Shown: positions 1-64,000 of the stretch, piece after piece
Position numbering within the stretch: the first letter of the stretch is position 1
Layout of the letters: every line of letters begins with the position of its first letter
From: Clostridiales bacterium
Lineage (GTDB): Bacteria; Bacillota; Clostridia; Peptostreptococcales; Anaerovoracaceae
Direction of reading: 5' to 3'
Assembly: GCA_012513435.1 (NCBI GenBank)
Contig: JAAZCE010000026.1
Span: forward strand, 1 to 64,000
DNA length: 64,000 bases
Notes under the pieces: generated by a model
Database searches by the model: none
What the model was told of the DNA's origin: nothing
What the model saw: the letters and a program-made list of their open reading frames with translations, nothing else
Made by a program: the position numbers and the translations under genes

Positions 1-2447
1 ATGGTTCCTATGGTTCCGGCCTTGTATACGTTTTCTTCTCCGAATATCGTCTCGACGTATTTCTGTGCCGTTGATTGATATTCTCCCGCAAAGTTCAAGT
101 CTATATCAGGCTCCTTATTGGCCTCGAAGCCGAGAAAGGTCTCAAATGGTATGGTGAAGCCCTCCTTGTTGTATGCCATTCCGCATACAGGGCACACCTT
201 GTCCGGCATATCCACTCCGCAGTCGTATAGCTCCTTGTCTCCCCATTCCAGGTTCTTGCACTTGGAACATAGATAATGAGGCGGCAGAGGGTTTACCTCC
301 GTAATACCTGACATGGTAGCTGCAAAAGAAGAGCCTACTGAGCCTCTTGAACCTACCAGATACCCATCCTCCATTGACTTGTTTACAAGCATCTCGGCAG
401 AACGGTACATTACCGCATAGCCATTATCTATTATTGAATTAAGCTCCTTGTCCAAACGCTCTCTGATTTCCTCCGGCAGAGGCGAGCCATACATATTAGC
501 AGCCCTCTCCTCACAGGCCTTTCGCAAATCCTCTTCGGCATGTTCTATCTTTGGAGGAAATTTACCTTCAGGCACCGGCATCATAGTCTCTATCATACCG
601 GCAATCAGATTGGTATTATCTATTACCACCTTACGGGCCGTCTCCTCGCCAAGATACATGAATTCCTTCATCATCTCATCTGTGGTCCTGAAATAAAGGC
701 CCTCATCTCCTTCAACATCCTTGTAGCCCTGGCCTGCCATAAGTATGCGTCTGTACAAGGCTTCGTCTTCGTCAAAGTAATGAGCATCACAGGTGGCAAC
801 TACAGGCTTATTGTATTTTTCACCTAAAGCTATTATCTTCCTGTTGTTTTCTCTCAGTTCTTCTTCATCCTTGACGTGCCCGCCATCCAGAAGAAACTTG
901 TTGTTTACAAGAGGCTGTATCTCCAAATAATCATAAAAGCCTACAAGATATTCCAGCTCTTTCTCGTCAGCCTTATTGAGTATGGCTCTGTATATTTCTC
1001 CTGCCTCACAGGCAGAACCCACAATAAGCCCCTCTCTGTACTCAGCCAGTATGGACTTTGGCATCCTAGGCTTCTTGTAAAAGTAATTAAGGTGAGCCAT
1101 TGAAACGAGCCTGTAAAGGTTCTTCAGGCCTGTCCTGTTCTTTGCAAAGATAATAACGTGATTGGTTCCCCTTCCCTTGTAGTCTATGGTCCCATCATCT
1201 CTGATTAAGTCCCGGTCATCTAGGAGATATCCCTCGCAGCCGTAGAGTATTTTTATCTCTCCTGCCGCATGGGAAGCATCAGGAAATGCTTGGACTACAC
1301 CGTGGTCTGTAATGGCAACGGCCTTATGGCCCCACTTTTCTGCGGTTTTCACCATTCTTTTCGTATCATTTAATCCGTCCATGGCGCTCATCTTTGTGTG
1401 CGCATGAAGCTCCACTCTCTTCTCCGGATATGTATCGGTTCTCTTCTGCTTCTCGGTTTTTTCTATGCTGTCTGCCATGACTATGACGCAGTTATCAAAC
1501 CTGTCCCACTGAGCCTGTCCGTATATTCTTACACTATCGCCCTTTTGCAGGTGAGTATCTATATCATTCCACTTCTCGTTTATTACAAAGGCTTTAATGC
1601 ATATGCTTGTTTTCTTATCTGTCACGAAAAGGGTCACAAGTTTACTGTCGTTCTTGGTGGTCCTGCAATCCTTTTTAAAAAGCTCTCCTTCCAGGGCTAC
1701 CTTGCCGCTTTCAGAGGTAATCTCATTTAAACTTACAGGCTCACTGTTTATTTGAGAGCCCATAATCAAATTGCCTTTGACCGGTATATATTTCTTTCTT
1801 CTGCCCATATACTGAGGCTTATCCTGTGGTTTCCCCTGAGTCTGTGAGCAAGGCGGGGATGATTGGAAACTTCTGGCAGAAGACGCCGAATTGTTTGCAA
1901 CAGCTGCTCTTTCGGCCTCTTCCTTATCCTCCATTTTCTTGCCTATGGTTTTATATGTATCCTCGTCATTGTCGAATCTAACTTTAAGCTCCATAAGAAG
2001 GTCTCGCTTCAACAGCTCTTCAAACTTCTGGGCAACCTGTTTGTTAAGCGCCGTAACGGCGGTTTCACCCAGGGCATACACTGTCAAAGTGCCATCTTCA
2101 ACCTCCCATTTACTGCTATCTATGGTCTTGGTGATATGGGCGTGCTTGCCGTTGACGAGAGCTATCATGTGGTCTATGTAAAGCCCCAAGGCTTCTTCCG
2201 GCTCCTGAAGCATGTTCTTATAGGTAATGATTAAATCCACCTTCTCTATGTCGGGAAGCCTGGCTATCAATGTCCTCTTGAACAAATCTATGCTTTCGTA
2301 GGGCAACACAAAATTAAGCTCCAATTCCAGGGTGAGTAAGGTCCCATCCTTAGAAATCAAAGCTCGTTTTGTTTCCGGAGTCAAATCTTCCTTTGTCCAC
2401 GGTTTTAATTTTGAAAAATCAATTACGTCTTCCAGTATTGTCTTCAT
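1..2447 (-). CDS. polC: DNA polymerase III PolC, N-terminal 815 residues (cut by window edge)
   Basis: This is the replicative polymerase of Gram-positive bacteria. The visible part contains the N-terminal domain, an OB fold (about residues 230-330), the first half of the PHP domain with the HAHT motif, the second half of PHP, a zinc module (CSKC ... CPVC) and the start of the palm with PDIDLNFAGEYQ. The reading frame is open at position 1. The start is the ATG at 2447, the only in-frame start after an upstream stop, with AGAGGA close before it. The gene overlaps the end of ispG by 29 bases. The 3'-5' exonuclease normally inserted inside PHP (FDVETTGL motif, roughly 180 residues) is absent: the frame passes directly from the YGCEGYLLDD segment to the GTNHVIIFAKN segment near positions 1180-1230. 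Confidence 0.96.
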   Translation of the reverse strand, partial: MKTILEDVIDFSKLKPWTKEDLTPETKRALISKDGTLLTLELELNFVLPYESIDLFKRTLIARLPDIEKVDLIITYKNMLQEPEEALGLYIDHMIALVNGKHAHITKTIDSSKWEVEDGTLTVYALGETAVTALNKQVAQKFEELLKRDLLMELKVRFDNDEDTYKTIGKKMEDKEEAERAAVANNSASSARSFQSSPPCSQTQGKPQDKPQYMGRRKKYIPVKGNLIMGSQINSEPVSLNEITSESGKVALEGELFKKDCRTTKNDSKLVTLFVTDKKTSICIKAFVINEKWNDIDTHLQKGDSVRIYGQAQWDRFDNCVIVMADSIEKTEKQKRTDTYPEKRVELHAHTKMSAMDGLNDTKRMVKTAEKWGHKAVAITDHGVVQAFPDASHAAGEIKILYGCEGYLLDDRDLIRDDGTIDYKGRGTNHVIIFAKNRTGLKNLYRLVSMAHLNYFYKKPRMPKSILAEYREGLIVGSACEAGEIYRAILNKADEKELEYLVGFYDYLEIQPLVNNKFLLDGGHVKDEEELRENNRKIIALGEKYNKPVVATCDAHYFDEDEALYRRILMAGQGYKDVEGDEGLYFRTTDEMMKEFMYLGEETARKVVIDNTNLIAGMIETMMPVPEGKFPPKIEHAEEDLRKACEERAANMYGSPLPEEIRERLDKELNSIIDNGYAVMYRSAEMLVNKSMEDGYLVGSRGSVGSSFAATMSGITEVNPLPPHYLCSKCKNLEWGDKELYDCGVDMPDKVCPVCGMAYNKEGFTIPFETFLGFEANKEPDIDLNFAGEYQSTAQKYVETIFGEENVYKAGTIGT

Positions 2448-3492
2448 ATTCCTCTGCCATCTTTATGATTTCGTCTGCTATATTTTTTTCCTTTACCGTC
2501 TTGATTATTTCTCCCTTTGAAAAAATAAGTCCTTTTCCCTTGCCGCATGCTACTCCTATATCTGCTTCTCTAGCTTCTCCCGGCCCGTTGACAGCGCAGC
2601 CCATTACTGCGATTTTAAGGCCCTTGATGCCCTTTGCCTCCAGCTGGCCTATACGTTTTTCTATTGTCTCGGCTATCCTTTCCAGATCCACCTCCGTACG
2701 TCCGCATGTAGGACAGGATACTATTTCTATGCTCTCTCTGCGAAGACCCGTGGCTGTGAGTATCTCCTTTGCGAAATACACTTCCTCCACCGGGTCGGCT
2801 GTCAGAGAAACTCTCACAGTATCACCGATGCCTTCAAGAAGCAAAGCACCTATGCCTGCCGCAGACCTGACCTTACCTCTTGAGGGCGTGCCCGCCTCCG
2901 TCACTCCTATATGCAGAGGATATGACGATTTTTCATGAACTATTTTATAGGCATCATAGTTCATCTTCACATCTGAAGATTTCAGGGAAATGACTATGTC
3001 CTCAAAATTCATTCTTTCCAGAATTTCTACATTTCTAAGGGCACTTTCCGCAAGGCCCTCAGCCGTGACCTTACCGTACTTTGTCAGAATATCCTTTTCA
3101 AGAGAACCGGAATTAACTCCTACTCTTATAGGTATGTTCCTATCCTTTGCCAACGCCACTATCTGCCGTACGCCTTCTTCGGAGCCTATGTTTCCAGGGT
3201 TGATTCTTATCTTATCCACTCCTGATTTTATTGACTCTACAGCCAGCCTGTAATCAAAATGAATGTCCGCTACTAAAGGTATCCTGGATTTTTCCTTGAT
3301 TTCTGCTAGTGCACGTGCCGCTGCCATATCTGGAACCGCAAGTCTCACTATCTGGCATCCCGCTTCTGTAAGCCTGCCTATCTGACTGATGGTAGATTTC
3401 ACATCTGCCGTAGGGGTGTTGGTCATGGACTGTATGGATACAGGATTACCTCCTCCTATTTTCACATCTCCGCAGAGTATCTCTTTTTTCAT
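2419..3492 (-). CDS. ispG: 4-hydroxy-3-methylbut-2-enyl diphosphate synthase (IspG/GcpE)
   Basis: IspG converts methylerythritol cyclodiphosphate to HMBPP in the cytosolic MEP isoprenoid pathway and uses a [4Fe-4S] cluster. The protein has 357 residues, normal for the short bacterial form. The TIM-barrel start (GGGNPVSIQSMTNT) is clear. The cluster ligands are C260, C263 and C299, followed by E306 in the NGPGE motif. It lies 13 bases after rseP and overlaps polC by 29 bases, so it belongs to the pyrH-polC operon, which also carries the MEP gene dxr. Confidence 0.97.
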   Translation of the reverse strand: MKKEILCGDVKIGGGNPVSIQSMTNTPTADVKSTISQIGRLTEAGCQIVRLAVPDMAAARALAEIKEKSRIPLVADIHFDYRLAVESIKSGVDKIRINPGNIGSEEGVRQIVALAKDRNIPIRVGVNSGSLEKDILTKYGKVTAEGLAESALRNVEILERMNFEDIVISLKSSDVKMNYDAYKIVHEKSSYPLHIGVTEAGTPSRGKVRSAAGIGALLLEGIGDTVRVSLTADPVEEVYFAKEILTATGLRRESIEIVSCPTCGRTEVDLERIAETIEKRIGQLEAKGIKGLKIAVMGCAVNGPGEAREADIGVACGKGKGLIFSKGEIIKTVKEKNIADEIIKMAEEYEDNTGRRN

Positions 3493-3505
3493 ATATGACC
3501 TCTTA

Positions 3506-4519
3506 TCATGAGAATATCGGCACGATGAACTTGATTATATCATTCCACGTCACATAGACCATCAGAAGGAGCAGGAGCATTATTCCTATGAAGTGCACCT
3601 TGCCCTCCATTTCGTCGGTAACCCGTTTGCCTGTTATCTTCCTTATTATCAAAAACAGCAGTCTGCCGCCGTCAAGTGCCGGAAGTGGAAGCATATTCAT
3701 TATTGCCAGGTTAAGGCTCAGCAGTGCCGCCAGATACACTACATAGATTACACCGGCCTTGGCAGAATCGTTTACTGCATAGACGATGCCCACCGGGCCG
3801 CTCAGCTCCTTGACGGAAACATCTCCTGTAAACAGCTGCTTGATAATATCGTACATCATCACGGTCATATTCCAGGTATTCTTAACTCCCGCCACTGCGG
3901 CGTACCCAGGGTTGTGCTCACTGGCAGCCGTTATCCCTATCTTGTTACGGTTGGCTTGCTTGTCAAATTCCAGATCTGATACAAGGGTCATTTCCATGCC
4001 GTTTCTCAGCACCGTTATTTCTGCCGTATCCTTCTCACTTTCACCTACATATGTGATTATATCGTTCCATTCATCTACTTCCCTGCCGTCTACAGCTGTT
4101 ATTTCATCTCCCTGCAAAAGCCCGGCTTCATAGGCAGGGGACTGTTCCACAACCTTGTCTACCGTCGTTGTAGGCTGACCAATCCAAAAGGCTATTATCA
4201 TCAGCAGTATCACTGCCGTCAGCAGATTCATAAAAGAGCCTGCTATAAGCACCAGGGCTCTCTGCCATGCCGGCTTATTATTAAAGGCTCTCTCATCATC
4301 GGAATCCTGATCCTCACCTTCCATTGCACAGAAGCCGCCTATAGGAAAAGCTCGCAGCGAATAGGTTGTCTCACCCTTCTGTCTCTTGAAAAAAGCAGGT
4401 CCCATGCCAATGGCAAACTCATTTACCTTGACGCCGCAGGCTTTTGCCACTATGAAATGGCCCAACTCATGTACGAAGATGAGAAGGCAGAATATTATTA
4501 TTGCATAAATTACAGTCAT
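3506..4519 (-). CDS. rseP: RIP site-2 zinc metalloprotease RseP
   Basis: This membrane-embedded zinc protease cleaves transmembrane substrates such as anti-sigma factors and signal-peptide remnants. The zinc motif HELGH is at residues 17-21 in the first membrane segment. A PDZ domain spans about 115-190. The second active-site motif, N275 to ALDGG near 281-285, lies in a later membrane segment. At 337 residues it is the usual length for the one-PDZ Firmicutes type. It sits between dxr and ispG with gaps of 13 bases on both sides, and co-transcription is very likely. Confidence 0.96.
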   Translation of the reverse strand: MTVIYAIIIFCLLIFVHELGHFIVAKACGVKVNEFAIGMGPAFFKRQKGETTYSLRAFPIGGFCAMEGEDQDSDDERAFNNKPAWQRALVLIAGSFMNLLTAVILLMIIAFWIGQPTTTVDKVVEQSPAYEAGLLQGDEITAVDGREVDEWNDIITYVGESEKDTAEITVLRNGMEMTLVSDLEFDKQANRNKIGITAASEHNPGYAAVAGVKNTWNMTVMMYDIIKQLFTGDVSVKELSGPVGIVYAVNDSAKAGVIYVVYLAALLSLNLAIMNMLPLPALDGGRLLFLIIRKITGKRVTDEMEGKVHFIGIMLLLLLMVYVTWNDIIKFIVPIFS

Positions 4520-4532
4520 TTGTTTCCTCCTG

Positions 4533-5687
4533 CTAAATCTTATTCCTCACTTCTTCTCTTATTCTCAAATCCTCTTCAAGTATTCCTTCGAGGTCCAAAT
4601 GGTACTTAGGTAGGTGCTTATCCATAATCCTCACAAGAGAATCCTGAATATCAGTGAATTTTATCATTCCCCTTAAAAACATATCCACCAGAACCTCATT
4701 TGCTCCGTTTAAAACTACAGGGTAGCTTCCTCCCAGTCTGGCGGCTTCATAGGCTAAATCTATAGTCTTGAAAACCTCTCGGTCTGCCGGGTAAAAGGTC
4801 ATACCTTCTTCAAGACCAAAAAAGTCTAGCTCCTTTACGGCTTTTACCTCTGTAAGATTCAGTCTGTCAGGATAGGAAAGAGCATAGGCAATAGGTATCT
4901 TCATGTCATGATTCCCCATTTGCCCGATTACCGAGCCATCCTCATATTCAACTGCGGAATGTAGTATGCTTTGAGGGTGAACTACTATCTGTATCTTTTC
5001 AATAGGCACATCGAAGAGCCACTTTGCCTCAATTACTTCAAGGCCTTTGTTCATCATGCTGGCCGAATCTATGGTTATCTTGCTTCCCATAGTCCAGTTG
5101 GGATGAGCCAGCGCTTCCTTCAGAGTAACCGCTCCAAGCTGCTCTCTCGTGTATCCTCTAAAGGGACCTCCCGACGCCGTAAGTATTATCCTCTTTATCT
5201 TATTATTCCCACATCCCTGGAGGCTCTGAAAAATAGCGCTGTGTTCGCTGTCTACAGGAAGAAGCTTTACGCCCTTTCTCTTAACGGCGTCCATCACTAT
5301 CTGCCCTCCGGCAACAAGAGTTTCCTTATTGGCAAAGGCTATATCCTTTCCAGCTTCAATAGCAGCCATAGTAGGCTCTAGACCTCTCATTCCCATAAGT
5401 GAATTTATCACCGTATGACAGCTCTCCATAGATGCTATTTCTTTGAGGCCCTCAGGTCCTTCGTATACCTGAACTCCCTTATACATATTCTGTATACGCC
5501 TTGCATCCTCCCGGCTCTTTACAGCTACTGCTTCCGGTTTGAATTCATCCATCTGCTTCATAAGAAGCTCTATATTTTTAGCGCAGCTTAAAGCCACAAC
5601 CTTATATTTCTCACTGTTATGTCTTATTATGTCCAGACTTTGACTTCCGATTGAACCTGTACTCCCTAAAATTGAAATATTTTTCAT
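4533..5687 (-). CDS. dxr: 1-deoxy-D-xylulose 5-phosphate reductoisomerase
   Basis: Dxr makes 2-C-methyl-D-erythritol 4-phosphate from DXP with NADPH, the first committed step of the MEP pathway. It has 384 residues. The N-terminal dinucleotide motif GSTGSIG is at residues 8-14, and the PVDSEHSAIFQ and ASGGPFRG active-site segments are intact. The ATG at 5687 has a GGAGGC site in front. There is a 64-base gap to cdsA upstream and 13 bases to rseP downstream. Confidence 0.97.
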   Translation of the reverse strand: MKNISILGSTGSIGSQSLDIIRHNSEKYKVVALSCAKNIELLMKQMDEFKPEAVAVKSREDARRIQNMYKGVQVYEGPEGLKEIASMESCHTVINSLMGMRGLEPTMAAIEAGKDIAFANKETLVAGGQIVMDAVKRKGVKLLPVDSEHSAIFQSLQGCGNNKIKRIILTASGGPFRGYTREQLGAVTLKEALAHPNWTMGSKITIDSASMMNKGLEVIEAKWLFDVPIEKIQIVVHPQSILHSAVEYEDGSVIGQMGNHDMKIPIAYALSYPDRLNLTEVKAVKELDFFGLEEGMTFYPADREVFKTIDLAYEAARLGGSYPVVLNGANEVLVDMFLRGMIKFTDIQDSLVRIMDKHLPKYHLDLEGILEEDLRIREEVRNKI

Positions 5688-5751
5688 GCCTGCCTCCGAA
5701 ATCCAAAATCTATCAACCCATGAAATCTACGAACCCCATGAAAATACGGTT

Positions 5752-6543
5752 TTATAATCCATACCCCATTACCAGTACTATATAGTAGTAAACCATAGGT
5801 CCCGTAAACAATACGCTGTCAAATCTGTCCAAAATACCGCCGTGTCCCGGAATCAAATTGCCGTAGTCCTTTATTCCCATCTTTCTCTTGAATATAGATG
5901 CGGTCAAATCTCCAAACTGCGAAACTATTCCCCCCAGCAATCCTATTACAAGACAGTGGATGAATACGTCAGACATGAAGAACCATCCGAAAAGCCCGCT
6001 TAGGATTATGCTGCCCAGAATTCCTCCGATTGAACCTTCAATAGTTTTCTTAGGACTTATGTTAGGGCAAAGTTTGTGCCTGCCCAGGCAGTAGCCTGAA
6101 AAGTATGCCATGACATCAGTTCCGAATGCAGTGATGACTATTAGCCATACCATATTGCTGTAGATTCCCGTCTGTTCCACGAGAGTAACGTGAAATGAGA
6201 AAAACACAACGTAGAATATGCCCGTTACAGTTGCCATTGCATCCTCCAGCTTCCTGTGCTGGATATTGAACAGATAAAGAAGGCTCAAAAGAACCGATGC
6301 GAAAATCCAGAGCATATACCATTCATATCTGCCTCCGACAAGCTGGATAGCATAGAGCCCGGCTGCCGACACACAGGCAATTGCGAAATTAGGCTTCACG
6401 CCCATATTTTCAAAACCCTTATAGAATTCTCTGACCCCCATAATGCCAATCAGCACACAGGCGGCAAAGAGCCAGTATCCTCCGAAATACAGTATTGCAA
6501 GCAGCGGCACCATAATAAGTCCCGATAATACTCTGGTTTTCAT
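5752..6543 (-). CDS. cdsA: Phosphatidate cytidylyltransferase
   Basis: CdsA makes CDP-diacylglycerol from phosphatidate and CTP at the membrane for phospholipid synthesis. The protein has 263 residues with several hydrophobic segments and the C-terminal family signature GHGGILDRFDS. I chose the ATG at 6543 because GGAGG lies 8 bases upstream. A longer frame starting at 6570 would run inside uppS and has no such site. The uppS stop codon is one base upstream of this start, so translation is probably coupled. Confidence 0.95.
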   Translation of the reverse strand: MKTRVLSGLIMVPLLAILYFGGYWLFAACVLIGIMGVREFYKGFENMGVKPNFAIACVSAAGLYAIQLVGGRYEWYMLWIFASVLLSLLYLFNIQHRKLEDAMATVTGIFYVVFFSFHVTLVEQTGIYSNMVWLIVITAFGTDVMAYFSGYCLGRHKLCPNISPKKTIEGSIGGILGSIILSGLFGWFFMSDVFIHCLVIGLLGGIVSQFGDLTASIFKRKMGIKDYGNLIPGHGGILDRFDSVLFTGPMVYYYIVLVMGYGL

Positions 6544-6544
6544 T

Positions 6545-7267
6545 CTATCTACCTCCGAACCGTCTCTCACGGCTTTGATAATCCTCTATTGCCTTCTCGT
6601 ATTCCCCAGGAGTGAAATCCGGCCATAGCACATCAGGAAATACAAGCTCACTGTATGCGCTCTGCCAAAGTAGAAAATTAGAAAGTCGGAGCTCGCCGCT
6701 GGTGCGGATTATCAGCTCCGGATCAGGGGTCCTGCAGTCAGCCGCTCCCGAATACAGCTCTCGGTCTATGGCTTCCTCCGTTATTTCGTCTGGCTCCAGC
6801 TCTCCCGTCCTCACCTTCTCTGCCAGCTTGACAACAGCCTTCTTAATTTCGTCTCTCCCCCCGTAATTAAGGGCTATATTAAACTGTAGTCCTGTATTGT
6901 CTCTGGTAGCTTCCAGGGTTTCCTCAAGGCTTTTCACAGCGTCCTTAGGAAGCTGACTGTAGTCTCCGAAGACCTTAACCCTTACGTTATTATCAACAAG
7001 CCCATGCAAATCGCTGTTCACATAGGTCACCAGCAGCTTAAAGATGCCTGAAACCTCAACTATTGAACGCTTCCAGTTCTCCGTGGAAAAGGCGTATACC
7101 GTCAAGTATTTTATTCCCAGCTTATCGGAATGATCCACGATTTTCTTCATGGCTTTCATTCCTGCATTGTGACCTGCCAGTCTCGGCAGATTTTTTTTCT
7201 TTGCCCATCTTCCATTGCCATCCATTATTACAGCTACATGAATCGGCATCCTGTCTTTATTCAACAT
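6545..7267 (-). CDS. uppS: Undecaprenyl diphosphate synthase (isoprenyl transferase)
   Basis: UppS condenses eight isopentenyl diphosphates onto farnesyl diphosphate to give the C55 lipid carrier for cell-wall synthesis. The 240-residue protein has the cis-prenyltransferase signature VIMDGNGRWA with catalytic D16, the AFSTENWKR segment, and the RTSGELRLSNFLLWQ motif near the C terminus. It is followed directly by cdsA. An 85-base gap to frr contains a hairpin at 7289-7315. Confidence 0.97.
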   Translation of the reverse strand: MLNKDRMPIHVAVIMDGNGRWAKKKNLPRLAGHNAGMKAMKKIVDHSDKLGIKYLTVYAFSTENWKRSIVEVSGIFKLLVTYVNSDLHGLVDNNVRVKVFGDYSQLPKDAVKSLEETLEATRDNTGLQFNIALNYGGRDEIKKAVVKLAEKVRTGELEPDEITEEAIDRELYSGAADCRTPDPELIIRTSGELRLSNFLLWQSAYSELVFPDVLWPDFTPGEYEKAIEDYQSRERRFGGR

Positions 7268-7288
7268 TGCTTTTACCTATCTTATAAA

Positions 7289-7315
7289 TAGATGTGACCC
7301 TTTAGGCCACATCTA
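7289..7315 (-). other. Intercistronic hairpin between frr and uppS
   Basis: An 8-bp perfect inverted repeat (TAGATGTG / CACATCTA) with a short loop lies in the frr-uppS gap. The sequence after it on the minus strand is TTTATAAG rather than a full U tract. It could be a partial terminator or an mRNA processing or stability element. Confidence 0.4.
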
Positions 7316-7352
7316 CAATTCGCTTTACACTTCTTCCTTGCCAACTCTTTGT

Positions 7353-7910
7353 CTATACTTCCAGAATTTCCTTTTCCTTGTCGGCTACTATTTCATCTAT
7401 ATTTTTAACTGCCTTGTCGGTAGTCTTCTGAATGTCATCTAGGGTGCCCTTAACGTCGTCCTCTGTAAAGTCTCCGGCTTTTTCCATTTTCTTTACCTTG
7501 TCGTTTGCATCACGTCTCAGATTTCTTACGGCTACCTTGGTCTCTTCACCCATCTTCTTCACAATCTTGGTAAGCTCTTTTCTTCTCTCCTCCGTAACCT
7601 GCGGAATCTGGAGTCTTACCACCTTGCCGTCGTTGGCAGGATTGATGCCTACGTTGGCGATGTTTATTCCCTTTTCTATTTCAGTAATGCTCTTAGGGTC
7701 AAAAGGTGTTATCAAGAGAGTCCTAGGCTCAGGAACTGATATGTTGGCAAGAGATTTGAGAGGCGTAGGTGTTCCGTAGTAGTCTACCATTACCTTATCA
7801 ACAAGCGCAGCGTTTGCACGTCCGGCTCTTACTGTTGCCAAATCCTCCTTTAAAAGGATTATACTTTTTTCTATTTTGCCGTTCAGCATTTCAACATTAA
7901 ATTCACTCAT
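7353..7910 (-). CDS. frr: Ribosome recycling factor
   Basis: RRF splits the post-termination ribosome together with EF-G. The 185-residue protein shows the typical signatures RAGRANAALVDKV, YYGTPTPLKSLA and the RRDANDKVKK segment, with no truncation. It follows pyrH by 18 bases with a GGAGG site, in the classical pyrH-frr order. Confidence 0.98.
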   Translation of the reverse strand: MSEFNVEMLNGKIEKSIILLKEDLATVRAGRANAALVDKVMVDYYGTPTPLKSLANISVPEPRTLLITPFDPKSITEIEKGINIANVGINPANDGKVVRLQIPQVTEERRKELTKIVKKMGEETKVAVRNLRRDANDKVKKMEKAGDFTEDDVKGTLDDIQKTTDKAVKNIDEIVADKEKEILEV

Positions 7911-7928
7911 TTCATTACCTCCATATGA

Positions 7929-8633
7929 CTATTTGACTATAGTTCCTATTTTCTTCCCACATACGGCCTTCATTATATTCCCATCCTCTGCAAGTGCAAA
8001 GACATGTATTGCTATTTTATTATCCCTGCAAAGAGAAGCTGCCGTGGAATCCATGACCTTCAGGTCTTTTTCCAGCACTTCCTTATGAGTCAGCGAATCG
8101 TATCTGACGGCATTAGGATTTGTTTCCGGGTCATCGGAATAAACAGCATCCACCTTCTTGGCGAGAAGTATTACCTCCGCATCAATTTCCGCAGCTCTCA
8201 GGGCTGCCGTCGTATCGGTGGAAAAAAACGGATTTCCCGTTCCGGCCCCGAATATTACCACCTTGCCGTTTTCCAGATGGCTAATGGCCTTTCTTCGCAC
8301 ATATGGTTCGGCAACCTCTCGCATCTCTATTGCCGTCTGAACCCTTGTTGGAATTCCCTCTCCCTCAAAGGAATCCTGCAGCGCCATTGCGTTCATTACG
8401 GTAGCTAGCATTCCCATATAGTCGGCTGTAGCTCTATCCATGCTTTGACTGGTCCTTCCTCGCCAGAAGTTTCCACCTCCGACCACTACTGCTACTTCAA
8501 CGTTCATGTCGGTTATCTCCTTGACTTGAAGTGCGACCTTTTTAAGCATTTTCTCGTTGATTCCAAAATGCTTGTCTCCTGCCAGAGCCTCTCCGCTTAT
8601 CTTAAGCAGGACTCGTTTATACTTTGCCTCCAT
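7929..8633 (-). CDS. pyrH: UMP kinase
   Basis: This enzyme phosphorylates UMP to UDP in pyrimidine nucleotide synthesis. The 234-residue protein belongs to the amino-acid-kinase fold, with LLKISGEAL at the N terminus, [11 protein letters not shown], and [11 protein letters not shown] for acceptor binding. In most Firmicutes rpsB-tsf lies immediately upstream. Here pyrH has its own strong promoter (8689-8717) and is 22 kb from tsf. An AAGGAG site precedes the ATG at 8633. Confidence 0.98.
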
Positions 8634-8688
8634 ATTCGACTCCTTGTGTATTCTTTTTTACCTTCTATTGGTCTTCAATACCTTTATA

Positions 8689-8717
8689 ATTATAACATAA
8701 CAAAAAACAGTGGGCAA
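8689..8717 (-). promoter_or_regulatory. Sigma-A-type promoter of the pyrH-polC operon
   Basis: On the minus strand TTGCCC (8712-8717) and TATAAT (8689-8694) are separated by 17 bases, which puts the transcript start about 50 bases upstream of pyrH. It is divergent from the promoter of the MFS gene. Confidence 0.75.
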
Positions 8718-8728
8718 TGTTTTATACT

Positions 8729-8756
8729 TTGAAAACCATATAAAATAGTATATACT
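8729..8756 (+). promoter_or_regulatory. Promoter of the MFS gene, likely giving a leaderless mRNA
   Basis: TTGAAA (8729-8734) and TATACT (8751-8756) are 16 bases apart on the plus strand. A start 6-8 bases after the -10 would fall at 8762-8765, on the GTG/ATG start codons themselves. No Shine-Dalgarno sequence is present between the -10 box and the ATG. Confidence 0.6.
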
Positions 8757-8764
8757 GTGTTGTG

Positions 8765-9976
8765 ATGAAAAAATTACTTAACTTTGAATACGCGTGCATA
8801 CATGGTGCGTACTGGATGTACTATGGTGCTATCTGCAGTTTCGCGTCTGTATTCCTGCTGGCCAGAGGATATTCCAATTCAGAAATAGGCATAATATTTG
8901 CCGTTGCCAACATTCTCGCAGTGGTTTTACAGCCTGTTATGGCAGACCTTGCTGACAGAACAAAACGAATATCGGTAATAGGAATAACCGAAATGGCCAC
9001 TGTTTTAATGATGGTGCTGACCATCGGTTTATTCGTGTTGTCGGGTAAATCCTTCGGGCTGGCACTTGTTTTTATTCTCCTCATCGCATGGCATACCGTG
9101 CTTCAACCCCTCTTTAACTCCCTTACCTTCAGGCTTGAGAAATGTGGCATAAGCATTAACTTTGGGGTGGCCAGGAGCATGGGCTCCCTAGCCTATTCTG
9201 CTTTGATGGCTATTCTGGGAACTCTTGTCGAGGCTCACGGCATAACGATCCTTCCAATAACCGGGGAGACTGTTCTGGTAATGCTGATGGTCAGTCTGTT
9301 TTTTACCAAAAAACATTACGACAAGGCCAAAAAACTGAATAAAGAAGAAACCCCCGATGATGTAGCGGATGTCAAAGACAGTGAAAATGATATTAACCTT
9401 ATTGAATTTATCAAAGGAAACAAGATATTCTTCGTGATAAACCTGGGCGTCATAGGCCTTTATTTCAGTAATTCCGTACTCAATAACTACATGATTCAGA
9501 TAGTCGAAAGCGTAGGCGGCAACAGCGAGGATATGGGCAGGATACTATCCGTAATGGCCTTTCTCGAAATACCTACTATGGTGTGCTTCAATTTCCTGCG
9601 CAAAAAATTCTCCTGCCAGTTCATGCTGAAGGTGGCCGCCGTAGGTTTTACCGTTAAAATAGCTCTCTGCTACATAGCCAATTCCGTTGCCATGATATTA
9701 GTAGCCCAGTTCTTCCAGCTGGTTTCCTTTGCCCTGTTCCTTCCTGCAATGGTTCATTTTATCAACGAGGTAATGAGAAAGGGCGAAGCCATTAAAGGCC
9801 AGGCCCTCTTCACCACTATGATAACTGTAACTACTGTGTTCTCCAGCTTTCTGGGCGGAATAATCCTTGACGTCAGTGATGCGAAAATGCTGACCCTCAT
9901 ATCCACCATTGCCACAGCAGCCGGAGCTGCTCTCATCATTGCTACCGTAGATAAAGCAGGCAACAGCAAAAGTTAA
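8765..9976 (+). CDS. MFS transporter (MFS_1-like, LacY-related)
   Basis: This is a polytopic membrane protein of 403 residues, predicted to have twelve membrane segments with a charged central loop at about 185-215. The N-terminal half has the MFS loop sequence MADLADRTKR between segments 2 and 3. The family resembles MFS_1-like / nucleoside-H+ symporter relatives. The substrate cannot be read from the sequence. I prefer the ATG at 8765 over the adjacent GTG at 8762. There is no ribosome binding site, and the promoter places the transcript start on the start codon. Its stop codon overlaps that of the convergent larB. Confidence 0.85.
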   Translation: MKKLLNFEYACIHGAYWMYYGAICSFASVFLLARGYSNSEIGIIFAVANILAVVLQPVMADLADRTKRISVIGITEMATVLMMVLTIGLFVLSGKSFGLALVFILLIAWHTVLQPLFNSLTFRLEKCGISINFGVARSMGSLAYSALMAILGTLVEAHGITILPITGETVLVMLMVSLFFTKKHYDKAKKLNKEETPDDVADVKDSENDINLIEFIKGNKIFFVINLGVIGLYFSNSVLNNYMIQIVESVGGNSEDMGRILSVMAFLEIPTMVCFNFLRKKFSCQFMLKVAAVGFTVKIALCYIANSVAMILVAQFFQLVSFALFLPAMVHFINEVMRKGEAIKGQALFTTMITVTTVFSSFLGGIILDVSDAKMLTLISTIATAAGAALIIATVDKAGNSKS

Positions 9977-10740
9977 TCCTCATCTTTCTGAGAACTCTTG
10001 CCTTTATTTATCACGGATGCCAGATATGCGGCTCCGAAGCCGTTATCTATATTAACAACTCCCACTCCGTTGGCGCAGCTGTTGAGCATGGAAAGAAGGG
10101 CAGACACTCCTCCAAGATTAGCACCGTAGCCTATGCTTGTAGGTACTGCGATAACAGGAACATCAACAAGTCCTCCCACTACGCTGGCAAGGGCTCCTTC
10201 CATTCCGGCAACTACTATCACCACATCGGCCTCTCGTATTTTATCTATCTTGCTAAGCAATCTATGAATTCCGGCAACTCCCACATCGTAGATACGGCTC
10301 ACTTCATTCCCCAATATCTCCGCTGTCACTGCTGCTTCCTCAGCAACAGGAATGTCGGCAGTTCCCGCAGTTACCACAGCCACAGTTTTTAGCTTTATCC
10401 CAGTGCCCTGAATCACTGCGATAATTCTTGCGGTTTCAAAAAACTCTGCCTGAGGCAGTTGCTTTTTTACAAGGTCGTAGTCCCCTTTGGTAGCTCTTGT
10501 AGCCATAATGTTACCACCGCTTTTCACAAGCTCCGTCATGATATCCCTTATCTGCTCATGGGTCTTGCCCTGACAGTAGATTACCTCCGGGAATCCTGTA
10601 CGCAACTCTCTGTGGTTATCCACATTGGCGAATCCCATATCCTTAAAGGGAAGGTCTTTAAGCTCTCTGCAAGCCTCCTCCACTGTCAGGCCGCCGTCCT
10701 TCACCTGCTCAAGCAATTTCTTTAAATTATCTTCCTTCAT
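9973..10740 (-). CDS. larB: LarB, pyridinium-3,5-biscarboxylate mononucleotide synthase
   Basis: LarB carboxylates nicotinate adenine dinucleotide in the first step of nickel-pincer nucleotide cofactor synthesis. The 255-residue protein has the PurE-like C-terminal domain: VVTAGTADIPVAEEA near 120-135, MEGALASVVGG, and VPTSIGYGANLGG followed by VVNIDNGFGAAY. No larC, larE or larA is visible in the window, so the rest of the pathway must be elsewhere if it exists. The start overlaps the preceding small reading frame by 14 bases, suggesting coupled translation. Confidence 0.93.
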   Translation of the reverse strand: MKEDNLKKLLEQVKDGGLTVEEACRELKDLPFKDMGFANVDNHRELRTGFPEVIYCQGKTHEQIRDIMTELVKSGGNIMATRATKGDYDLVKKQLPQAEFFETARIIAVIQGTGIKLKTVAVVTAGTADIPVAEEAAVTAEILGNEVSRIYDVGVAGIHRLLSKIDKIREADVVIVVAGMEGALASVVGGLVDVPVIAVPTSIGYGANLGGVSALLSMLNSCANGVGVVNIDNGFGAAYLASVINKGKSSQKDED

Positions 10741-10984
10741 TTTGTTCTACCTGTTTTCTGCATTTTTCCAGCTCCTTATACAGCCCTTCTGCCTGTTTTT
10801 CATATTCCTCGGGCGAAATCCCTTCGCCGCGGCCAAGACCTTCTATTTCATAATAGTAATCTACGCCGAAGAGTTCTCCTGCCTTTTCCTTCAAATGAAT
10901 TTTTTCCTCGTTTATCATGGTCTTAGGCAGTATATGTCGCTTACCTGCCTCATTCTTTGGCCTTTTCCAGGAAGCTGATCTCAA
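10727..10984 (-). pseudogene. Unrecognised short reading frame ahead of larB, probably a gene remnant
   Basis: This frame of at most 85 codons is highly charged (it ends in KELEKCRKQVEQNEGR) and I do not recognise it. Its 5' part overlaps the end of the dynamin-like fragment in another frame, with no convincing ribosome binding site at either possible ATG (10984 or 10918). Its end overlaps the larB start. It may be the 3' end of a lost gene joined by deletion to the GTPase fragment, or a small gene coupled to larB. Confidence 0.4.
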
Positions 10985-11321
10985 TTTGATTTATGGGGCT
11001 GTCTACGGAAAGCATAAAAATAACAGCGTCGCTTTTTTGCGCATAATCGTAGGCAGCCTCTGAATTCTTCTCGTGAACGGAGCCCACTCCCGGCGTGTCT
11101 ACTATCTCAAAACCACTTTTAAGGAAATGGGCTTGAGTCTGCAAAATTACTTCCGAAACCTTAAGATGATTGTCGTGATTTTCCTGTTCACTGATATAAG
11201 AGGACAATTCTTCTATATCTATGTCCTCCCTCAGACCGTTTCTGAACACTACCTGAGTCTTGCACAAATCGTAATCGTATAGAGTTTTCTCAAGGTCCCG
11301 GGCCAGCTGCAACAATTCCAT
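10950..11321 (-). pseudogene. Dynamin-family GTPase fragment
   Basis: The 123-codon frame matches the middle of a bacterial dynamin-like G domain. It contains the G3 motif DTPGVGS, then EKNSEAA, SDAVIFMLS and PINQIEISFL. The upstream P-loop (G1) and the downstream G4, middle and GED regions are missing, where a complete protein has 550 or more residues. The fragment starts 2 bases after the MerR-type gene stop and is preceded by AAAGGGAAAG, so it may still be translated. It cannot be a working GTPase because the P-loop is absent. An internal deletion is the simplest explanation. Confidence 0.75.
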
Positions 11322-11323
11322 AA

Positions 11324-12196
11324 TTACTTTCCCTTTACCACAGGAACCATTATCTTGGTCACGTGTTCGTTTTCGTTGGCAACATCCACCGGAGAAATAA
11401 TAAATTCCTCCGATACAGGGCCGCTGACCTTATAGTCGTTTTGATTTATCCACTGCAAAACCTTAACATAGGTTTTGACTATGTCTCTGTACGGACCTAC
11501 ATGGTAAGCCGTAGCCGCTTCAAACCCACCAAATTCCCTTGTTTTACTGGAATTTTGCTCCTCCACCTGTATTCCGAACTCCACATCACAGGTTTTCGAA
11601 AGAAACTGGTCGAAAAGCTCCGTATGGTAAGTTACTATTACAGAACCGCAGGCTCTAAGACCCAGCTTGCTGACAACCTCGTTTATTTCCACCCATCTTT
11701 CCAGGGAAACCTCTTCATTGTGGTAGGATTTCATAGATTTCCTGCAATAATACATGGTGATTTCAGGGACTTCTTCGATTTTGATGTTCTCCGCTCCATT
11801 TTCCGCATAGGCATCCGCTTCATCATATATCTGTAAAATCTCACTTCCGCCCTTAAGCCTCTCTAAAAAGTCCTCTCCCTCCTGGCAACGCTGCTCCAAG
11901 TCTTCGATTTCTTTTCTTATCTCCGTAAGCCGTTCCTCTATGCTCTTCTTGAGCATTTCCACTTCGTTCTTAGAAATGATTTCTTTTATTTCCTTGAGAC
12001 CTATTCCCAGGTATCGCAGCTTCCTGACGATAAACACGTTGACCATCTGCTCCTTTGAATAGTATCTGTACTTACTGCCGGATTTTCTTACCTCCGGCAC
12101 CACGAGTTTTATTTCATCATAATATCGCAACGTTCTTATGGAAATATTGCAAATTGACGCTACCTCTCCAATGGAATAATACTCTTTTCGATTCAT
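11324..12196 (-). CDS. MerR-family regulator with GyrI-like effector domain (BmrR type)
   Basis: The 290-residue protein has an N-terminal MerR winged helix (YSIGEVASICNISIRTLRYYDEI, residues 4-26), a dimerising coiled coil around 70-115, and a C-terminal GyrI/BmrR-like ligand-binding domain (about 140-288) with the CDVEFGIQVEE and YHVGPYRDIVKTY segments. Such regulators bind hydrophobic or cationic effectors and remodel promoters with 19-base spacers. The ATG at 12196 has GGGAGG 7 bases upstream and its own promoter lies at 12269-12296. It is immediately downstream of the acyl-CoA operon, whose promoter has a 19-base spacer. A regulatory link is possible but unproven. Confidence 0.9.
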   Translation of the reverse strand: MNRKEYYSIGEVASICNISIRTLRYYDEIKLVVPEVRKSGSKYRYYSKEQMVNVFIVRKLRYLGIGLKEIKEIISKNEVEMLKKSIEERLTEIRKEIEDLEQRCQEGEDFLERLKGGSEILQIYDEADAYAENGAENIKIEEVPEITMYYCRKSMKSYHNEEVSLERWVEINEVVSKLGLRACGSVIVTYHTELFDQFLSKTCDVEFGIQVEEQNSSKTREFGGFEAATAYHVGPYRDIVKTYVKVLQWINQNDYKVSGPVSEEFIISPVDVANENEHVTKIMVPVVKGK

Positions 12197-12268
12197 ATTG
12201 CCCTCCCAGCAGGATTGCTGTTGACTGCCCACTCTTTATCGTTTAGATTTTAACAAATCTTATGAAAC

Positions 12269-12296
12269 ATTATAGCACAAAGGTTAAAAAAAGCAA
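12269..12296 (-). promoter_or_regulatory. Promoter of the MerR-type gene
   Basis: On the minus strand TTGCTT (12291-12296) is followed after 16 bases by TATAAT (12269-12274). Confidence 0.65.
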
Positions 12297-12321
12297 CAGA
12301 CAATAGAGGCCTCAGGAAGGC

Positions 12322-12352
12322 AAAAAAAGACACCGACAAATCAATGTCGGTG
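12322..12352 (-). terminator. Intrinsic terminator of the acyl-CoA operon
   Basis: On the minus strand an 8-bp GC-rich stem (CACCGACA / TGTCGGTG, loop of 6) at 12331-12352 is followed by seven U residues at 12322-12328. It lies 27 bases after the last gene of the operon. Confidence 0.85.
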
Positions 12353-12378
12353 CCCTCAATAGGTTGTTCTGGATATTT

Positions 12379-13227
12379 TTATTTGTATGTTTCAAATACG
12401 AACTGAACTACTGTGCCGAGAGGAGGTTCAGGAAGTACGTCTATTGAACTTGGGAATTCAGGGTTTTCAGGAAGGTCGATATACTTGTAGTTTCTAACTT
12501 CAACAACAATCTTATCCCCTGCAACCTTATTTATTCTTGCGCGATATTCCAGATAGTCGCCTGCGTAGCAAGGCTCATAAAGTCTAACCTTGTTTACGGC
12601 AGTTATGTGACCCATATTCCCGAATTCTCTTGCCATAAGTCTCTTAGCTGTGTCTTCCATGAGAGTGATGTTCCTTGCTCCGTTTACAACTCCGCCAAGG
12701 TAGAACACGTCTCTGTCTGACATTCTGTATCTGAATACCATGTCATCAGGATGGTCTTTATCAAATCCAACTTCAGGGAAATCTTCATTGTCTGCCCATG
12801 GCTCTGCAACTATTCCGTCAGGCTGTTCGCCTCTCTGTAAGTGCTTCTTGACAACCAGTCTTACGTTACCTTCTGTACAGAGCACAGGCTCGTCAAACCA
12901 AACCATGTCTCCCGGCTTGCAGTCTGTCTTTCCTGCTCTTGCTGCAGGTGTTGCCAGTTTGAACACCTGAATCTGGCAGTCTCTTGATGTGTTGCCGACC
13001 TTAGTAAGAGTTGCCTTGTATTCCATCATGTCTCCTACATATACGTCTTCGTAACACTCAACGCCCGTATATCCCAGACAAAGAGATTCGTCTCCGTCAA
13101 CAAGAATCATTTCTTCTGTTTCAACGTCACCGATGAAGTCAAACTGTCTTCCAACAGGAACTATTCCGTCAGGGTTGTTTGCATCTGCTGTTGTCATGTT
13201 GTAGCTTAAGTACGATACCTTTCTCAT
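12379..13227 (-). CDS. Fused double-hotdog protein resembling 3-aminobutyryl-CoA / beta-alanyl-CoA ammonia-lyase
   Basis: Both halves of this 282-residue protein resemble the small hotdog enzymes Kal and Acl, which remove ammonia from beta-aminoacyl-CoA thioesters. The N half carries FDFIGDVETEEMIL, the DGDESL turn and VYVGDMMEYKATLTKVGNTSR. The C half (from about 170) carries YRMSDRDVFYLGGVVNGAR, VRLYEPCYAGDYLEYRARI and a closing strand. Known members are about 130-145 residues with one hotdog, so this is a tandem fusion. The ATG at 13227 has AGGAGG 8 bases upstream. It is the last gene of an operon encoding an acyl-CoA dehydrogenase, both Etf subunits and a CoA-transferase, which fits deamination to an enoyl-CoA that is then reduced. 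Substrate unknown; a hydratase is the alternative. Confidence 0.75.
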   Translation of the reverse strand: MRKVSYLSYNMTTADANNPDGIVPVGRQFDFIGDVETEEMILVDGDESLCLGYTGVECYEDVYVGDMMEYKATLTKVGNTSRDCQIQVFKLATPAARAGKTDCKPGDMVWFDEPVLCTEGNVRLVVKKHLQRGEQPDGIVAEPWADNEDFPEVGFDKDHPDDMVFRYRMSDRDVFYLGGVVNGARNITLMEDTAKRLMAREFGNMGHITAVNKVRLYEPCYAGDYLEYRARINKVAGDKIVVEVRNYKYIDLPENPEFPSSIDVLPEPPLGTVVQFVFETYK

Positions 13228-13249
13228 TTTGAATTCCTCCTTCAAATTA

Positions 13250-14431
13250 TTAAATAACGCCCTCTTCTTTGAGTTGCTTTTCTTCCTCTTCGCTCAATCC
13301 GAAAACTTCGCGGTTATGCTGTCCTAGGAGCGGAGAAGCCACTTCTACCTTGCCCGGTGTTTCGGACATCTTCACAACACATCCCTGGAAATAAAGGTCT
13401 CCTGCGGTAGGGTGCTGACAGTGAACCATCATCTCTCTTTCCTGAATCTGCGGAGATTCAATGGCTTCCTTAACTGTCATTACCGGTCCGCACGGAATAC
13501 CGTTTTCCTTCATTATCTCATCTATTTCCGACTTAGTGTACTGCTTACACCAGTTGCCCATAACTTCCTTCAACTCTGGTTCGTAGTTGATTCCTCTCAG
13601 GTCGTTTGTCGCATACCTTGGGTCATCAAAAAGTTCCGGACGTCCCAAGGCTTCCATCATCTTCTTGAAGAGCCTATCGTTGCCAACGCCCATTGTTACG
13701 TATCCATCCTTGCATTCATATACATCAAACGGTGCGATTGAAGCATCAATGTTTCCATTTCTTTCAGGGTCAACGCCACCCATAGTATAGTTAGGTATCT
13801 GGTTTTCCAGGAAGCTAAATATAGCATCAACCATCGCAACATCTACAAACTGTCCTTCGCCTGTTCTTTCGCGATGATAAAGAGCCATGAGCACACCTAT
13901 GGTAAGGTATGTTCCACCTAGGTGATCAGCTACTGCCGTACCTACCTTTACAGGCGGACGATCCTTATCTCCTGTCAGGTTAAGCATTCCTCCCATTGCC
14001 TGAGCCACAATGTCGTAGCACGGTCTCGTGTGGTTAGGGCCTGTGCTTCCGAATCCAGAGCTGGACGCATATATGATGTTAGGGTTTATCTTCTTGATAG
14101 TCTCATAGTCTATCTGAAGCTTGTTCGTAACTCCGCCCTTGTAGTTTTCTACGAATACATCCGCATCCTTTACCAAATCATAGAGTAATTCTCTGCCCTT
14201 TTCTGATTTAAGATTCAGAGTAGTCCCCTTCTTGTTGCGGTTAACGTAACAGAAGAAGCCACTTTCCCCTGATTTTTCATCCAACGGGCCCCAAGTACGG
14301 CACTGGTCTCCGGATACAGGTTCGATTTTGATAACCTCAGCACCGTAGTCGGCCAGCATCATCGTGCAGAATGGGCCGTTTAATGCTGAGGTAAGGTCAA
14401 TCACCTTTAATCCCTCAAAAACTTTACTCAT
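13250..14431 (-). CDS. CaiB/BaiF family (class III) CoA-transferase
   Basis: Class III CoA-transferases move CoA between acyl-CoA donors and carboxylic acids via an aspartyl-CoA anhydride. The 393-residue protein has the family start FEGLKVIDLTSALNGPF, KIEPVSGDQCR, and the catalytic aspartate D140 in the CYDIVAQAMGG motif. The C-terminal linker and thumb are intact. It overlaps etfA by 8 bases and is followed 22 bases later by the ammonia-lyase-like gene. It probably activates or releases the acid handled by this operon, like carnitine, bile-acid or aryl-lactate CoA-transferases. The acid is not known. Confidence 0.93.
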   Translation of the reverse strand: MSKVFEGLKVIDLTSALNGPFCTMMLADYGAEVIKIEPVSGDQCRTWGPLDEKSGESGFFCYVNRNKKGTTLNLKSEKGRELLYDLVKDADVFVENYKGGVTNKLQIDYETIKKINPNIIYASSSGFGSTGPNHTRPCYDIVAQAMGGMLNLTGDKDRPPVKVGTAVADHLGGTYLTIGVLMALYHRERTGEGQFVDVAMVDAIFSFLENQIPNYTMGGVDPERNGNIDASIAPFDVYECKDGYVTMGVGNDRLFKKMMEALGRPELFDDPRYATNDLRGINYEPELKEVMGNWCKQYTKSEIDEIMKENGIPCGPVMTVKEAIESPQIQEREMMVHCQHPTAGDLYFQGCVVKMSETPGKVEVASPLLGQHNREVFGLSEEEEKQLKEEGVI

Positions 14432-15536
14432 ACTTATCTCCTCTTGATTTCTTTATCGCTTCTACCATCAAAGGCACAACCTTGAACAGATCTCCTGTGA
14501 TACCGTAGTCTGCGATTTCAAATATTGGTGCCATTTCATCTTTGTTTACTGCGATTATCAGTTCTGATTCCTGCATTCCTGCCTTGTGCTGAATAGCTCC
14601 CGAAATTCCCAGAGCTACGTAAACCTTCGGATGAACCGTCTTGCCTGTCTGTCCAACTTGATGGTCGGATGAAAGCCAGCCTGAGTCTATAACGGCACGG
14701 CTTCCGCCTACAACGCCACCACCAAAAGCATCTGCCAGCTGATGAGCAAGGTCTATACCCTTTTCTACGTCCTTGCTGATACCACGACCTACCGATACGA
14801 TGATGTCAGCACCGATAAGGTCTACTATCTGTTTTGCTTCCTTTACAACATCCAGCACCTGAGTCTTGATGTCGCCGTCTACGATGTTTACCGGGTATGA
14901 TTCAACCACACATGCATCTGCCTTTGCCTGGTCAAAAGGAGCCTTCTTCATAACTCCCGGACGTACTGTTGACATACAAGGCCTGAATCTTGGGCAAATG
15001 ATAGTTGCCATCAAGTGTCCTCCAAAAGCAGGTCTTGTCATCTTAAGGTTCATATCCTCCATCTTGAACTTCTGCTTGCTCAAGTCAATAGTTGAGGAAT
15101 TTTCAAGGAAATCCACATAATTGTCCATATCTATATCAAGATGTGTACAGTCTGCAGTAAGTCCTGTGTTCAATCTTGCCGCACATCTAGGCCCAAGGTC
15201 ACGGCCTATATTGGAAGCTCCCAGAAGGATAACCTCCGGTTTTAAATCCATAGCCGCATCGCAAAGCACCTTTGCATATGCATCTGTAGTATATACTTCT
15301 AACTCGGAATGTTCGCACACGATAACCTTATCTGCACCGTATCCTCCCAGTTCTTTGGCAAGAGCCTTTACATCTTTTCCTAGTAAAACGCCTACCAGCT
15401 GCGAGCCTCTCTCGTCAGCAAGCTTCCTGCCCTCTGAAATTAGTTCAAAGTCAGTATTCATAAGCTTGCCGTTTCTCTGCTCGCAAAATACCCATATATC
15501 TTTAAAAGCATTTATATCTGCACTGTTGAAAGCCAT
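14424..15536 (-). CDS. etfA: Electron transfer flavoprotein subunit alpha
   Basis: EtfA pairs with EtfB to pass electrons to or from the acyl-CoA dehydrogenase. In anaerobes this pair often bifurcates electrons from NADH to crotonyl-CoA and ferredoxin. The 370-residue protein has the N-terminal adenosine-like domain and the C-terminal FAD domain with VGQTGKTVHPKVYVALGISG and the IQHKAGMQES loop. AAAGGAGAG precedes the ATG at 15536. It sits 15 bases after etfB and overlaps the CoA-transferase. Confidence 0.95.
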   Translation of the reverse strand: MAFNSADINAFKDIWVFCEQRNGKLMNTDFELISEGRKLADERGSQLVGVLLGKDVKALAKELGGYGADKVIVCEHSELEVYTTDAYAKVLCDAAMDLKPEVILLGASNIGRDLGPRCAARLNTGLTADCTHLDIDMDNYVDFLENSSTIDLSKQKFKMEDMNLKMTRPAFGGHLMATIICPRFRPCMSTVRPGVMKKAPFDQAKADACVVESYPVNIVDGDIKTQVLDVVKEAKQIVDLIGADIIVSVGRGISKDVEKGIDLAHQLADAFGGGVVGGSRAVIDSGWLSSDHQVGQTGKTVHPKVYVALGISGAIQHKAGMQESELIIAVNKDEMAPIFEIADYGITGDLFKVVPLMVEAIKKSRGDKYE

Positions 15537-15551
15537 TATTCTCTCCTTTCC

Positions 15552-16355
15552 TTAAATAACATGTTTTTCTGATAAATGTTCTGCGAGAGCTGCTGCTGTA
15601 TTCTTGTCAGCACCTTCCAACATAACTCCAACACCCTTCTGTGGAGGCGTGAAGGATTTGAAAATGTTAGTCGGAGAACCCTTAAGTCCTATCTTGTCAA
15701 GCTCAATAAGAGGGTCATCCTTAAGTGCTTCAAAATCCAGTACCAGCAATGGCTTGCTGTAACATTCCATAATACCGGTAAGTGTCATATATCTTGGCTG
15801 ACTGTCCTGATCACTGATGCAGGTAATGAGACAAGGTGTTTCTACCTTTATCTTCATATATCCATCTTCCAGCATTCTCTTAATTTCCAGCTTGTTTCCG
15901 TCCTTCTTGATATCAGCCGCATATGTCACCTGTGGCAGATGAAGTTTTTCTGCAATCTGAGGTCCTACTTGAGCTGTATCTCCGTCGATTGCCTGTCTGC
16001 CGCAGAAGATAATATCTTCCTCTTCCAAGCCAATATGCTTGATCGCTGCGGATATAATCTGTGATGTAGCGAATGTATCGGAACCGCCAAATTCTCTTGC
16101 AGAAATCAATACTGCGTCATCTGCTCCCATTGCCAGAAGCTCTCTGAGCATTCCCTCTGCCGGAGGAGGTCCCATAGTAACTGCCGTTACCTGACATCCC
16201 GTTGCATCCTTGAGCACCAGCGCCTGTTCCATTGCTGCCAAATCATCAGGGTTGATTATAGTTTGCATGGATGCACGGTTCAAAGTGCCATCCGGATTTA
16301 CAGCAACCGTACCGGAAGTATCAGGAACCTGTTTTACACATACATAAATTCTCAT
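15552..16355 (-). CDS. etfB: Electron transfer flavoprotein subunit beta
   Basis: The 267-residue EtfB begins with MRIYVCVKQVPDT and has the INPDDLAAMEQAL segment, VTMGPPPAEGMLRE and GRQAIDGDTAQVGPQ. This pattern is seen in NADH-using, bifurcating EtfB proteins of clostridia. I chose the ATG at 16355 because AGGAAGGAG lies 9 bases upstream. The longer frame starting at 16382 would overlap the dehydrogenase gene. It partners the EtfA encoded next. Confidence 0.95.
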   Translation of the reverse strand: MRIYVCVKQVPDTSGTVAVNPDGTLNRASMQTIINPDDLAAMEQALVLKDATGCQVTAVTMGPPPAEGMLRELLAMGADDAVLISAREFGGSDTFATSQIISAAIKHIGLEEEDIIFCGRQAIDGDTAQVGPQIAEKLHLPQVTYAADIKKDGNKLEIKRMLEDGYMKIKVETPCLITCISDQDSQPRYMTLTGIMECYSKPLLVLDFEALKDDPLIELDKIGLKGSPTNIFKSFTPPQKGVGVMLEGADKNTAAALAEHLSEKHVI

Positions 16356-16371
16356 TTTTTCCCACTCCTTC

Positions 16372-17520
16372 CTATTTACCATTAATTACTGCTCTTGAAA
16401 TAACGACCTTATGAATTTCCGAAGTACCTTCGTATATCTCAGTGATCTTAGCATCTCTGTACATTCTTTCCAGCGGATAGTCCTTCATGTATCCGTATCC
16501 TCCGTGAATCTGTAATGCTAAATTAGTTACGAACCTTGCGTTTTCAGACCCATTCAGCTTGCACATTGCAGCTTCCTTGGTAAACGGCTTGCCTGAATCC
16601 TGCAGATATGCCGCATAGGATACGAGAGCCTTTGATGCCTCTGTCTTAGTAGCCATGTCTGCGATGTACCACTGTATTCCCTGTAAGCTGGAGATTGGCT
16701 TGCCAAACTGCACTCGCTCGTTGGCATACTTTACAGAAAGCTCTATTGCACCTTCCGCAACACCTATCGACTGTGCTCCCACGCCGATTCTTGCGCCGTC
16801 AAGAGCCTGCATTGCAATCTTAAATCCTTTACCTTCCTTACCTAGCAGGTTTTCAGCAGGAACTCTGCAGTCTTCAAAGATAAGCTCTGCAGTTTCCGAA
16901 CCGGAAAGCCCCATTTTGTTCTCTATTTTACCTACTGTGAACCCCGGCATACCTTTTTCTACGATAAATGCCGACATTCCCTTTGTTTTCATCTTAGGGT
17001 CGGTAAGAGCGAATATGACTAATATTCCTGCTCTGCTTCCGCCGGTAATGAAACACTTGGTTCCGTTGAGTATATACTCGTTTGTCTCCGCATCGTATAC
17101 AGCTGTAGTCTTAACTCCTGCTGCATCGGAGCCTGCATTAGGCTCAGTAAGTGCGAATGCTCCCAGTTCTCCACCCTTGGTAAGTCTTGGGAGATACTTC
17201 TGCTTCTGCTCTTCTGTGCCGTAATCTGCAATTGCATGAGGGGCAATAAGGTGAATGGATAAGCATGCTGCCGATGTCATACACTTCTTAGCAAACTCTG
17301 TTACAGCCAAAACCTTTTCCAGGGCACCTCCACCACAGCCGCCATATTCCTTAGGAACTCCTATTCCCGTGAAACCGACAGCTGCCATCTTCGCAAAGTT
17401 GTCAACCGGGAAAACATGTGCTTCGTCTACTTCTGCTGCTACCGGCTCTAATTCGTTTTCTGCAAATTGTTTGGCCAGCTTCTTCAGCATCGCTTGTTCT
17501 CTGGTTAATGAAAAGTCCAT
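16372..17520 (-). CDS. Acyl-CoA dehydrogenase (short-chain / butyryl-CoA dehydrogenase-like)
   Basis: This flavoenzyme interconverts acyl-CoA and 2-enoyl-CoA. In this operon it probably works as an Etf-linked enoyl-CoA reductase. The 382-residue protein shows the FAD-binding ALTEPNAGSDAAG, FITGGSRAG and the C-terminal IHGGYGYMKDYPLERMYRDAKI signature. The catalytic glutamate is E364 in IYEGTSEI. It is the first gene of the operon, behind the promoter at 17593-17623 and a GGAAGGAAG site. It also resembles dehydrogenases of carnitine or gamma-butyrobetaine and amino-acid pathways, so the chain is uncertain. Confidence 0.95.
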   Translation of the reverse strand: MDFSLTREQAMLKKLAKQFAENELEPVAAEVDEAHVFPVDNFAKMAAVGFTGIGVPKEYGGCGGGALEKVLAVTEFAKKCMTSAACLSIHLIAPHAIADYGTEEQKQKYLPRLTKGGELGAFALTEPNAGSDAAGVKTTAVYDAETNEYILNGTKCFITGGSRAGILVIFALTDPKMKTKGMSAFIVEKGMPGFTVGKIENKMGLSGSETAELIFEDCRVPAENLLGKEGKGFKIAMQALDGARIGVGAQSIGVAEGAIELSVKYANERVQFGKPISSLQGIQWYIADMATKTEASKALVSYAAYLQDSGKPFTKEAAMCKLNGSENARFVTNLALQIHGGYGYMKDYPLERMYRDAKITEIYEGTSEIHKVVISRAVINGK

Positions 17521-17592
17521 ATTCTACTTCCTTCCTTTAAAAAATTCATATTTCTAGAATACTTAACAATAGCTAATTCATTCTATACTCTT

Positions 17593-17623
17593 GTTATACT
17601 TAGTATAGTAACTGGATAGTCAA
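17593..17623 (-). promoter_or_regulatory. Promoter with 19-base spacer and palindrome ahead of the acyl-CoA operon
   Basis: On the minus strand TTGACT (17618-17623) is followed after 19 bases by TATAAC (17593-17598). A 13-base palindrome TATACTAAGTATA (17595-17607) overlaps the -10 box. A 19-base spacer is typical of MerR-controlled promoters, and a BmrR-type MerR gene follows the operon. The palindrome is not centred in the spacer, so another regulator is equally possible. Confidence 0.55.
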
Positions 17624-17701
17624 GGGGTATGACAAAATTTTAACGTTAATTTATTCTCAAAATTTCCTTAAACTCTCACCTTACGTTATAGTTTTTAGGC
17701 G

Positions 17702-17739
17702 AAAAAATGAGGATAGCAAAGCCCATTTGTCTATCCTCA
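17702..17739 (-). terminator. Intrinsic terminator after the type I CoA-transferase gene
   Basis: On the minus strand a 9-bp stem TGAGGATAG / CTATCCTCA (17709-17739) is followed by six U residues (17702-17707). It separates the CoA-transferase transcript from the acyl-CoA operon. Confidence 0.85.
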
Positions 17740-17765
17740 CGTATTCGGTTTACTGAAAATTTATT

Positions 17766-19217
17766 CTATTCCGCCAGTTTATCCGACACCTTTACAGGAA
17801 AATCCAGCCTGTAAAGGACGTCTTTGTGCAGGTCTATTCCTGGATATATTTCTACCAGCTCAAGCCCCGATTCGCATAATCCGAAGACACATCTTTCCGT
17901 TACGTACAAGACCTTCTGTCCCCTTTCAAAGGCTCTAGCCCCTGAAAAGCTAACGCTTCTGACCTTTTCATTGAATTTAGCTATACTTCCCTCCTGAAGT
18001 ATTTTAATCTTCCCGTCTTCTTCCTTAGCCTTCAGTCCTTTGGCGTTAAATGTCAAGCAAAATACCACAATTTTTGTTGCCGATGTAATATTTCCGAAGC
18101 CTCCTATTCCTGAAATAGCTCCTTCTGCTCTGTGAGCATTAACATTGCCGTAACGGTCGGCTTCCAAACCGCCCATAAAGCATATATCCAGCCCACCACC
18201 ATCGTAAAAATCAAACTGTGAGCACATACTGTAAAGCATCTGTGGCTGAATCATGGACCCGAACATTGCTCCTGCCGCAGGCAGCCCTCCTATAGCTCCT
18301 GACTCAACGGTCATAACTATATCTTCCAGTATTCCGTCTTCCTTGGCGAACTTGCTTACGGATTCTGGTATGCCTATTCCTATATTCACTATATCGCCTT
18401 TTTTTAACTCTCTTGAAGCTCTCTTTCCTATGATGTTGGCTACGCTGTTATCTCTCTTGACAACGACTTCCTCACCGGAAGCAACGGGCTCTGCAACCAC
18501 CACCGCATCTACAAGAATATTAGGCACTACAACATTCCTCGGCTCCGTAGCAGTGTCAAGCACCTTGTCCACCTGTATGATTACCTTGCCGCCATTGGCT
18601 TTAGTCAACTGAGCCATAGGCAAAGGATCTATGATTACAGGTTCGTTCTCATAGGATATATTTCCGTTGATATCGACGCTTGAAGCCTTCATTATCGCCA
18701 CATCGAATCTAGGCAACTTATAATAGAGAAATTCCTCTCCGTCCACTTCTACTACCTTTACCATGGAATCATCCTTGGAAATCTCATTTAGCCCCGGGCC
18801 TTCCACCCTCGGGTCTACAAAAAGTCCCAGGCCCAGCTTGTCCAAATGACCCGGCATACCTGACGCCATGGTTCTTATGGTGTGAGCCATAGCTCCTAAT
18901 GGCATGTTGTAGGCTTCGATTTCACCATTTGCCATCATCCTCTTGGTATTGAGCATGCTTCCACTGTGTCCCAAAACCAGCTTTTTTACAGCTCCTTCTC
19001 TTATATACGGCTCTGCCGCACGGTTCTCGTCAAAACATCCCGATCCTGCAGTTGATACTATAGTCAGATTGTTAGGGCTTCCTGCTTCACGGTATCTTGC
19101 AGTTATTGCATCATGAACTGCTTCCGGAATTGCAATACCTACAAAGGAAGACAACCCTATAACATCTCCATCCTTAATCAAACTAACTGCCTCTCTTGCG
19201 CTCATAATTTCAGTCAT
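17766..19217 (-). CDS. Type I CoA-transferase (acetate/propionate CoA-transferase, Pct/YdiF-like)
   Basis: The 483-residue protein fuses the alpha and beta halves of a family I CoA-transferase that moves CoA between short-chain acids through a glutamyl-CoA thioester. The alpha half includes DVIGLSSFVGIAIPEAVHDAI. The beta half has NIGIGIPESVSKFA and the catalytic glutamate in the VESGAIGG motif. It is slightly shorter than typical Pct (about 520 residues) but without an obvious gap. It stands next to the acyl-CoA operon but ends in its own terminator, so it may supply CoA exchange for the same fermentation. It follows mgtC by 35 bases. Confidence 0.9.
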   Translation of the reverse strand: MTEIMSAREAVSLIKDGDVIGLSSFVGIAIPEAVHDAITARYREAGSPNNLTIVSTAGSGCFDENRAAEPYIREGAVKKLVLGHSGSMLNTKRMMANGEIEAYNMPLGAMAHTIRTMASGMPGHLDKLGLGLFVDPRVEGPGLNEISKDDSMVKVVEVDGEEFLYYKLPRFDVAIMKASSVDINGNISYENEPVIIDPLPMAQLTKANGGKVIIQVDKVLDTATEPRNVVVPNILVDAVVVAEPVASGEEVVVKRDNSVANIIGKRASRELKKGDIVNIGIGIPESVSKFAKEDGILEDIVMTVESGAIGGLPAAGAMFGSMIQPQMLYSMCSQFDFYDGGGLDICFMGGLEADRYGNVNAHRAEGAISGIGGFGNITSATKIVVFCLTFNAKGLKAKEEDGKIKILQEGSIAKFNEKVRSVSFSGARAFERGQKVLYVTERCVFGLCESGLELVEIYPGIDLHKDVLYRLDFPVKVSDKLAE

Positions 19218-19252
19218 TCTTCTACTATCTCCTCGCTATCATTTTATCAGTT

Positions 19253-19942
19253 TTATACTTCTTCTACCAGCTCAACCCCATCCATACTCTCTAAGGTGTG
19301 AATGATTTCTCCTCTGGACACCCTCTTTTCAAGCATCATGGAAAGGTGAAAGGCCACGCCTCCCGAAGATATAGGCGGTGTCTTTCCAAGGTGAGTCTCG
19401 TAAAATGCAGCATCTACGGAACGTATATATTTTCTTATTGCCTTAAAGTTATCTATAGTATCCACTTCAAGGTAAAGGTCAAGAACTCTGGACCTCTTGT
19501 AAAAGTAGTTCTCCACTCTAGGTAAAAGTGCAATACTTACAAATATCACTACGGCAGCCACAATAGCCCCCGAATAAAATCCTATGCCGATAGCAAGACC
19601 GAGACAAGCCGATGCCCACAATCCCGCCGCCGTAGTCAGACCTTTTATCTTATGTCTGCCCGTAACTAGTATGGTTCCCACTCCCAGGAAGCCTACGCCT
19701 GTAATGACCTGCGCCCCAAGTCTTGCCGGATCTCCCGTCTCGAACACCTGTAGTATAAACTGGTTTGTCATCATTGCCAAAGCTGCACCTACACATACCA
19801 AAATGTGAGTCCTGAAACCGGCAGGATGCCTATTAGCTCCTCTTTCGAGGCCGATTACACCTCCGAACACCATAGCCAACAAGAGTCTTGTTATTACGGA
19901 TATCATGTTAATATCATAAAAGCAATCAGGTAAGCTAAACAT
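19253..19942 (-). CDS. MgtC/SapB family membrane protein
   Basis: The 229-residue protein has four or five hydrophobic segments and the conserved MgtC N-terminal pattern: GGVIGLERGANRHPAGFRTHILVC, then QVITGVGFLGVGTI, HKIKGLTTAAGLWASACLG. A cytosolic C-terminal domain follows from about residue 145. Its exact role is not defined; family members are linked to magnesium limitation and to inhibition of the F-type ATPase. I prefer the ATG at 19942, with GGAGG 8 bases upstream, over the GTG at 19951. Confidence 0.92.
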   Translation of the reverse strand: MFSLPDCFYDINMISVITRLLLAMVFGGVIGLERGANRHPAGFRTHILVCVGAALAMMTNQFILQVFETGDPARLGAQVITGVGFLGVGTILVTGRHKIKGLTTAAGLWASACLGLAIGIGFYSGAIVAAVVIFVSIALLPRVENYFYKRSRVLDLYLEVDTIDNFKAIRKYIRSVDAAFYETHLGKTPPISSGGVAFHLSMMLEKRVSRGEIIHTLESMDGVELVEEV

Positions 19943-20088
19943 ATTAGTCACCTCCGTCTAAACATAATTACTCACTATAATTTCATAGTATACCATACTG
20001 GCAAATTATAATAAACTCAGTGCTTTAAAAACTTCAGGCAATATTTCATACCAAACACCCGAAACACCAATTCTTTTGGGCTGAGATA

Positions 20089-20560
20089 TCAAAAAAACTC
20101 ATGGTCGCCCTTTACGGGATTTTTTTCCATGCAAGGAACCTTTGCCTGGCAGAGACCACAGCCGAATACATAATCCTCGTCCTTCATTTCCTGAAAAATA
20201 AGCGCCCTCAGCCCTGAATCGGTCTTGAATTTGCTTACATTTGCGAAGCATTTATCCTTGTCCTGCCTTTCCTCGTCTATCGCTCTTACGGGACATCTGC
20301 GTATACATGCACCGCAGATACCCTTGCGGTAATAGAGGCACCAGTCAAAGGGTCCTCTTCACCATACATCTCCGTTTCCCCAAACCAGTGACTTCCCGAT
20401 GCTGCCTTTATCATTATGGTGGTTGCAAGCATGCTCAAGGTCACGCTTGTACACATCCCTGAGCTTTTTCCGCCGAGTCCTCAAAGCCCATAGTAATTGT
20501 TGTCATTTGGTAACCGCACCTTCTGTAAAACATATTACTTTTCATTTCTCTTCTCTGTAC
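20089..20560 (-). pseudogene. Broken double-[4Fe-4S] protein (epoxyqueuosine-reductase-like)
   Basis: The C-terminal part is clear in one frame: WCLYYRKGICGACIRRCP, then a second cysteine group in FGCGLCQAKVPC, ending at a TGA at 20089-20091. Upstream there is an in-frame TGA (...GDVW stop RGPFDW). Further upstream coding potential (RRKKLRDVYKRDLEHACNHH) continues into a different frame near 20480. No intact N-terminal domain or start was found. The pattern is that of a decayed gene. I do not read the TGA as selenocysteine because the gene is broken elsewhere as well. The 5' limit is approximate. Confidence 0.75.
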
Positions 20561-20654
20561 CAAATGAATTAATTCTACACCCTTTTGTATTTTATCCCAA
20601 TAACACGTCAAAGTTTTTGTAGATTTCAATCTGCAAATTTCAAAATACTACCTC

Positions 20655-23444
20655 CTACTTAGAAAGTATTGCTCCACTGATAGCGCTGTACATCAGATGT
20701 GGCTCAATAGGCTTTGTCAGATGAATATTCATACCGGCTTCAAACATTTTGCTGCGGTCTTCTATAAATGCATCGGCCGTCATGGCAATAATGGGAACCT
20801 CAGCGGCATCTGCTCTATCAAGCGCTCTTATCCTTCGTGTTGCCTCAAACCCATCCATTACAGGCATCCTCACATCCATCAATACAGCCGAATAATGGCC
20901 TTCCGATGACCTGGAAAACAACCTCACACCTTCTTGTCCGTTTCTCGCCACGGTAACGATGCATCCCTTGCGTTCCAACAGCTTCTGGGCAACCATCACA
21001 TTCATCTCATTGTCTTCAACCAAAAGCATCTGCGCAGCATCCAAAGCCGGATAATAATCTGCCATTTTAACACTATCCAGCACTGTCTTATCTCCAGCTG
21101 TGGCGTACAGATCAACCACAAACTCCGTGCCCTGGCCCACCGTGCTGCTGACGCTTATATTGCCTTCCATTGCTTCAACAAGATTCTTTACAATAGCAAG
21201 CCCTAATCCGGATCCCTGCACTTCAGAGCTTACATTCCGTTCCTCCCGCGTGAAAGGAGAAAAAGCGATCTCCAAAAATTTTTCACTCATACCGATACCA
21301 TTGTCTCTTATAATAAATCGCATGCCATTCTTGCCGTTTCGGCCCGGTATATGCTCCGCCGTAAATTCCACGCGACCCCCTTCCGGAGTGTACTTGGCAG
21401 CATTTGACAGTAGATTAAAAAAAATCTGATTGAAACGCAGCTTGTCCGCCACAATATTAGTTGCACCGCAATCCATATTGTAAACAAAATCAATTTTCTT
21501 AGCCTCCATTATAGGGCGAATGACCGTATTGATTCCTCGGTCAAAATCCTTCTGGGAAAAAGCAAATTCATTGAGTTCAATATGTCCGCTTTCTATCTTG
21601 CTCAGATCAAGTATGTCGTTTATAAGACCCAGCAAAAATTTGCTGGACTCATTGATATTTTCCAAATATTCAATGGTGCGCGGTGGATTATCCTCTTCCT
21701 TGGCAAGAGCAGTCATTCCTAATATAGCATTCATCGGTGTTCGCATATCATGACTCATACGTGAAAGGAATTCTCCCTTGGCACGGTTAGCCTGCTCCGC
21801 CTCGTTTAGGGCATTTACAAGCTCCTGATTTTTCTGCACCTCTTTAAATGCAAAGGAAGATATGTCCTTTCTCGTAATGATAATCAGCTCTCGCTGGCGG
21901 TCCATATAGTAAATGTTAATTTCCTTGTAACGAATCTCACCGTCAGGCAGAACCATACGATATGTATACTCCAACAGTTCCCTATCGGACAGATCCTTCT
22001 TGAGCATCTCTACATTTATTTTCTCTGTTATCATTTCCCGGTCATCGGGATGTATATAGTCCCTTACTATAACACGGACAGCCTCGTCCATATCGTTTCC
22101 TGGAACGGGAGACATCCCGTAGGCTTCCCCTGCATTTGTGATTATGTCGAAGTGGTGGTTCTCCCCATTAACACGTGCTACATAATCAAAGTTCTCACTG
22201 ATAAGTGATTTATACATCAGTTCCTGTATTTTTTCTGCTTCAATATCGTAGCAATACTCAAAGAGCAATATATCATCCCCTCCGGGCTGACGAACCATCC
22301 TCAGCAGATTACGCACCCATATAACTTCGCCGTCAGACATCCTTCTTCGGTAGTCTAAGGAAAGCTCTGTTTCCCCATTTTGGTAACATTTAAGAAGTTT
22401 TTTCGGGTCGTTTAACTGTTTGTATCGTCTGCGCTCCTCATTGTCTATGATTATAAAATCAAGATTGTCCCCTCCAAAGAGAAATGCTGTTCTCTCCTCT
22501 TCAGGAACTATTGTGCCGTCACGATATGCATAGTCCAGTGTCTCTCCTGTGTTCAGGTTAAAAAGTGCATGAACCAGCAGATTCTTTTCACTTAAAGTAG
22601 GTCTACTCTGCTCCAGTTCGTATTGCAGATGCTGCTGGGTAGTGTCCTCCACGGCGATGATTGCCTTAACGGGCTTTCCGCCTGAATCAAAGACCGATGA
22701 AAACTCCGCACGCTTCCAATGCGTCGAGCCATCGACCCATTTTTCGCGATATTCAGTTTTGCCTGTAGGCTTACCTTCTCTGATTGCCTCATAAAATTCT
22801 ATATATGTATCTACATATGCTTCATCAATTATGTCTGCATTCTTCACTATGTAAGGAATGTTGCAGAGCGATGTAGCTACGCCGTATTTTGCTGCATATT
22901 CATCGGGCATTGTAAGAATCCCGGATTGCACATCATATTCGCATAATATTCTACCCATCTGCAACATGACTAGGCCCATTTCTGCTTCATGTATCAAGGC
23001 TGATTCTTCTGCCAGCTTCTGCTCCGTAACATCATTAATTATGGCATTTGAGTAGCGAGTACTCCCCTGTTTCTCTTCAGGTGTAACACGTATACTGAGC
23101 CATTTGTATTCATCGCTGTTGGCAACATGAACACGGTAAGTACAATTAATAGGACTACCGTCTTCAATATGCCTATCTATCTGTTCCTGTAAATAGGGCA
23201 CATCTTCGTCAAAAACTGCTGTAATAACGCTATCCTTTGTAGCACGCTCGTATTCTTCACGTGTATATCCCAGCATCCTGCACAGGCCCTCGTTAAAGTA
23301 TATTATCTTCAGTCCCTCAGGTGAAAAGGTGTAAGTTGCAATACCGCCCTGAATGCTGTCGATAAGAGTTTTTAGCTGTTCCGGTGTTATTATCTCGGAA
23401 CTACGGTCGTCCTTTTTACCATCAATCACTGTCTTTCGTAGCAC
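20655..23444 (-). CDS. Cytosolic multi-PAS hybrid histidine kinase
   Basis: This 929-residue hybrid sensor has four PAS or PAS-like modules (about 25-140, 155-275, 285-400, 405-530), a HisKA domain with phosphorylated H565 in SRMSHDMRTP, and an HATPase_c domain with DNGIGMS at 714-720 and GSGLGLAIV at 744-752. A C-terminal receiver domain has phospho-acceptor D857. No membrane segment is visible, so it senses intracellular signals. The start is a GTG with AGGAGG 8 bases upstream. It follows the periplasmic-sensor hybrid kinase by 24 bases, and the two probably form one signalling operon with the HD-GYP gene. No separate output regulator is visible. Confidence 0.93.
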   Translation of the reverse strand: MLRKTVIDGKKDDRSSEIITPEQLKTLIDSIQGGIATYTFSPEGLKIIYFNEGLCRMLGYTREEYERATKDSVITAVFDEDVPYLQEQIDRHIEDGSPINCTYRVHVANSDEYKWLSIRVTPEEKQGSTRYSNAIINDVTEQKLAEESALIHEAEMGLVMLQMGRILCEYDVQSGILTMPDEYAAKYGVATSLCNIPYIVKNADIIDEAYVDTYIEFYEAIREGKPTGKTEYREKWVDGSTHWKRAEFSSVFDSGGKPVKAIIAVEDTTQQHLQYELEQSRPTLSEKNLLVHALFNLNTGETLDYAYRDGTIVPEEERTAFLFGGDNLDFIIIDNEERRRYKQLNDPKKLLKCYQNGETELSLDYRRRMSDGEVIWVRNLLRMVRQPGGDDILLFEYCYDIEAEKIQELMYKSLISENFDYVARVNGENHHFDIITNAGEAYGMSPVPGNDMDEAVRVIVRDYIHPDDREMITEKINVEMLKKDLSDRELLEYTYRMVLPDGEIRYKEINIYYMDRQRELIIITRKDISSFAFKEVQKNQELVNALNEAEQANRAKGEFLSRMSHDMRTPMNAILGMTALAKEEDNPPRTIEYLENINESSKFLLGLINDILDLSKIESGHIELNEFAFSQKDFDRGINTVIRPIMEAKKIDFVYNMDCGATNIVADKLRFNQIFFNLLSNAAKYTPEGGRVEFTAEHIPGRNGKNGMRFIIRDNGIGMSEKFLEIAFSPFTREERNVSSEVQGSGLGLAIVKNLVEAMEGNISVSSTVGQGTEFVVDLYATAGDKTVLDSVKMADYYPALDAAQMLLVEDNEMNVMVAQKLLERKGCIVTVARNGQEGVRLFSRSSEGHYSAVLMDVRMPVMDGFEATRRIRALDRADAAEVPIIAMTADAFIEDRSKMFEAGMNIHLTKPIEPHLMYSAISGAILSK

Positions 23445-23468
23445 TCTGCATACCTCCTAATATAGCAT

Positions 23469-26400
23469 CTATTTTTTTACTGCAACAAAAGCTTTATCCA
23501 GTGCCTCGGCAAGTTCCTCCGTATCTATAGGCTTTGACACGTGGGCATTCATTCCGCAAGATAGGGATTTAGCAATGTCTTCATTAAATGCATTGGCGGT
23601 CAATGCTATTATCTGTATCCCAGCTGCATCAGGATGGCTTGACTCTCGTATACGTCTAGTGGCCTCCATACCATCCATATTCGGCATCTGAACATCCATC
23701 AAAATAGCATCATAGTATCCCTCAGGCGACTGGCAAAACTTTTCAAGAGCTAAATTTCCATCCTCTGCGCTCTCACAATCCGTGCCCAGCTTACCAAGCA
23801 ATGCCTCTGCCACCATACGGTTCATAGCATTATCCTCTGCAAGAAGCACGCGCTTTCCCTCAAAGTTTCCAGTTTTAAAAATGTCCTTATTTTCACGTTC
23901 AGCCATATGACCTCCCGTAAAAGTCATGAATAGGTCGTAAAGTGCAGACTGGAACAATGGTTTTGGTATAAACATATTAGCCCCTGCCTCACTGGCACTT
24001 TCACCTGCCTGATTATGCTCATAGGCAGAAACCACAATAACAAGTACATTTTCGCCAAATTTTTCACGTATTTCTCGTGTGGTTTCTATGCCGTCCATAT
24101 TGGGCATCTTCCAATCTATCAGACATATCTGATAGGAATCCTCCTGCCCTTGTTGGGAAGAAAGTTCACGAATGGCTTCTTCTCCGTCCGATACGCAAGT
24201 GTTTCTTACTCCCATTCGCTCTAAAACGACCTTAATATAATTACGCTCTATATCCTCATCGTCCACTACCAAAACCCTTAGGTTCTGTCCATCTGAAGAC
24301 AACTCTATGTTTCCGCAAACATTGCCTTTAGTGAACGGGATTTCAACGATGAATTCAGACCCTTCACCCAGCTTGCTCTCAACGCGTATTGCTCCGTTCA
24401 TCAAATTGCCCAGATTTTTGACTATGGAAAGCCCCAGTCCGCTGCCTCCGTACTGTGCTGCGGTAGTGCCATTCTCCTGTTCAAAAGGACTGAACAGGCG
24501 AGATTTCATATCCTCGCTCATGCCGCGGCCCGTATCGGAAACCTGAAAGCGTATGAAAACCTGATTGTTTTTGCTCTCGGTTTGACTTATAAACAGCCAT
24601 ATATGACCTGACTGCGTGAACTTAACCGCATTGCTCAGCAAATTGAACAGAATTTGATTTACACGGAGCTGGTCGCCTATAAGCCACTCGTCTACTGGCG
24701 TCACCAGCTTTGTTTCAAATTCGACTCCCTTTTCATGACATTGGGGGAGAAAGACATTGGTTACAGAGTGAACTAACTGCCTGAAATCAAAGATGGATTC
24801 CGCCAAAGTCAGCTTTCCTGCTTCGATAGAGGACATATCCAGCACATCATTGATAACTGATAACAGCTGTTTCGCCGCGATGTTGGAATTGGTTAAATAC
24901 TCCTGAATTTCCTGTGAGCTTGCGTCCTTGGAAAGCTCCATAAAACCAATAATAGCATTGAGGGGTGTACGCATCTCATGGGATACTCGGGAAAGGAATT
25001 GACTCTTTGACGCATTGGCGTTTTCGGCTACTGCCAACGCCTCCCTTGCGTGCCTATAAGCCTCCTGCAGCTTCTTCTCCTCTCTGCCCTTCATTGAGAA
25101 CAGCAGAACTACTATTCCTATGATTACTATGAAAAGAGCCCCTATTATGCATAAAGGGACACGATATTTATATACCCAATCGCCCAGAGAAAGTTCATAT
25201 GAGTTCAAAACCGTGTAGTTGAGCATTATAGCATTGCGTTCTTCGTCGGTAATCATATCAAGGCCCTTGTTCACAATGCCTATGAGGGTCTCCTTATCCG
25301 ATGAAAGCCCTGCCACACAGGATGCCACCTCCTTATTGAAGGACGGTATAGTTCTGAGCTCACTGTAATGCGGGTTCAGCAATGAGTAGAGCGCGTTGTT
25401 GCGTATGTACACTGCTGCGTCCGCCTCCCCGCTGGAAACCGCCTCGAGACATTGATCAAATGAATCAAGGGTAATTATCCTATGCTTAGGGAAATATTCC
25501 TTGATATATTCCTGTCCCGTCACAAAATCCACAGGCACCACTATGGTTTTTTCAGTCGGGTTTTTAGTAAAATCATCATCTATACGGCCTATCACCGTAA
25601 TTGCATCCGCAATAAGGTCGTCGGATAAGACCAAATCATTGTTGTTAATAAAGGGATTGGTTTTCATGATACGCGCCACAATATCAACCTTACCCTTCTT
25701 CAATTCATCAATAGGTGTGCTTTCAAGAAGATCCAAGGGAACATATTTAAATACAAGTCCTGTCTTGTTACTTACGATTCTCAGCACATCCATAGATATG
25801 CCCTTATACCGCCCTGAATCATCATCTAGATAACAGACAGGAGCACCGCTAAGAATAATTCCTATTTTAATAGGTTTTTTTTGAGATGCTTGTATGATAG
25901 CGTTTTCTTTTAGCGTAAAGGCCACGTTATTACCATCGTCCGTCGAGTAATACTTACTCATAAGCGTTACATTAAGGTCAGGCTCTGTCTCATACAGCCT
26001 GTCCAGTGTACTGTTTACTTCCGACAGCAGATCGCTGTTGCCTTTCTTGACCATAACATAAAAAGGCGATGGGTTAAATTGGGCCAAGATCCATTCGTCT
26101 TCAATGCGTCGCAAATTGCTGGTAACCACAGCATCCACCTCGTTGTCCACCTTCAATGCTTCCAACACTTCGTCTGTACCTTCGTAATAAACGGCAGTAT
26201 AGGTAAATCCCCGTTCCTTGGCAAACTGGGCAAAGCTATGGTTTCTGCTGTTGCCTTTTATCATTCCCACTCGCATACCGCTCCAGTTGGTATATCCGTT
26301 ATGGGTGTATTCTGTGTTGCCTGCCTCTACTGTAAGAATGGCGGAAGATACGCCGATGGCTTTATTCGAAAAATCAAATTTCTCAACACGTTCCTTGGTT

Positions 26401-26708
26401 TTCTGCGCACTAGTGAGCATGTCTATCTCTCCCGAAGCCAGCATATCCTGTGCCTCGCTCCAGCTTGCATCATAGCCTGTGAATTCAAAATCCAGTCCTG
26501 TATAGCTAGACATTGCCTGCACTAAATCATATCCATAGCCTGAGCGATTGCCGCTCTGATCCTGCATATGATATCCATCAAAGGCAAAGAAACCCACTTT
26601 AACTGTGTTTCCCTGTGCTGCGGCAGCCTCTGCCGGAACGAAAGATGCTGCTACTATAAGACACAGCGCCAGGCTTGCTATCCTTGATAAAAACCGCCTT
26701 CTTTTCAT
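23469..26708 (-). CDS. Hybrid histidine kinase with two extracellular solute-binding domains and two receivers
   Basis: The protein has 1079 residues from the ATG at 26708, which has GGGAG 8 bases upstream. It starts with a signal peptide (KRRRFLSR then a hydrophobic stretch ending near AEAAAAQ). Two type-3 solute-binding domains follow (about 35-255 and 281-500), then a membrane segment (about 517-538), HisKA with H577 in SRVSHEMRTP, and HATPase_c (DTGRGMS, GGSGLGLSIV). Two receivers carry D865 and D1005. The organisation resembles BvgS/EvgS-like sensors in which the binding domains detect small ligands such as amino acids. The promoter is at 26749-26778. The ligand is unknown. Confidence 0.93.
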   Translation of the reverse strand: MKRRRFLSRIASLALCLIVAASFVPAEAAAAQGNTVKVGFFAFDGYHMQDQSGNRSGYGYDLVQAMSSYTGLDFEFTGYDASWSEAQDMLASGEIDMLTSAQKTKERVEKFDFSNKAIGVSSAILTVEAGNTEYTHNGYTNWSGMRVGMIKGNSRNHSFAQFAKERGFTYTAVYYEGTDEVLEALKVDNEVDAVVTSNLRRIEDEWILAQFNPSPFYVMVKKGNSDLLSEVNSTLDRLYETEPDLNVTLMSKYYSTDDGNNVAFTLKENAIIQASQKKPIKIGIILSGAPVCYLDDDSGRYKGISMDVLRIVSNKTGLVFKYVPLDLLESTPIDELKKGKVDIVARIMKTNPFINNNDLVLSDDLIADAITVIGRIDDDFTKNPTEKTIVVPVDFVTGQEYIKEYFPKHRIITLDSFDQCLEAVSSGEADAAVYIRNNALYSLLNPHYSELRTIPSFNKEVASCVAGLSSDKETLIGIVNKGLDMITDEERNAIMLNYTVLNSYELSLGDWVYKYRVPLCIIGALFIVIIGIVVLLFSMKGREEKKLQEAYRHAREALAVAENANASKSQFLSRVSHEMRTPLNAIIGFMELSKDASSQEIQEYLTNSNIAAKQLLSVINDVLDMSSIEAGKLTLAESIFDFRQLVHSVTNVFLPQCHEKGVEFETKLVTPVDEWLIGDQLRVNQILFNLLSNAVKFTQSGHIWLFISQTESKNNQVFIRFQVSDTGRGMSEDMKSRLFSPFEQENGTTAAQYGGSGLGLSIVKNLGNLMNGAIRVESKLGEGSEFIVEIPFTKGNVCGNIELSSDGQNLRVLVVDDEDIERNYIKVVLERMGVRNTCVSDGEEAIRELSSQQGQEDSYQICLIDWKMPNMDGIETTREIREKFGENVLVIVVSAYEHNQAGESASEAGANMFIPKPLFQSALYDLFMTFTGGHMAERENKDIFKTGNFEGKRVLLAEDNAMNRMVAEALLGKLGTDCESAEDGNLALEKFCQSPEGYYDAILMDVQMPNMDGMEATRRIRESSHPDAAGIQIIALTANAFNEDIAKSLSCGMNAHVSKPIDTEELAEALDKAFVAVKK

Positions 26709-26748
26709 TAGTTTCACTCCCTTTTTGCTCCATCTAAAACTTACCTTC

Positions 26749-26778
26749 ATTATAACATCCCTAAAATAATTACCACAA
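26749..26778 (-). promoter_or_regulatory. Promoter of the solute-binding sensor kinase gene
   Basis: On the minus strand TTGTGG (26773-26778) and TATAAT (26749-26754) are 18 bases apart, about 40 bases upstream of the start codon. It lies in the gap after the HD-GYP gene, so the kinases can be transcribed separately. Confidence 0.55.
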
Positions 26779-26783
26779 TAAAA

Positions 26784-28061
26784 TCACAATGTCTCTAGCT
26801 GGGTGGAAGTAGACTTCCTTAGAGAATAATACTCCTGCATGTGCTTCTTATACATTGTTTTCACCGGGTCATGACTGGACTCTAGGTTTCTCATTATCAT
26901 ATCGTAGTTGCAGCAGATCGTATCCACAACTTTTGGACAGAGCTGTCCGGCGTCTTTCATCTCTTCTAATATGAAAATGACCTTTTCCTTGGGAAAAGGT
27001 TCCTTATATACTCTTCTCTGAGACAGGGCGCTTAATATATCTGCTACCGCAACTATGCGCTGCGAAACAGTAAGCTTGTCTCCTGTGAGTCCCAGGGGAT
27101 AGCCGCTGCCGTCCATTTTTTCATGATGCCTCAATGCTATATCACAGATTTCATCGCTGACAACGCCTCGAAGAATAGCTTCTCCCTCTGCAATATGCTC
27201 CTTCACTATCTCATATTCTTCTGTTGTAAGTTTTCCCGGCTTTTCCAAAATATCATGGGGAATAGCTATTTTCCCAATATCATGAAGAAATGCTCCCAGG
27301 TACATGGTCTGCAACTCCTGGTCAGAAAGTCCGAGAAGTCTGCCTGTTTCCAAACTTATGATGGTAGTATCTGCAGTATGAGTAACGGTGTATGGGCTTC
27401 TGAAATCTATTGCATAGACAAGAAGTTTGAGATATTCCAGTATCTCCCCCGCCCTAATATCAACGGATTCCAGTATTTCACCCACTTCGTCTCGATACTG
27501 CCCTGAAGCTATCTTTTCCGAGAAGCTATACTTTTTCTCAGCCTTAAGCAACGCGTCTATATTAGCCGCATCAAACTGTCTTCCTGCCATTGTGCGCAGC
27601 ACTGACAAATCAGCCGTCTTAGAGCCAAGAAGTATATCGGTACGGTCGGCAAGATATATTATCTGAGCATACCTGCTACAGAGGCTGCCATTGTCCTCCA
27701 TTGCAGTATAATCCGTATGATGATACAGCAATACCTCCGCATGATCTGAAAGATGATTGGTGTTTCTGAGAAACAGATATCCATAAATGGCGTGTTCCAA
27801 AGTTCCTTCAGTCTCGAATCTCACCATATCATCTATCTCGTTTGTTTTGTAGGCGCCTATATCATGGAGCACACACAATATGAACAGCTTTGAAAAATCA
27901 AAACCGGCCTTGTTCTCGCTGACATCGTATATTTTTTTCGCAATGTATCCGACTCTTTCTCCATGCTCAACCAGCCGTGGGTCAATTTTGCTAAGTGTGC
28001 GTCGCACTATATTGATAATTTCTGAAGAATTCATTAGCACGATGTCCCCATAATAATCCAC
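26784..28061 (-). CDS. HD + HD-GYP domain protein (putative cyclic-di-GMP phosphodiesterase)
   Basis: The 425-residue protein has two HD-superfamily modules. The N-terminal one (about 10-190) has HGERVGYIAKK, LHDIGAY and EHAIYGYLF. The C-terminal HD-GYP module (about 215-385) has HDIGKIAIP, HHEKMDGSGYP and a later VADILSAL segment. The HHEKMDGSGYP signature points to hydrolysis of cyclic di-GMP. The GTG at 28061 is chosen because AAGGAG lies 9 bases upstream; the in-frame ATG at 28034 has no good site. Its position before two hybrid kinases suggests it is a signalling output of the same locus. Confidence 0.92.
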   Translation of the reverse strand: MDYYGDIVLMNSSEIINIVRRTLSKIDPRLVEHGERVGYIAKKIYDVSENKAGFDFSKLFILCVLHDIGAYKTNEIDDMVRFETEGTLEHAIYGYLFLRNTNHLSDHAEVLLYHHTDYTAMEDNGSLCSRYAQIIYLADRTDILLGSKTADLSVLRTMAGRQFDAANIDALLKAEKKYSFSEKIASGQYRDEVGEILESVDIRAGEILEYLKLLVYAIDFRSPYTVTHTADTTIISLETGRLLGLSDQELQTMYLGAFLHDIGKIAIPHDILEKPGKLTTEEYEIVKEHIAEGEAILRGVVSDEICDIALRHHEKMDGSGYPLGLTGDKLTVSQRIVAVADILSALSQRRVYKEPFPKEKVIFILEEMKDAGQLCPKVVDTICCNYDMIMRNLESSHDPVKTMYKKHMQEYYSLRKSTSTQLETL

Positions 28062-28176
28062 TACCGTATACTCCTTTTCATTTGTAAGAGCTTTCTTTAA
28101 TCACATTTATTTTACCATAATATGGCGATAAAGCTACAAAAAAATGAATTTATGTCAGTTTTTGGCTTCTCATGTT

Positions 28177-29286
28177 TCATTCTGCAAGCAGCTTCATTTC
28201 ATCCTTGTAGTTGAACAAGGTGCAGCCGCCGAGGTGATTCTCCACCCCTTTTTTCTCCAGCTCTCTCACCCTTTCAAAAAAGCTTGAGTTCACTATTTCC
28301 AAAAGACTGTGTTCTCTCACATTCCACCTTGAATAAGGTGCAAATGGACAAGCCTCCGCTCCGCCCTTAGGATTTATGTGGAAAAAGCCTCTTCCTGCAG
28401 CAAGGCATCCGCCCATATACTTTTCATCTCCCGGAAACAGGAGAACGCTCATGTCGCTGTACTGTTTCTTGAGCCTTTCACCCTTTGCAATAAGCTTCTC
28501 CGCCTGCTCCTTTGACAGAGCCAGGTCCTCGGTCCCTTCCTGCGCCGGAACATATTCTATGTAAAAGACAACGCCGCAGCCCTTTTCATGAAGCTCTTTC
28601 AAAAACTCATAGGATGTAACCTCCTCAAGGTTTTCCTTGTTCACCGTTATGGAAACGCCAAAAATCACCTTGCGGCGGCGGAGCTGAGCCATGGCATTTT
28701 CTAGCCTTTGAAAGACACCTGCTCCTCTTCGCTCATCCGTATTCTCTCTGTCGCCTTCCATGCTGAACACGGGAAACATGTTCCGGTTATCGTCAAACAT
28801 CTGTATGTACTCCCCGTCTATCAAGGTTCCGTTTGTAAAGACGGGGAAAATCATATTCTTGAATTCAGTGGCACTCTTGAGTACATCCCTTCGAAGCATA
28901 GGTTCGCCTCCTGCAAGGAGTATAAAGGACACTCCTATATCCGATGCCTGCTGAAACACATTTCCCCATTGTTCGACATTCATTTCACGAATCGTCTCGA
29001 ACTTCTCGTCGCACTCTTCTTCAGCATTTTTACTTTCACATAGACCTCCTGCCCTGGCATAGCAGCCTTTGCAGCGAAGATTACAGCCCGATGCTATGCT
29101 GGCAATGAGAAAGGGCGGCACATGCTGTCCCGTTCTTTCCAGCTCTTCCCGCCTTTTCATGCTCCTTTTAAGCTCCGGCACAAAATCCTTTAGGAACTTT
29201 ATGCCCTTTACATTTGTCAGATAAAACTTTGACAAAGATGCTGCAAGATTCTTAATTCCGTCGTTTATATATTCACCCAGCTCCAT
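28177..29286 (-). CDS. Radical SAM protein (SPASM-like C terminus)
   Basis: The 369-residue protein has a radical SAM core with the cluster motif CNLRCKGC, LLAGGEPMLRRDV as the SAM-binding GGE motif, and the C-terminal cysteines in GGCLAAGRG, EACPFAPYS and GGCTLFN that suggest an auxiliary cluster. Its substrate is unknown. The start at 29286 has AGGAGG 10 bases upstream. A longer frame from a GTG at 29382 would add 32 residues made only of 6-residue repeats. It is the last gene of an operon that starts with a DUF2089 regulator. Confidence 0.88.
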   Translation of the reverse strand: MELGEYINDGIKNLAASLSKFYLTNVKGIKFLKDFVPELKRSMKRREELERTGQHVPPFLIASIASGCNLRCKGCYARAGGLCESKNAEEECDEKFETIREMNVEQWGNVFQQASDIGVSFILLAGGEPMLRRDVLKSATEFKNMIFPVFTNGTLIDGEYIQMFDDNRNMFPVFSMEGDRENTDERRGAGVFQRLENAMAQLRRRKVIFGVSITVNKENLEEVTSYEFLKELHEKGCGVVFYIEYVPAQEGTEDLALSKEQAEKLIAKGERLKKQYSDMSVLLFPGDEKYMGGCLAAGRGFFHINPKGGAEACPFAPYSRWNVREHSLLEIVNSSFFERVRELEKKGVENHLGGCTLFNYKDEMKLLAE

Positions 29287-29376
29287 TCCTGTTCGTCCTC
29301 CTAATTTATTGTGTAGTTTTAGTATGCTACGTTTTTCTAATATACTTCGCATTTCTAAGATGCTGCGGTCTTCTAA
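29287..29376 (-). repeat. Five 18-bp tandem units directly ahead of the radical SAM gene
   Basis: Read on the minus strand, five consecutive 18-base units end exactly before the ATG at 29286. The first three are closely alike (TTAGAAGACCGCAGCATC, TTAGAAATGCGAAGTATA, TTAGAAAAACGTAGCATA). The last two are degenerate, and the fifth contains the AGGAGG ribosome binding site. If translated in frame they encode hexapeptides of the type LE(x)RSI. Confidence 0.7.
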
Positions 29377-29385
29377 ATTCACCGC

Positions 29386-29649
29386 CTATAATTCGATGGA
29401 AACGAAGGTTCCATCTCTGGCCTCCACGTGTACCGCCTCAAGCCCTTTGTTTTCCTTTAGGATTTCCTTACATTCTTCAAAAAGTATGAGCGCCGCTTCC
29501 TTGGTTATCATCTGGTCATATGGCTTCGACATATTTTCACGCATCTTGGCAAATTCGCTTTCAGGAATGGCGCGGATAGCAAGCCCCGCCATACCTATAG
29601 GCACCGCCAGTGAAAACCTAATCTTGCCTGCTCTTATTTTGATTTTCAT
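29386..29649 (-). CDS. Small conserved protein of a DUF2089-associated operon
   Basis: This 87-residue protein starts with MKIKIRAGKIRFSLAVPIGM and has a short hydrophobic N-terminal part and a mixed C-terminal domain ending in RDGTFVSIEL. It looks like the small uncharacterised partner often found after SHOCT/YvlB-like proteins, but I cannot assign a function. It lies between the SHOCT-like gene (18-base gap) and the radical SAM gene. Confidence 0.75.
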   Translation of the reverse strand: MKIKIRAGKIRFSLAVPIGMAGLAIRAIPESEFAKMRENMSKPYDQMITKEAALILFEECKEILKENKGLEAVHVEARDGTFVSIEL

Positions 29650-29667
29650 AGTCCTTTACTTCCCCGC

Positions 29668-30057
29668 TTATTTTCCCACAAATACGCGAACTGTTGTACC
29701 GTCGGCTGCATTAACATTGACAAAATCTCCTTCTATTTCTTCATCAAGGCATTCTGCAATGGCATCCATCATTTCCGTCAAATCCACACCCTGCAATTCC
29801 TGTTCAGGAATCGGCAGTTTGCCTGTTACCTTGAGTATCTTCTTGATGGCTCCCACCGGGAACTGCACGTTAACCTTGTCGCCTTCCACGCTATCGACTA
29901 TTACTCTGAACATTTTCTTATCGTATGGGGTTTTAACACTGATAGCATTCTGCTGTGCCTCTTCATCTACTCCCATAGTCTTCATCAATTCTGCGGCTTC
30001 CTCGGCCGTAATGGTTCCTTCTTCTATCATCTTTAATATTCTCAATTTCTCTTCCAT
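29668..30057 (-). CDS. SHOCT-like / YvlB-related protein
   Basis: The 129-residue protein has an N-terminal short helical SHOCT-like motif (LRILKMIEEGTITAEEAAELMKTM, residues 5-28) followed by a beta-rich domain with VQFPVGAIKKIL and VNVNAADGTTVRVFVGK. The same EGxITAEEA motif recurs at the end of the preceding DUF2089 protein, which suggests a shared protein-protein interface. Function unknown. The start at 30057 has GAGGAG upstream. Confidence 0.8.
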   Translation of the reverse strand: MEEKLRILKMIEEGTITAEEAAELMKTMGVDEEAQQNAISVKTPYDKKMFRVIVDSVEGDKVNVQFPVGAIKKILKVTGKLPIPEQELQGVDLTEMMDAIAECLDEEIEGDFVNVNAADGTTVRVFVGK

Positions 30058-30073
30058 TTGTTTTCTCCTCTCA

Positions 30074-30439
30074 CTATTTTAGTTTTCGTATGGCCTCTTC
30101 GGCTGTGATTTCTCCCTGCTCAAGCTGTTTCAGGATTTCTTCCCGTTTAATCATTTCCTCGTCCTTCTTATCTTCGCTTTCGTATCCCAAAGTCTTGATA
30201 ATGCCGTCCAGCTTGGCTCGAACAGTAGGATAGGAAATCTTTAATTCCTTTTCGACTTCCTTGATATTCCCTCTGCATCTTATGAAGGTTTCTGTAAAGT
30301 AAAGCTCCTCCGCCGACAGATAGTCGAACTTGCTAAGTGCGAAGTCGTTTTCAATCATAGTATCGCACTTGTTGCATTTAAGTCTTGCCACCTTCAGCTC
30401 ACCGCCGCATACGGGGCATCTGCTTATGACCTGTTTCAT
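30074..30439 (-). CDS. DUF2089 family zinc-ribbon / helix-turn-helix regulator
   Basis: The 121-residue protein has an N-terminal zinc ribbon (CPVCG ... CNKC, residues 8-26), a helix-turn-helix region (NIKEVEKELKISYPTVRAKLD, about 58-78) and a C-terminal SHOCT-like tail. It is probably a transcription factor that controls its own operon. The promoter at 30489-30517 is covered by repeated ATTGA elements. Confidence 0.85.
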   Translation of the reverse strand: MKQVISRCPVCGGELKVARLKCNKCDTMIENDFALSKFDYLSAEELYFTETFIRCRGNIKEVEKELKISYPTVRAKLDGIIKTLGYESEDKKDEEMIKREEILKQLEQGEITAEEAIRKLK

Positions 30440-30488
30440 ATATCCGCCTCTTTTCCTTGATTTTGTTTTCTTTGCTCTTTATGATATA

Positions 30489-30517
30489 AATATAAACCCA
30501 TTTATCAATAATGTCAA
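30489..30517 (-). promoter_or_regulatory. Promoter of the DUF2089 operon with repeated ATTGA elements
   Basis: On the minus strand a consensus TTGACA (30512-30517) and TATATT (30489-30494) are 17 bases apart. The AT-rich region across and upstream of it carries three ATTGA direct repeats (ATTGATTTATATATTGACATTATTGATAA), which are candidates for an operator. Confidence 0.75.
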
Positions 30518-30597
30518 TATATAAATCAATTATTTTAATATATACATTAATTTTATTGATTTTTTTATTAATTTTATCTCTATGAGCCTATTTTGTG

Positions 30598-30615
30598 AAA
30601 AAGGGAGCCGCTCCC
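30598..30615 (-). terminator. Short terminator-like hairpin
   Basis: On the minus strand GGGAG / CTCCC (30603-30615) with a three-base loop is followed by five U residues (30598-30602). It would end a transcript coming from the small reading frame at 30694-30846. Confidence 0.45.
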
Positions 30616-30636
30616 ATAATTTTCAGCTGCCGATGC

Positions 30637-30684
30637 CTGTTTTCAGCGGTAGGCGCCATTTATCCTCTGTCGCCGCTGAAACAG
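30637..30684. repeat. Inverted repeat 3' of the small reading frame
   Basis: CTGTTTTCAGCGG (30637-30649) and CCGCTGAAACAG (30673-30684) are complementary over 12 pairs with one bulged T, enclosing a 23-base loop. It could be an RNA structural element upstream of the hairpin terminator. Confidence 0.6.
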
Positions 30685-30693
30685 ACTGCGACT

Positions 30694-30846
30694 TCATCGG
30701 GCGAATAAAGAATATAAACCTAATTCCGGTATTAACGTTATTACCCGACATAAGGTTAGTATCCAGGCTATTGTTTTTTCCCATAAAGGGTTCTGTATCT
30801 GTTCCATATCCTTCTCCTCAAATCCTTCTTCACGTAAACAACACAT
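30694..30846 (-). CDS. Possible small hydrophobic protein (37 or 50 residues)
   Basis: A short frame on the minus strand ends at 30694. With the ATG at 30807 it has 37 codons and a good ribosome binding site (GAGGAG, 8 bases upstream). From the ATG at 30846 it has 50. The core WEKTIAWILTLCRVITLIPE is hydrophobic with a few charges, possibly one membrane segment. No family is recognised and it may be noncoding. Confidence 0.35.
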   Translation of the reverse strand: MCCLREEGFEEKDMEQIQNPLWEKTIAWILTLCRVITLIPELGLYSLFAR

Positions 30847-31023
30847 TTTGCCTTTATTGTCGGATAATTTTAAGCCTTTTGAATATTTTTATACTAAAAG
30901 GGCTTTTTTCTGCATAAAAAATAGTAATCCGTCGTTTTTTTGCACATCTATACAAGGCTATGACTGCTCTTCATCTCAATAAATGTAGCCACATCAGCCT
31001 GACATGTGCTTTTACTTATACAA

Positions 31024-31060
31024 CAAAAAAACCCCACAAGGCTTAATACCTTACGGGGTT
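31024..31060 (-). terminator. Intrinsic terminator after tsf
   Basis: On the minus strand a 12-pair stem (AACCCCGTAAGG with CCTTGTGGGGTT, two wobble pairs, 7-base loop) at 31030-31060 is followed by a run of U (31024-31029). It ends the rpsB-tsf transcript 44 bases after the tsf stop. Confidence 0.9.
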
Positions 31061-31103
31061 TATATAACTTGTGATAGCTTGTACTACAGATATGGGCAGT
31101 GCT

Positions 31104-32027
31104 TTATTTCTTAGCGGCTGCCTGCTGGGCGGCTACTTCTTCTGCGAAGTCTTCTTCCTTCTTTTCGATTCCTTCGCCTACCTCGTAGCGAATCATGGAA
31201 GCCACGGACATGTCCTTGCCAACTTCTTTAGCTACGCTGTCAACATACTGTGCTACAGTCATATCACTATTCTTTACGAACTTCTGGTCTACAAGACAAA
31301 CCTCTTTGAGGATGGCCTTTACCTTGCCAGGTATGATTCTTTCCAGCATTGCCTCAGGCTTTCCTTCGTTGAGAAGCTGCTGCTTAGCGATTTCCTTCTC
31401 GGATTCCAGCCAAGCCTGGTCTACCTGAGTGTCATCTAAGAACTTAGGGTTCATTGAAGCTACCTGCATGGCCACATCCTTGCCCACTACTGCAATTTCA
31501 TCAGCTGATGCATCGGTTTTGATTCCAACTATTACGCCGATAGTTCCGTTGCCGTGAATGTATCCGGTGTAAACAACTCCCGGCTGGGCGAACTTCTGGA
31601 ATCTTCTGATGCTCATGTTTTCGCCGATAGTAACGATTTTGTTTGTAAGAGCCTCTGCTACTGTGCCTTCGTTTCCGTAAGGAAAAGCCATGAAAGCATC
31701 CATATCAGTAGCTTCGTTATCAAGAGCCATCTTTGCCAAAGTTTCCACGAAACCAATAAAATCTTCATTCTTAGCAACAAAGTCAGTCTCCGAGTTAACC
31801 TCTACAATAGCGGCAGCTTTACCGTCAGCGGCGAAAGCTGTCTTAACAAGACCCATGGCAGCAACTCTGCCTGCCTTCTTTGCAGCCTTTGCAAGTCCTT
31901 TTTCTCTCAGGGCCTCAACTGCCTTATTCATATCACCATCGGTTTCAACCAATGCTTTTTTGCAATCCATCATCCCTGCGCCTGTCATTTCGCGCAGTTC
32001 CTTTACCATTTGTGCTGTAACAGCCAT
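31104..32027 (-). CDS. tsf: Translation elongation factor Ts
   Basis: EF-Ts recycles EF-Tu by exchanging GDP for GTP. The 307-residue protein has the N-terminal UBA-like domain (VKELREMTGAGMMDCKKAL), the core TDFVAKNEDF signature and the C-terminal FVKNSDMTVAQYV segment, followed by a charged, alanine-rich tail. It follows rpsB by 36 bases. pyrH, its usual downstream neighbour, has been separated from it. Confidence 0.98.
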   Translation of the reverse strand: MAVTAQMVKELREMTGAGMMDCKKALVETDGDMNKAVEALREKGLAKAAKKAGRVAAMGLVKTAFAADGKAAAIVEVNSETDFVAKNEDFIGFVETLAKMALDNEATDMDAFMAFPYGNEGTVAEALTNKIVTIGENMSIRRFQKFAQPGVVYTGYIHGNGTIGVIVGIKTDASADEIAVVGKDVAMQVASMNPKFLDDTQVDQAWLESEKEIAKQQLLNEGKPEAMLERIIPGKVKAILKEVCLVDQKFVKNSDMTVAQYVDSVAKEVGKDMSVASMIRYEVGEGIEKKEEDFAEEVAAQQAAAKK

Positions 32028-32063
32028 AGTGTGTCCCTCCTATTTCAAACGTGTTAAATCAAA

Positions 32064-32834
32064 CTATTCCGTTTTTGCTTCCGGTGTGGCTGCTTCCTTA
32101 GCTTCTTCTGCTTCAGGAGCACCCTCTTCAGCTTCACTTTCATCAAAACTTTCGCCCTGCTTAGCTTCAATAACAGCATCTGCCATGCAGCCTGCAATTA
32201 ACTTGACTGCTCTGATAGCATCATCATTAGCAGGAATAATATAATCAACGTCATCAGGATCACAGTTTGTATCTACAATACCGATGATAGGAATTCCAAG
32301 AATTCTTGCTTCCTTAATGGCGATTCTTTCCTTCTTAGGGTCTACCACGAAAAGTGCTCCCGGCATTCCCCTCATGTCCTTGATCCCGCCTAAGAACTTT
32401 TCAAGCTTCTCAAGCTCCAGTCTCAGCTTGATAACTTCCTTCTTTGAAAGCTTATCAAAGGTTCCGTCTTCTTCCATCATCTTAATGTCGTTCAGTCTTC
32501 TGATTCTTCCGGAAATCGTCTTGTAGTTTGTGAGCATGCCGCCTAACCATCTCTGGTTAACGTAAAACATGTCGCATCTCTTAGCTTCGTCAACGATAGC
32601 TGCCTGAGCCTGCTTCTTCGTTCCTACAAACAGTACAGGCTTGCCGCTCTCTGCGATTTCCTTCATGAAAGCATATGCTTCATCGATTTTCTTTACGGTT
32701 TTCTGAAGGTCTATAATATAGATTCCGTTTCTTTCCGTAAAAATGTATGGAGCCATCTTAGGGTTCCATCTTCTTGTCTGGTGTCCAAAGTGAACACCGG
32801 CTTCCAACAACTGTTTCATTGAAATTACTGCCAT
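32064..32834 (-). CDS. rpsB: Ribosomal protein S2
   Basis: S2 is a small-subunit protein needed for late 30S assembly. The 256-residue protein has [23 protein letters not shown] at the start, [11 protein letters not shown] and PGALFVVDP, with an acidic C-terminal tail of alternating Glu and Ala. I use the ATG at 32834 with GAGAGGAG upstream. A longer frame to 32873 would add unrelated residues. It has its own promoter and a structured leader. Confidence 0.98.
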
Positions 32835-32952
32835 TTTCGTTCTCCTCTCGGTTTTCCTCTTCCACCGCAGCATCTTCCGAAAAAAGCCATCTGCACATCT
32901 TGTGCATCCGGCACCGTATTCCGGTAAACTGCCGTGTGTAAACTATATTTCT

Positions 32953-32978
32953 TCGGCATCGAATCAAAACGATACCGA
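32953..32978 (-). promoter_or_regulatory. 5'-terminal hairpin of the rpsB leader RNA
   Basis: TCGGTATCG and CGATGCCGA form a 9-pair stem with an 8-base loop on the minus strand, starting about where transcription begins. Further G+C-rich complementary segments follow in the 150-base leader. It may stabilise the mRNA or serve S2 autoregulation. Confidence 0.5.
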
Positions 32979-32983
32979 CTAAT

Positions 32984-33012
32984 AATATACTATATAATCA
33001 TTGAAATTACAA
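32984..33012 (-). promoter_or_regulatory. Promoter of rpsB-tsf
   Basis: On the minus strand TTGTAA (33007-33012) and TATATT (32984-32989) are separated by 17 bases. Transcription would start near 32977. Confidence 0.7.
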
Positions 33013-33026
33013 GGAAAATCTACTTG

Positions 33027-34295
33027 TTACAGCAATTTTTCTTGGGTTTTTTTTGCAATAAGGCCTTTCAACTCATCTCTCGATAGGGATTCTAAATTAT
33101 CAAAGGTAATATCAGCGGCTGATTCATAAAGCGGCAGCCGTTTTTTCCCCATTTCCTTTAGAGCAGATAGCCCCGCATAAAGGGGTCTGCCGCCTGTAGC
33201 AAGACTTTCGATAGGCCTACGTATATATATTATCAAGCCGTTCTGCTTAAGGGCCTCCAGATTTTCTCTGCGCAGAACCACTCCGCCTCCTGTGGCAATA
33301 ATCAGGCTACGCTGTTTGCCAAGCTCTGTGGCCGTCTTGGTCTCGCGGGCGCGGAAGCCCTCTTCCCCTTCCTTAGCAAAAATTTCGGAGATAGTCATGC
33401 CTGCGGCCTTGATAATCTCCTCATCCATGTCCACAAATGCCTTGCCTGTTTTTTCCGCAAGCAGTCTGCCTATGGTCGTCTTGCCGGACCCCGGCATACC
33501 GATAAAAACGACATTTTGCATTTGCCCTTCCAGCTTCCTTATTATCCTCTCGTTTTCCCTGATGAAGGCTCCTGCGGTTCCGAGAAAATATCCGGCCGCG
33601 GCAGTTGCCTGCGCTACCAGCATGGGAAGACCATTGGATAATTTCAAGCCTAGCTCTTCCGCCTCAAGAAGCAGGGCTGTCTTAAATGGATTGTATATGA
33701 CATCGATTACACCGCTGCAATTTGGAAAATCCTTCAAAGAGATTATCTTCGCCATAGTGTCGGGAAAGGTTCCCACAGGTGTGGTGTTCACTATAATATC
33801 TATTGCCTCGGCAATATCAGGCAAGTCTTTATATGAAATGCATCTCTCCTGCCCCCTGCGGGATGCGATAAGTACTCTGCCAGCCCCCATATCCCCTGCA
33901 GCCTTTTGCACCATTAAAGATGTTCCGCCAGAGCCAAGAACAAGAACATTTTTATGGGCAAAATCTATGTCTGCCCGGTCAGCGGCATAGAGAAAGCCTT
34001 CGTAGTCTGTATTGTGGCCTATGAGCTTGCGGCTACCTGCGTTTTCCCTGCTCCAATACAACGTATTGGCTGCTCCTATTTCCCTGACTAAATCAGATAC
34101 TTCGTCACAAAACGGTATGACATCCTGCTTATAGGGTATAGTCACATTGAGTCCGCCAAAATTACGTCCGGCGACAAATTCCGGCATTTCATCAGCAGAA
34201 AGGCTGAATAAATCATATTCGTATTTCCCTAGAGACTCATGTATCTCCTTGGAATAGCTGTGTGCTAAAGGTTCTCCAATCAAACCGTATCTCAT
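33027..34295 (-). CDS. aroEK: Fused shikimate dehydrogenase - shikimate kinase
   Basis: One 422-residue chain combines two consecutive shikimate-pathway steps. Residues 1 to about 255 are AroE: SYSKEI for substrate binding, LNVTIPYK with catalytic K56, GHNTDYEG with D96, and the nucleotide motif LGSGGTS. Residues about 261-422 are AroK with P-loop GMPGSGKT (266-273), the acidic VDMDEE segment, TGGGVV and the GRPLY lid. Dehydroshikimate is reduced with NADPH and then phosphorylated. It is the last gene of the aro operon, 31 bases after pheA. Confidence 0.96.
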   Translation of the reverse strand: MRYGLIGEPLAHSYSKEIHESLGKYEYDLFSLSADEMPEFVAGRNFGGLNVTIPYKQDVIPFCDEVSDLVREIGAANTLYWSRENAGSRKLIGHNTDYEGFLYAADRADIDFAHKNVLVLGSGGTSLMVQKAAGDMGAGRVLIASRRGQERCISYKDLPDIAEAIDIIVNTTPVGTFPDTMAKIISLKDFPNCSGVIDVIYNPFKTALLLEAEELGLKLSNGLPMLVAQATAAAGYFLGTAGAFIRENERIIRKLEGQMQNVVFIGMPGSGKTTIGRLLAEKTGKAFVDMDEEIIKAAGMTISEIFAKEGEEGFRARETKTATELGKQRSLIIATGGGVVLRRENLEALKQNGLIIYIRRPIESLATGGRPLYAGLSALKEMGKKRLPLYESAADITFDNLESLSRDELKGLIAKKTQEKLL

Positions 34296-34326
34296 ATTTC
34301 GCCTCCTGTCAGATTCGTGTATAGTT

Positions 34327-35478
34327 TTAAATGACTTCCGTATACGATCCTAAGAACAGGAAGGTCTCCGGCCTATTCTCAAGTTCACTGAGCAAATTGA
34401 TAAGCTCCTGAGAGTATACTGATGCTTCCAAATCGAAGTAGAACATGAACTGGAAGTCACTTCCCGGAATAGGCCTTGATTCCAGCTTAGTCAGGTTGAT
34501 GCCCAGTGCGGCGAACTTGGCGATAGTATGGTAAAGGGAACTCGGTACGTGAGGCAGTGAAAGTATCAGGCTTATCTTGTCAGCTCCTGGATATATTTCC
34601 ATCTTCTCTGAAATGCAGATGAATCTGGTGTAGTTGTTGTCGCTTAATTGTATATGTTTTTTGAGCAGTTCAAGACTATACAAGTCGAGGCATTCCTTGG
34701 AGGCAATGGCGGCTACATCGCTCCTATCGCTTTCTGCCACCATTTTAGCAGCCAGCGCCGTGTTTTCGCAAACGGTTGTCTTCATATTTTTAAGACCCTT
34801 GAGAAATTTTCCGCACTGGCCGATCGCCTGCTCGTGAGAGAAAATCTCTTTGATGTCGGATATCTTTGTGCCCGGTTTTGCCATGAGATTATGGCTTATT
34901 CTAAGGCGTATGCTTCTGGCAATATGAAAGTTATAGTTCTGCATCAGGTCATAAACAGTATCTACTGAGCCGTAGGAGCTGTTTTCGATAGGAAGAATAC
35001 CGTATTGACAGAGTCCTTTTCCCACGGCATTGAATACGCCCTCGAAGCTGTTGAAATACACTATGTCAGGAACCGGGAAGAGCTTTTCACAGGCAGCCTG
35101 GGAATATGAGCCTGCAACGCCCTGACATGCCACTACTGCCTTTTTCGGAAAAATATTAGGTGTCTCTTCAAGAGCTTTAGCGATTCGCTCAGCCAAATCT
35201 GACTTCCTTGCAAGAAAATTATTCTGGCACGACCTGCTGGCGTCGAATATGGTATTGAACAGCAGACGTGCATATCCGTCAAAGGGCTCGCCTATTTCCT
35301 CGGAAATTCTGTGCAAAATTTCTTTTTCCCGTTTATCGCTTAGTACAGGAAGACCATTCTCCTGTTTGTACTTGGCAATTTCCAAGGACGTTTCCATACG
35401 CTCCTTAAAAAATTCAATGATTCTCGAATCAATCCTATCTATCTCGGTTCTCATTTTGTCCAAATTCAATTCTGTCAT
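34327..35478 (-). CDS. pheA: Bifunctional chorismate mutase / prephenate dehydratase
   Basis: PheA converts chorismate to phenylpyruvate. The 383-residue protein has an AroQ chorismate mutase domain (about 1-90, IDRIDSRIIEFFKERM), a prephenate dehydratase domain (GVAGSYSQAACEKL, PIENSSYGSV, SHEQAIGQC and the NNYTRFI motif) and a C-terminal ACT domain with ESRP, which normally binds phenylalanine for feedback inhibition. Its start overlaps the aroC stop by 4 bases. Confidence 0.97.
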   Translation of the reverse strand: MTELNLDKMRTEIDRIDSRIIEFFKERMETSLEIAKYKQENGLPVLSDKREKEILHRISEEIGEPFDGYARLLFNTIFDASRSCQNNFLARKSDLAERIAKALEETPNIFPKKAVVACQGVAGSYSQAACEKLFPVPDIVYFNSFEGVFNAVGKGLCQYGILPIENSSYGSVDTVYDLMQNYNFHIARSIRLRISHNLMAKPGTKISDIKEIFSHEQAIGQCGKFLKGLKNMKTTVCENTALAAKMVAESDRSDVAAIASKECLDLYSLELLKKHIQLSDNNYTRFICISEKMEIYPGADKISLILSLPHVPSSLYHTIAKFAALGINLTKLESRPIPGSDFQFMFYFDLEASVYSQELINLLSELENRPETFLFLGSYTEVI

Positions 35479-36569
35479 TTCTGTACCTCCATAATAGAAT
35501 CCAAAATTCCAAGTGCCAGAGCAGCTTCAACTATTGGAACAGCTCGTACCACTACGCACGGGTCATGTCTTCCCCTGATAATAAGCTTAGTGTTTTCCTT
35601 TTTATCTAAATCAACGGAATCCTGCTCTATCCCTATAGACGGTGTCGGTTTAAATGCCAGGCGGACTATAAGGGGCATTCCTGTAGTGATGCCTCCCAGT
35701 ATTCCTCCGTGATTGTTGGTTCTTGTCCTGACATCATTACTGTCAAAGTAAAAAGGGTCGTTGTTCTCAGAGCCGTACATTTGGCAGGCTTTGAATCCCG
35801 CGCCAAACTCCACGCCTTTGACTGCAGGAATACCGAAGAAAATAGGTGCTAAAACGCTTTCAAGGCCGTCATACATAGCACCTCCGATTCCTGCCGGAAC
35901 ATCCAGAGAGCAGACCTCGACGATGCCGCCTACAGAGTCATTACATTTCTTAGCTGCCAGGATTTTTTTTGTCATTTCTATCTTGGCGTCTTCCGAAATA
36001 ACTGCCATATCCTTTTCTTTCAGGGATGTCAGCAGCTCCGGGGAAACATTTACCGGATTAAAGGGGATATCCTGGGCCTCGGCCACAGAGTAAATATGAG
36101 CTCCAATTTCTATACCTTGTTTTTTCAAGAGCTGCATGGCGATGCCTCCTGCTATGCAAAGAGGGGCTGTCATTCTCGCGGAAAAAGGTCCGCCTCCCGC
36201 CATGTTCAAGCTGTCGCCATAGCGTATACATGCTGTAAAATCAGCGTGTCCCGGACGCGGTACAGACCTTAGCTTCACGTAGTCCGCAGAACGGGTATCG
36301 GTATTTTTTATTTCCAGAGAAATAATATCCTCCGTTACTACAGCTTGGTCTGTTAGCGTAAGCCCTTTTACGGGCAGAGGCAAATCCGGCTCTTTTCTAC
36401 CTGTCGCCAGCGGACTGCTGCCCGGTGCCCGCCGCTTCAAAAATGCAGCAAGCTCCTTCATATCTATTTGGGTTCCCCGGGGAAGACCTGCTATGTCCAC
36501 GCCTATGGCTGGTTCATGTGAACCGCCCCATATAGAAACCTTAATATTTTTTCCTATAGTAGTTCTCAT
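35475..36569 (-). CDS. aroC: Chorismate synthase
   Basis: AroC makes chorismate from EPSP using reduced FMN. The 364-residue protein starts with GKNIKVSIWGGSHEPAIGVDIAGLP and has RPGHADFTACIRYG, GGGPFSARMTA and NNHGGILGGITTGMP, all family signatures. It overlaps aroA and pheA by 4 bases each, indicating tight translational coupling. Confidence 0.97.
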   Translation of the reverse strand: MRTTIGKNIKVSIWGGSHEPAIGVDIAGLPRGTQIDMKELAAFLKRRAPGSSPLATGRKEPDLPLPVKGLTLTDQAVVTEDIISLEIKNTDTRSADYVKLRSVPRPGHADFTACIRYGDSLNMAGGGPFSARMTAPLCIAGGIAMQLLKKQGIEIGAHIYSVAEAQDIPFNPVNVSPELLTSLKEKDMAVISEDAKIEMTKKILAAKKCNDSVGGIVEVCSLDVPAGIGGAMYDGLESVLAPIFFGIPAVKGVEFGAGFKACQMYGSENNDPFYFDSNDVRTRTNNHGGILGGITTGMPLIVRLAFKPTPSIGIEQDSVDLDKKENTKLIIRGRHDPCVVVRAVPIVEAALALGILDSIMEVQK

Positions 36570-37861
36570 TTGCCTGATTCTCCAGTCTTATATACTTCGC
36601 CTCCGAGGGACGCAAAATCATTAAAAAAATCAGGATAGGATTTTTTCACAGCCTCTGCGCCTTTGATAATTACCGGGGTTTGACATCCGCAGGATGCAAC
36701 GGCAGCGGCCATTACGATGCGATGGTCATTGTATCCCTCTGCTTCACCGCCCTTTAAGGAAGTCAGCCCTGTTATGGAGAGGCTTTCGCCGCCGTAGGTT
36801 ATATCCGCGCCAAGCTTCAAGAGAAAGTTGAATACTGTTTCCAGCCTGTTGGATTCTTTTATCTTTAGTCTACCCGCGTTGGCTATTATCGAAGAGCCCT
36901 TTGCAAGTGACATGACGGAGGCCAAGACAGGAACAATGTCGGGGGTTTGGGCTACGTTTACCTCCATAGCATGTAGGACATTGCCGCGACAACATATCTC
37001 CATCGATGCTACATCATCGTTATCTGTTATGCTGATTTCAGCGCCCATGTCTTCCAGCACTCCTACAATCTCCTTATCTCGCTGTGATGAACTTAAAGAA
37101 AGGCCGCGGCAGGTAACGTCTCCGCCAAGAGCTCCACAGGCCAGCCAAAAAGCAGCATTAGACCAGTCTCCCTCTATTGCCATATTATCAGGCTCCATGT
37201 AGCGTTGATTGCCTTTTATCTCATATATCTTGAATCCCTTTCGGGATTTGCTTTCCTTTATCTCTATGCCAAAATCTCGCAGGACATCTAAGGTCAAATC
37301 TACATAACCTGCGGATTCCAGCGTCGTTGTAAGCTCTAGGAGACTGTCGCCATCAAGAAGTGGAAGAGCGAGCAGCAGGCCTGATATGAATTGAGAGCTT
37401 ATGTTGCCGGCAAGGCTATATTCTCCCGGCTGCAGCCTGCCTGCTATAGTACATATTTCCTTATATTTATCACTGACCTTCTGTTTACCGTTTCCCGGAT
37501 AGAATATGCACCCGTGGCTTTCCATTTCCTCTTTTAGGGGAGAGAGGGGTCTATGGGGCAGCTTGCCTGTGCCCATAAAAATCGCCTCCTCTTTTAAAGC
37601 CATTGCCACCGGCATGATGAATCTCAAGGTGGAACCGCTCTCCCTGCAGTCCAGAAATGGCATTTCCTTATCCAGCTGAACCAAACAGTTTTTGGTGGCC
37701 TCAATGTCCTCTGAAAAAGCTGGTATCATCAGGGCATCCTGCTTATTCTGCCCCTGAAGCTGAGCCAGCTTCTGAGCTATAAGCACTCTGTGAGCGTGAG
37801 ATTTTGAGGGAATGGCATCTATGGTGCCTTCTAATTTTGTTGGAATTATTTTTATATTCAT
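36566..37861 (-). CDS. aroA: 3-phosphoshikimate 1-carboxyvinyltransferase (EPSP synthase)
   Basis: AroA transfers enolpyruvate from PEP to shikimate 3-phosphate. The 431-residue protein shows SKSHAHRVLIA, RESGSTLRFIMPVA, KLPHRPLSPL, GDWSNAAFWLA and NDHRIVMAAAVA, and both lobes are complete. The segment between tyrA and this gene contains a remnant of aroB. GAAAGGAC precedes the ATG at 37861. Confidence 0.96.
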   Translation of the reverse strand: MNIKIIPTKLEGTIDAIPSKSHAHRVLIAQKLAQLQGQNKQDALMIPAFSEDIEATKNCLVQLDKEMPFLDCRESGSTLRFIMPVAMALKEEAIFMGTGKLPHRPLSPLKEEMESHGCIFYPGNGKQKVSDKYKEICTIAGRLQPGEYSLAGNISSQFISGLLLALPLLDGDSLLELTTTLESAGYVDLTLDVLRDFGIEIKESKSRKGFKIYEIKGNQRYMEPDNMAIEGDWSNAAFWLACGALGGDVTCRGLSLSSSQRDKEIVGVLEDMGAEISITDNDDVASMEICCRGNVLHAMEVNVAQTPDIVPVLASVMSLAKGSSIIANAGRLKIKESNRLETVFNFLLKLGADITYGGESLSITGLTSLKGGEAEGYNDHRIVMAAAVASCGCQTPVIIKGAEAVKKSYPDFFNDFASLGGEVYKTGESGK

Positions 37862-37883
37862 TGATACAGTCCTTTCAGTATTG

Positions 37884-38009
37884 TTACAGACCGCTAGCTA
37901 TAAAATTTCGCAAATTCAGTCCGCTTATATACCTGCCCCCTTGTGCAAGCAACCTTGGCTTCATAAGTATGTCGTATTTTTTTGATGCAGAAGCCGAAAT
38001 CTTTATCAT
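37884..38009 (-). pseudogene. aroB: Remnant of 3-dehydroquinate synthase (aroB), 41 codons
   Basis: Directly after the tyrA stop codon (TAA then ATG, no gap) a 41-codon frame reads MIKISASASKKYDILMKPR, then LLAQGGRYI. This looks like the first strand and turn of AroB (roughly basic-residue, SKKYD(V/I)LIG, LLxxxGxxI). The frame stops at 37884, where an intact AroB would have about 350 residues. aroB is commonly placed between tyrA and aroA in clostridial operons, which supports the reading. An internal deletion is the likely cause. The identification rests on about 30 residues. Confidence 0.6.
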
Positions 38010-38849
38010 TTAAAAAACCTCTCCGTCAATCAGCACCTTCTTTTCACGGCCGTCCTTCAATAGCTCCCTAAGGGCATGACTGTCCTCTGCCTTTATGGCA
38101 TCCCTGTACTTTTTAAGATTGTCAATCAATGTATCTATTTCATTTGTAAGATTATCCGAGTTTTCAAGGAAAAGCTCTGTCCACATATCTTCATTGAGCT
38201 TGGCAACTCTGGTCAGGTCCTTGTAGCTGCCTGCGGAAAATCCCATATGCTCCTGGGCTGTCGGACTCTTGATATATGCGTTAGAAACAACATGAGCCAG
38301 CTGGGATGTAAAGGCTATTTTCCTGTCATGCTCTTCCGGCGTTGCTATTTGTATATTTGTAAAGCCTATGGCCGTAAAGAGAGCCTTCAGCGTTTCAATG
38401 CTTTCTATAGGGCCTCTGGTGGTAGTAAAGACCATGGAGGCATTGTTAAAGAGAGACTCCTTTGCATAAGTGAAGCCTGAATGCTCCAAGCCTGCCATAG
38501 GATGTCCTCCTACGAAGAAAAAGCCCTGTTCTTCAGCAAGAGGAATCAACTCGTCGCAGATGATACCCTTGACCCCGCAACAGTCTATAAATATAGCTCC
38601 CTTTTTAAAAAGGTGGCAGTGAGCCTCTACATAATCAATGGTATTCTTAGGATAAAGTGCTGCAATTATTATATCGCACTGAGACAGTAGCTCATCCGTC
38701 AGGGGCTGCTCAATGGCATCCACCAGTACGGCTTTTTTCACTACCTGAGGCGAAATATCCGTGCCGTATACCGTGTTATCCGTATTTTGGCTTATAGCTT
38801 TAGCAAGGGACCCACCTATCAGGCCAAGCCCCACTATTCCTATTTCCAT
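38010..38849 (-). CDS. tyrA: Prephenate dehydrogenase
   Basis: TyrA oxidatively decarboxylates prephenate to 4-hydroxyphenylpyruvate for tyrosine. The 279-residue protein has the NAD motif VGLGLIGGSLAKAI at residues 5-18, GGHPMAGLEHSGF and TSQLAHVVSNAY, and an all-helical C-terminal dimer domain. It has no ACT domain. It lies 10 bases after aroF and ends exactly at the aroB remnant. Confidence 0.96.
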   Translation of the reverse strand: MEIGIVGLGLIGGSLAKAISQNTDNTVYGTDISPQVVKKAVLVDAIEQPLTDELLSQCDIIIAALYPKNTIDYVEAHCHLFKKGAIFIDCCGVKGIICDELIPLAEEQGFFFVGGHPMAGLEHSGFTYAKESLFNNASMVFTTTRGPIESIETLKALFTAIGFTNIQIATPEEHDRKIAFTSQLAHVVSNAYIKSPTAQEHMGFSAGSYKDLTRVAKLNEDMWTELFLENSDNLTNEIDTLIDNLKKYRDAIKAEDSHALRELLKDGREKKVLIDGEVF

Positions 38850-38859
38850 AATATCTCTC

Positions 38860-39870
38860 CTAACCTCTGTATGCCACAGGTCTGATTTTGCTTACCGCCT
38901 CCATCACATCGGCAAAGGCTTCCGGAGTGAGAGACTGTGCGCCGTCGCAAAGTGCGGCAGCGGGATTGTTGTGCACCTCTATCATCAAGCCATCTGCACC
39001 GGCTGCAGTTGCTGCCATGGCCATAGGCTTAACAAGATGCGCGATGCCCGTTGCGTGGCTAGGGTCTACAATAATTGGCAAATGGGTCATGGTTTTTAAA
39101 AGTGGGATGGATGCCAAATCCAAAGTGTTTCTTGTAGCTGTTTCAAAAGTCCTTATACCTCGTTCACAGAGGATTATCCGTTCATTGCCGCCGGCCATAA
39201 TATATTCGGCACTCATAAGCAGCTCCTGAAGAGTGCTGGAAAGCCCTCTCTTGAGAAGTATTGGCTTGTCCATGCGCCCCAGCTCTTTCAGTAACTCGAA
39301 GTTCTGCATGTTTCTTGCTCCCACCTGTATAATATCTACGTTCTCAAAAAGCGGCAGATGAGAAATATCCATGACCTCAGTAACGATAGGAAGCCCTGAC
39401 TTCTCCTTGGCTTCCAGCATAAGCTTGATGCCTTCGTCTCTCATGCCCTGAAAAGCGTATGGTGAGGTTCTCGGTTTGAATGCGCCACCTCTGTAAAGGC
39501 CTGCGCCTGATTTTTTAACCTCTTGGGCCACCAGACATACCTGTTCCTTTGACTCTACAGAGCAAGGGCCTGCGATAACCTGGAAGCTGCCTCCCCCTAT
39601 CTTGATATCATCCGTAATCTCTACGACAGTATCCTCAGGGTGGAATTTTCTGTTTACGTTTTTGTATGGCTCCTGAACACGTTTTACCATCTCTACTATA
39701 TCAAGAGCGTTTATCAAGTCGCTATCCACTGAAGCAGTATCGCCCACAAGGCCCATTATGGTTCTTGACTTTCCCTTGCTGAAGTGAATGTCCAGCCCCA
39801 TGCTCTTTAGCCATGACACTAAATTATCCAATTGTTTCTTATCCGGGTTGTCCTTTAATACGACTATCAT
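38860..39870 (-). CDS. aroF: DAHP synthase, type I-beta
   Basis: This enzyme condenses PEP and erythrose 4-phosphate, the entry step of the shikimate pathway. The 336-residue protein has an N-terminal ferredoxin-like regulatory domain (about 1-75) and a KDO8P-synthase-like barrel with VIAGPCSVES, GGAFKPRTSPYAFQG, QVGARNMQNFELL, LLKRGLS and DPSHATG. It is the first structural gene of the aro operon, preceded by AGAAGG and by a 266-base leader with an attenuator. Confidence 0.97.
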   Translation of the reverse strand: MIVVLKDNPDKKQLDNLVSWLKSMGLDIHFSKGKSRTIMGLVGDTASVDSDLINALDIVEMVKRVQEPYKNVNRKFHPEDTVVEITDDIKIGGGSFQVIAGPCSVESKEQVCLVAQEVKKSGAGLYRGGAFKPRTSPYAFQGMRDEGIKLMLEAKEKSGLPIVTEVMDISHLPLFENVDIIQVGARNMQNFELLKELGRMDKPILLKRGLSSTLQELLMSAEYIMAGGNERIILCERGIRTFETATRNTLDLASIPLLKTMTHLPIIVDPSHATGIAHLVKPMAMAATAAGADGLMIEVHNNPAAALCDGAQSLTPEAFADVMEAVSKIRPVAYRG

Positions 39871-39920
39871 TTCTTACCTTCTTTCTTTTGTCTTTCATAT
39901 AAGTTATGTGCTTCGTCATT

Positions 39921-39953
39921 AAAAAACTCCGCAAGTGAATTTCACCTACGGAG
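39921..39953 (-). terminator. Transcription attenuator ahead of the aromatic operon
   Basis: On the minus strand a 13-pair stem (CTCCGTAGGTGAA with TTCACTTGCGGAG, two wobble pairs) at 39927-39953 is followed by six U residues (39921-39926). It lies between the leader peptide and aroF, 51 bases before the aroF start, so it would stop transcription before the structural genes. Confidence 0.88.
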
Positions 39954-39992
39954 AGCTCTTTGACAACTTGGTTTTAATCAGTAACAGACAAG

Positions 39993-40079
39993 CTATCTTA
40001 ATGCAGCGAAATCCACCTTACCGCTAAAGAACGTAAAGTAAGTATAAAAGTATTCAGCTGCAAACATCTTGTTTAACAT
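39993..40079 (-). CDS. Phe/Tyr-rich leader peptide of the aromatic operon
   Basis: The 28-codon frame reads MLNKMFAAEYFYTYFTFF and then SGKVDFAALR. It has six Phe and three Tyr codons, eight of them within the 13 codons from 6 to 18. The ATG at 40079 has GAGG 8 bases upstream, about 57 bases after the predicted transcript start. A strong intrinsic terminator follows 40 bases after its stop. This is the classical layout of ribosome-mediated attenuation (like pheL of enterobacteria), fitted to an operon that makes Phe and Tyr. The peptide has no Trp codon. Confidence 0.85.
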   Translation of the reverse strand: MLNKMFAAEYFYTYFTFFSGKVDFAALR

Positions 40080-40142
40080 AAGTCTGTCCTCTAATCTAAA
40101 CTTGAGCTGCGAATTCATTTAACACACTGCTCATTTGCTTGG

Positions 40143-40171
40143 ATTGTAACACTTTAATCAGGCAATGTAAA
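40143..40171 (-). promoter_or_regulatory. Promoter of the aromatic amino-acid operon
   Basis: On the minus strand TTTACA (40166-40171) and TACAAT (40143-40148) are exactly 17 bases apart. Transcription would start near 40136, giving a leader of about 266 bases. Confidence 0.75.
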
Positions 40172-40241
40172 GGATTTTTTAGAAAAGCCCTTGTATAATC
40201 CTGTAAAATTCATGGCCGGCCACCTTGCTACAAATCTTTTG

Positions 40242-40565
40242 TCAGACCATATTCAAATACGCACTAAACACTTTTTTTGCCCTTTCATAGGTGGCTCTAC
40301 CAAATAAAATACGCGGGCCATCTACTAGGAATATGGAGTTCCCGGCCATTACATTTATTTTATCCATGTTTATTATAAAGCTCCTGTGACAACACATAAA
40401 CCGATTGTCCAGCGATGGTATCAGCTTGGAAAATGTGCCGTAAAACTCGATTTTCCCGTGAACCGTATGGGCTGTTATCTTTCGCAGCTCCTTCTCCATA
40501 AATATGACTTCCTCAGGTCTTAACGCATGAAGCTCCCCTCGCTTCCTCACTACAATCCGTTTCAA
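40242..40565 (-). CDS. LytTR DNA-binding domain protein
   Basis: The protein is almost only a LytTR domain (about 107 residues): RIVVRKRGELHALRPEEVIFMEKELRKITAH, SKLIPSLDNRFMCCHRSFIINMDKI and a C-terminal RATYERAKKVFSAYL. There is no receiver or membrane domain. No ATG is available in front of the domain. I chose the TTG at 40565 because AGAGGGGG lies 7 bases upstream. A TTG at 40586 is the alternative. It follows rpoZ by 85 bases and may be co-transcribed. Its target is unknown. Confidence 0.8.
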   Translation of the reverse strand: MKRIVVRKRGELHALRPEEVIFMEKELRKITAHTVHGKIEFYGTFSKLIPSLDNRFMCCHRSFIINMDKINVMAGNSIFLVDGPRILFGRATYERAKKVFSAYLNMV

Positions 40566-40650
40566 ATCAAAACCCCCTCTCTGCAAAATAATTATTTCAC
40601 AAGAAAAGGGGGAATTTTGTCGAAATTTGTTGTATTTTGATGTTTTTTTG

Positions 40651-40848
40651 CTACTCTGCGTCTTCTCTGTAGGTTATCAAGTCTTCAGCAATTTCATTTG
40701 CTGCAATGGATACAGGCTTCTCAACATCCGCCTCCGTAAGTTTTGGCATTCCCTCGATAATATCGCGGGACCTCTTAGCTGCCAGTACCACAAGAGTGTA
40801 TCGGCTGTCAGCCTTTTCTCTTATCTTGTTGATAGATGGATATAACAT
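40651..40848 (-). CDS. rpoZ: RNA polymerase omega subunit
   Basis: The 65-residue omega subunit helps assemble beta-prime into RNA polymerase. It has the YPSINKIREKADSRYTLVVLAAKRSRDI signature and the later PVSIAANEIAEDLI. It is separated from gmk by only 2 bases, the usual gmk-rpoZ pairing. Confidence 0.95.
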   Translation of the reverse strand: MLYPSINKIREKADSRYTLVVLAAKRSRDIIEGMPKLTEADVEKPVSIAANEIAEDLITYREDAE

Positions 40849-40850
40849 TA

Positions 40851-41462
40851 TTATTCCTCCTTATACTTTCCGATTATTCTCAAAGCTTCCCCTTCGTCTA
40901 TCTTGCACCGTTCTGTCGTGATGATTCCTCTGACCTCCGCTATGGCCTTATGCAAATCGTCGTTTACAATCCTGTAGTCATACCGTCCGATAAAGGATAT
41001 TTCATGCAGTGCTTCGCCAAGACGTCTTGTCATAGTCTCCTTCGTCTCCGAGCCTCTTCCTTCTATCCTGCTCTTGAGTTCTTCAAATGAAGGTGGCAAA
41101 ATGAATATCAGCACGCATTGGGGATAATTTTTCTTTACCTGTAAAGCTCCCTGGACATCGATTTCAAGAATCACATCGTTTCCCTGGCTGAGCCATTGAA
41201 GCACCTGCTTCTTAGGAGTACCGTAATAATTGCCGTAGACACTGGCGTACTCCATAAATCCGCTTTCATCAATAAGCTGTTCAAAGATGCCCTGCTCCAC
41301 AAAATAGTAATGTACCTTATCTACTTCGTCTTCTCTGGGGATCCTGGTTGTCATGGAAACAGACAGCTTAACGTCTGCTTCATTTTCTAAAATGCTTTTA
41401 CAAATTGTGCCCTTCCCTGTGCCCGATGGGCCGGAAATAACAAACAACTTTCCCTTTGCCAT
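40851..41462 (-). CDS. gmk: Guanylate kinase
   Basis: Gmk phosphorylates GMP to GDP. The 203-residue protein has the P-loop SGPSGTGKGTI, the GMP-binding TTRIPREDEVDKVHYYF and YGTPKKQV, and ends in a normal way. GGGAG precedes the ATG. The promoter at 41511-41539 serves gmk-rpoZ. remA, which often sits between yicC and gmk in clostridia, is not present. Confidence 0.97.
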   Translation of the reverse strand: MAKGKLFVISGPSGTGKGTICKSILENEADVKLSVSMTTRIPREDEVDKVHYYFVEQGIFEQLIDESGFMEYASVYGNYYGTPKKQVLQWLSQGNDVILEIDVQGALQVKKNYPQCVLIFILPPSFEELKSRIEGRGSETKETMTRRLGEALHEISFIGRYDYRIVNDDLHKAIAEVRGIITTERCKIDEGEALRIIGKYKEE

Positions 41463-41510
41463 ATATTTTCTCCCAGAAAGAAATTAATCCGTTTACTGTT
41501 CTGAATAAAT

Positions 41511-41539
41511 ATTATACCATGCAGGATGGCTATCTTCAA
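41511..41539 (-). promoter_or_regulatory. Promoter of gmk-rpoZ
   Basis: On the minus strand TTGAAG (41534-41539) and TATAAT (41511-41516) are separated by 17 bases, about 50 bases upstream of gmk. Confidence 0.8.
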
Positions 41540-41574
41540 GAAAAAACTTTGCTCCGCCTGCCGCCGTCAAGTCT

Positions 41575-42459
41575 CTACTCTATGTTTTGAACCTGTTCCC
41601 TTATCTTCTCTATCTCGCTCTTTGTTTCCAGCATAAGGGAAGTTATCTCCAAATCGTTGGACTTGGAGCCTATGGTGTTGGCTTCCCTGTTCATTTCCTG
41701 CACCAGGAAATCCAGCTTTTTGCCCACGGGCGCACTGCTGTCGGAAAGTATGGTCTGGAGCTGACGCATGTGGCTGTCCAATCTTACGAGTTCCTCTGTT
41801 ATATTGGATTTATCCGCAAATATGGCGGCCTCTGTCAGTATCCTTTCCTCAGGAATGGCTGCTGCATCCTCTATAAGCTCCTTTATACGGCTTTGGAGTT
41901 TGTCTGTATAATCTTTGACTATGAGAGGGGCTCTCACCTCTATCTTTTCAATGAGACCTCTTACAAGCTGGCCTCTCATTATCAAATCCTCTGCCAGCTT
42001 TTCCCCTTCAACAGTACGCATATCGTCCAAATTATCCGTTGCAGCGGTTACAGCTTTTTCTATGACCGATGAAACATCATCTTCGTTTTCTATATCAGCA
42101 ATAGCCTTCATAACATCAGGCAGGGAGGCTACAAGCTCTATGCCTATTTCACCTTTTAAATCGTAGGAACCTTTCAGCTCTCTCAGGTTTTCTATGTACT
42201 GCTCTGCCACCAAAGTGTTGAGCTTCACCTTCAGATCTTCCTCCGTAAGGTTCTCTACGATAACGGAAACTTCTGTCTTTCCTCTCTTTATCTTTCCCCT
42301 TATAATGCCCTTGATTTTTTCTTCTGCAAATGAATATCTCTTGGGCATTTTCACATTCACATCCAGATATCGATGATTTACAGTCTTTATCTCCACCAAT
42401 ATGTTCCTCTTGCCGTCAGAGTATTCTCCCCTGCCGAAGCCTGTCATACTTTTTATCAT
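41575..42459 (-). CDS. yicC: YicC-family endoribonuclease-like protein
   Basis: The 294-residue protein has the YicC N terminus (MIKSMTGFGRGE, then VEIKTVNHRYLDVNVKMP) and the DUF1732 C terminus (DSHMRQLQTIL, GKKLDFLVQEMNREANTIGSKS). Relatives cleave RNA or promote RNase activity on small RNAs. The gene is divergent from rqcH and its usual downstream partners follow. Confidence 0.95.
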   Translation of the reverse strand: MIKSMTGFGRGEYSDGKRNILVEIKTVNHRYLDVNVKMPKRYSFAEEKIKGIIRGKIKRGKTEVSVIVENLTEEDLKVKLNTLVAEQYIENLRELKGSYDLKGEIGIELVASLPDVMKAIADIENEDDVSSVIEKAVTAATDNLDDMRTVEGEKLAEDLIMRGQLVRGLIEKIEVRAPLIVKDYTDKLQSRIKELIEDAAAIPEERILTEAAIFADKSNITEELVRLDSHMRQLQTILSDSSAPVGKKLDFLVQEMNREANTIGSKSNDLEITSLMLETKSEIEKIREQVQNIE

Positions 42460-42541
42460 CTTTTTGTCCCCTTGACCTTTCTTTTATGATAATATAACCA
42501 GTATAGCATATTTTACCCTGTTCTTGTAGGAGGAATAGTAA

Positions 42542-44221
42542 ATGTCTTTTGACGGAATGGTCACACTGGCTGCAGCCAAAGAGCTTCAAAGTACCCTTGC
42601 ACTGGGAAAAATCGACAAGATATATCAGCCTCAGCCGGAGCAGCTGCTCTTTAACGTTCATACAAAGCAAGGCAACCGTAAGCTCTTCATTTCTGTAAGC
42701 GGCAATCATTCCGCACTGTACCTGGTGTACAGATCTCCGGAAAATCCGGCAAGCCCTCCTGTTTTCTGCATGGTACTGAGAAAGCATTTGAGTGCAGCCC
42801 GCATCACCGCAATAGTGCAGCATGAAAACGACAGGATAATTGAAATACTCATGGAAACGGTCAACGAACTGGGCTTCTCCGTAAACAAAAAACTAATTGT
42901 GGAAATAATGGGCAAGCACAGCAACGCCATACTGGTGGATATGGAAACAGAAAGGATAATCGACAGCATCAAGCACATTTCCATAGATGTAAACAGGGCA
43001 AGGCAGATACTTCCGGGCAAGGCCTATGTATATCCCCCGACTCAGGAAAAAATTCCCTTCACTCAAGTTACTCCCTCGCACATGGGAAGCATTACAGAAA
43101 AGCAGCTTCAGCCCGCACGCAGTATTCTTTCAAACATTCAGGGCATCTCTCCTGCTTTGGCAGAAACCCTGGCAGCATCAAAAAAAGGCGCCTACAATGC
43201 TTTACAAGAAATAACCAGCTCCATCATGGACGGAACGTCTGCCCCGCTGGTATATCTGGATGAAAAACAAAAGCCTGCCGATTTTCACATTACACCGCTT
43301 TCCGTATACGACAACGGCTTCGACACCATGTGTTTTGATACCTTCAGCCAGGCTGCCTCTTACTATTTTCAAAACAAGGAATCCTCCAACACCATAAAAC
43401 AGCGGTCAAACGACCTTCAGAGAGTTATCAAGACTCACCTTGATAAACTGCGCCTGAAGACCCAGCGACTCAATGAGGACCTTTACAGAGCCGAGAATTC
43501 CGAGGATTGCAGAATTTTCGGAGAACTTCTTACGGCAAACCTTCACATAGTCAAGCCTGGAAACAAATCCGTAAGGGTGACAAACTACTACGATGGCACG
43601 GAAATCAGCATCCCTCTGGACCCTAAGCTGTCTCCTTCAAAAAACGCTCAGAATTATTATAAGAGATACGGTAAATCAAAAACTGCCGTAAAGGAAAAGA
43701 AGATACAGTTACAAGAGGTCTCCGAAGAGATAAACTATCTTGAATCCGTGGCTGAATTTACCGCAAAGGCTGATTCCATAGAAGAAATCGAATACCTAAG
43801 ACAGGAGTTGACAGACTCAGGCTACATCAGAAATAAGAGGAAGAAAAACACATCGAAGAAAAAGGATAATCCCAAGCCCTACACCTATACACTTTCATCA
43901 GGTCTTAAGGTCATGGCTGGCAGGAACAACAAGGAAAATGATTGGCTTACACTAAAAAAAGCCGGCAACAATGACCTCTGGTTCCACACCAAGGATATTC
44001 CGGGTTCCCATGTTATCCTGCTTACCGAAGACACCCAGGTCTCTTCCGATGATTTGTTTGAAGCGGCATCCATAGCAGCACATCACAGCAAGGCAAGCGA
44101 CTCGGAAAACGTTCCGGTTGACTACACAAAGGTCCGTTATGTAAAAAAACCAGCCGGTTCAAAGCCCGGCATGGTTATCTTCACTCACAATAAAACCTTG
44201 TACGTTACTCCAAGGCGGTAA
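42542..44221 (+). CDS. rqcH: RqcH/NFACT-family ribosome quality-control protein
   Basis: RqcH (also annotated as fibronectin-binding protein FbpA/Rqc2) binds split 50S subunits carrying peptidyl-tRNA and adds alanine tails. The 559-residue protein has an NFACT-N domain (SFDGMVTLAAAKEL, VFCMVLRKHLSAARI), a central helix-hairpin-helix near 195-215, a coiled coil (about 290-430) and an NFACT-R domain (about 450-550, NDLWFHTKDIPGSHVIL). AGGAGG lies 8 bases before the ATG. Its end overlaps the convergent hydrolase gene by 17 bases. Confidence 0.95.
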   Translation: MSFDGMVTLAAAKELQSTLALGKIDKIYQPQPEQLLFNVHTKQGNRKLFISVSGNHSALYLVYRSPENPASPPVFCMVLRKHLSAARITAIVQHENDRIIEILMETVNELGFSVNKKLIVEIMGKHSNAILVDMETERIIDSIKHISIDVNRARQILPGKAYVYPPTQEKIPFTQVTPSHMGSITEKQLQPARSILSNIQGISPALAETLAASKKGAYNALQEITSSIMDGTSAPLVYLDEKQKPADFHITPLSVYDNGFDTMCFDTFSQAASYYFQNKESSNTIKQRSNDLQRVIKTHLDKLRLKTQRLNEDLYRAENSEDCRIFGELLTANLHIVKPGNKSVRVTNYYDGTEISIPLDPKLSPSKNAQNYYKRYGKSKTAVKEKKIQLQEVSEEINYLESVAEFTAKADSIEEIEYLRQELTDSGYIRNKRKKNTSKKKDNPKPYTYTLSSGLKVMAGRNNKENDWLTLKKAGNNDLWFHTKDIPGSHVILLTEDTQVSSDDLFEAASIAAHHSKASDSENVPVDYTKVRYVKKPAGSKPGMVIFTHNKTLYVTPRR

Positions 44222-45065
44222 TCCACTCTGCCATTTTGGCAATTACTTCTTCACCTCTACCTTCTGCATTGCCGTTGTGAATCTCGTGGAACAGTCCTTC
44301 CCACTCTACATACTCTATGTTATCGCCGGCCTTCTCAAGCCTCTGGGCAATACATCTGCTTCCCTGGATGCTGCATATCTTATCAGCTCCCCCGTGCATC
44401 AAAAGGGTAGGTGTTTTTTTTGCAGCTCCGTCGTCTTCAATACTTCCGCCCTCCAGCTTTAATCCTATTTCAAACCCCTCTACGGCGCACAGAGCAGATA
44501 TTCTGTTGTGTACCATAGGATTATCCTTGTAAGGCTTAACTGAATCAGGATGTCCCAGTTCTTCTTCGTCTACATCCGAGCCTATGGTAAAGGATGGCAT
44601 CACCTTGGACATTGCCTTGACAACTTTATAAATCGATGCCGGTACAGGTCTTACAAGCCTTATCCAAGGGCCTGTTATTATGTATCCATGAGGTGCTCCG
44701 TTGAGCCGTCCTCTGCTCCTGTAATCGAGAACAATATTCCCTCCCATACTGTGTCCGTAAAGAATTATATCCTTACCAGGATATGTATCTTGGGCATACT
44801 CTATCAGAGCGCTTATATCCTCAAGTACGGCCTTCCGCGGAGCGCAGTGCCCTTTTTTTCCCAAGGAATTGCCGTGACCTCTCAGGTCCAAGGCTAGCAC
44901 AGCCATTCCGCCGTCACGAAACTCCTCTGCTACCCGGTCAAATCTGCCGCCGTATTCCCCGATTCCGTGAACAATACAGACTATCTTTGAGGGCTCCTCC
45001 TTCGGCCATGAATAGCCTTCTATTTTTCCATCCTCCGTATTTCGCAAAACAAAACTTTGATACAT
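44205..45065 (-). CDS. Alpha/beta hydrolase, monoacylglycerol-lipase-like
   Basis: The 286-residue protein is a serine hydrolase of the Hydrolase_4/lysophospholipase group. It has the HGIGEYGGRFD oxyanion region, LDLRGHGNS, the nucleophile elbow GHSMGGN, and an acid and histidine late in the chain (MHGGADKICS, GLFHEIHN). It probably cleaves monoacylglycerols or lysolipids. GAGGTGAAG precedes the ATG at 45065. It forms no operon with its neighbours. Confidence 0.9.
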   Translation of the reverse strand: MYQSFVLRNTEDGKIEGYSWPKEEPSKIVCIVHGIGEYGGRFDRVAEEFRDGGMAVLALDLRGHGNSLGKKGHCAPRKAVLEDISALIEYAQDTYPGKDIILYGHSMGGNIVLDYRSRGRLNGAPHGYIITGPWIRLVRPVPASIYKVVKAMSKVMPSFTIGSDVDEEELGHPDSVKPYKDNPMVHNRISALCAVEGFEIGLKLEGGSIEDDGAAKKTPTLLMHGGADKICSIQGSRCIAQRLEKAGDNIEYVEWEGLFHEIHNGNAEGRGEEVIAKMAEWITALE

Positions 45066-45145
45066 GCTTCACCTCTTGTCCCTTTCTCAGCACAGCCGAA
45101 AGGTTTCAAACAATGCCTCGTTTATTACAAATCGACTGTTTTTAT

Positions 45146-45174
45146 TTGCAATCTACATAATCTGTTATTATAGT
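45146..45174 (+). promoter_or_regulatory. Promoter of the small double-CxxC gene
   Basis: On the plus strand TTGCAA (45146-45151) is followed after 17 bases by TATAGT (45169-45174), about 70 bases upstream of the small gene at 45251. Confidence 0.65.
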
Positions 45175-45250
45175 TACCAATACACAACTTCGTAAGCTAA
45201 AGCTCGGACGAATGCACGTTAATCCCGATTTTCTTCAAGGAGGTGCACTT

Positions 45251-45388
45251 ATGAAAATTTCTTGCACATTATGTGGTGGTTCGTACTATAAGACCTACGC
45301 ATTTAGGGGCGGCCATGTGTGCGAAGACTGTTTGCAATTTCTGAAAAACCAAGCTCAGATTTGCGACCAAGTGCGTATTAATCGTTAA
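45251..45388 (+). CDS. Small double-CxxC zinc-ribbon protein (45 residues)
   Basis: The frame encodes a 45-residue protein beginning MKISCTLCGGSYYKTYAFRG with two CxxC pairs (C5/C8 and C24/C27, the second in HVCEDCLQFL). This is a treble-clef or zinc-ribbon arrangement. The ribosome binding site AAGGAGGT is close to perfect and 6-7 bases from the ATG, and a promoter lies upstream. The spacing recalls the small anti-sigma protein Gin/CsfB, but similarity is too weak to assign. The gene is flanked by an 11-base inverted repeat (45202-45212 and 45404-45414). Confidence 0.75.
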   Translation: MKISCTLCGGSYYKTYAFRGGHVCEDCLQFLKNQAQICDQVRINR

Positions 45389-45398
45389 TACACCACAC

Positions 45399-46028
45399 CT
45401 AACTTCGTCCGGGCTTTCTTGCGGAGTTGTTTCTTCTCCTGGCTGTCGCAATACGCTTCCTGGTTTTTGGCTTCATTACCGAATACCCAAATCTGCCTAT
45501 CGGCTGCTTGGTTATTCCGTAGTACTCTCCGTGATTATACGCCAAAAGTCCCGCTTTTTCCATGCACAGTCTGCCCTTATGGTCAATAAGTTCTTCATCC
45601 ACGGAAACACTTACTATTTCGGCTATGAACATGTCATGGGTAGGATATTCCTTGATTTCCGCCACCTTACATTCAATGCTAACTGGAGATTCTCCTATGG
45701 ATGGACATTTGACAATCACGCTATCAACCGGTGTTAAATGCTGTTCTTTGAACTTATCTATATCCCTGCCTGACTTGACACCGCAGTAATCAGTAGCGAA
45801 TGCCAGTTTCTCTGTAGTGAGGTTTATTACGAATTCACCGGTCCTCTCAATAATATCGTGGGAATACCTTGTCTTCCTTACGGCGACATAGGTCATAGGA
45901 GGCTCGGAATTTATAACTCCTGTCCACGCTATGGTAATTATATTCTTCACATCCCCATCACCGCAAGATACCATAACTGCAGGTACGGGGCTCAACATTG
46001 TCCCCGGTTTAAATACTTTTTTTGCCAT
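45399..46028 (-). CDS. Flavin reductase family protein (FMN-binding split barrel)
   Basis: The 209-residue protein has the split-barrel flavin-binding fold of FlaRed: PVPAVMVSCGDGDVKNIITIAWTG, the RKTRYSHDII segment and FVINLTTEKLAFATDYCG. It ends in a basic tail (about 190-209). Family members bind FMN and act as flavin reductases or flavoredoxin-like carriers. It shares one base with the end of rluD and is the last gene of the lspA-rluD series. The electron partner is unknown. Confidence 0.9.
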   Translation of the reverse strand: MAKKVFKPGTMLSPVPAVMVSCGDGDVKNIITIAWTGVINSEPPMTYVAVRKTRYSHDIIERTGEFVINLTTEKLAFATDYCGVKSGRDIDKFKEQHLTPVDSVIVKCPSIGESPVSIECKVAEIKEYPTHDMFIAEIVSVSVDEELIDHKGRLCMEKAGLLAYNHGEYYGITKQPIGRFGYSVMKPKTRKRIATARRRNNSARKPGRS

Positions 46029-46993
46029 TAACTCTTTTCCTCTCTCAGTTTTTGTAAAACCGCCTCGAAATCCTCCGGCAAAGGTGCTTCAAATTCCATA
46101 TACTCCCCTTTAGAAGGATGGGTGAATCCCAAGATTCCTGCATGAAGCATCTGGCGTTTGGCCCCCTGTTTGTTTTTTTCCGGCCCGTAAAGTCCGTCTC
46201 CCAAAAGCGGGTGCTTTATATATGCCATGTGTACTCTTATCTGATGGGTCCTTCCCGTTTCAAGAACAGCTTCAATGAAGGTAAACCTGCCGAAACGCTC
46301 CAATACCCTAAAATGGGTGATGGCCTCCCTGGAATTCATGTCGGTCACCGCATTTCTCAGCCTGTTCCTGGGATCCCGACCTACGGGCGCGTGAATGGTA
46401 CCTTCATCCTCTTTTATATTATTATAAACTATAGCCCTGTATTTTCTTGTAATACTGTGTTGCGCAAGCTGCTCAGACAAACTGCCGTGGGCTTTGTCAT
46501 TTTTGGCTATCATCAGAAGCCCGCTTGTGTCCTTATCTATCCTGTGAACGATACCTGGGCGCACGACTCCGTTTATAGACGATAAATTATCCCCGCAGTG
46601 GTAAAGCACTGCATTGACCAGGGTTCCCGTTTCATTTCCCGGTGCCGGGTGAACCACCATTCCTGCCGGTTTGTTTACAACGAGAAGCTCCTCATCCTCA
46701 TAGCGTATTTCGATGGGAATATTCTCCGGCCTAGCTTCGGCCTTCTCTGCCGGAGGGATTTTCATGGAGACCCTTTCTCCCCTCTTGGCCTTGTACTTCT
46801 TGGCCTTGCAAGGCTGCCCGTCTACAGTTATACTACCGGCTTCAAAGAGCTTCTGTATAAAGCTTCTGGAAATATCCTCCAAAGCGGCGGCAAGAACGGA
46901 GTCCAACCTCTTTCCTTCCTCTGCCTCCGTAATCTCAAACTCTGTTATCTGTGATTCTGTACATGATTTTATCAGTGGTTTGTTAGCGGTCAT
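46028..46993 (-). CDS. rluD: RluD-family 23S rRNA pseudouridine synthase
   Basis: The 321-residue protein has an S4-like RNA-binding domain (RLDSVLAAALEDISRSFIQKL) and the pseudouridine synthase domain with the catalytic aspartate in HRIDKDTSGLLM and the ETGRTHQIRVHM motif. The ATG at 46993 overlaps the lspA end by 11 bases and is preceded by AAAGG. A longer start at 47026 would lie inside lspA and lacks a better site. Confidence 0.94.
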   Translation of the reverse strand: MTANKPLIKSCTESQITEFEITEAEEGKRLDSVLAAALEDISRSFIQKLFEAGSITVDGQPCKAKKYKAKRGERVSMKIPPAEKAEARPENIPIEIRYEDEELLVVNKPAGMVVHPAPGNETGTLVNAVLYHCGDNLSSINGVVRPGIVHRIDKDTSGLLMIAKNDKAHGSLSEQLAQHSITRKYRAIVYNNIKEDEGTIHAPVGRDPRNRLRNAVTDMNSREAITHFRVLERFGRFTFIEAVLETGRTHQIRVHMAYIKHPLLGDGLYGPEKNKQGAKRQMLHAGILGFTHPSKGEYMEFEAPLPEDFEAVLQKLREEKS

Positions 46994-47441
46994 CCTTTTT
47001 CTTTTTCCTTTCACTAAGCAGCGCATCCAGCAAAAGCAAACCGCATCCCAGACACACGAAAATGTCAGCTATGTTGAACACGGGAAACACTCTGAAATCA
47101 AACATATCCACTACGTACCCCATCTGAATCCTGTCTATTAAATTCCCAAGACCGCCGCCGCAAATAAATGCAATGGCCGTCAAGGTCAGGCGATTCCAAT
47201 TTTTCCTCTTTAAAAAGAGTATTACAAGACCTGCCGCCAAAGCCACAAAAGGCAACACTATCAGCAGAACCCACTGATTTTCCCACATACTGAAGGCTGC
47301 TCCGCTGTTCTGCACATAGGTGATATGAAAAACGTTTTCTATGACCGGTATGGTTTCATGGGGCATCATCCCCGAAGATATGAGATGCTTGACTATCCTG
47401 TCACCTATTATCACGACTAATACTATTAAATAGTAAATCAT
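46983..47441 (-). CDS. lspA: Lipoprotein signal peptidase (signal peptidase II)
   Basis: LspA is a membrane aspartyl protease that removes lipoprotein signal peptides. The 152-residue protein has four hydrophobic segments, the FHITYVQNSGAAFS motif, the first catalytic aspartate in GGGLGNLIDRI, and the second in VFNIADIFVCLG. It has a charged C-terminal tail. It follows divIVA by 31 bases. Confidence 0.96.
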   Translation of the reverse strand: MIYYLIVLVVIIGDRIVKHLISSGMMPHETIPVIENVFHITYVQNSGAAFSMWENQWVLLIVLPFVALAAGLVILFLKRKNWNRLTLTAIAFICGGGLGNLIDRIQMGYVVDMFDFRVFPVFNIADIFVCLGCGLLLLDALLSERKKKKDDR

Positions 47442-47472
47442 ATGAAAATGGGGCGGGATTGCCCCGCCTCCT

Positions 47473-48030
47473 TTAATACTTAATATTCCTGACTGTCCCC
47501 CTAGGTGGTTTCTCCACGTTGAGAGACTGGTTTGACATCATCTCAGGCAAATCATCAAAATCATCCACTCCAAGCTCAGGGAACATTTCTCCGCTGAGGG
47601 ATTCAAACCTCTGTAGCTCTGACTGAAGAAGCTTCTTGTATCTGGTTCTGAAATCTATAAACCTTGCTTTGATGGCTTCGCTTTCTTCGGCTATCCTGTC
47701 GGACATTTCCTTGGCTTCCTTGGTCATGAGCTGAGCATCAAGCTCTGCGTTTTTCAAGAGAATATCTGCTCTCTTTTCAGCGCTGGAGGATATATCCGAC
47801 ATGAGAGTTTTGGCCGCCTCCAAAGTCTCAAGGACCGTTCCCTCTGAGCCTCTGTATCTTTCCAGCTCCCCTACAAGGTGACTGTTTTCTTCCTTTGTCT
47901 GGCGAAGCTCGTCCAAAAGCCTTTCAAGGTCCATAGTTATTTCGTCAAGGAATTCGTTTACTTCTTCTTCCTTGTATCCTCTCACAGCCCTTGTGAATTC
48001 CTTTTCCTGTATATCTATAGGTCTAATCAT
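47473..48030 (-). CDS. divIVA: DivIVA-family cell-division/polarity protein
   Basis: The 185-residue protein starts with the conserved DivIVA lipid-binding segment (IRPIDIQEKEFTRAVRGYKEEEVNEFLDEI) and continues as a long coiled coil. These proteins bind curved membrane at septa and poles. It is 9 bases after sepF. ylmG and ylmH, which often lie between sepF and divIVA, are missing. Confidence 0.95.
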   Translation of the reverse strand: MIRPIDIQEKEFTRAVRGYKEEEVNEFLDEITMDLERLLDELRQTKEENSHLVGELERYRGSEGTVLETLEAAKTLMSDISSSAEKRADILLKNAELDAQLMTKEAKEMSDRIAEESEAIKARFIDFRTRYKKLLQSELQRFESLSGEMFPELGVDDFDDLPEMMSNQSLNVEKPPRGTVRNIKY

Positions 48031-48039
48031 CTGTTCCTC

Positions 48040-48534
48040 CTATTTCCACGGATTCATGTCGCCGCTATCTCCATCAAAGGAATATGGCTTGTTGTCTCCT
48101 TCAGCGAATATTGCAACATTCTCAGGTGCAAATACGAAAATGTTATTTGCTACCTTCTGTACATTACCGTTCAAAGCATAGGTCGCCCCTCCGAGGAAAT
48201 CGAATATTTTCCTGCCCGTATCGGTATCCAACTGCTCCAGGTTGACTATTATAGGCTTCCTGCTCTTCAAGCTGTCTACAAGTTTCGGACATTCATCAAA
48301 TCCCTTCGGCTCTATTACGACCATCTTAAATGCATTGGTAAGAGCTTTTACCGTCCTGTTCTGCATAGGCACTACATTACTGCTGTCGAATCTGGGTGCG
48401 ATAGGGGTGGAAGGTCTGGGCTCAAGGGGTTTCCTGTCATAGTAGCCCGGCTGCTTGTATTCTTCTTCCAGTTCTTCTTCCTCTTCGTACTCTTCGATTC
48501 CCATTAAGTCTTTAAATTTTGAAAAAACTCCCAT
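48040..48534 (-). CDS. sepF: Cell division protein SepF
   Basis: SepF anchors and bundles FtsZ at the membrane. The 164-residue protein has the N-terminal amphipathic membrane helix (MGVFSKFKDLMG), a very acidic linker, and the C-terminal SepF domain (KMVVIEPKGFDECPKLVDSLKSRKPIIVNLE, then IFDFLGGATYALNGN). Confidence 0.96.
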   Translation of the reverse strand: MGVFSKFKDLMGIEEYEEEEELEEEYKQPGYYDRKPLEPRPSTPIAPRFDSSNVVPMQNRTVKALTNAFKMVVIEPKGFDECPKLVDSLKSRKPIIVNLEQLDTDTGRKIFDFLGGATYALNGNVQKVANNIFVFAPENVAIFAEGDNKPYSFDGDSGDMNPWK

Positions 48535-48546
48535 AACAACCTCCTA

Positions 48547-49245
48547 TTATTTGCTGTAATCCCTTTCTCCGAAAATAGCACTTCCCACTCTCACCAGGTT
48601 AGAACCGGCTTGTATAGCTACAGGGAAGTCATGGGACATGCCCATTGATAAATATTTGAAATCCAACCTTTGATGAACAATCCTGCCCAATTCATCGTAC
48701 TGTTTTTTTACTTCTTCAAAGTATACCTTGATTTCCTCAGGATCGTCTGCATAAGGTGCTATGCACATCAACCCTCTAATCCTGACATTCTGACAATTAT
48801 CGAGTATTTCTCTGATAAGTTCTTCCGTCTGGGAAGTGGTGATTCCGAATTTACTTTCTTCCTGAGCCGAATTCACCTGAATAAGAATATCCATAGTGAG
48901 TCCCTTCCCACCGGCCCGCTTGTCGATTTCCGCCGCCAGCTTATATGAATCTACGGAATGTATCATGGAAACCTTGTCTATGATATGCTTAACTTTGTTT
49001 GTCTGTAGGTGACCTATCATATGCCACTTAACGGGCTTGACCGCATCGAACTTATCCATGATTTCCTGAACCTTGTTCTCTCCGATATCGGTGGCTCCTG
49101 CATCTATTGCTATGTTTATCTCTTCCGGAGTCCTGGTCTTGCTGACTGCCACCAGCAAAACATCGTCGCTCTTTCTGCCACAGCCTTCTGCCATAGCGCT
49201 TATCTCTTTACGTATTCTGTCAATGTTTTTTCTTATGTCTTCCAT
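48547..49245 (-). CDS. PLP homeostasis protein (YggS/PLPBP family)
   Basis: The 232-residue protein is a PLP-binding TIM barrel that controls vitamin B6 levels. It has the PLP lysine K36 in LVAVSKTRTPEEI, WHMIGHLQTNKVKHI and LSMGMSHDFPVAIQAGSNLVRVGSAIFG. It precedes sepF by 12 bases, as ylmE does in Bacillus. Confidence 0.95.
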   Translation of the reverse strand: MEDIRKNIDRIRKEISAMAEGCGRKSDDVLLVAVSKTRTPEEINIAIDAGATDIGENKVQEIMDKFDAVKPVKWHMIGHLQTNKVKHIIDKVSMIHSVDSYKLAAEIDKRAGGKGLTMDILIQVNSAQEESKFGITTSQTEELIREILDNCQNVRIRGLMCIAPYADDPEEIKVYFEEVKKQYDELGRIVHQRLDFKYLSMGMSHDFPVAIQAGSNLVRVGSAIFGERDYSK

Positions 49246-49247
49246 GG

Positions 49248-50264
49248 CTATTCTTTCTCCTTCAGGTCTTTTTCCAAGGCGCTTTGAGGATGCTTCAGCA
49301 CCTCGTCATAAACATCTACCGTATACACCTGGTTTCCTTCATCATCTATGAAGGTCACATCCTCGATTACCGATTCTTTATCATCGGAGGCTATTATCTT
49401 TATTTCGGTGAACTCATAATCACCGTTTTTATTCTTTACATAAACGCCGGTTTTGCCTCTCTTCTTAACTATACACTTATTGTTAACCAGCAGTCCCGTA
49501 TTGTCGCTGGTAATGATATTCATATCTTCGGCTCTGCTCTCAGCAAAGGCTTCGTAATATACGTCCAAATAGAAAATAACTCTGTATTCACTGTCTTCTT
49601 TATGTATTTTATACACCTCTGCATCTACGGTGCCTTCCGGAAGCTCCAGTGAAACATCTCTGCCCTCCTGATACCTGTCAACCACCTTATCATCTACCCA
49701 GCACAGTATGTACCATTTATCATCGGCGGAAACCTTATATATAGGCTCCCCCTTTATTACAGTCTCCCTTTCAAGCTCTATGGAGTTGATTGGCAGCGCT
49801 TTGACATTGGAATTTTTTATTTTTTCCATCCTGTCAAAGGTAAAGTAATCCTCATAGCCGTCGATGTTCAGACTGTAAACTCCACTGATAGGAGAATTGT
49901 ACTCCCTATACAGACCTTCATATCCTTTCAAGCGTTTGGTGTATTCCTCAAAGCGAACATCTTTTTTCTTATCCGTCTTTACAGGGTCTACTGCCACGAG
50001 AGGATATCCCTTCTTTATGGCCGTTCCCTCTTCCACAAGATACTGAATATCTCCGCTTTCACCGGCAATTCCCACAGCTTCGTTCTTAATAAAATAGCCT
50101 TTCGTCTCATAGGACAGGGTCAGATTGCCCGGCTCCAAAACCTGTACCGTTTCAAAAATATCTGTGACTTTGGGTAAAACCTCAACAACGACATATAGTA
50201 GAACAAGAGCGATTACATATATACATATCGCCTTTTTTGTCTTTTTCGTCAATTTCATTTTCAT
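49248..50264 (-). CDS. HlyD-like single-pass membrane adaptor protein
   Basis: The 338-residue protein has a basic N terminus, one membrane segment (about 12-30) and an extracellular part with biotinyl-lipoyl-like halves (ETKGYFIKNEAV; PISGVYSL) and a C-terminal beta barrel (KCIVKKRGKTGVYVKN). This matches HlyD-type adaptor proteins that appear in division clusters of clostridia. No transporter partner is nearby, so its role here is probably at the division site or cell envelope, which is inference. Confidence 0.8.
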   Translation of the reverse strand: MKMKLTKKTKKAICIYVIALVLLYVVVEVLPKVTDIFETVQVLEPGNLTLSYETKGYFIKNEAVGIAGESGDIQYLVEEGTAIKKGYPLVAVDPVKTDKKKDVRFEEYTKRLKGYEGLYREYNSPISGVYSLNIDGYEDYFTFDRMEKIKNSNVKALPINSIELERETVIKGEPIYKVSADDKWYILCWVDDKVVDRYQEGRDVSLELPEGTVDAEVYKIHKEDSEYRVIFYLDVYYEAFAESRAEDMNIITSDNTGLLVNNKCIVKKRGKTGVYVKNKNGDYEFTEIKIIASDDKESVIEDVTFIDDEGNQVYTVDVYDEVLKHPQSALEKDLKEKE

Positions 50265-50284
50265 TAATTTATTTTACACCAAAG

Positions 50285-51025
50285 CTACTTATCTTGCAAT
50301 GTTCTTTCGATAATCTTACGCTCTTCCTTAGAAAAGTCGTGATTTTTCTTTAAAAATTCTTCAAGGAGTTCCGGCCTGCGCTCCTTTGTAAGCAAGAGAG
50401 ACTGTTCAAGCTTCCAAAGATCTATGAGCTTATGGTTGCCGTTAAGCAAAACCTCCGGCACTTCCATTCCTCTGTATTCACGCGGCTTAGTGTATTGAGG
50501 GTGCTCCAGAAGCCCTGAATATATGGATTCATCGAGAGCCGAATTTTCGTTACCCAAGACTCCCGGAAGCAGCCTGGATACGGCATCTATCAGGACCATA
50601 GCGGGAAGCTCTCCTCCTGTAAGCACATAATCGCCTATGGAAACCTCCTCTGCATCCCAATAGTCAATGACCCTTTGGTCTATACCCTCGTAATGGCCAC
50701 ACAAAATCACTAGTTGACCGTAGCCTGCCAGTTCCTCAATTTTAGTGCCGTCAAGCACAGTTCCTTTTGGCGACATGTATACAACCTTCTTATCTGCCGC
50801 ACTCATCGATTCCATGGCTCCGAATATAGGGTCCGCCATCATGATCATCCCGCCGCCGCCGCCGAAGGGATAGTCATCAGCCTTGTTATGTTTATCATTG
50901 CTGAAATCCCTTATATCCGTAAGGCTTATTTCCAATATTCCCTTTTCCACAGCCCTTCCCAGCATGCTTTGGCCTGTGACGGCCTTAAACATTTCCGGGA
51001 AAAGTGTCAATATATCAATTTTCAT
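50285..51025 (-). CDS. trmD: tRNA (guanine-N1)-methyltransferase
   Basis: TrmD methylates G37 of tRNAs read at CUN, CCN and CGG codons. The 246-residue protein has the SPOUT trefoil knot with ILCGHYEGIDQRVID, SIGDYVLTGGELPAMVLIDA and the C-terminal helical domain. It overlaps rimM by one base. Confidence 0.97.
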   Translation of the reverse strand: MKIDILTLFPEMFKAVTGQSMLGRAVEKGILEISLTDIRDFSNDKHNKADDYPFGGGGGMIMMADPIFGAMESMSAADKKVVYMSPKGTVLDGTKIEELAGYGQLVILCGHYEGIDQRVIDYWDAEEVSIGDYVLTGGELPAMVLIDAVSRLLPGVLGNENSALDESIYSGLLEHPQYTKPREYRGMEVPEVLLNGNHKLIDLWKLEQSLLLTKERRPELLEEFLKKNHDFSKEERKIIERTLQDK

Positions 51026-51522
51026 TACAAATCTACTAGACCTTCTATCAGCTTCACCGTAACTTCTCTCCTATCTTTATCTATGTTCAAAACGAATTGG
51101 CTCACCTTAGGTATAAGGAACTTCCTTCCGTCCTCTCTTGCTATTTCAAAAATATCGTGAGCTCTGTTACTTATAACATCGGTAAGCGTTCCAAGATACT
51201 CCCCTTCTGCCTCCTTGACCTTCATGCCTATCAGGTCCCTAATATAAAACTGCCCCTCAGGCAACGGCGGCAAATCCTCTTCCCTCATGAATATCTCGCT
51301 TCCCCTGACCTTCTCAGCGTCATTTCTGTCGTCTATGCCTTCCAGCTTAAGCACTACAGTACCCTTCTGCCTCCTGGCCCCTTCTACTCGGTGGGCAGTA
51401 TCGTCCACATAAAGAGTCTCTGTATTTTCATAGGCGGCGATGCTGTCTGAATAATTGTAGACCTTTACCTCTCCCTTGAGGCCGACTGCGTTTACTATTT
51501 TTCCAATTAGAATCTTTTCCAT
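51025..51522 (-). CDS. rimM: 16S rRNA processing protein RimM
   Basis: RimM binds S19 during 30S assembly. The 165-residue protein has the N-terminal RimM barrel (IGKIVNAVGLKGEVKVYNYSD) and a PRC-barrel domain (FYIRDLIGMKVKEAEGEYLG; ILIPKVSQFVLNIDKDRREV). It is upstream of trmD as usual. Confidence 0.96.
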   Translation of the reverse strand: MEKILIGKIVNAVGLKGEVKVYNYSDSIAAYENTETLYVDDTAHRVEGARRQKGTVVLKLEGIDDRNDAEKVRGSEIFMREEDLPPLPEGQFYIRDLIGMKVKEAEGEYLGTLTDVISNRAHDIFEIAREDGRKFLIPKVSQFVLNIDKDRREVTVKLIEGLVDL

Positions 51523-51552
51523 CTGCGATTCTCCTGTTTTATATTAAAACTA

Positions 51553-51582
51553 AGGCACATATATTGCGAAATACACGTGCCT
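51553..51582 (-). other. Perfect hairpin between khpA and rimM
   Basis: AGGCACGTGTATT and AATATATGTGCCT form 13 pairs (three wobble) around a TCGC loop on the minus strand. A weak T-rich tract (TAGTTTT) follows. It may be an RNase processing site or a weak terminator that lowers expression of rimM-trmD relative to rpsP. Confidence 0.5.
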
Positions 51583-51596
51583 CTCATCCTCGTCTT

Positions 51597-51836
51597 TTAT
51601 TGAACGATTTCAACAACTACTCTCATGTTTGCCTTGGTAGCAGCTGCTTTTACTACGGTACGAATCGCCTTGGCGATTCTTCCCTGCTTGCCTATTACTT
51701 TGCCCATGTCCTCCGGAGCGACCTTGAGCTGTATAACGGACGTCCCTTCCTTCTGCAACTCCGTCACTTCAACTGCATCCGGATTTTCAACAAGAGACTT
51801 TGCAATCGCACTGACTAATTCAATCATTAGCTTCAC
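51597..51836 (-). CDS. khpA: KH-domain RNA-binding protein KhpA
   Basis: The 79-residue protein is a single KH domain with the RNA-binding loop GKQG in MGKVIGKQGRIAKAIRTVVKAAA. It follows rpsP by 6 bases, the usual place for this small RNA chaperone in Firmicutes. Confidence 0.94.
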   Translation of the reverse strand: MKLMIELVSAIAKSLVENPDAVEVTELQKEGTSVIQLKVAPEDMGKVIGKQGRIAKAIRTVVKAAATKANMRVVVEIVQ

Positions 51837-51842
51837 CGCTTT

Positions 51843-52082
51843 CTATAAAATACCGCTTCTCTTGAAGAGAGCCTTTACCGTATCCGTAGCCTGTGCCCCG
51901 TTTTCCAGCCACTTCTTAGCCTTTTCCTCATCGATTTTGATGTCAGCCGGTTCTGTAAGCGGATTGTAATATCCGATTTCCTCTATGAATTTGCCGTCTC
52001 TGGGTGCCCTTGCATCCGCAACTACTACACGGTAAAAAGGCTTCTTGTGAGCTCCCATTCTCTTAAGTCTGATTTTAACCAT
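51843..52082 (-). CDS. rpsP: Ribosomal protein S16
   Basis: The 79-residue S16 begins [24 protein letters not shown] and has [14 protein letters not shown] and [19 protein letters not shown]. It is complete and preceded by a GGAGG site. Confidence 0.97.
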
Positions 52083-52138
52083 TTTCTGATTCCTCCTAAA
52101 AAATATAATGTACTGATTATTATTTATTCTGTACAGGA

Positions 52139-53473
52139 CTAAAAGCCCCGGAACATTCTATTCATTTTATTGCCGGGACGATTGAGTCCCTTCATCATCT
52201 TTCGCATTTCTTCATATCTCTTAATAAGCTGGTTTATCTTGGGAACGGGCTGTCCTGAACCTGTCGCTATCCTCCGTCTTCTGCTTGCATTTAGCAGGGA
52301 GGGATTTTCTCTCTCGGACTTTGTCATGGACTGTATTATGGCCTCGAACTGAACGAAGTCTCGTTCTCCCTGTTCCAGGTTGACGTTTTTGGCAGCTTTT
52401 CCGTTCATGCCCGGCATCATATCTAGCATTTTACCTATACCGCCCATCTTGCGTATCTGCCCCATCTGTTCCAGAAAGTCTTCCAGAGTAAACTTGTTTT
52501 TACGCAGCTTTTTTTCCAGCTCGGCGGCCTTTTTCTCGTCGTAGTCCTCCTGAGCCTTCTCAATAAGGGTGAGCATATCTCCCATGCCCAATATCCTGCC
52601 TGCCATCCTTTCAGGATGAAAAGGCTCGAGAGCGTCAAATTTTTCGCCCACACCTATGAACTTAATAGGTCTTCCCGTTACCTTCTTTGTGGAAAGAGCA
52701 GCACCGCCTCTTGAATCACCGTCCATCTTGGTCATGATTATGCCGTCTATCCCTAGCTTATCGTTAAAGCCTTGGGCGGCATTGACTGCATCCTGACCTG
52801 TAAGAGCATCTACTACAAGGAGTATTTCGTGAGGCTTGATGGATTTCTTCAACACAGCCAGTTCTTCCATCAGCTCTTCATCTATCTGCAAACGTCCTGC
52901 TGTATCTACGATTAGGACATTACATCCTTTTTTCTCGGCTTCCTTAACCGCAGCCGCTGCTATCTTCTCCGGCTTCTTGCTGTCTCGCATAGTGAATACC
53001 GGAACATCTACCGTTTTACCTACTACCTCCAGCTGATCTATAGCCGCAGGTCTGTATATATCACAGGCACAAAGCATAGGGCTCTTGCCATTTTTCTTGA
53101 GATAGTTTGCCAGCTTTCCGCAGGTGGTTGTCTTACCTGTACCCTGCAGACCTACCAGCATGTAAATCGTAAAACCCTTAGATGAATAGGTGAGCTTGCT
53201 TCCTGTTCCGCCCATAAGCTCCGTCAGCTCTTCGTTTACAATTTTTATTACCTGCTGCCCCGGAGTAAGGCTAGCCATAACTTCTTCACCCAGAGATTTT
53301 TCTTTAACTCCGGCAACGAATTCCTTAACCACCTTAAAGTTGACATCAGCCTCTAAAAGTGCTAGCTTGACCTCTCTCATAGCAGCATTGATATCGGCTT
53401 CCGTCAGGCTTCCTTTTCCCTTAAGTCCTTTGAAGACACCTTGCAGTTTTTCCGATAATCCCTCAAATGCCAT
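52139..53473 (-). CDS. ffh: Signal recognition particle protein Ffh
   Basis: Ffh binds 4.5S/6S SRP RNA and signal peptides and delivers ribosomes to FtsY. The 444-residue protein has the N domain, the G domain with P-loop [10 protein letters not shown] (108-117), [23 protein letters not shown], and the methionine-rich M domain to the C terminus (KMNRMFRGF). It is 3 bases after ylxM. Confidence 0.98.
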
Positions 53474-53476
53474 GAA

Positions 53477-53851
53477 TTACTCCTCCAATTTATCTATAAT
53501 ATCTTTAACTTCCTTCAAATCTCTGGCGGCATTCTCCGCCGCTTCCGTATCTTCATTGGCAAGGCTTGAAATGGTCCTGTCCATTATAACATCTATCTCC
53601 CTTATGGCCTGGCTGCTTCGTTGAAACCTCTCTACAAGACCCATCTTACCTTCGTATTCCTTCAGGTATCGTTCTGCGTTCTTCAGAGCATCATGGACGC
53701 CCTGTCTGCTTATGGCAAACTCGGCAGCTATTTCGGAAAGAGAAAGGTTCTCCTCGTGGTATAGCCTCATTACCTCTCTTTGGCGTTCCGTCAAAAGCCG
53801 TCCGTAAAAATCGCATAAAAGGCTGGTACGTTTTATATCATCAATTCCCAT
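53477..53851 (-). CDS. ylxM: YlxM-family helix-turn-helix protein
   Basis: The 124-residue protein has a sigma-70 region 4-like helix-turn-helix: LLTERQREVMRLYHEENLSLSEIAAEFAISRQGVHDAL (about 17-54), followed by a coiled coil. YlxM is thought to modulate SRP activity and is always placed before ffh. The promoter is at 53895-53923. Confidence 0.95.
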   Translation of the reverse strand: MGIDDIKRTSLLCDFYGRLLTERQREVMRLYHEENLSLSEIAAEFAISRQGVHDALKNAERYLKEYEGKMGLVERFQRSSQAIREIDVIMDRTISSLANEDTEAAENAARDLKEVKDIIDKLEE

Positions 53852-53894
53852 TGCTCATACCTCTCTGACAATTTTAACTGCTTGACACTGTATG

Positions 53895-53923
53895 AGTATA
53901 CTCTAAAAGAAAAAGCCTGTCAA
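53895..53923 (-). promoter_or_regulatory. Strong promoter of the ylxM-ffh operon, overlapping a terminator
   Basis: On the minus strand a perfect TTGACA (53918-53923) and TATACT (53895-53900) are separated by 17 bases. The -35 box lies inside the descending arm of the upstream operon terminator. Confidence 0.8.
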
Positions 53924-53943
53924 GCATTTTAACTTAACAGGCT
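53906..53943 (-). terminator. Terminator of the ATPase/hydrogenase-like operon
   Basis: On the minus strand an 11-pair stem (AGCCTGTTAAG with CTTGACAGGCT, 8-base loop) at 53914-53943 is followed by a U-rich tract TTTTCTTTT (53906-53913). It comes 14 bases after the last gene of the operon. Confidence 0.85.
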
Positions 53944-53956
53944 CTCTTTAAACTCC

Positions 53957-54298
53957 TTATTCTGCCGTATATTCCTTGCATACATTGCCGCCCAGTATGT
54001 GTTCCTTTACCACTCTTGCCGCCTTGACTTCATCCATTTTAATGTATGTAGTCTTGGTGCCGCCTACATCGTAAACCTCTACAATAGGTTCAAGGCTGCA
54101 CATCCCTATGCATCCCATCATTGCCAGCTCAACGTTCTTGATTCCCCTCGTTCTTATTTCGTTTGCAAAGGAATTCATTACAGGTCTGGCCCCTGCTGCA
54201 ATGCCACATGTTGCCATGCCTACCAGTACCTTTATCTTGCCGCTCTTTTCGGCGGCCTCGTCATACCTGATTTTCTCCAGCTCTTTTAAGGTCTTCAT
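53957..54298 (-). CDS. Thioredoxin-fold [2Fe-2S] ferredoxin, HndB-like
   Basis: The 113-residue protein resembles HndB/NuoE-type thioredoxin-like ferredoxins of NADP-reducing hydrogenases. It has KVLVGMATCGIAAGARPVM, and MMGCIGMCSLEPIVEV near 60-75. Only three cysteines of the classical four-ligand pattern are in place (C31, then the GCIGMC pair); a further one, in NVCKEY, is near the end. It follows the hydrogenase-like gene by 4 bases and is the last gene of the operon. It may pass electrons from the hydrogenase-like protein to another partner. Confidence 0.85.
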   Translation of the reverse strand: MKTLKELEKIRYDEAAEKSGKIKVLVGMATCGIAAGARPVMNSFANEIRTRGIKNVELAMMGCIGMCSLEPIVEVYDVGGTKTTYIKMDEVKAARVVKEHILGGNVCKEYTAE

Positions 54299-54302
54299 TT
54301 AT

Positions 54303-55907
54303 CTACCTCCTTTTCATTGTGCTGTTTATTATACATGCCCGTTCCGTTATCTGGCCGCGAACTACGTCCTCTGCGAAAGCCTTGCATGTAGGCGCTCCGC
54401 ATACTCCACAGTCTATGCCCGGAAGCTCCTTAACTATTCGTTTCATCTCTTCCATCTTTTTCATGGACACATTAAGATCATCATCCAGCCTCAGCACTGG
54501 CCTGTAGGTCAGCTCTCTGTTTCTGTCAAGCTCTCCCTCTTGGCGAGAAACGTAGAGAAAACTATTGCCATATTTCTCCTTGGCTTCGTCTATTATTATC
54601 TTCATATTGGATTTTGCTGAATATATGTCCTCCACCGTAAGAGAACCGCCGAAGCAGCCTCCCACGCAGGCGTCTGCCTCTACAAATTCCAAATCGTCGA
54701 TTTTTTCATCCTCTATCTTCTCCAGAATATCCATAACCTCATGAATACCGTCTACGGCAATAAATTTATCTGTATCCAAGGCTATGGCCTCGCCGCCTGT
54801 GTTGGTCCATCTCAGGCCCATTACACCTGTCTTTTCCAGCTCCTCCACCTGAGAGCCCTCCAACTCCTTCAGGTTTTTGAGTACCAGCTTATATACGTCT
54901 GATATGGCTACCATTTCATCTATATCCGTTTCAATTATTTCACCGCTCTCCTTGATAAAGGATATCTTAGCCGTACATGGAGCGATGAAGAATATGCCTA
55001 TTTTCTTGTCTGGATACTTAGTCTCTGCATCTTTTCGTGCAAGTCCTGCCACCACCTCCACAGGCGGTCTGTAATCCAGCACATGCTCTATGAGGTTAGG
55101 GAATCTCACCTGTATCAGCTTTAGCACCGATGGGCATCCTGAGGATATGAGGGGGAGCTTTCGCCTACCGCTTTTTAAAAGCTTCCTTGTGGCATGGCTT
55201 ATCATCTCCGCACCGATAGCTTCCTCGTATACATCATCGAAACCTACCTGCTTCAGAGCCGTAAGCAGATGATTCCTGGACTTGACGTTTCTGAACTGTC
55301 CAAGAAATGCCGATGCCGGTATGGCTATTCTGTAATCGTAATCCTTAAGAGTATCCAGAGTGTCTACGACAGGCTTTATGGCGTGTCTGGGACATACCTT
55401 TATGCACATTCCACACTCTATACAGCGCTCAGGCGTAATGAATGCCTTCCAATTTCGTATCCTTATGGCTTCTGTCGGGCAGTTTCTTACGCAGTGAATA
55501 CATCCTATGCAGTGCTTCTCCGCCAGCCTAATGGAGGTCACATGACCTCCGTCGCCGCTTATAGGCCCTTCCCTCATTCCCAAGCTGTGGAGCTTGCCGC
55601 ACACCGTGAATGTGGTATCCTCGGTTTCCACCAAGGCTATATTACGATTTTTCGCCAGCTCCATCATCATATCCGTAACGGTCTTCCCACAGGTTATTAT
55701 GATGCAGGTAATGTTCATCATCTCAGATGCCCTAATTACCTGAGGATTTACCAGGCTGGTTATCAATATACTGTCGTCCGCTGTCTCCAGCATCACGTTG
55801 CTCATAAGGTCGGAAGCAACGGCATAGGAATACTCCCTGTTCATTATCTCTTCCGTTTCATAAAGAAGCTTCCCGTTTATAAGTCTAACGACTTCCTTTA
55901 ATTCCAG
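54303..55907 (-). CDS. DRTGG - 2x[4Fe-4S] - [FeFe]-hydrogenase-like fusion with C-terminal Fe-S domain
   Basis: The 534-residue protein (from 55907) has an N-terminal DRTGG-like domain (1-105) and two [4Fe-4S] motifs (cysteines 133/136/139/143 and 162/165/168/172). A hydrogenase large-subunit domain follows, then a C-terminal Fe-S motif (cysteines 500/503/508/525). H-cluster loop 2 (PCTAK, C311) and loop 3 (ACVGGCFGG, C414/C418) are present. Loop 1 reads SSGCPS (C258) instead of TSCCPxW, so the proton-relay cysteine is replaced by glycine. This fits a sensory or non-evolving hydrogenase homologue. The start is a CTG: GGAGGTGAT lies 8 bases before it and the DRTGG fold begins there. GTG 55916 and ATG 55964 are alternatives. 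Confidence 0.8.
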   Translation of the reverse strand: MELKEVVRLINGKLLYETEEIMNREYSYAVASDLMSNVMLETADDSILITSLVNPQVIRASEMMNITCIIITCGKTVTDMMMELAKNRNIALVETEDTTFTVCGKLHSLGMREGPISGDGGHVTSIRLAEKHCIGCIHCVRNCPTEAIRIRNWKAFITPERCIECGMCIKVCPRHAIKPVVDTLDTLKDYDYRIAIPASAFLGQFRNVKSRNHLLTALKQVGFDDVYEEAIGAEMISHATRKLLKSGRRKLPLISSGCPSVLKLIQVRFPNLIEHVLDYRPPVEVVAGLARKDAETKYPDKKIGIFFIAPCTAKISFIKESGEIIETDIDEMVAISDVYKLVLKNLKELEGSQVEELEKTGVMGLRWTNTGGEAIALDTDKFIAVDGIHEVMDILEKIEDEKIDDLEFVEADACVGGCFGGSLTVEDIYSAKSNMKIIIDEAKEKYGNSFLYVSRQEGELDRNRELTYRPVLRLDDDLNVSMKKMEEMKRIVKELPGIDCGVCGAPTCKAFAEDVVRGQITERACIINSTMKRR

Positions 55908-56478
55908 ATAAATCACCTCCCATCTCCGGCAATAGTTTCCCGAAAAGATCCTTAACCTTTTCATTTATAAGGGTCTCTGCCTCAAAGGCAGCATCTATAT
56001 CGCCCTTTCCCTGTTCCTTCATTTTTTTCATATGCTCTCTGCTGTTAAAGGAATATCTGCCCTCAGTGCTTATAAGCTCAAGGCAAAGCTCAAGCTGTAC
56101 GTATGATATCATGGTCAGAAAAAAGGTGTTCCCCAAATCGCCCAAGGGCTGTCTGTCAATAGAATGATTGAGCAATACCGCCCTGACCAGGGTTCCCTTT
56201 CCTTCTTGAGATTCTATTTCAAAGGTTCCCTCTGCCAGCTCCGTGGCTTCCTTAAACATAGGAATACCTAGGCCTATTTTTCTAGTGGTTCGCGATGTGT
56301 GAAAAGGGTCTACAGAATTCCTAAGAGTTTCCTCCTCCATGCCGCAGCCGTTATCTTCTACGGTGATAGCTAAGTACTTTTCTCTGTAGCCTACCTCAAC
56401 CATGACCTTTATTTTCGAGCTTTCCGCCCCTATGGAGTTTTGCAAAACATCCATAATATGCAGGGATAATTCCTTCAC
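55885..56478 (-). CDS. HATPase_c (GHKL) protein of the hydrogenase-like cluster
   Basis: The 197-residue protein has a GHKL ATPase core: VLQNSIGAESSKI (N box), EDNGCGM (G1), HTSRTTRKIGLGIPMFKEA (G2), with no HisKA domain. The C-terminal part (about 115-197) is helical and unassigned. It lies 6 bases after the PHP gene and overlaps the hydrogenase-like gene. It is possibly a kinase or anti-sigma-like partner that responds to the iron-sulfur sensor. Confidence 0.85.
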   Translation of the reverse strand: MKELSLHIMDVLQNSIGAESSKIKVMVEVGYREKYLAITVEDNGCGMEEETLRNSVDPFHTSRTTRKIGLGIPMFKEATELAEGTFEIESQEGKGTLVRAVLLNHSIDRQPLGDLGNTFFLTMISYVQLELCLELISTEGRYSFNSREHMKKMKEQGKGDIDAAFEAETLINEKVKDLFGKLLPEMGGDLSGIKGSR

Positions 56479-56484
56479 AAAAAA

Positions 56485-57219
56485 TCACCTCATCCTGTTT
56501 CCCTTTATCCAGTCTACTATATCCTTTGCCGTCAGCGTATCTCCCCTTATGTCTATTTCTATTTCATCTTCGCCTCTATTCATATCCGCCAGTCTGTGGC
56601 TATCAGAGGAAAACAGCAGCCTCCTGCCCTTTATTTCATCTCTTTGTGAAGCAAATCCTCTTCCCTCCGGGCTTCCTGTAACCTCCACCACATTGCCTGG
56701 TTCCTTCTCCGGGAATGCCCCCAGAACCGACAGCACGCTGTATGAGCTTCTGTCCACATGTGCGAAGAATCCACATCCTCCAAGTTCTTCAACCTTGGAA
56801 AAAATCTCTTCAATAGTAAGTGAAGAAGCGAAGAGAAGCATCTGCTCTTCCTCTCCCACACACCTGTCCATGCTGTCAAGAAGCTGCTGCCTTCCTAAGA
56901 CATTCGGCTGGTTTTTAATAGACTTAAGGTTCTTACTGACGAAATCGCTCATACTTTCGGCCGATTCCACATTGGGAAACAGACAGCATATATGTACCTC
57001 CTCGGTGGACTCTACTTCCATTCCGGGAACAACAACCACAGACTTGCTGCGGGCACATTCCTCTACTGCTCTTACATTGCCTGTGGAATTATGATCTGTA
57101 ACCGCAATAGCGTCCAGTCCGTTGAGCACAGCCATGTTCACAATATTATTAGGCGTCATTTCCTCCTCTGCACAGGGGGAAAGAGCCGAATGTATATGGA
57201 GGTCGTACTTTATTTTCAT
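56485..57219 (-). CDS. PHP-domain phosphoesterase
   Basis: The 244-residue protein has the four PHP metal motifs: DLHIHSALSP at the start, AVTDHNSTG, GMEVES, and late FAHVDRSS and SSDSHRL. It probably hydrolyses a phosphate ester. The family also includes nucleotide 3',5'-bisphosphate enzymes and RNase AM. Its start overlaps the DRTGG gene by 4 bases, and it is conserved as part of this cluster. Confidence 0.92.
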   Translation of the reverse strand: MKIKYDLHIHSALSPCAEEEMTPNNIVNMAVLNGLDAIAVTDHNSTGNVRAVEECARSKSVVVVPGMEVESTEEVHICCLFPNVESAESMSDFVSKNLKSIKNQPNVLGRQQLLDSMDRCVGEEEQMLLFASSLTIEEIFSKVEELGGCGFFAHVDRSSYSVLSVLGAFPEKEPGNVVEVTGSPEGRGFASQRDEIKGRRLLFSSDSHRLADMNRGEDEIEIDIRGDTLTAKDIVDWIKGNRMR

Positions 57220-57545
57220 TTCAGTATATCATGGAGCTTCCAGCACATCTCGTAAGCGCTCAGCTTGCCGGAAAGCAACGCAATATCCTTATCCTCTGCC
57301 CTTGCAGCTATGTCCTTATCCACAGCTATTCCCTCAGGAATAATAACGCAAGCTGCCTCCGAAAGCTCAGCTACCGCCAGTACATTCAAATGAGTCTGTA
57401 CCGTTATCCAGGCATCTCCCTCGTTACATCCCACCATAACCCTACTGAGAAGGTCACAGGTATACACACCCGTAACATCCTTATCCTGCCCGCAGGATGT
57501 CAGTTCCTCAAGTCCAAGCAGCTCAGCCAGTTTCTTAACCCTCAT
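57216..57545 (-). CDS. Stand-alone DRTGG-domain protein
   Basis: The 109-residue protein is a single DRTGG domain (VKKLAELLGLEELTSCG, then VTGVYTCDLLSRVMVG, DAWITVQTHLNVLAVAEL and IALLSGKLSAYEMCWKL). DRTGG domains occur with CBS domains and phosphotransacetylase and are thought to bind nucleotides. The same domain forms the N terminus of the hydrogenase-like protein two genes downstream, so the two may heterodimerise. Confidence 0.9.
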   Translation of the reverse strand: MRVKKLAELLGLEELTSCGQDKDVTGVYTCDLLSRVMVGCNEGDAWITVQTHLNVLAVAELSEAACVIIPEGIAVDKDIAARAEDKDIALLSGKLSAYEMCWKLHDILK

Positions 57546-57555
57546 CTCTTCCTCC

Positions 57556-57969
57556 TTATTTTAATCTGATTATCATTCGTACTTGGGTTCCCTTTCCAGG
57601 TGCCGTATCTATTTCCAATTCATCTGTGTTTTTCTTAATATTAGGCAATCCCATTCCTGCACCAAATCCCATTCTTCGCACATGCTCCCCGGCAGTAGAC
57701 CAGCCCTCCTGCATGGCAAGCTCAAGATTGGGTATTCCCTTCCCATAATCTTTAACTTCTATGAATATCTTTTCTTCGTCCACTTCAACATGGGCGCTAC
57801 CCCCTCCGCCGTGTATAAATGCGTTTATCTCCGCTTCATACATTGCTATAGATACCCTCTTAATAACAGGCGGAGACACACCAAGCTGTGATAAGGTTTT
57901 CTTAACACTGCTTGATGCCTCTCCGGCCATGTCAAAATCGTTTCCATTAATATTAAAGTTCAGTTCCAT
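57556..57969 (-). CDS. Anti-sigma/SpoIIAB-like HATPase protein
   Basis: The 137-residue protein is an RsbW/SpoIIAB-type GHKL ATPase with IAMYEAEINAFIHGGGG (N box), VKDYGKGIPNLELAMQEGWS (G1) and GFGAGMGLPNIKKNTD (G2). The start at 57969 is coupled to the ntpD stop (TGATATG). No cognate sigma factor or STAS antagonist is adjacent. It links the ATPase genes to the downstream sensory genes. Confidence 0.9.
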   Translation of the reverse strand: MELNFNINGNDFDMAGEASSSVKKTLSQLGVSPPVIKRVSIAMYEAEINAFIHGGGGSAHVEVDEEKIFIEVKDYGKGIPNLELAMQEGWSTAGEHVRRMGFGAGMGLPNIKKNTDELEIDTAPGKGTQVRMIIRLK

Positions 57970-57970
57970 A

Positions 57971-58627
57971 TCACTCGCCCGATGCCTGTCGCTGTTGTGC
58001 AACCATCATATCCTTAATCTTCATTAGTCTCGCCAGATTACTTCTTTCGTTTTCGTCTAGCTTCATTGTAATACTTTTGATGGTTTCCTGCAACGTAGGA
58101 ATCTGAACATATTCTAAAGCGTTTACTCTTCTTCTCGTTTTCTCGATTTCCTCTGCCAAAAGCTGTGTGGATTTTTCCACCTTGGCGAGCTCAAGCATGA
58201 GCGGAAGAACTTCCTGGAGCGCGTCCACGGAAGCATCCAGCTCTCCCGATGTAAAGGCGAATCCGTAAGGATATATCTCTCTAGTGTTGTCTCCCGTATC
58301 GGTAAACTGAAATTCTGGAACGTCAACACTCATTATATTTTTCGTTTTCACCTCGGCAAAAACCTTCCTTTGAGGAAGCATCAGCGCCTCCTGCAAAACA
58401 GCATCATCCATGGCTGCTCCGGCGATAACGAAGCCTTCATATACGGCCGCCATCTTTTCCTCCAGCTGCACGCGAAGGTCCATGTTCTTACGAATAAGCT
58501 CAAGAAATTTTTTCATCAGGTCATCACGCTTGTCTTTCAGCAGCTTATGGCCTCTTGTGGAAGTGGCCAGCCTCTTTTTTAGCTTGGAAAGCTCCATTCG
58601 AGTAGGATTTACCTGTAATACTGCCAT
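57971..58627 (-). CDS. ntpD: V-type ATP synthase subunit D
   Basis: Subunit D is the long coiled-coil central stalk. The 218-residue protein has the family start VNPTRMELSKLKKRLATSTRGHKLLKDKRDDL and the C-terminal ALEYVQIPTLQETIKSITMKLDENERSN. It follows ntpB by 11 bases. Confidence 0.96.
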   Translation of the reverse strand: MAVLQVNPTRMELSKLKKRLATSTRGHKLLKDKRDDLMKKFLELIRKNMDLRVQLEEKMAAVYEGFVIAGAAMDDAVLQEALMLPQRKVFAEVKTKNIMSVDVPEFQFTDTGDNTREIYPYGFAFTSGELDASVDALQEVLPLMLELAKVEKSTQLLAEEIEKTRRRVNALEYVQIPTLQETIKSITMKLDENERSNLARLMKIKDMMVAQQRQASGE

Positions 58628-58638
58628 TTGCTTTCTCC

Positions 58639-60018
58639 TTAATCCTGCTTCTTAATGCCATATTTTTCTATCATCTCCGGCTTTATTCTCTTAAGCTCGC
58701 TTACCGGAAGTATGGACAGAAGTTCCCAGCCTATATCCAGTGTCTCGCCGATTTCCCTGTTTGTGGTGAAGCCCTGGGAAACATATTTGCGTTCAAACTC
58801 TTCGGCAAACTTGGCATAGAGCAGGTCTGTCTCCGAAAGGGCCGCTTCGCCCAGGATTGTCATAAGCTCCTTGGCGTCTTTACCTCTTGCATAGGCTGCA
58901 AAAAGCTGGTTCATAGTTCCCGAATGATCTTCTCTTGTCTTTCCCTGGCCTATTCCCTTATCCTTAAGTCTGGAAAGGGAAGGCAAAATATCGATAGGAG
59001 GCATTACGTTCTTTCTGTAAAGCTCTCTCGAAAGGATTATCTGACCTTCCGTAATGTATCCCGTAAGGTCTGGAATCGGATGAGTCTTGTCATCCTCAGG
59101 CATGGTAAGAATAGGAATCATGGTAATAGAGCCTTCACTGTCTTCCTTTCTTCCTGCTCTCTCGTAAAGGGTAGCCAGATCCGTATAAAGGTATCCGGGA
59201 TAGCCTCTCCTCCCCGGTACTTCTTTTCTCGCCGAGGACACCTCACGAAGGGCTTCTGCGTAGTTGGTAATATCAGTGAGTATTACGAGAACGTGCATGT
59301 CCTTCTGGAAGGCAAGGTATTCGGCAGCAGTCAGAGCCATTCGCGGGGTTGCGATACGCTCGATTGCAGGGTCGTTTGCCAAGTTGATGAACATTACGGT
59401 TCTGTCTATAGCGCCTGTATCCTTGAAGTCCGATACGAAGTAATCCGATTCTTCAAATGTAATACCAATCGCACAGAATACTACTGCGAAGTTGGACTCT
59501 CCCTTCAGCACCTTAGCCTGTCTTGCTATCTGTGCGGCCAGCTTGGCGTGAGGAAGACCTGAACCCGAAAATATAGGCAGCTTCTGACCTCTTACCAAAG
59601 TATTTAACCCATCTATAGCCGATACACCTGTCTGAATAAATTCATCCGGATATACCCGTGCTGATGGATTCATAGGCAATCCGTTTATATCTATCTTCTT
59701 CTCTGGTATCAATGCAGGGCCGCCGTCAATAGGCTCACCCATGCCGGAGAATACTCTCCCCAGCATATCCTCTGATACGGAAAGTTCCAGGCCCTTACCA
59801 AAAAAGCTAACCTTGCTATCCTGAAGATTTATTCCCGCGGAGCTTTCAAAAAGCTGTACCAGTACGTCATCTCCATTTACCTCCAGAACCTTACATCTTC
59901 TTCTTTCTCCGTTTTGCATCTGTATTTCGCCCAGTTCATCGTATGCTACTCCGTCAACACCCTTGACCAGCATCAGAGGGCCTGCAACTTCCGATATTGT
60001 CTTATATTCCTTTAACAT
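58639..60018 (-). CDS. ntpB: V-type ATP synthase subunit B
   Basis: Subunit B is the non-catalytic nucleotide-interface subunit. The 459-residue protein shows [15 protein letters not shown] at the start, [27 protein letters not shown] (no P-loop, as expected), [21 protein letters not shown] and the conserved C terminus. Its start overlaps the ntpA stop by one base. Confidence 0.97.
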
Positions 60019-61790
60019 TATGCAGATACCTCCTCTTTCATAAGTCTGTTGAGCGTTTCCGTAAGCTGAGCATTGGTGTCATCAATGTAGCTTACGATCT
60101 CTTCCTCGCTTACATATTTAGCTCTTGCTATTTTCTCACGAACATCCATAGCCAGTATTCTCGACACATCTACGCCCTTTTCCATAGCCTTGACCGATTC
60201 ATTGTAGAATACTAGAACAAGCTTGAGTATCTTATACTGCTTCTTGAGAGAAGTGTAGGCATCTGTATCGTCAAAGGCGTTCTGCTGTAAATAGTCTTCT
60301 CTTATGGAACGTGAAGCTTCCAGGATAAGCCTGTCGGAGGGCGACAGTGAATCGTATCCTACCAGCTTGACTATTTCTTCAAGCTCCGATTCCACCTGCA
60401 GGAGCTTGTTTGTCTCAGTAACACACCTAGTCCAGTCATCTGCCACATTCTTATTCAGCCAGTTGCCGGTTGTGTCGCTGTAGAGAGAATAAGAGGTGAG
60501 CCAGTTTATGGATGGGAAATGCCTTTTGTATGCCAATCCCGAATCAAGACCCCAGAATACCTTTACAATACGGAGCGTTGACTGCACTACGGGATCGGAA
60601 TTGTCTCCACCTGCAGGAGATACTGCTCCTATTGCCGTAAGGGTTCCCTTTCTTTCTTCCTGCCCCAGACATGACACCTCTCCTGCACGCTCATAAAACT
60701 GAGCCAGTCTCGATGTCAAATATGCAGGGTATCCTTCTTCACCCGGCATTTCCTCAAGACGACCGGACATTTCACGAAGGGCCTCAGCCCACCTTGATGT
60801 TGAATCCGCCATTATAGCCACTGAATATCCCATGTCGCGGAAGTATTCTGCTATGGTAATCCCGGTATAGATAGACGCTTCTCTCGCCGCTACCGGCATA
60901 TCGGAAGTGTTTGCTATGAGAACCGTCCTGTTCATAAGGGATTCTCCCGAACGAGGATCCTTGAGCTCAGGGAACTCCATGAGAACCTCTGTCATTTCAT
61001 TACCTCGCTCGCCACAGCCAACGTACACTACAAGGTCTACGTCCGACCACTTGGCAAGCTGATGCTGGACTACCGTCTTTCCTGAACCAAAAGGACCCGG
61101 AACGGCTGCCGCTCCGCCTCTTACTATAGGAAACAGAGTATCTATGACACGCTGTCCTGTTATCATAGGAACCTCAGGCGACAGCTTGTTCTTAAAAGGC
61201 CTCTGCTTTCTTACCGGCCATTTCTGCATCATCATAATGTCTGTAATACTTCCGTCTTCAGCCTTGACCTTAGCTACCGTATCTACGATAGTGTGCATCC
61301 CGCCGAATATTTCCTCTATGGTTCCTTCTATGCCTAGAGGAACCATAACCTTGTGAACTATGAGTTTGGTTTCATCTACTGTTCCGATAACATCTCCCGG
61401 CACCACCTTATCCCCTGCCTTTACTGCCGGCAGGAAATCCCACTGTTTTTCATGGTCCAGGGATGTTACCTCAACACCTCTGGCTATATTGCTTCCGGTC
61501 TTTGCCTTTATCACTTCGAGAGGCCTCTGAATACCATCGAATATCATCTCAAGTATTCCGGGTCCCAGCTCGGCTGAAAGAGGCTCACCAGTGGATACGA
61601 CCTTGTCACCTGTTTTCAGGCCTGCCGTTTCCTCGTATACCTGTATGGAAGCCTTGTCCCCTCTCATCTCAATTATTTCACCGATAAGACCCAAGTCGCC
61701 GACGCGTACAACGTCAAACATATTGGCACTTTTCATGTTGTTCGCAACTACGAGAGGACCTGATATTTTTACTATCTGTCCATAATCCAT
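60018..61790 (-). CDS. ntpA: V-type ATP synthase catalytic subunit A
   Basis: The 590-residue catalytic subunit has the bulge domain and P-loop [21 protein letters not shown] with the catalytic glutamate, [13 protein letters not shown], and [14 protein letters not shown]. This is complete and of normal length. In anaerobes the enzyme makes ATP or pumps H+ or Na+ at the membrane. Confidence 0.98.
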
Positions 61791-61809
61791 ATTTTTCTCC
61801 TACTCTTTA

Positions 61810-62127
61810 TCAGTTATTAAAGATATCCGCACCAACGGCACGTTCTACGTTCTTGTGTATATTGTCCATCCCTATATTCAGGCTTCCGTTCCTGCTTGGA
61901 ACGGGAATAATAGCGGGAAGCATATAATCCTTATATTTTTCCACTACATCAGGGTTGCTTGCAATGAGTTCTTCCGTCACAAAGATAATACCGTATTCAC
62001 TTTTGGCAAGGTCGGTTACCAGCTCTGCTATGGAACTGTTATTCTCCGCTTCAAAAACATCAAACCCAACGGCCTTGAAACCCATTACGCTGCCCCTGTC
62101 TCCTATTATTGCAATTTTAGTCTGCAT
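61810..62127 (-). CDS. ntpF: V-type ATP synthase subunit F
   Basis: The 105-residue protein is the F (NtpG) stalk subunit, with KIAIIGDRGSVMGFKAVGFDVF and YGIIFVTEELIA. It overlaps ntpC by 11 bases. Confidence 0.93.
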   Translation of the reverse strand: MQTKIAIIGDRGSVMGFKAVGFDVFEAENNSSIAELVTDLAKSEYGIIFVTEELIASNPDVVEKYKDYMLPAIIPVPSRNGSLNIGMDNIHKNVERAVGADIFNN

Positions 62128-63127
62128 ATATATACCTCAGCCTTTCCGCAATCTGCTCCTTGGGAATACCGAATATCTTCGATACAAGAACCAGCCTCAC
62201 TGCCTTTATCTCTCTTTCCTTCAGGTAAAGGAACGTAATGACAGGCTCCAGCCCGAATGGAACGATTTTTGCTCCTGCAAACAAATCCTTAAAACACCCG
62301 TCTATGTTCTGTTCAAACACCGTCAAAGGCTCCCCGCGCTTGAGTGCGGCAACGCTGACGCTCATTCTTCTGGACATGTTGGCCTTGTCGATAAGCTTTC
62401 CTATACCTTCATACCCTGTAGAATAGCTTTCCTCGATGTCCGAAACATCTATGCTGCCGCCTTCTGCAAACATTTTTCTGACCTGATATGCGTCCTTTTT
62501 CATTCTCATCAGCCGCACTGCCGTTTCTATATTGACCACATCGGTTCTTGATGCAACATACCGGCATAAAAGAGGATTACCGATTTTCTCAGCCTTTTCC
62601 CTCATTACCAGAAGGACTGCCTTGTCAATGATAATATCCACAGCCTGAGAATCCCTGGTCTTTGCCAAACGGTCCATTGCCGTAAGAGCCGCTTCCCCTA
62701 GTTTTTGGGGAACTTTTTCAAACCGCCTGGAGTTAAGCTCCTCACGCATCTTGTCAATGGTAAATGTTCCCGTCTCCTTGTAAAGCTCCTCAAAGGACTT
62801 CTCCGTCATCTGAGACTTGACGTAGACCTTCAGGTTATGGCCGTCCATCGGATATCTGAAGATATATGTTATCTCTGAATTATCCGTAATGTTTTCAATC
62901 AGCTTATAGGTTTCTCCAAGGTCCACCTCAAAAGCCTTCTCGTAATCCTTTACGTTCCGGTTCCTAAACATTTCCTTCCCTGACAGGAACTTAAAGGCAT
63001 CTTCAGCCTCGCCTACTTCTATTACTTTCATCAGTTCATTCCGAGAAATAAGCTTATTCTCAAGAGAATGAACTCTCGCTGCGGCATGAAGGTATTTCGT
63101 ATCGTTTTTTTCCATGAATACATCCAT
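62117..63127 (-). CDS. ntpC: V-type ATP synthase subunit C (d subunit)
   Basis: The 336-residue all-helical subunit links the central stalk to the membrane ring. It has the AARVHSLENKLISRNELMKVIE start and the C-terminal LKEREIKAVRLVLVSKIFGIPKEQIAERLRYIYAD signature. GGGAAAGGA precedes the start at 63127. An ATG at 63115 is possible. Confidence 0.93.
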   Translation of the reverse strand: MDVFMEKNDTKYLHAAARVHSLENKLISRNELMKVIEVGEAEDAFKFLSGKEMFRNRNVKDYEKAFEVDLGETYKLIENITDNSEITYIFRYPMDGHNLKVYVKSQMTEKSFEELYKETGTFTIDKMREELNSRRFEKVPQKLGEAALTAMDRLAKTRDSQAVDIIIDKAVLLVMREKAEKIGNPLLCRYVASRTDVVNIETAVRLMRMKKDAYQVRKMFAEGGSIDVSDIEESYSTGYEGIGKLIDKANMSRRMSVSVAALKRGEPLTVFEQNIDGCFKDLFAGAKIVPFGLEPVITFLYLKEREIKAVRLVLVSKIFGIPKEQIAERLRYIYAD

Positions 63128-63137
63128 TCCTTTCCCT

Positions 63138-63722
63138 TTATGCGAATAGCATTGCCGCCACGTCTGCTTCTGTTTCTTTCTTTATATCTTCCAGTATCAC
63201 CTCAAAGGTGCAGTTTGTTTCCACTTCATCCTCCAAGAGAATTACTCCGCCCAGAAAAGCACCGGTCCTTTCAGACAAGGTAATTTCCTTGCCGTATTCC
63301 TTCTCTGCTCTCTTGATGAGCTTCTTTCCTATAGCATTTTTATCCTTCTCGTTAAGTACTATCGTCATCTTACCGGTGTCTCCGTACTTGCCGATGAGCC
63401 TAACGTATAAGCCGGCCTTTTCATCATCCGAAAGCTGCCCTAATTTTTCCGCCGCCATGCCAAAAGCCTTTTCAAGAGCCTGCCTTCTGGCAGTCAGTTT
63501 GATATTCCTGCTTTCGATCCCTGCCTGGGATATGCCTCTTTGGGTTATTTCATCCGCTTCCTTCTCTGCCTTCCTGATGATGTCTTCCTGTTCGCTGTGA
63601 GCCTCTTCACCGTACAGCTTTTTTACTGCATCGGCTCTCTTCCGACCCTCATTAAAAACCTTATCAGCTTCGGCCTGTCCGTCTTCCCGGATTGCTTCCA
63701 ATATCTTTGAAATATTATCCAT
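63138..63722 (-). CDS. ntpE: V-type ATP synthase subunit E
   Basis: The 194-residue peripheral-stalk subunit has a charged coiled-coil N half (ILEAIREDGQAEADKVFNEGRKRAD) and a globular C half ending in GGVILLEDEVETNCTFEVILEDIKKE. It follows the proteolipid gene by 18 bases. Confidence 0.92.
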   Translation of the reverse strand: MDNISKILEAIREDGQAEADKVFNEGRKRADAVKKLYGEEAHSEQEDIIRKAEKEADEITQRGISQAGIESRNIKLTARRQALEKAFGMAAEKLGQLSDDEKAGLYVRLIGKYGDTGKMTIVLNEKDKNAIGKKLIKRAEKEYGKEITLSERTGAFLGGVILLEDEVETNCTFEVILEDIKKETEADVAAMLFA

Positions 63723-63740
63723 AAAACGTCCTTCCCATCA

Positions 63741-64000
63741 TTACATTTTGATATTGAATATGAGCAGCATGGAGATTAAGAATGCCAAAATCGCATATGT
63801 TTCTACCAATGCTGCGGATACCATTGCCTTTGAAAGCTGGTCCGGCTTCTTTGCAATGATGTTAACTCCCGCTGCTGCAACTCTTCCTTGGGCTATGCCT
63901 GAAAGCAGTCCTACAAGTGCAATAGGAAGTGATGCAGCCAGAATATAAGCGCCTGTTCCAACGCTGAGCTGAGCGTCTCCACTCATCATTCCTGTGTTGA
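63741..64000 (-). CDS. ntpK: V-type ATP synthase proteolipid subunit K, C-terminal part (cut by window edge)
   Basis: The frame is open to the window edge. The visible 86 codons give one hairpin of two membrane segments, with the polar loop GRVAAAGVNIIAKKPDQLSK and the ion-binding glutamate in ALVETYAILAFLIS. Full-length NtpK has about 160 residues with two such hairpins, and this would be the second. It belongs to the same operon as E, C, F, A, B and D. NtpI should lie just outside. An internal ATG at 63989 is probably not the start. Confidence 0.88.
   Translation of the reverse strand, partial: NTGMMSGDAQLSVGTGAYILAASLPIALVGLLSGIAQGRVAAAGVNIIAKKPDQLSKAMVSAALVETYAILAFLISMLLIFNIKM

Follow-up and report, generated by a model that had tools for sequence, protein, structure and literature searches.

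The DNA stretch analysed here, 64,000 nucleotides long and called the window below, contains an operon for aromatic amino acid synthesis that begins with aroF, the gene of the DAHP synthase, and the question is how entry into this operon is controlled. In Firmicutes, for which T-box RNAs are a textbook feature, such operons are commonly under T-box control. The leader upstream of aroF, which lies on the minus strand from 40171 to 39921, was read directly, and a sequence-only reading had suggested that it senses Phe and Tyr by leader-peptide attenuation instead of a T-box. Indeed, conserved codons, a terminator, an antiterminator that excludes it, covariation and the absence of a T-box support this proposal, and we put the probability at roughly 0.9 that the leader controls transcription by ribosome-mediated attenuation, with charged tRNA-Phe and tRNA-Tyr as the signal.

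On rereading, the TTTACA-N17-TACAAT promoter claimed earlier was present, with a TG before the second hexamer; a promoter scan of 2 kb returned 6 promoter-like sites, compared to 3.6 in shuffled sequences. Transcription would be expected to start near 40136. The 28-codon frame with its ribosome-binding site was the same as described before, with nine Phe/Tyr codons, eight of them at codons 6 to 18 (Table 1). Start, frame and ribosome-binding site are common to the seven near relatives compared, and an alternative in-frame ATG further upstream has no support from them. Among all frames of 8 to 60 codons on both strands of the window, the leader frame is the sole case with at least 8 Phe/Tyr in 13 codons. 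The terminator had been described as a 13-pair stem with six U residues; the six T residues are there, but the stem has 12 pairs. From the terminator to the ATG of aroF there are 50 nt.

Table 1. Features of the aroF leader and the downstream operon in the window
Feature	Position	Strand	Basis or remark
Promoter-like site TTTACA-17-TACAAT, extended -10 (TG)	40143..40171	-	consensus match only
Ribosome-binding site of the leader peptide, GAGGA	40087..40091	-	inside a 17-pair helix (40101-40081 with 39990-39970)
Leader peptide frame, 28 codons, MLNKMFAAEYFYTYFTFFSGKVDFAALR, stop TAG	39993..40079	-	start, frame and ribosome-binding site shared with seven near relatives
Phe/Tyr run, codons 6-18, eight Phe/Tyr codons, proposed sensor	40026..40064	-	
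Segment 1, TTTGCAGCTGAATA, codons FAAEY, candidate protector arm pairing with segment 2	40051..40064	-	covariation partial
Segment 2, AGGTGGATTTCGCTGCA, codons KVDFAA, antiterminator 5' arm	40002..40018	-	folding, shuffles, covariation
Post-stop stretch TGTCTGTTACTGATTAAAACC, pairs with the leader ribosome-binding region	39970..39990	-	1/100 shuffles as good
Segment 3, CGTAGGTGAAATTCACT, antiterminator 3' arm, shares bases with the 5' arm and loop of the terminator	39934..39950	-	
Intrinsic terminator: 12-pair stem, 3-nt loop, then six T	39921..39953	-	
aroF, DAHP synthase, first operon gene	38860..39870	-	NCBIfam
tyrA, aroA, aroC, pheA (chorismate mutase-prephenate dehydratase), aroE-aroK fusion	33027..38849	-	NCBIfam

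The gene order aroF-tyrA-aroA-aroC-pheA-aroEK given by the sequence-only reading agrees with NCBIfam, in which tyrA, aroA, pheA and both halves of aroEK were called by E-value, below the curated cut-offs of the best models. The genes aroE (shikimate dehydrogenase) and aroK (shikimate kinase) form one fused frame at the end of the operon (33027-34295). Directly upstream of the leader promoter lies a frame of 114 amino acids (40242-40586) with a weak NCBIfam match, 33.8 bits and below the cut-off, to the C-terminal part of AgrA, a LytTR domain.

The antiterminator, which had not been identified by eye, was located by comparison with near relatives as a pairing of segment 2 with segment 3 that excludes the terminator. 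AGGUGGAUUUCGCUGCA (codons 21 to 26) pairs over 15 to 16 bp with the 5' arm and the loop of the terminator, and it also pairs with the FAAE codons before the Phe/Tyr run. Within segment 3, GGTGAAATTCAC occurs only once in the window. Three near-invariant blocks are found across the near relatives: TTTGCAGCTGAATA (FAAEY) before the run, GGTGRATTTYGCTGCA (VNFAA or VDFAA) after the run and GCAGGTGAAATTCAC in the 5' arm and loop of the terminator. The middle block is complementary to both outer blocks, and each of the three pairings is possible in the window leader and in all seven near relatives compared (L002-L007 and L009, the set being formed without L008 because of its different arms), with energies of -10.1 to -15.3 kcal/mol for segments 1 and 2, -15.0 to -22.7 kcal/mol for segments 2 and 3, and -16.0 to -20.2 kcal/mol for the terminator. 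Thus, FAAE and VNFAA have the appearance of a conserved peptide but coincide with RNA arms.

If the leader is a regulatory element of aroF, it should be kept in related genomes, and a comparison of related leaders had been proposed as a check. We collected 190 regions upstream of DAHP synthase genes, namely, 30 best matches fetched from a search of 197 genomes of the same family, 80 more stretches picked among the matches that this search listed, including second copies within one genome, and 80 named loci. In 131 of the 190 regions, there was a frame in which 13 codons include at least 6 Phe/Tyr, compared to 14 on the opposite strand and 7 in dinucleotide-shuffled sequences; at a threshold of 8 of 13, the numbers were 87, 1 and 0. 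The frame was followed by a hairpin and a T-run in 124 of the 131 cases, the other 7 having no terminator by the rule used. Most of the relatives thus keep the Phe/Tyr codons and the terminator, but the frame was absent from 59 regions. In 102 of the 124 leaders, the antiterminator, taken as the pairing of the stretch from the run to the terminator with the 5' arm and loop of the latter, was better than at least 95 of 100 shuffles (11 of 124 in the control with a reversed terminator arm), and in 77 it reached the level of at most 1 in 100; 22 leaders had no significant antiterminator. These numbers refer to regions that are not independent, two pairs being identical and others nearly so; after merging at ≥85% identity over 200 nt, 172 clusters remained, of which 114 had the frame and 108 the frame and the terminator, with an antiterminator in 87 of the 108. 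At each locus, the frame densest in Phe/Tyr was used for these counts and for those given below on the 124 leaders; this choice makes Phe/Tyr easier to find but gives no such advantage to terminators or antiterminators, and the 59 loci dropped at this step were joined by the 7 dropped for the missing terminator. Both Phe and Tyr are present in the run in 123 of the 124 aroF leaders. Similar aroF leaders were also seen in metagenome-assembled genomes titled Thermoguttaceae, Planctomycetia, Oligosphaeraceae, Lentisphaerae and Treponema (L122, L146, L155, L158, L159 and L171), which may reflect either transfer of the operon or wrong binning.

Covariation was analysed in a MAFFT alignment of 34 leaders selected by hand from the 124. 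Nine pairs of the antiterminator were scored; the inner four were left aside, as were the two outermost, separated from the rest by a gap in the alignment. In these nine pairs, 94.1% of the cells were formed, 6 of the 9 pairs had changes on both sides, and the covariation score was 0.356, compared to 0.236 after shuffling (0 of 500 shuffles as high) and at most 0.105 when the arms were slid. The terminator gave 94.5% of cells, both-side changes in 10 of 12 pairs and a score of 0.351 (0.170 in the control). For the protector pairing of segments 1 and 2, 78.3% of the cells were formed and 4 of 11 pairs had changes on both sides; 268 of 500 shuffles reached this number of pairs and 9 of 500 equalled the covariation score. 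The protector pairing was seen in 42 of the 124 loci (12 of 124 in the control), and in the window leader taken alone it did not rise above shuffles (23 of 100 as good). We are thus less sure of the protector than of the other two pairings.

When a ribosome footprint of 31 nt (an assumed size) was masked on the nascent RNA of the window leader, the probability of the antiterminator rose from 0.01 without a ribosome to 0.77 for a stall in the run; for a ribosome at the stop codon, it was 0.00. Over the 124 leaders, a probability above 0.5 was obtained in 34 without a ribosome, in 93 with the stall in the run and in 9 with the ribosome at the stop codon. When the A site was moved codon by codon in the window leader and the seven relatives, values above 0.5 were confined to positions up to and including the final codon of the run, and no value beyond it was higher than 0.2. 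The scan of the window leader is patchy and less clear than those of its relatives: codons 4, 5 and 14 to 16 in the A site exceeded 0.5, and only 2 of the 9 Phe/Tyr codons fall inside. Equilibrium folding of the full transcript of the window leader gave no switch, the terminator outweighing the antiterminator under every mask. Therefore, the switch must be kinetic and decided during transcription.

From these data, the following mechanism is by far the most probable. When both amino acids are plentiful, the ribosome would cross the run, reach the stop codon and cover segment 2, and the terminator would form before aroF. When Phe or Tyr is scarce, low charging of the cognate tRNA would stall the ribosome in the run, where it would cover segment 1; segment 2, freed by the stall, could then pair with segment 3 before the 3' arm of the terminator is made, and the polymerase would enter the operon. 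In an untranslated leader, the pairing of segments 1 and 2 and a closed helix at the ribosome-binding site would make termination the default. This helix had been noticed earlier as a 6-base pairing of ACAGAC with GTCTGT; the pairing is indeed present and is part of a 17-pair helix (-17.2 kcal/mol, 1 of 100 shuffles as good) that covers the ribosome-binding site of the leader. Basal pairings within 5 of 100 shuffles were found in 34 of the 124 leaders (8 of 124 in the control), including 4 of the 8 near leaders, and in 30 of the 34 the pairing covers GGA, AGG or GAG of the binding region. The basal helix may serve to close the leader when no ribosome is present.

The same parts could be explained differently. 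TnaC is a case of peptide-dependent ribosome arrest with Trp, and in the same way free Phe or Tyr, or its absence, could arrest the ribosome by means of the peptide in the exit tunnel, with the RNA arms responding. The residues FAAEY and NFAA, conserved beyond Phe and Tyr in the near relatives, would fit such an arrest, but these non-aromatic residues coincide with the RNA arms, Phe and Tyr interchange and the length of the run varies. Moreover, the antiterminator arm starts at a median of 13 nt after the run with a standard deviation of 8.5 in the 102 leaders with a supported antiterminator, whereas its position relative to the stop codon has a standard deviation of 16.4. Thus, the arm is tied more to the run than to the end of the peptide. 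In 18 of the 102 leaders it starts at or after the stop codon and hence cannot be a feature of the peptide; the pairing is kept apart from it. Peptide arrest is therefore very unlikely. An even smaller chance is given to the idea that the frame is incidental or encodes a small hydrophobic protein and that the terminator just ends a transcript or lets a fixed fraction read through. Chance frames rich in Phe/Tyr do exist at lower density, as seen from the opposite strand at 6 of 13, but a frame of 8 of 13 is unique in the 64 kb, the frame, the terminator and the exclusive antiterminator are conserved together and with covariation, and a covariance model of the leader (see below) lies before aroF or pheA in 27 of the best 30 of its 46 places.

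Since Firmicutes commonly use T-boxes and the genome has three T-box matches elsewhere, one of them over the cut-off, a T-box, a riboswitch or a protein-bound leader could also control the operon, with the frame being secondary. However, a search with 4227 Rfam families, T-box included, gave 0 matches at the gathering score in the 64-kb window, neither RF00230 nor any other, in line with the T-box absence claimed before. In 18 loci from other families of the order, none of the three T-box matches precedes the DAHP synthase gene, since one follows it (L246) and two are on the opposite strand (L255 and L260); the 40 loci scanned of the 59 that lack the frame had no T-box before the gene either. 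A T-box or other Rfam element at the operon was thus rejected after the scans of the window and the 58 other loci, and we consider control by any of these three kinds of leader barely credible. One of the matches below the cut-off elsewhere in the genome precedes a substrate-binding protein that resembles TrpX. The genus is poor in T-boxes, with 2 to 5 matches per genome in 13 genomes compared to 7 to 26 in eight genomes of the other families of the order. If leader peptides had replaced T-boxes throughout the genome, they should be found at other amino acid genes as well. Within about 1.5 kb of hisG (12 loci), ilvB (14 loci) and pheS (14 loci, some of them gene pieces) in the genus, no real-looking leader peptide was found when 4 His, 8 Ile/Leu/Val or 4 Phe in 13 codons were demanded together with a ribosome-binding site and a T-run; one Phe match in the pheS scan (L225) was judged to be due to chance. 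These scans would miss a leader placed at a greater distance, ahead of a different first gene; within their range, they give no support to the idea that leader peptides have taken the place of T-boxes throughout the genome. For the aroF leader itself, attenuation by translation of the Phe/Tyr run remains the reading that we prefer.

The run of the window leader contains Phe and Tyr but no Trp. The N-terminal domain of anthranilate synthase component I was detected in 0 of 13 genomes of the genus and in 14 of 14 controls, which fits a leader with Phe and Tyr and without Trp, as would suit an organism in which Phe and Tyr are synthesized and Trp is not. In the 18 loci from other families of the order, at least 7 Phe/Tyr/Trp in 13 codons were found in 13; a terminator was present in all 13, Trp in 12 and an antiterminator within 5 of 100 shuffles in 6. 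Trp stands inside the run (for example, FWGFYFSAGYF) in L246, L248, L251, L252, L254-L256 and L258-L262. The best antiterminator arm begins 37 to 48 nt after the run in 11 of the 12 Trp-containing leaders. These leaders may respond to all three aromatic amino acids; they represent a related idea with a layout different from that of the window leader.

A covariance model (R1), built from the 34 leaders without any part of aroF, was used to search 391 genomes of the class. Matches at E ≤0.001 were obtained in 42 genomes at 46 places, and the best 30 of the 46, of which only one, the window's own, was a training sequence, lie directly before aroF in 24 cases, before pheA in 3 and before neither in 3. 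In the latter group, the model matched both strands at L289 and matched L291 only in part. In one case, L277 (G478:C32:20473-20628), the model of the aroF leader found, at an E value of 1.5e-9, a leader that precedes leuA. In its peptide MKSQFSAQLNLLNLALLLQG, the Phe/Tyr run is replaced by one rich in Leu (7 Leu in 13 codons), followed by TTTGAGTTTTGCTGA and a terminator with CAGCGGAACTCGCTG, and the antiterminator arm is similar. The leader looks as if the codons had been exchanged. In the pheA leaders L285, L288 and L290, the run contains Phe but no Tyr. Of 51 genomes from the order of L277, 6 had a match, including one more aroF (L293), two pheA-like genes (L294 and L296) and one partial match at neither gene (L295). 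The leaders of L294 and L296, of the pheA type, have Phe and Tyr mixed; thus, the match of codons at pheA is not strict. The 25 genomes of the window's genus gave 14 matches, one of them partial, with 11 genomes giving none, and 16 genomes from the other families of the order gave no match; some of these assemblies are incomplete, and both searches were run with stricter filters. Partial matches were also seen in G464:C6, G504:C9, G524:C119 and G604, on both strands of one place in three genomes, and they are perhaps a palindromic bidirectional terminator rather than a leader.

Thirty leuA loci were fetched, and at least 5 Leu in 13 codons together with a terminator were found in 3 (L297, which is the place of L277, L298 and L300), a count that in effect excludes L299 and L320, where the gene start is misplaced. 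Only L277/L297 of these was found by the aroF model. An Rfam scan of 18 leuA loci (L297-L314) gave a T-box in 2, L306 and L307. One may tentatively propose, at slightly less than even odds, that Clostridia carry a homologous, re-programmable attenuator cassette that stands in for T-boxes at these genes, with the RNA (GAAUUUYGCUGC / GCAGUGAAAUUC) kept and the codons exchanged for each gene: Phe and Tyr at aroF, Phe at pheA, Leu at leuA and perhaps Phe, Tyr and Trp in the families that make Trp. Such copies would show one attenuator re-used for another amino acid.

Taken together, translation of a Phe/Tyr run very probably controls the first gene of aromatic amino acid synthesis in many Clostridia, including genomes from the gut and the rumen. 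The leader model can serve as a marker for this regulation in uncultured genomes, and the located arms allow a direct test. The principle is old. In the pheL/pheA and pheST attenuators of enterobacteria, a Phe-rich leader peptide is combined with protector, antiterminator and terminator arms and an aromatic gene downstream. Like leaders of the trpL/pheL type, the aroF leader has a frame (by predicted translation) with its own ribosome-binding site that is rich in codons for the products of the pathway, an intrinsic terminator that separates this frame from the first gene, an antiterminator that excludes the terminator and whose 5' arm would be freed by a stall in the sensor, as judged from folding and comparison, and sensor codons that suit the pathway (aroF, pheA and leuA). 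The aroF leader and pheL/pheA or pheST are alike in the Phe-rich leader, the antiterminator and terminator arms and the downstream aromatic gene, and a candidate protector arm can be drawn here as well. The aroF leader differs in its mixture of Phe and Tyr codons, in its place before aroF at the head of an aro-tyrA-pheA operon, in its occurrence in a Firmicute and in matching no leader family of Rfam.

Other leaders of this sort have been described or predicted. The uORFC-13-1 motif (PMC8632094), with 24 representatives from Acholeplasma and environmental sequences and at least one Phe codon before aroF, shares the promoter, the ribosome-binding site, the uORF with Phe codons, the terminator and aroF. 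As described in the accessible part of that paper, by which alone the two were compared, it comprises neither Clostridia nor a Tyr run nor an exclusive antiterminator. Two candidate uORFs with Phe and Tyr before shikimate genes were reported in a study of five genomes, Clostridium novyi among them (PMC6429828); they resemble the window leader in this, although the text at hand names neither the genome nor a mechanism, and by their description they may belong to the same family. At the DAHP synthase gene aroF of Corynebacterium glutamicum, an attenuator with Phe-Tyr-Phe was predicted (PMC4046766), which differs in belonging to an Actinobacterium and in having three aromatic codons, as far as the accessible text goes. 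Classical leader-peptide attenuation with His codons at hisS/hisZ and his operons of Firmicutes is presented in the parts of two papers at hand as new for, or limited to few, Firmicutes, so that in these sources leader-peptide attenuation in this phylum appears as an exception, mainly at histidine genes (PMC2965389 and PMC9413887); it differs in codons and genes from Phe/Tyr at aroF. A survey of 50 genomes gave eight uORF candidates, none for Phe/Tyr in the text covered (PMC11109978), and further related literature is found in PMC1262725 and PMC4833913. A Clostridia-wide leader family, its antiterminator and codon-exchanged copies were not encountered in a literature search that lay mostly outside subscription journals. 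Phe/Tyr uORFs at shikimate genes were thus already predicted in print, and what appears new is a Clostridia family of a known kind of attenuation, with its RNA arms located and common among Clostridia.
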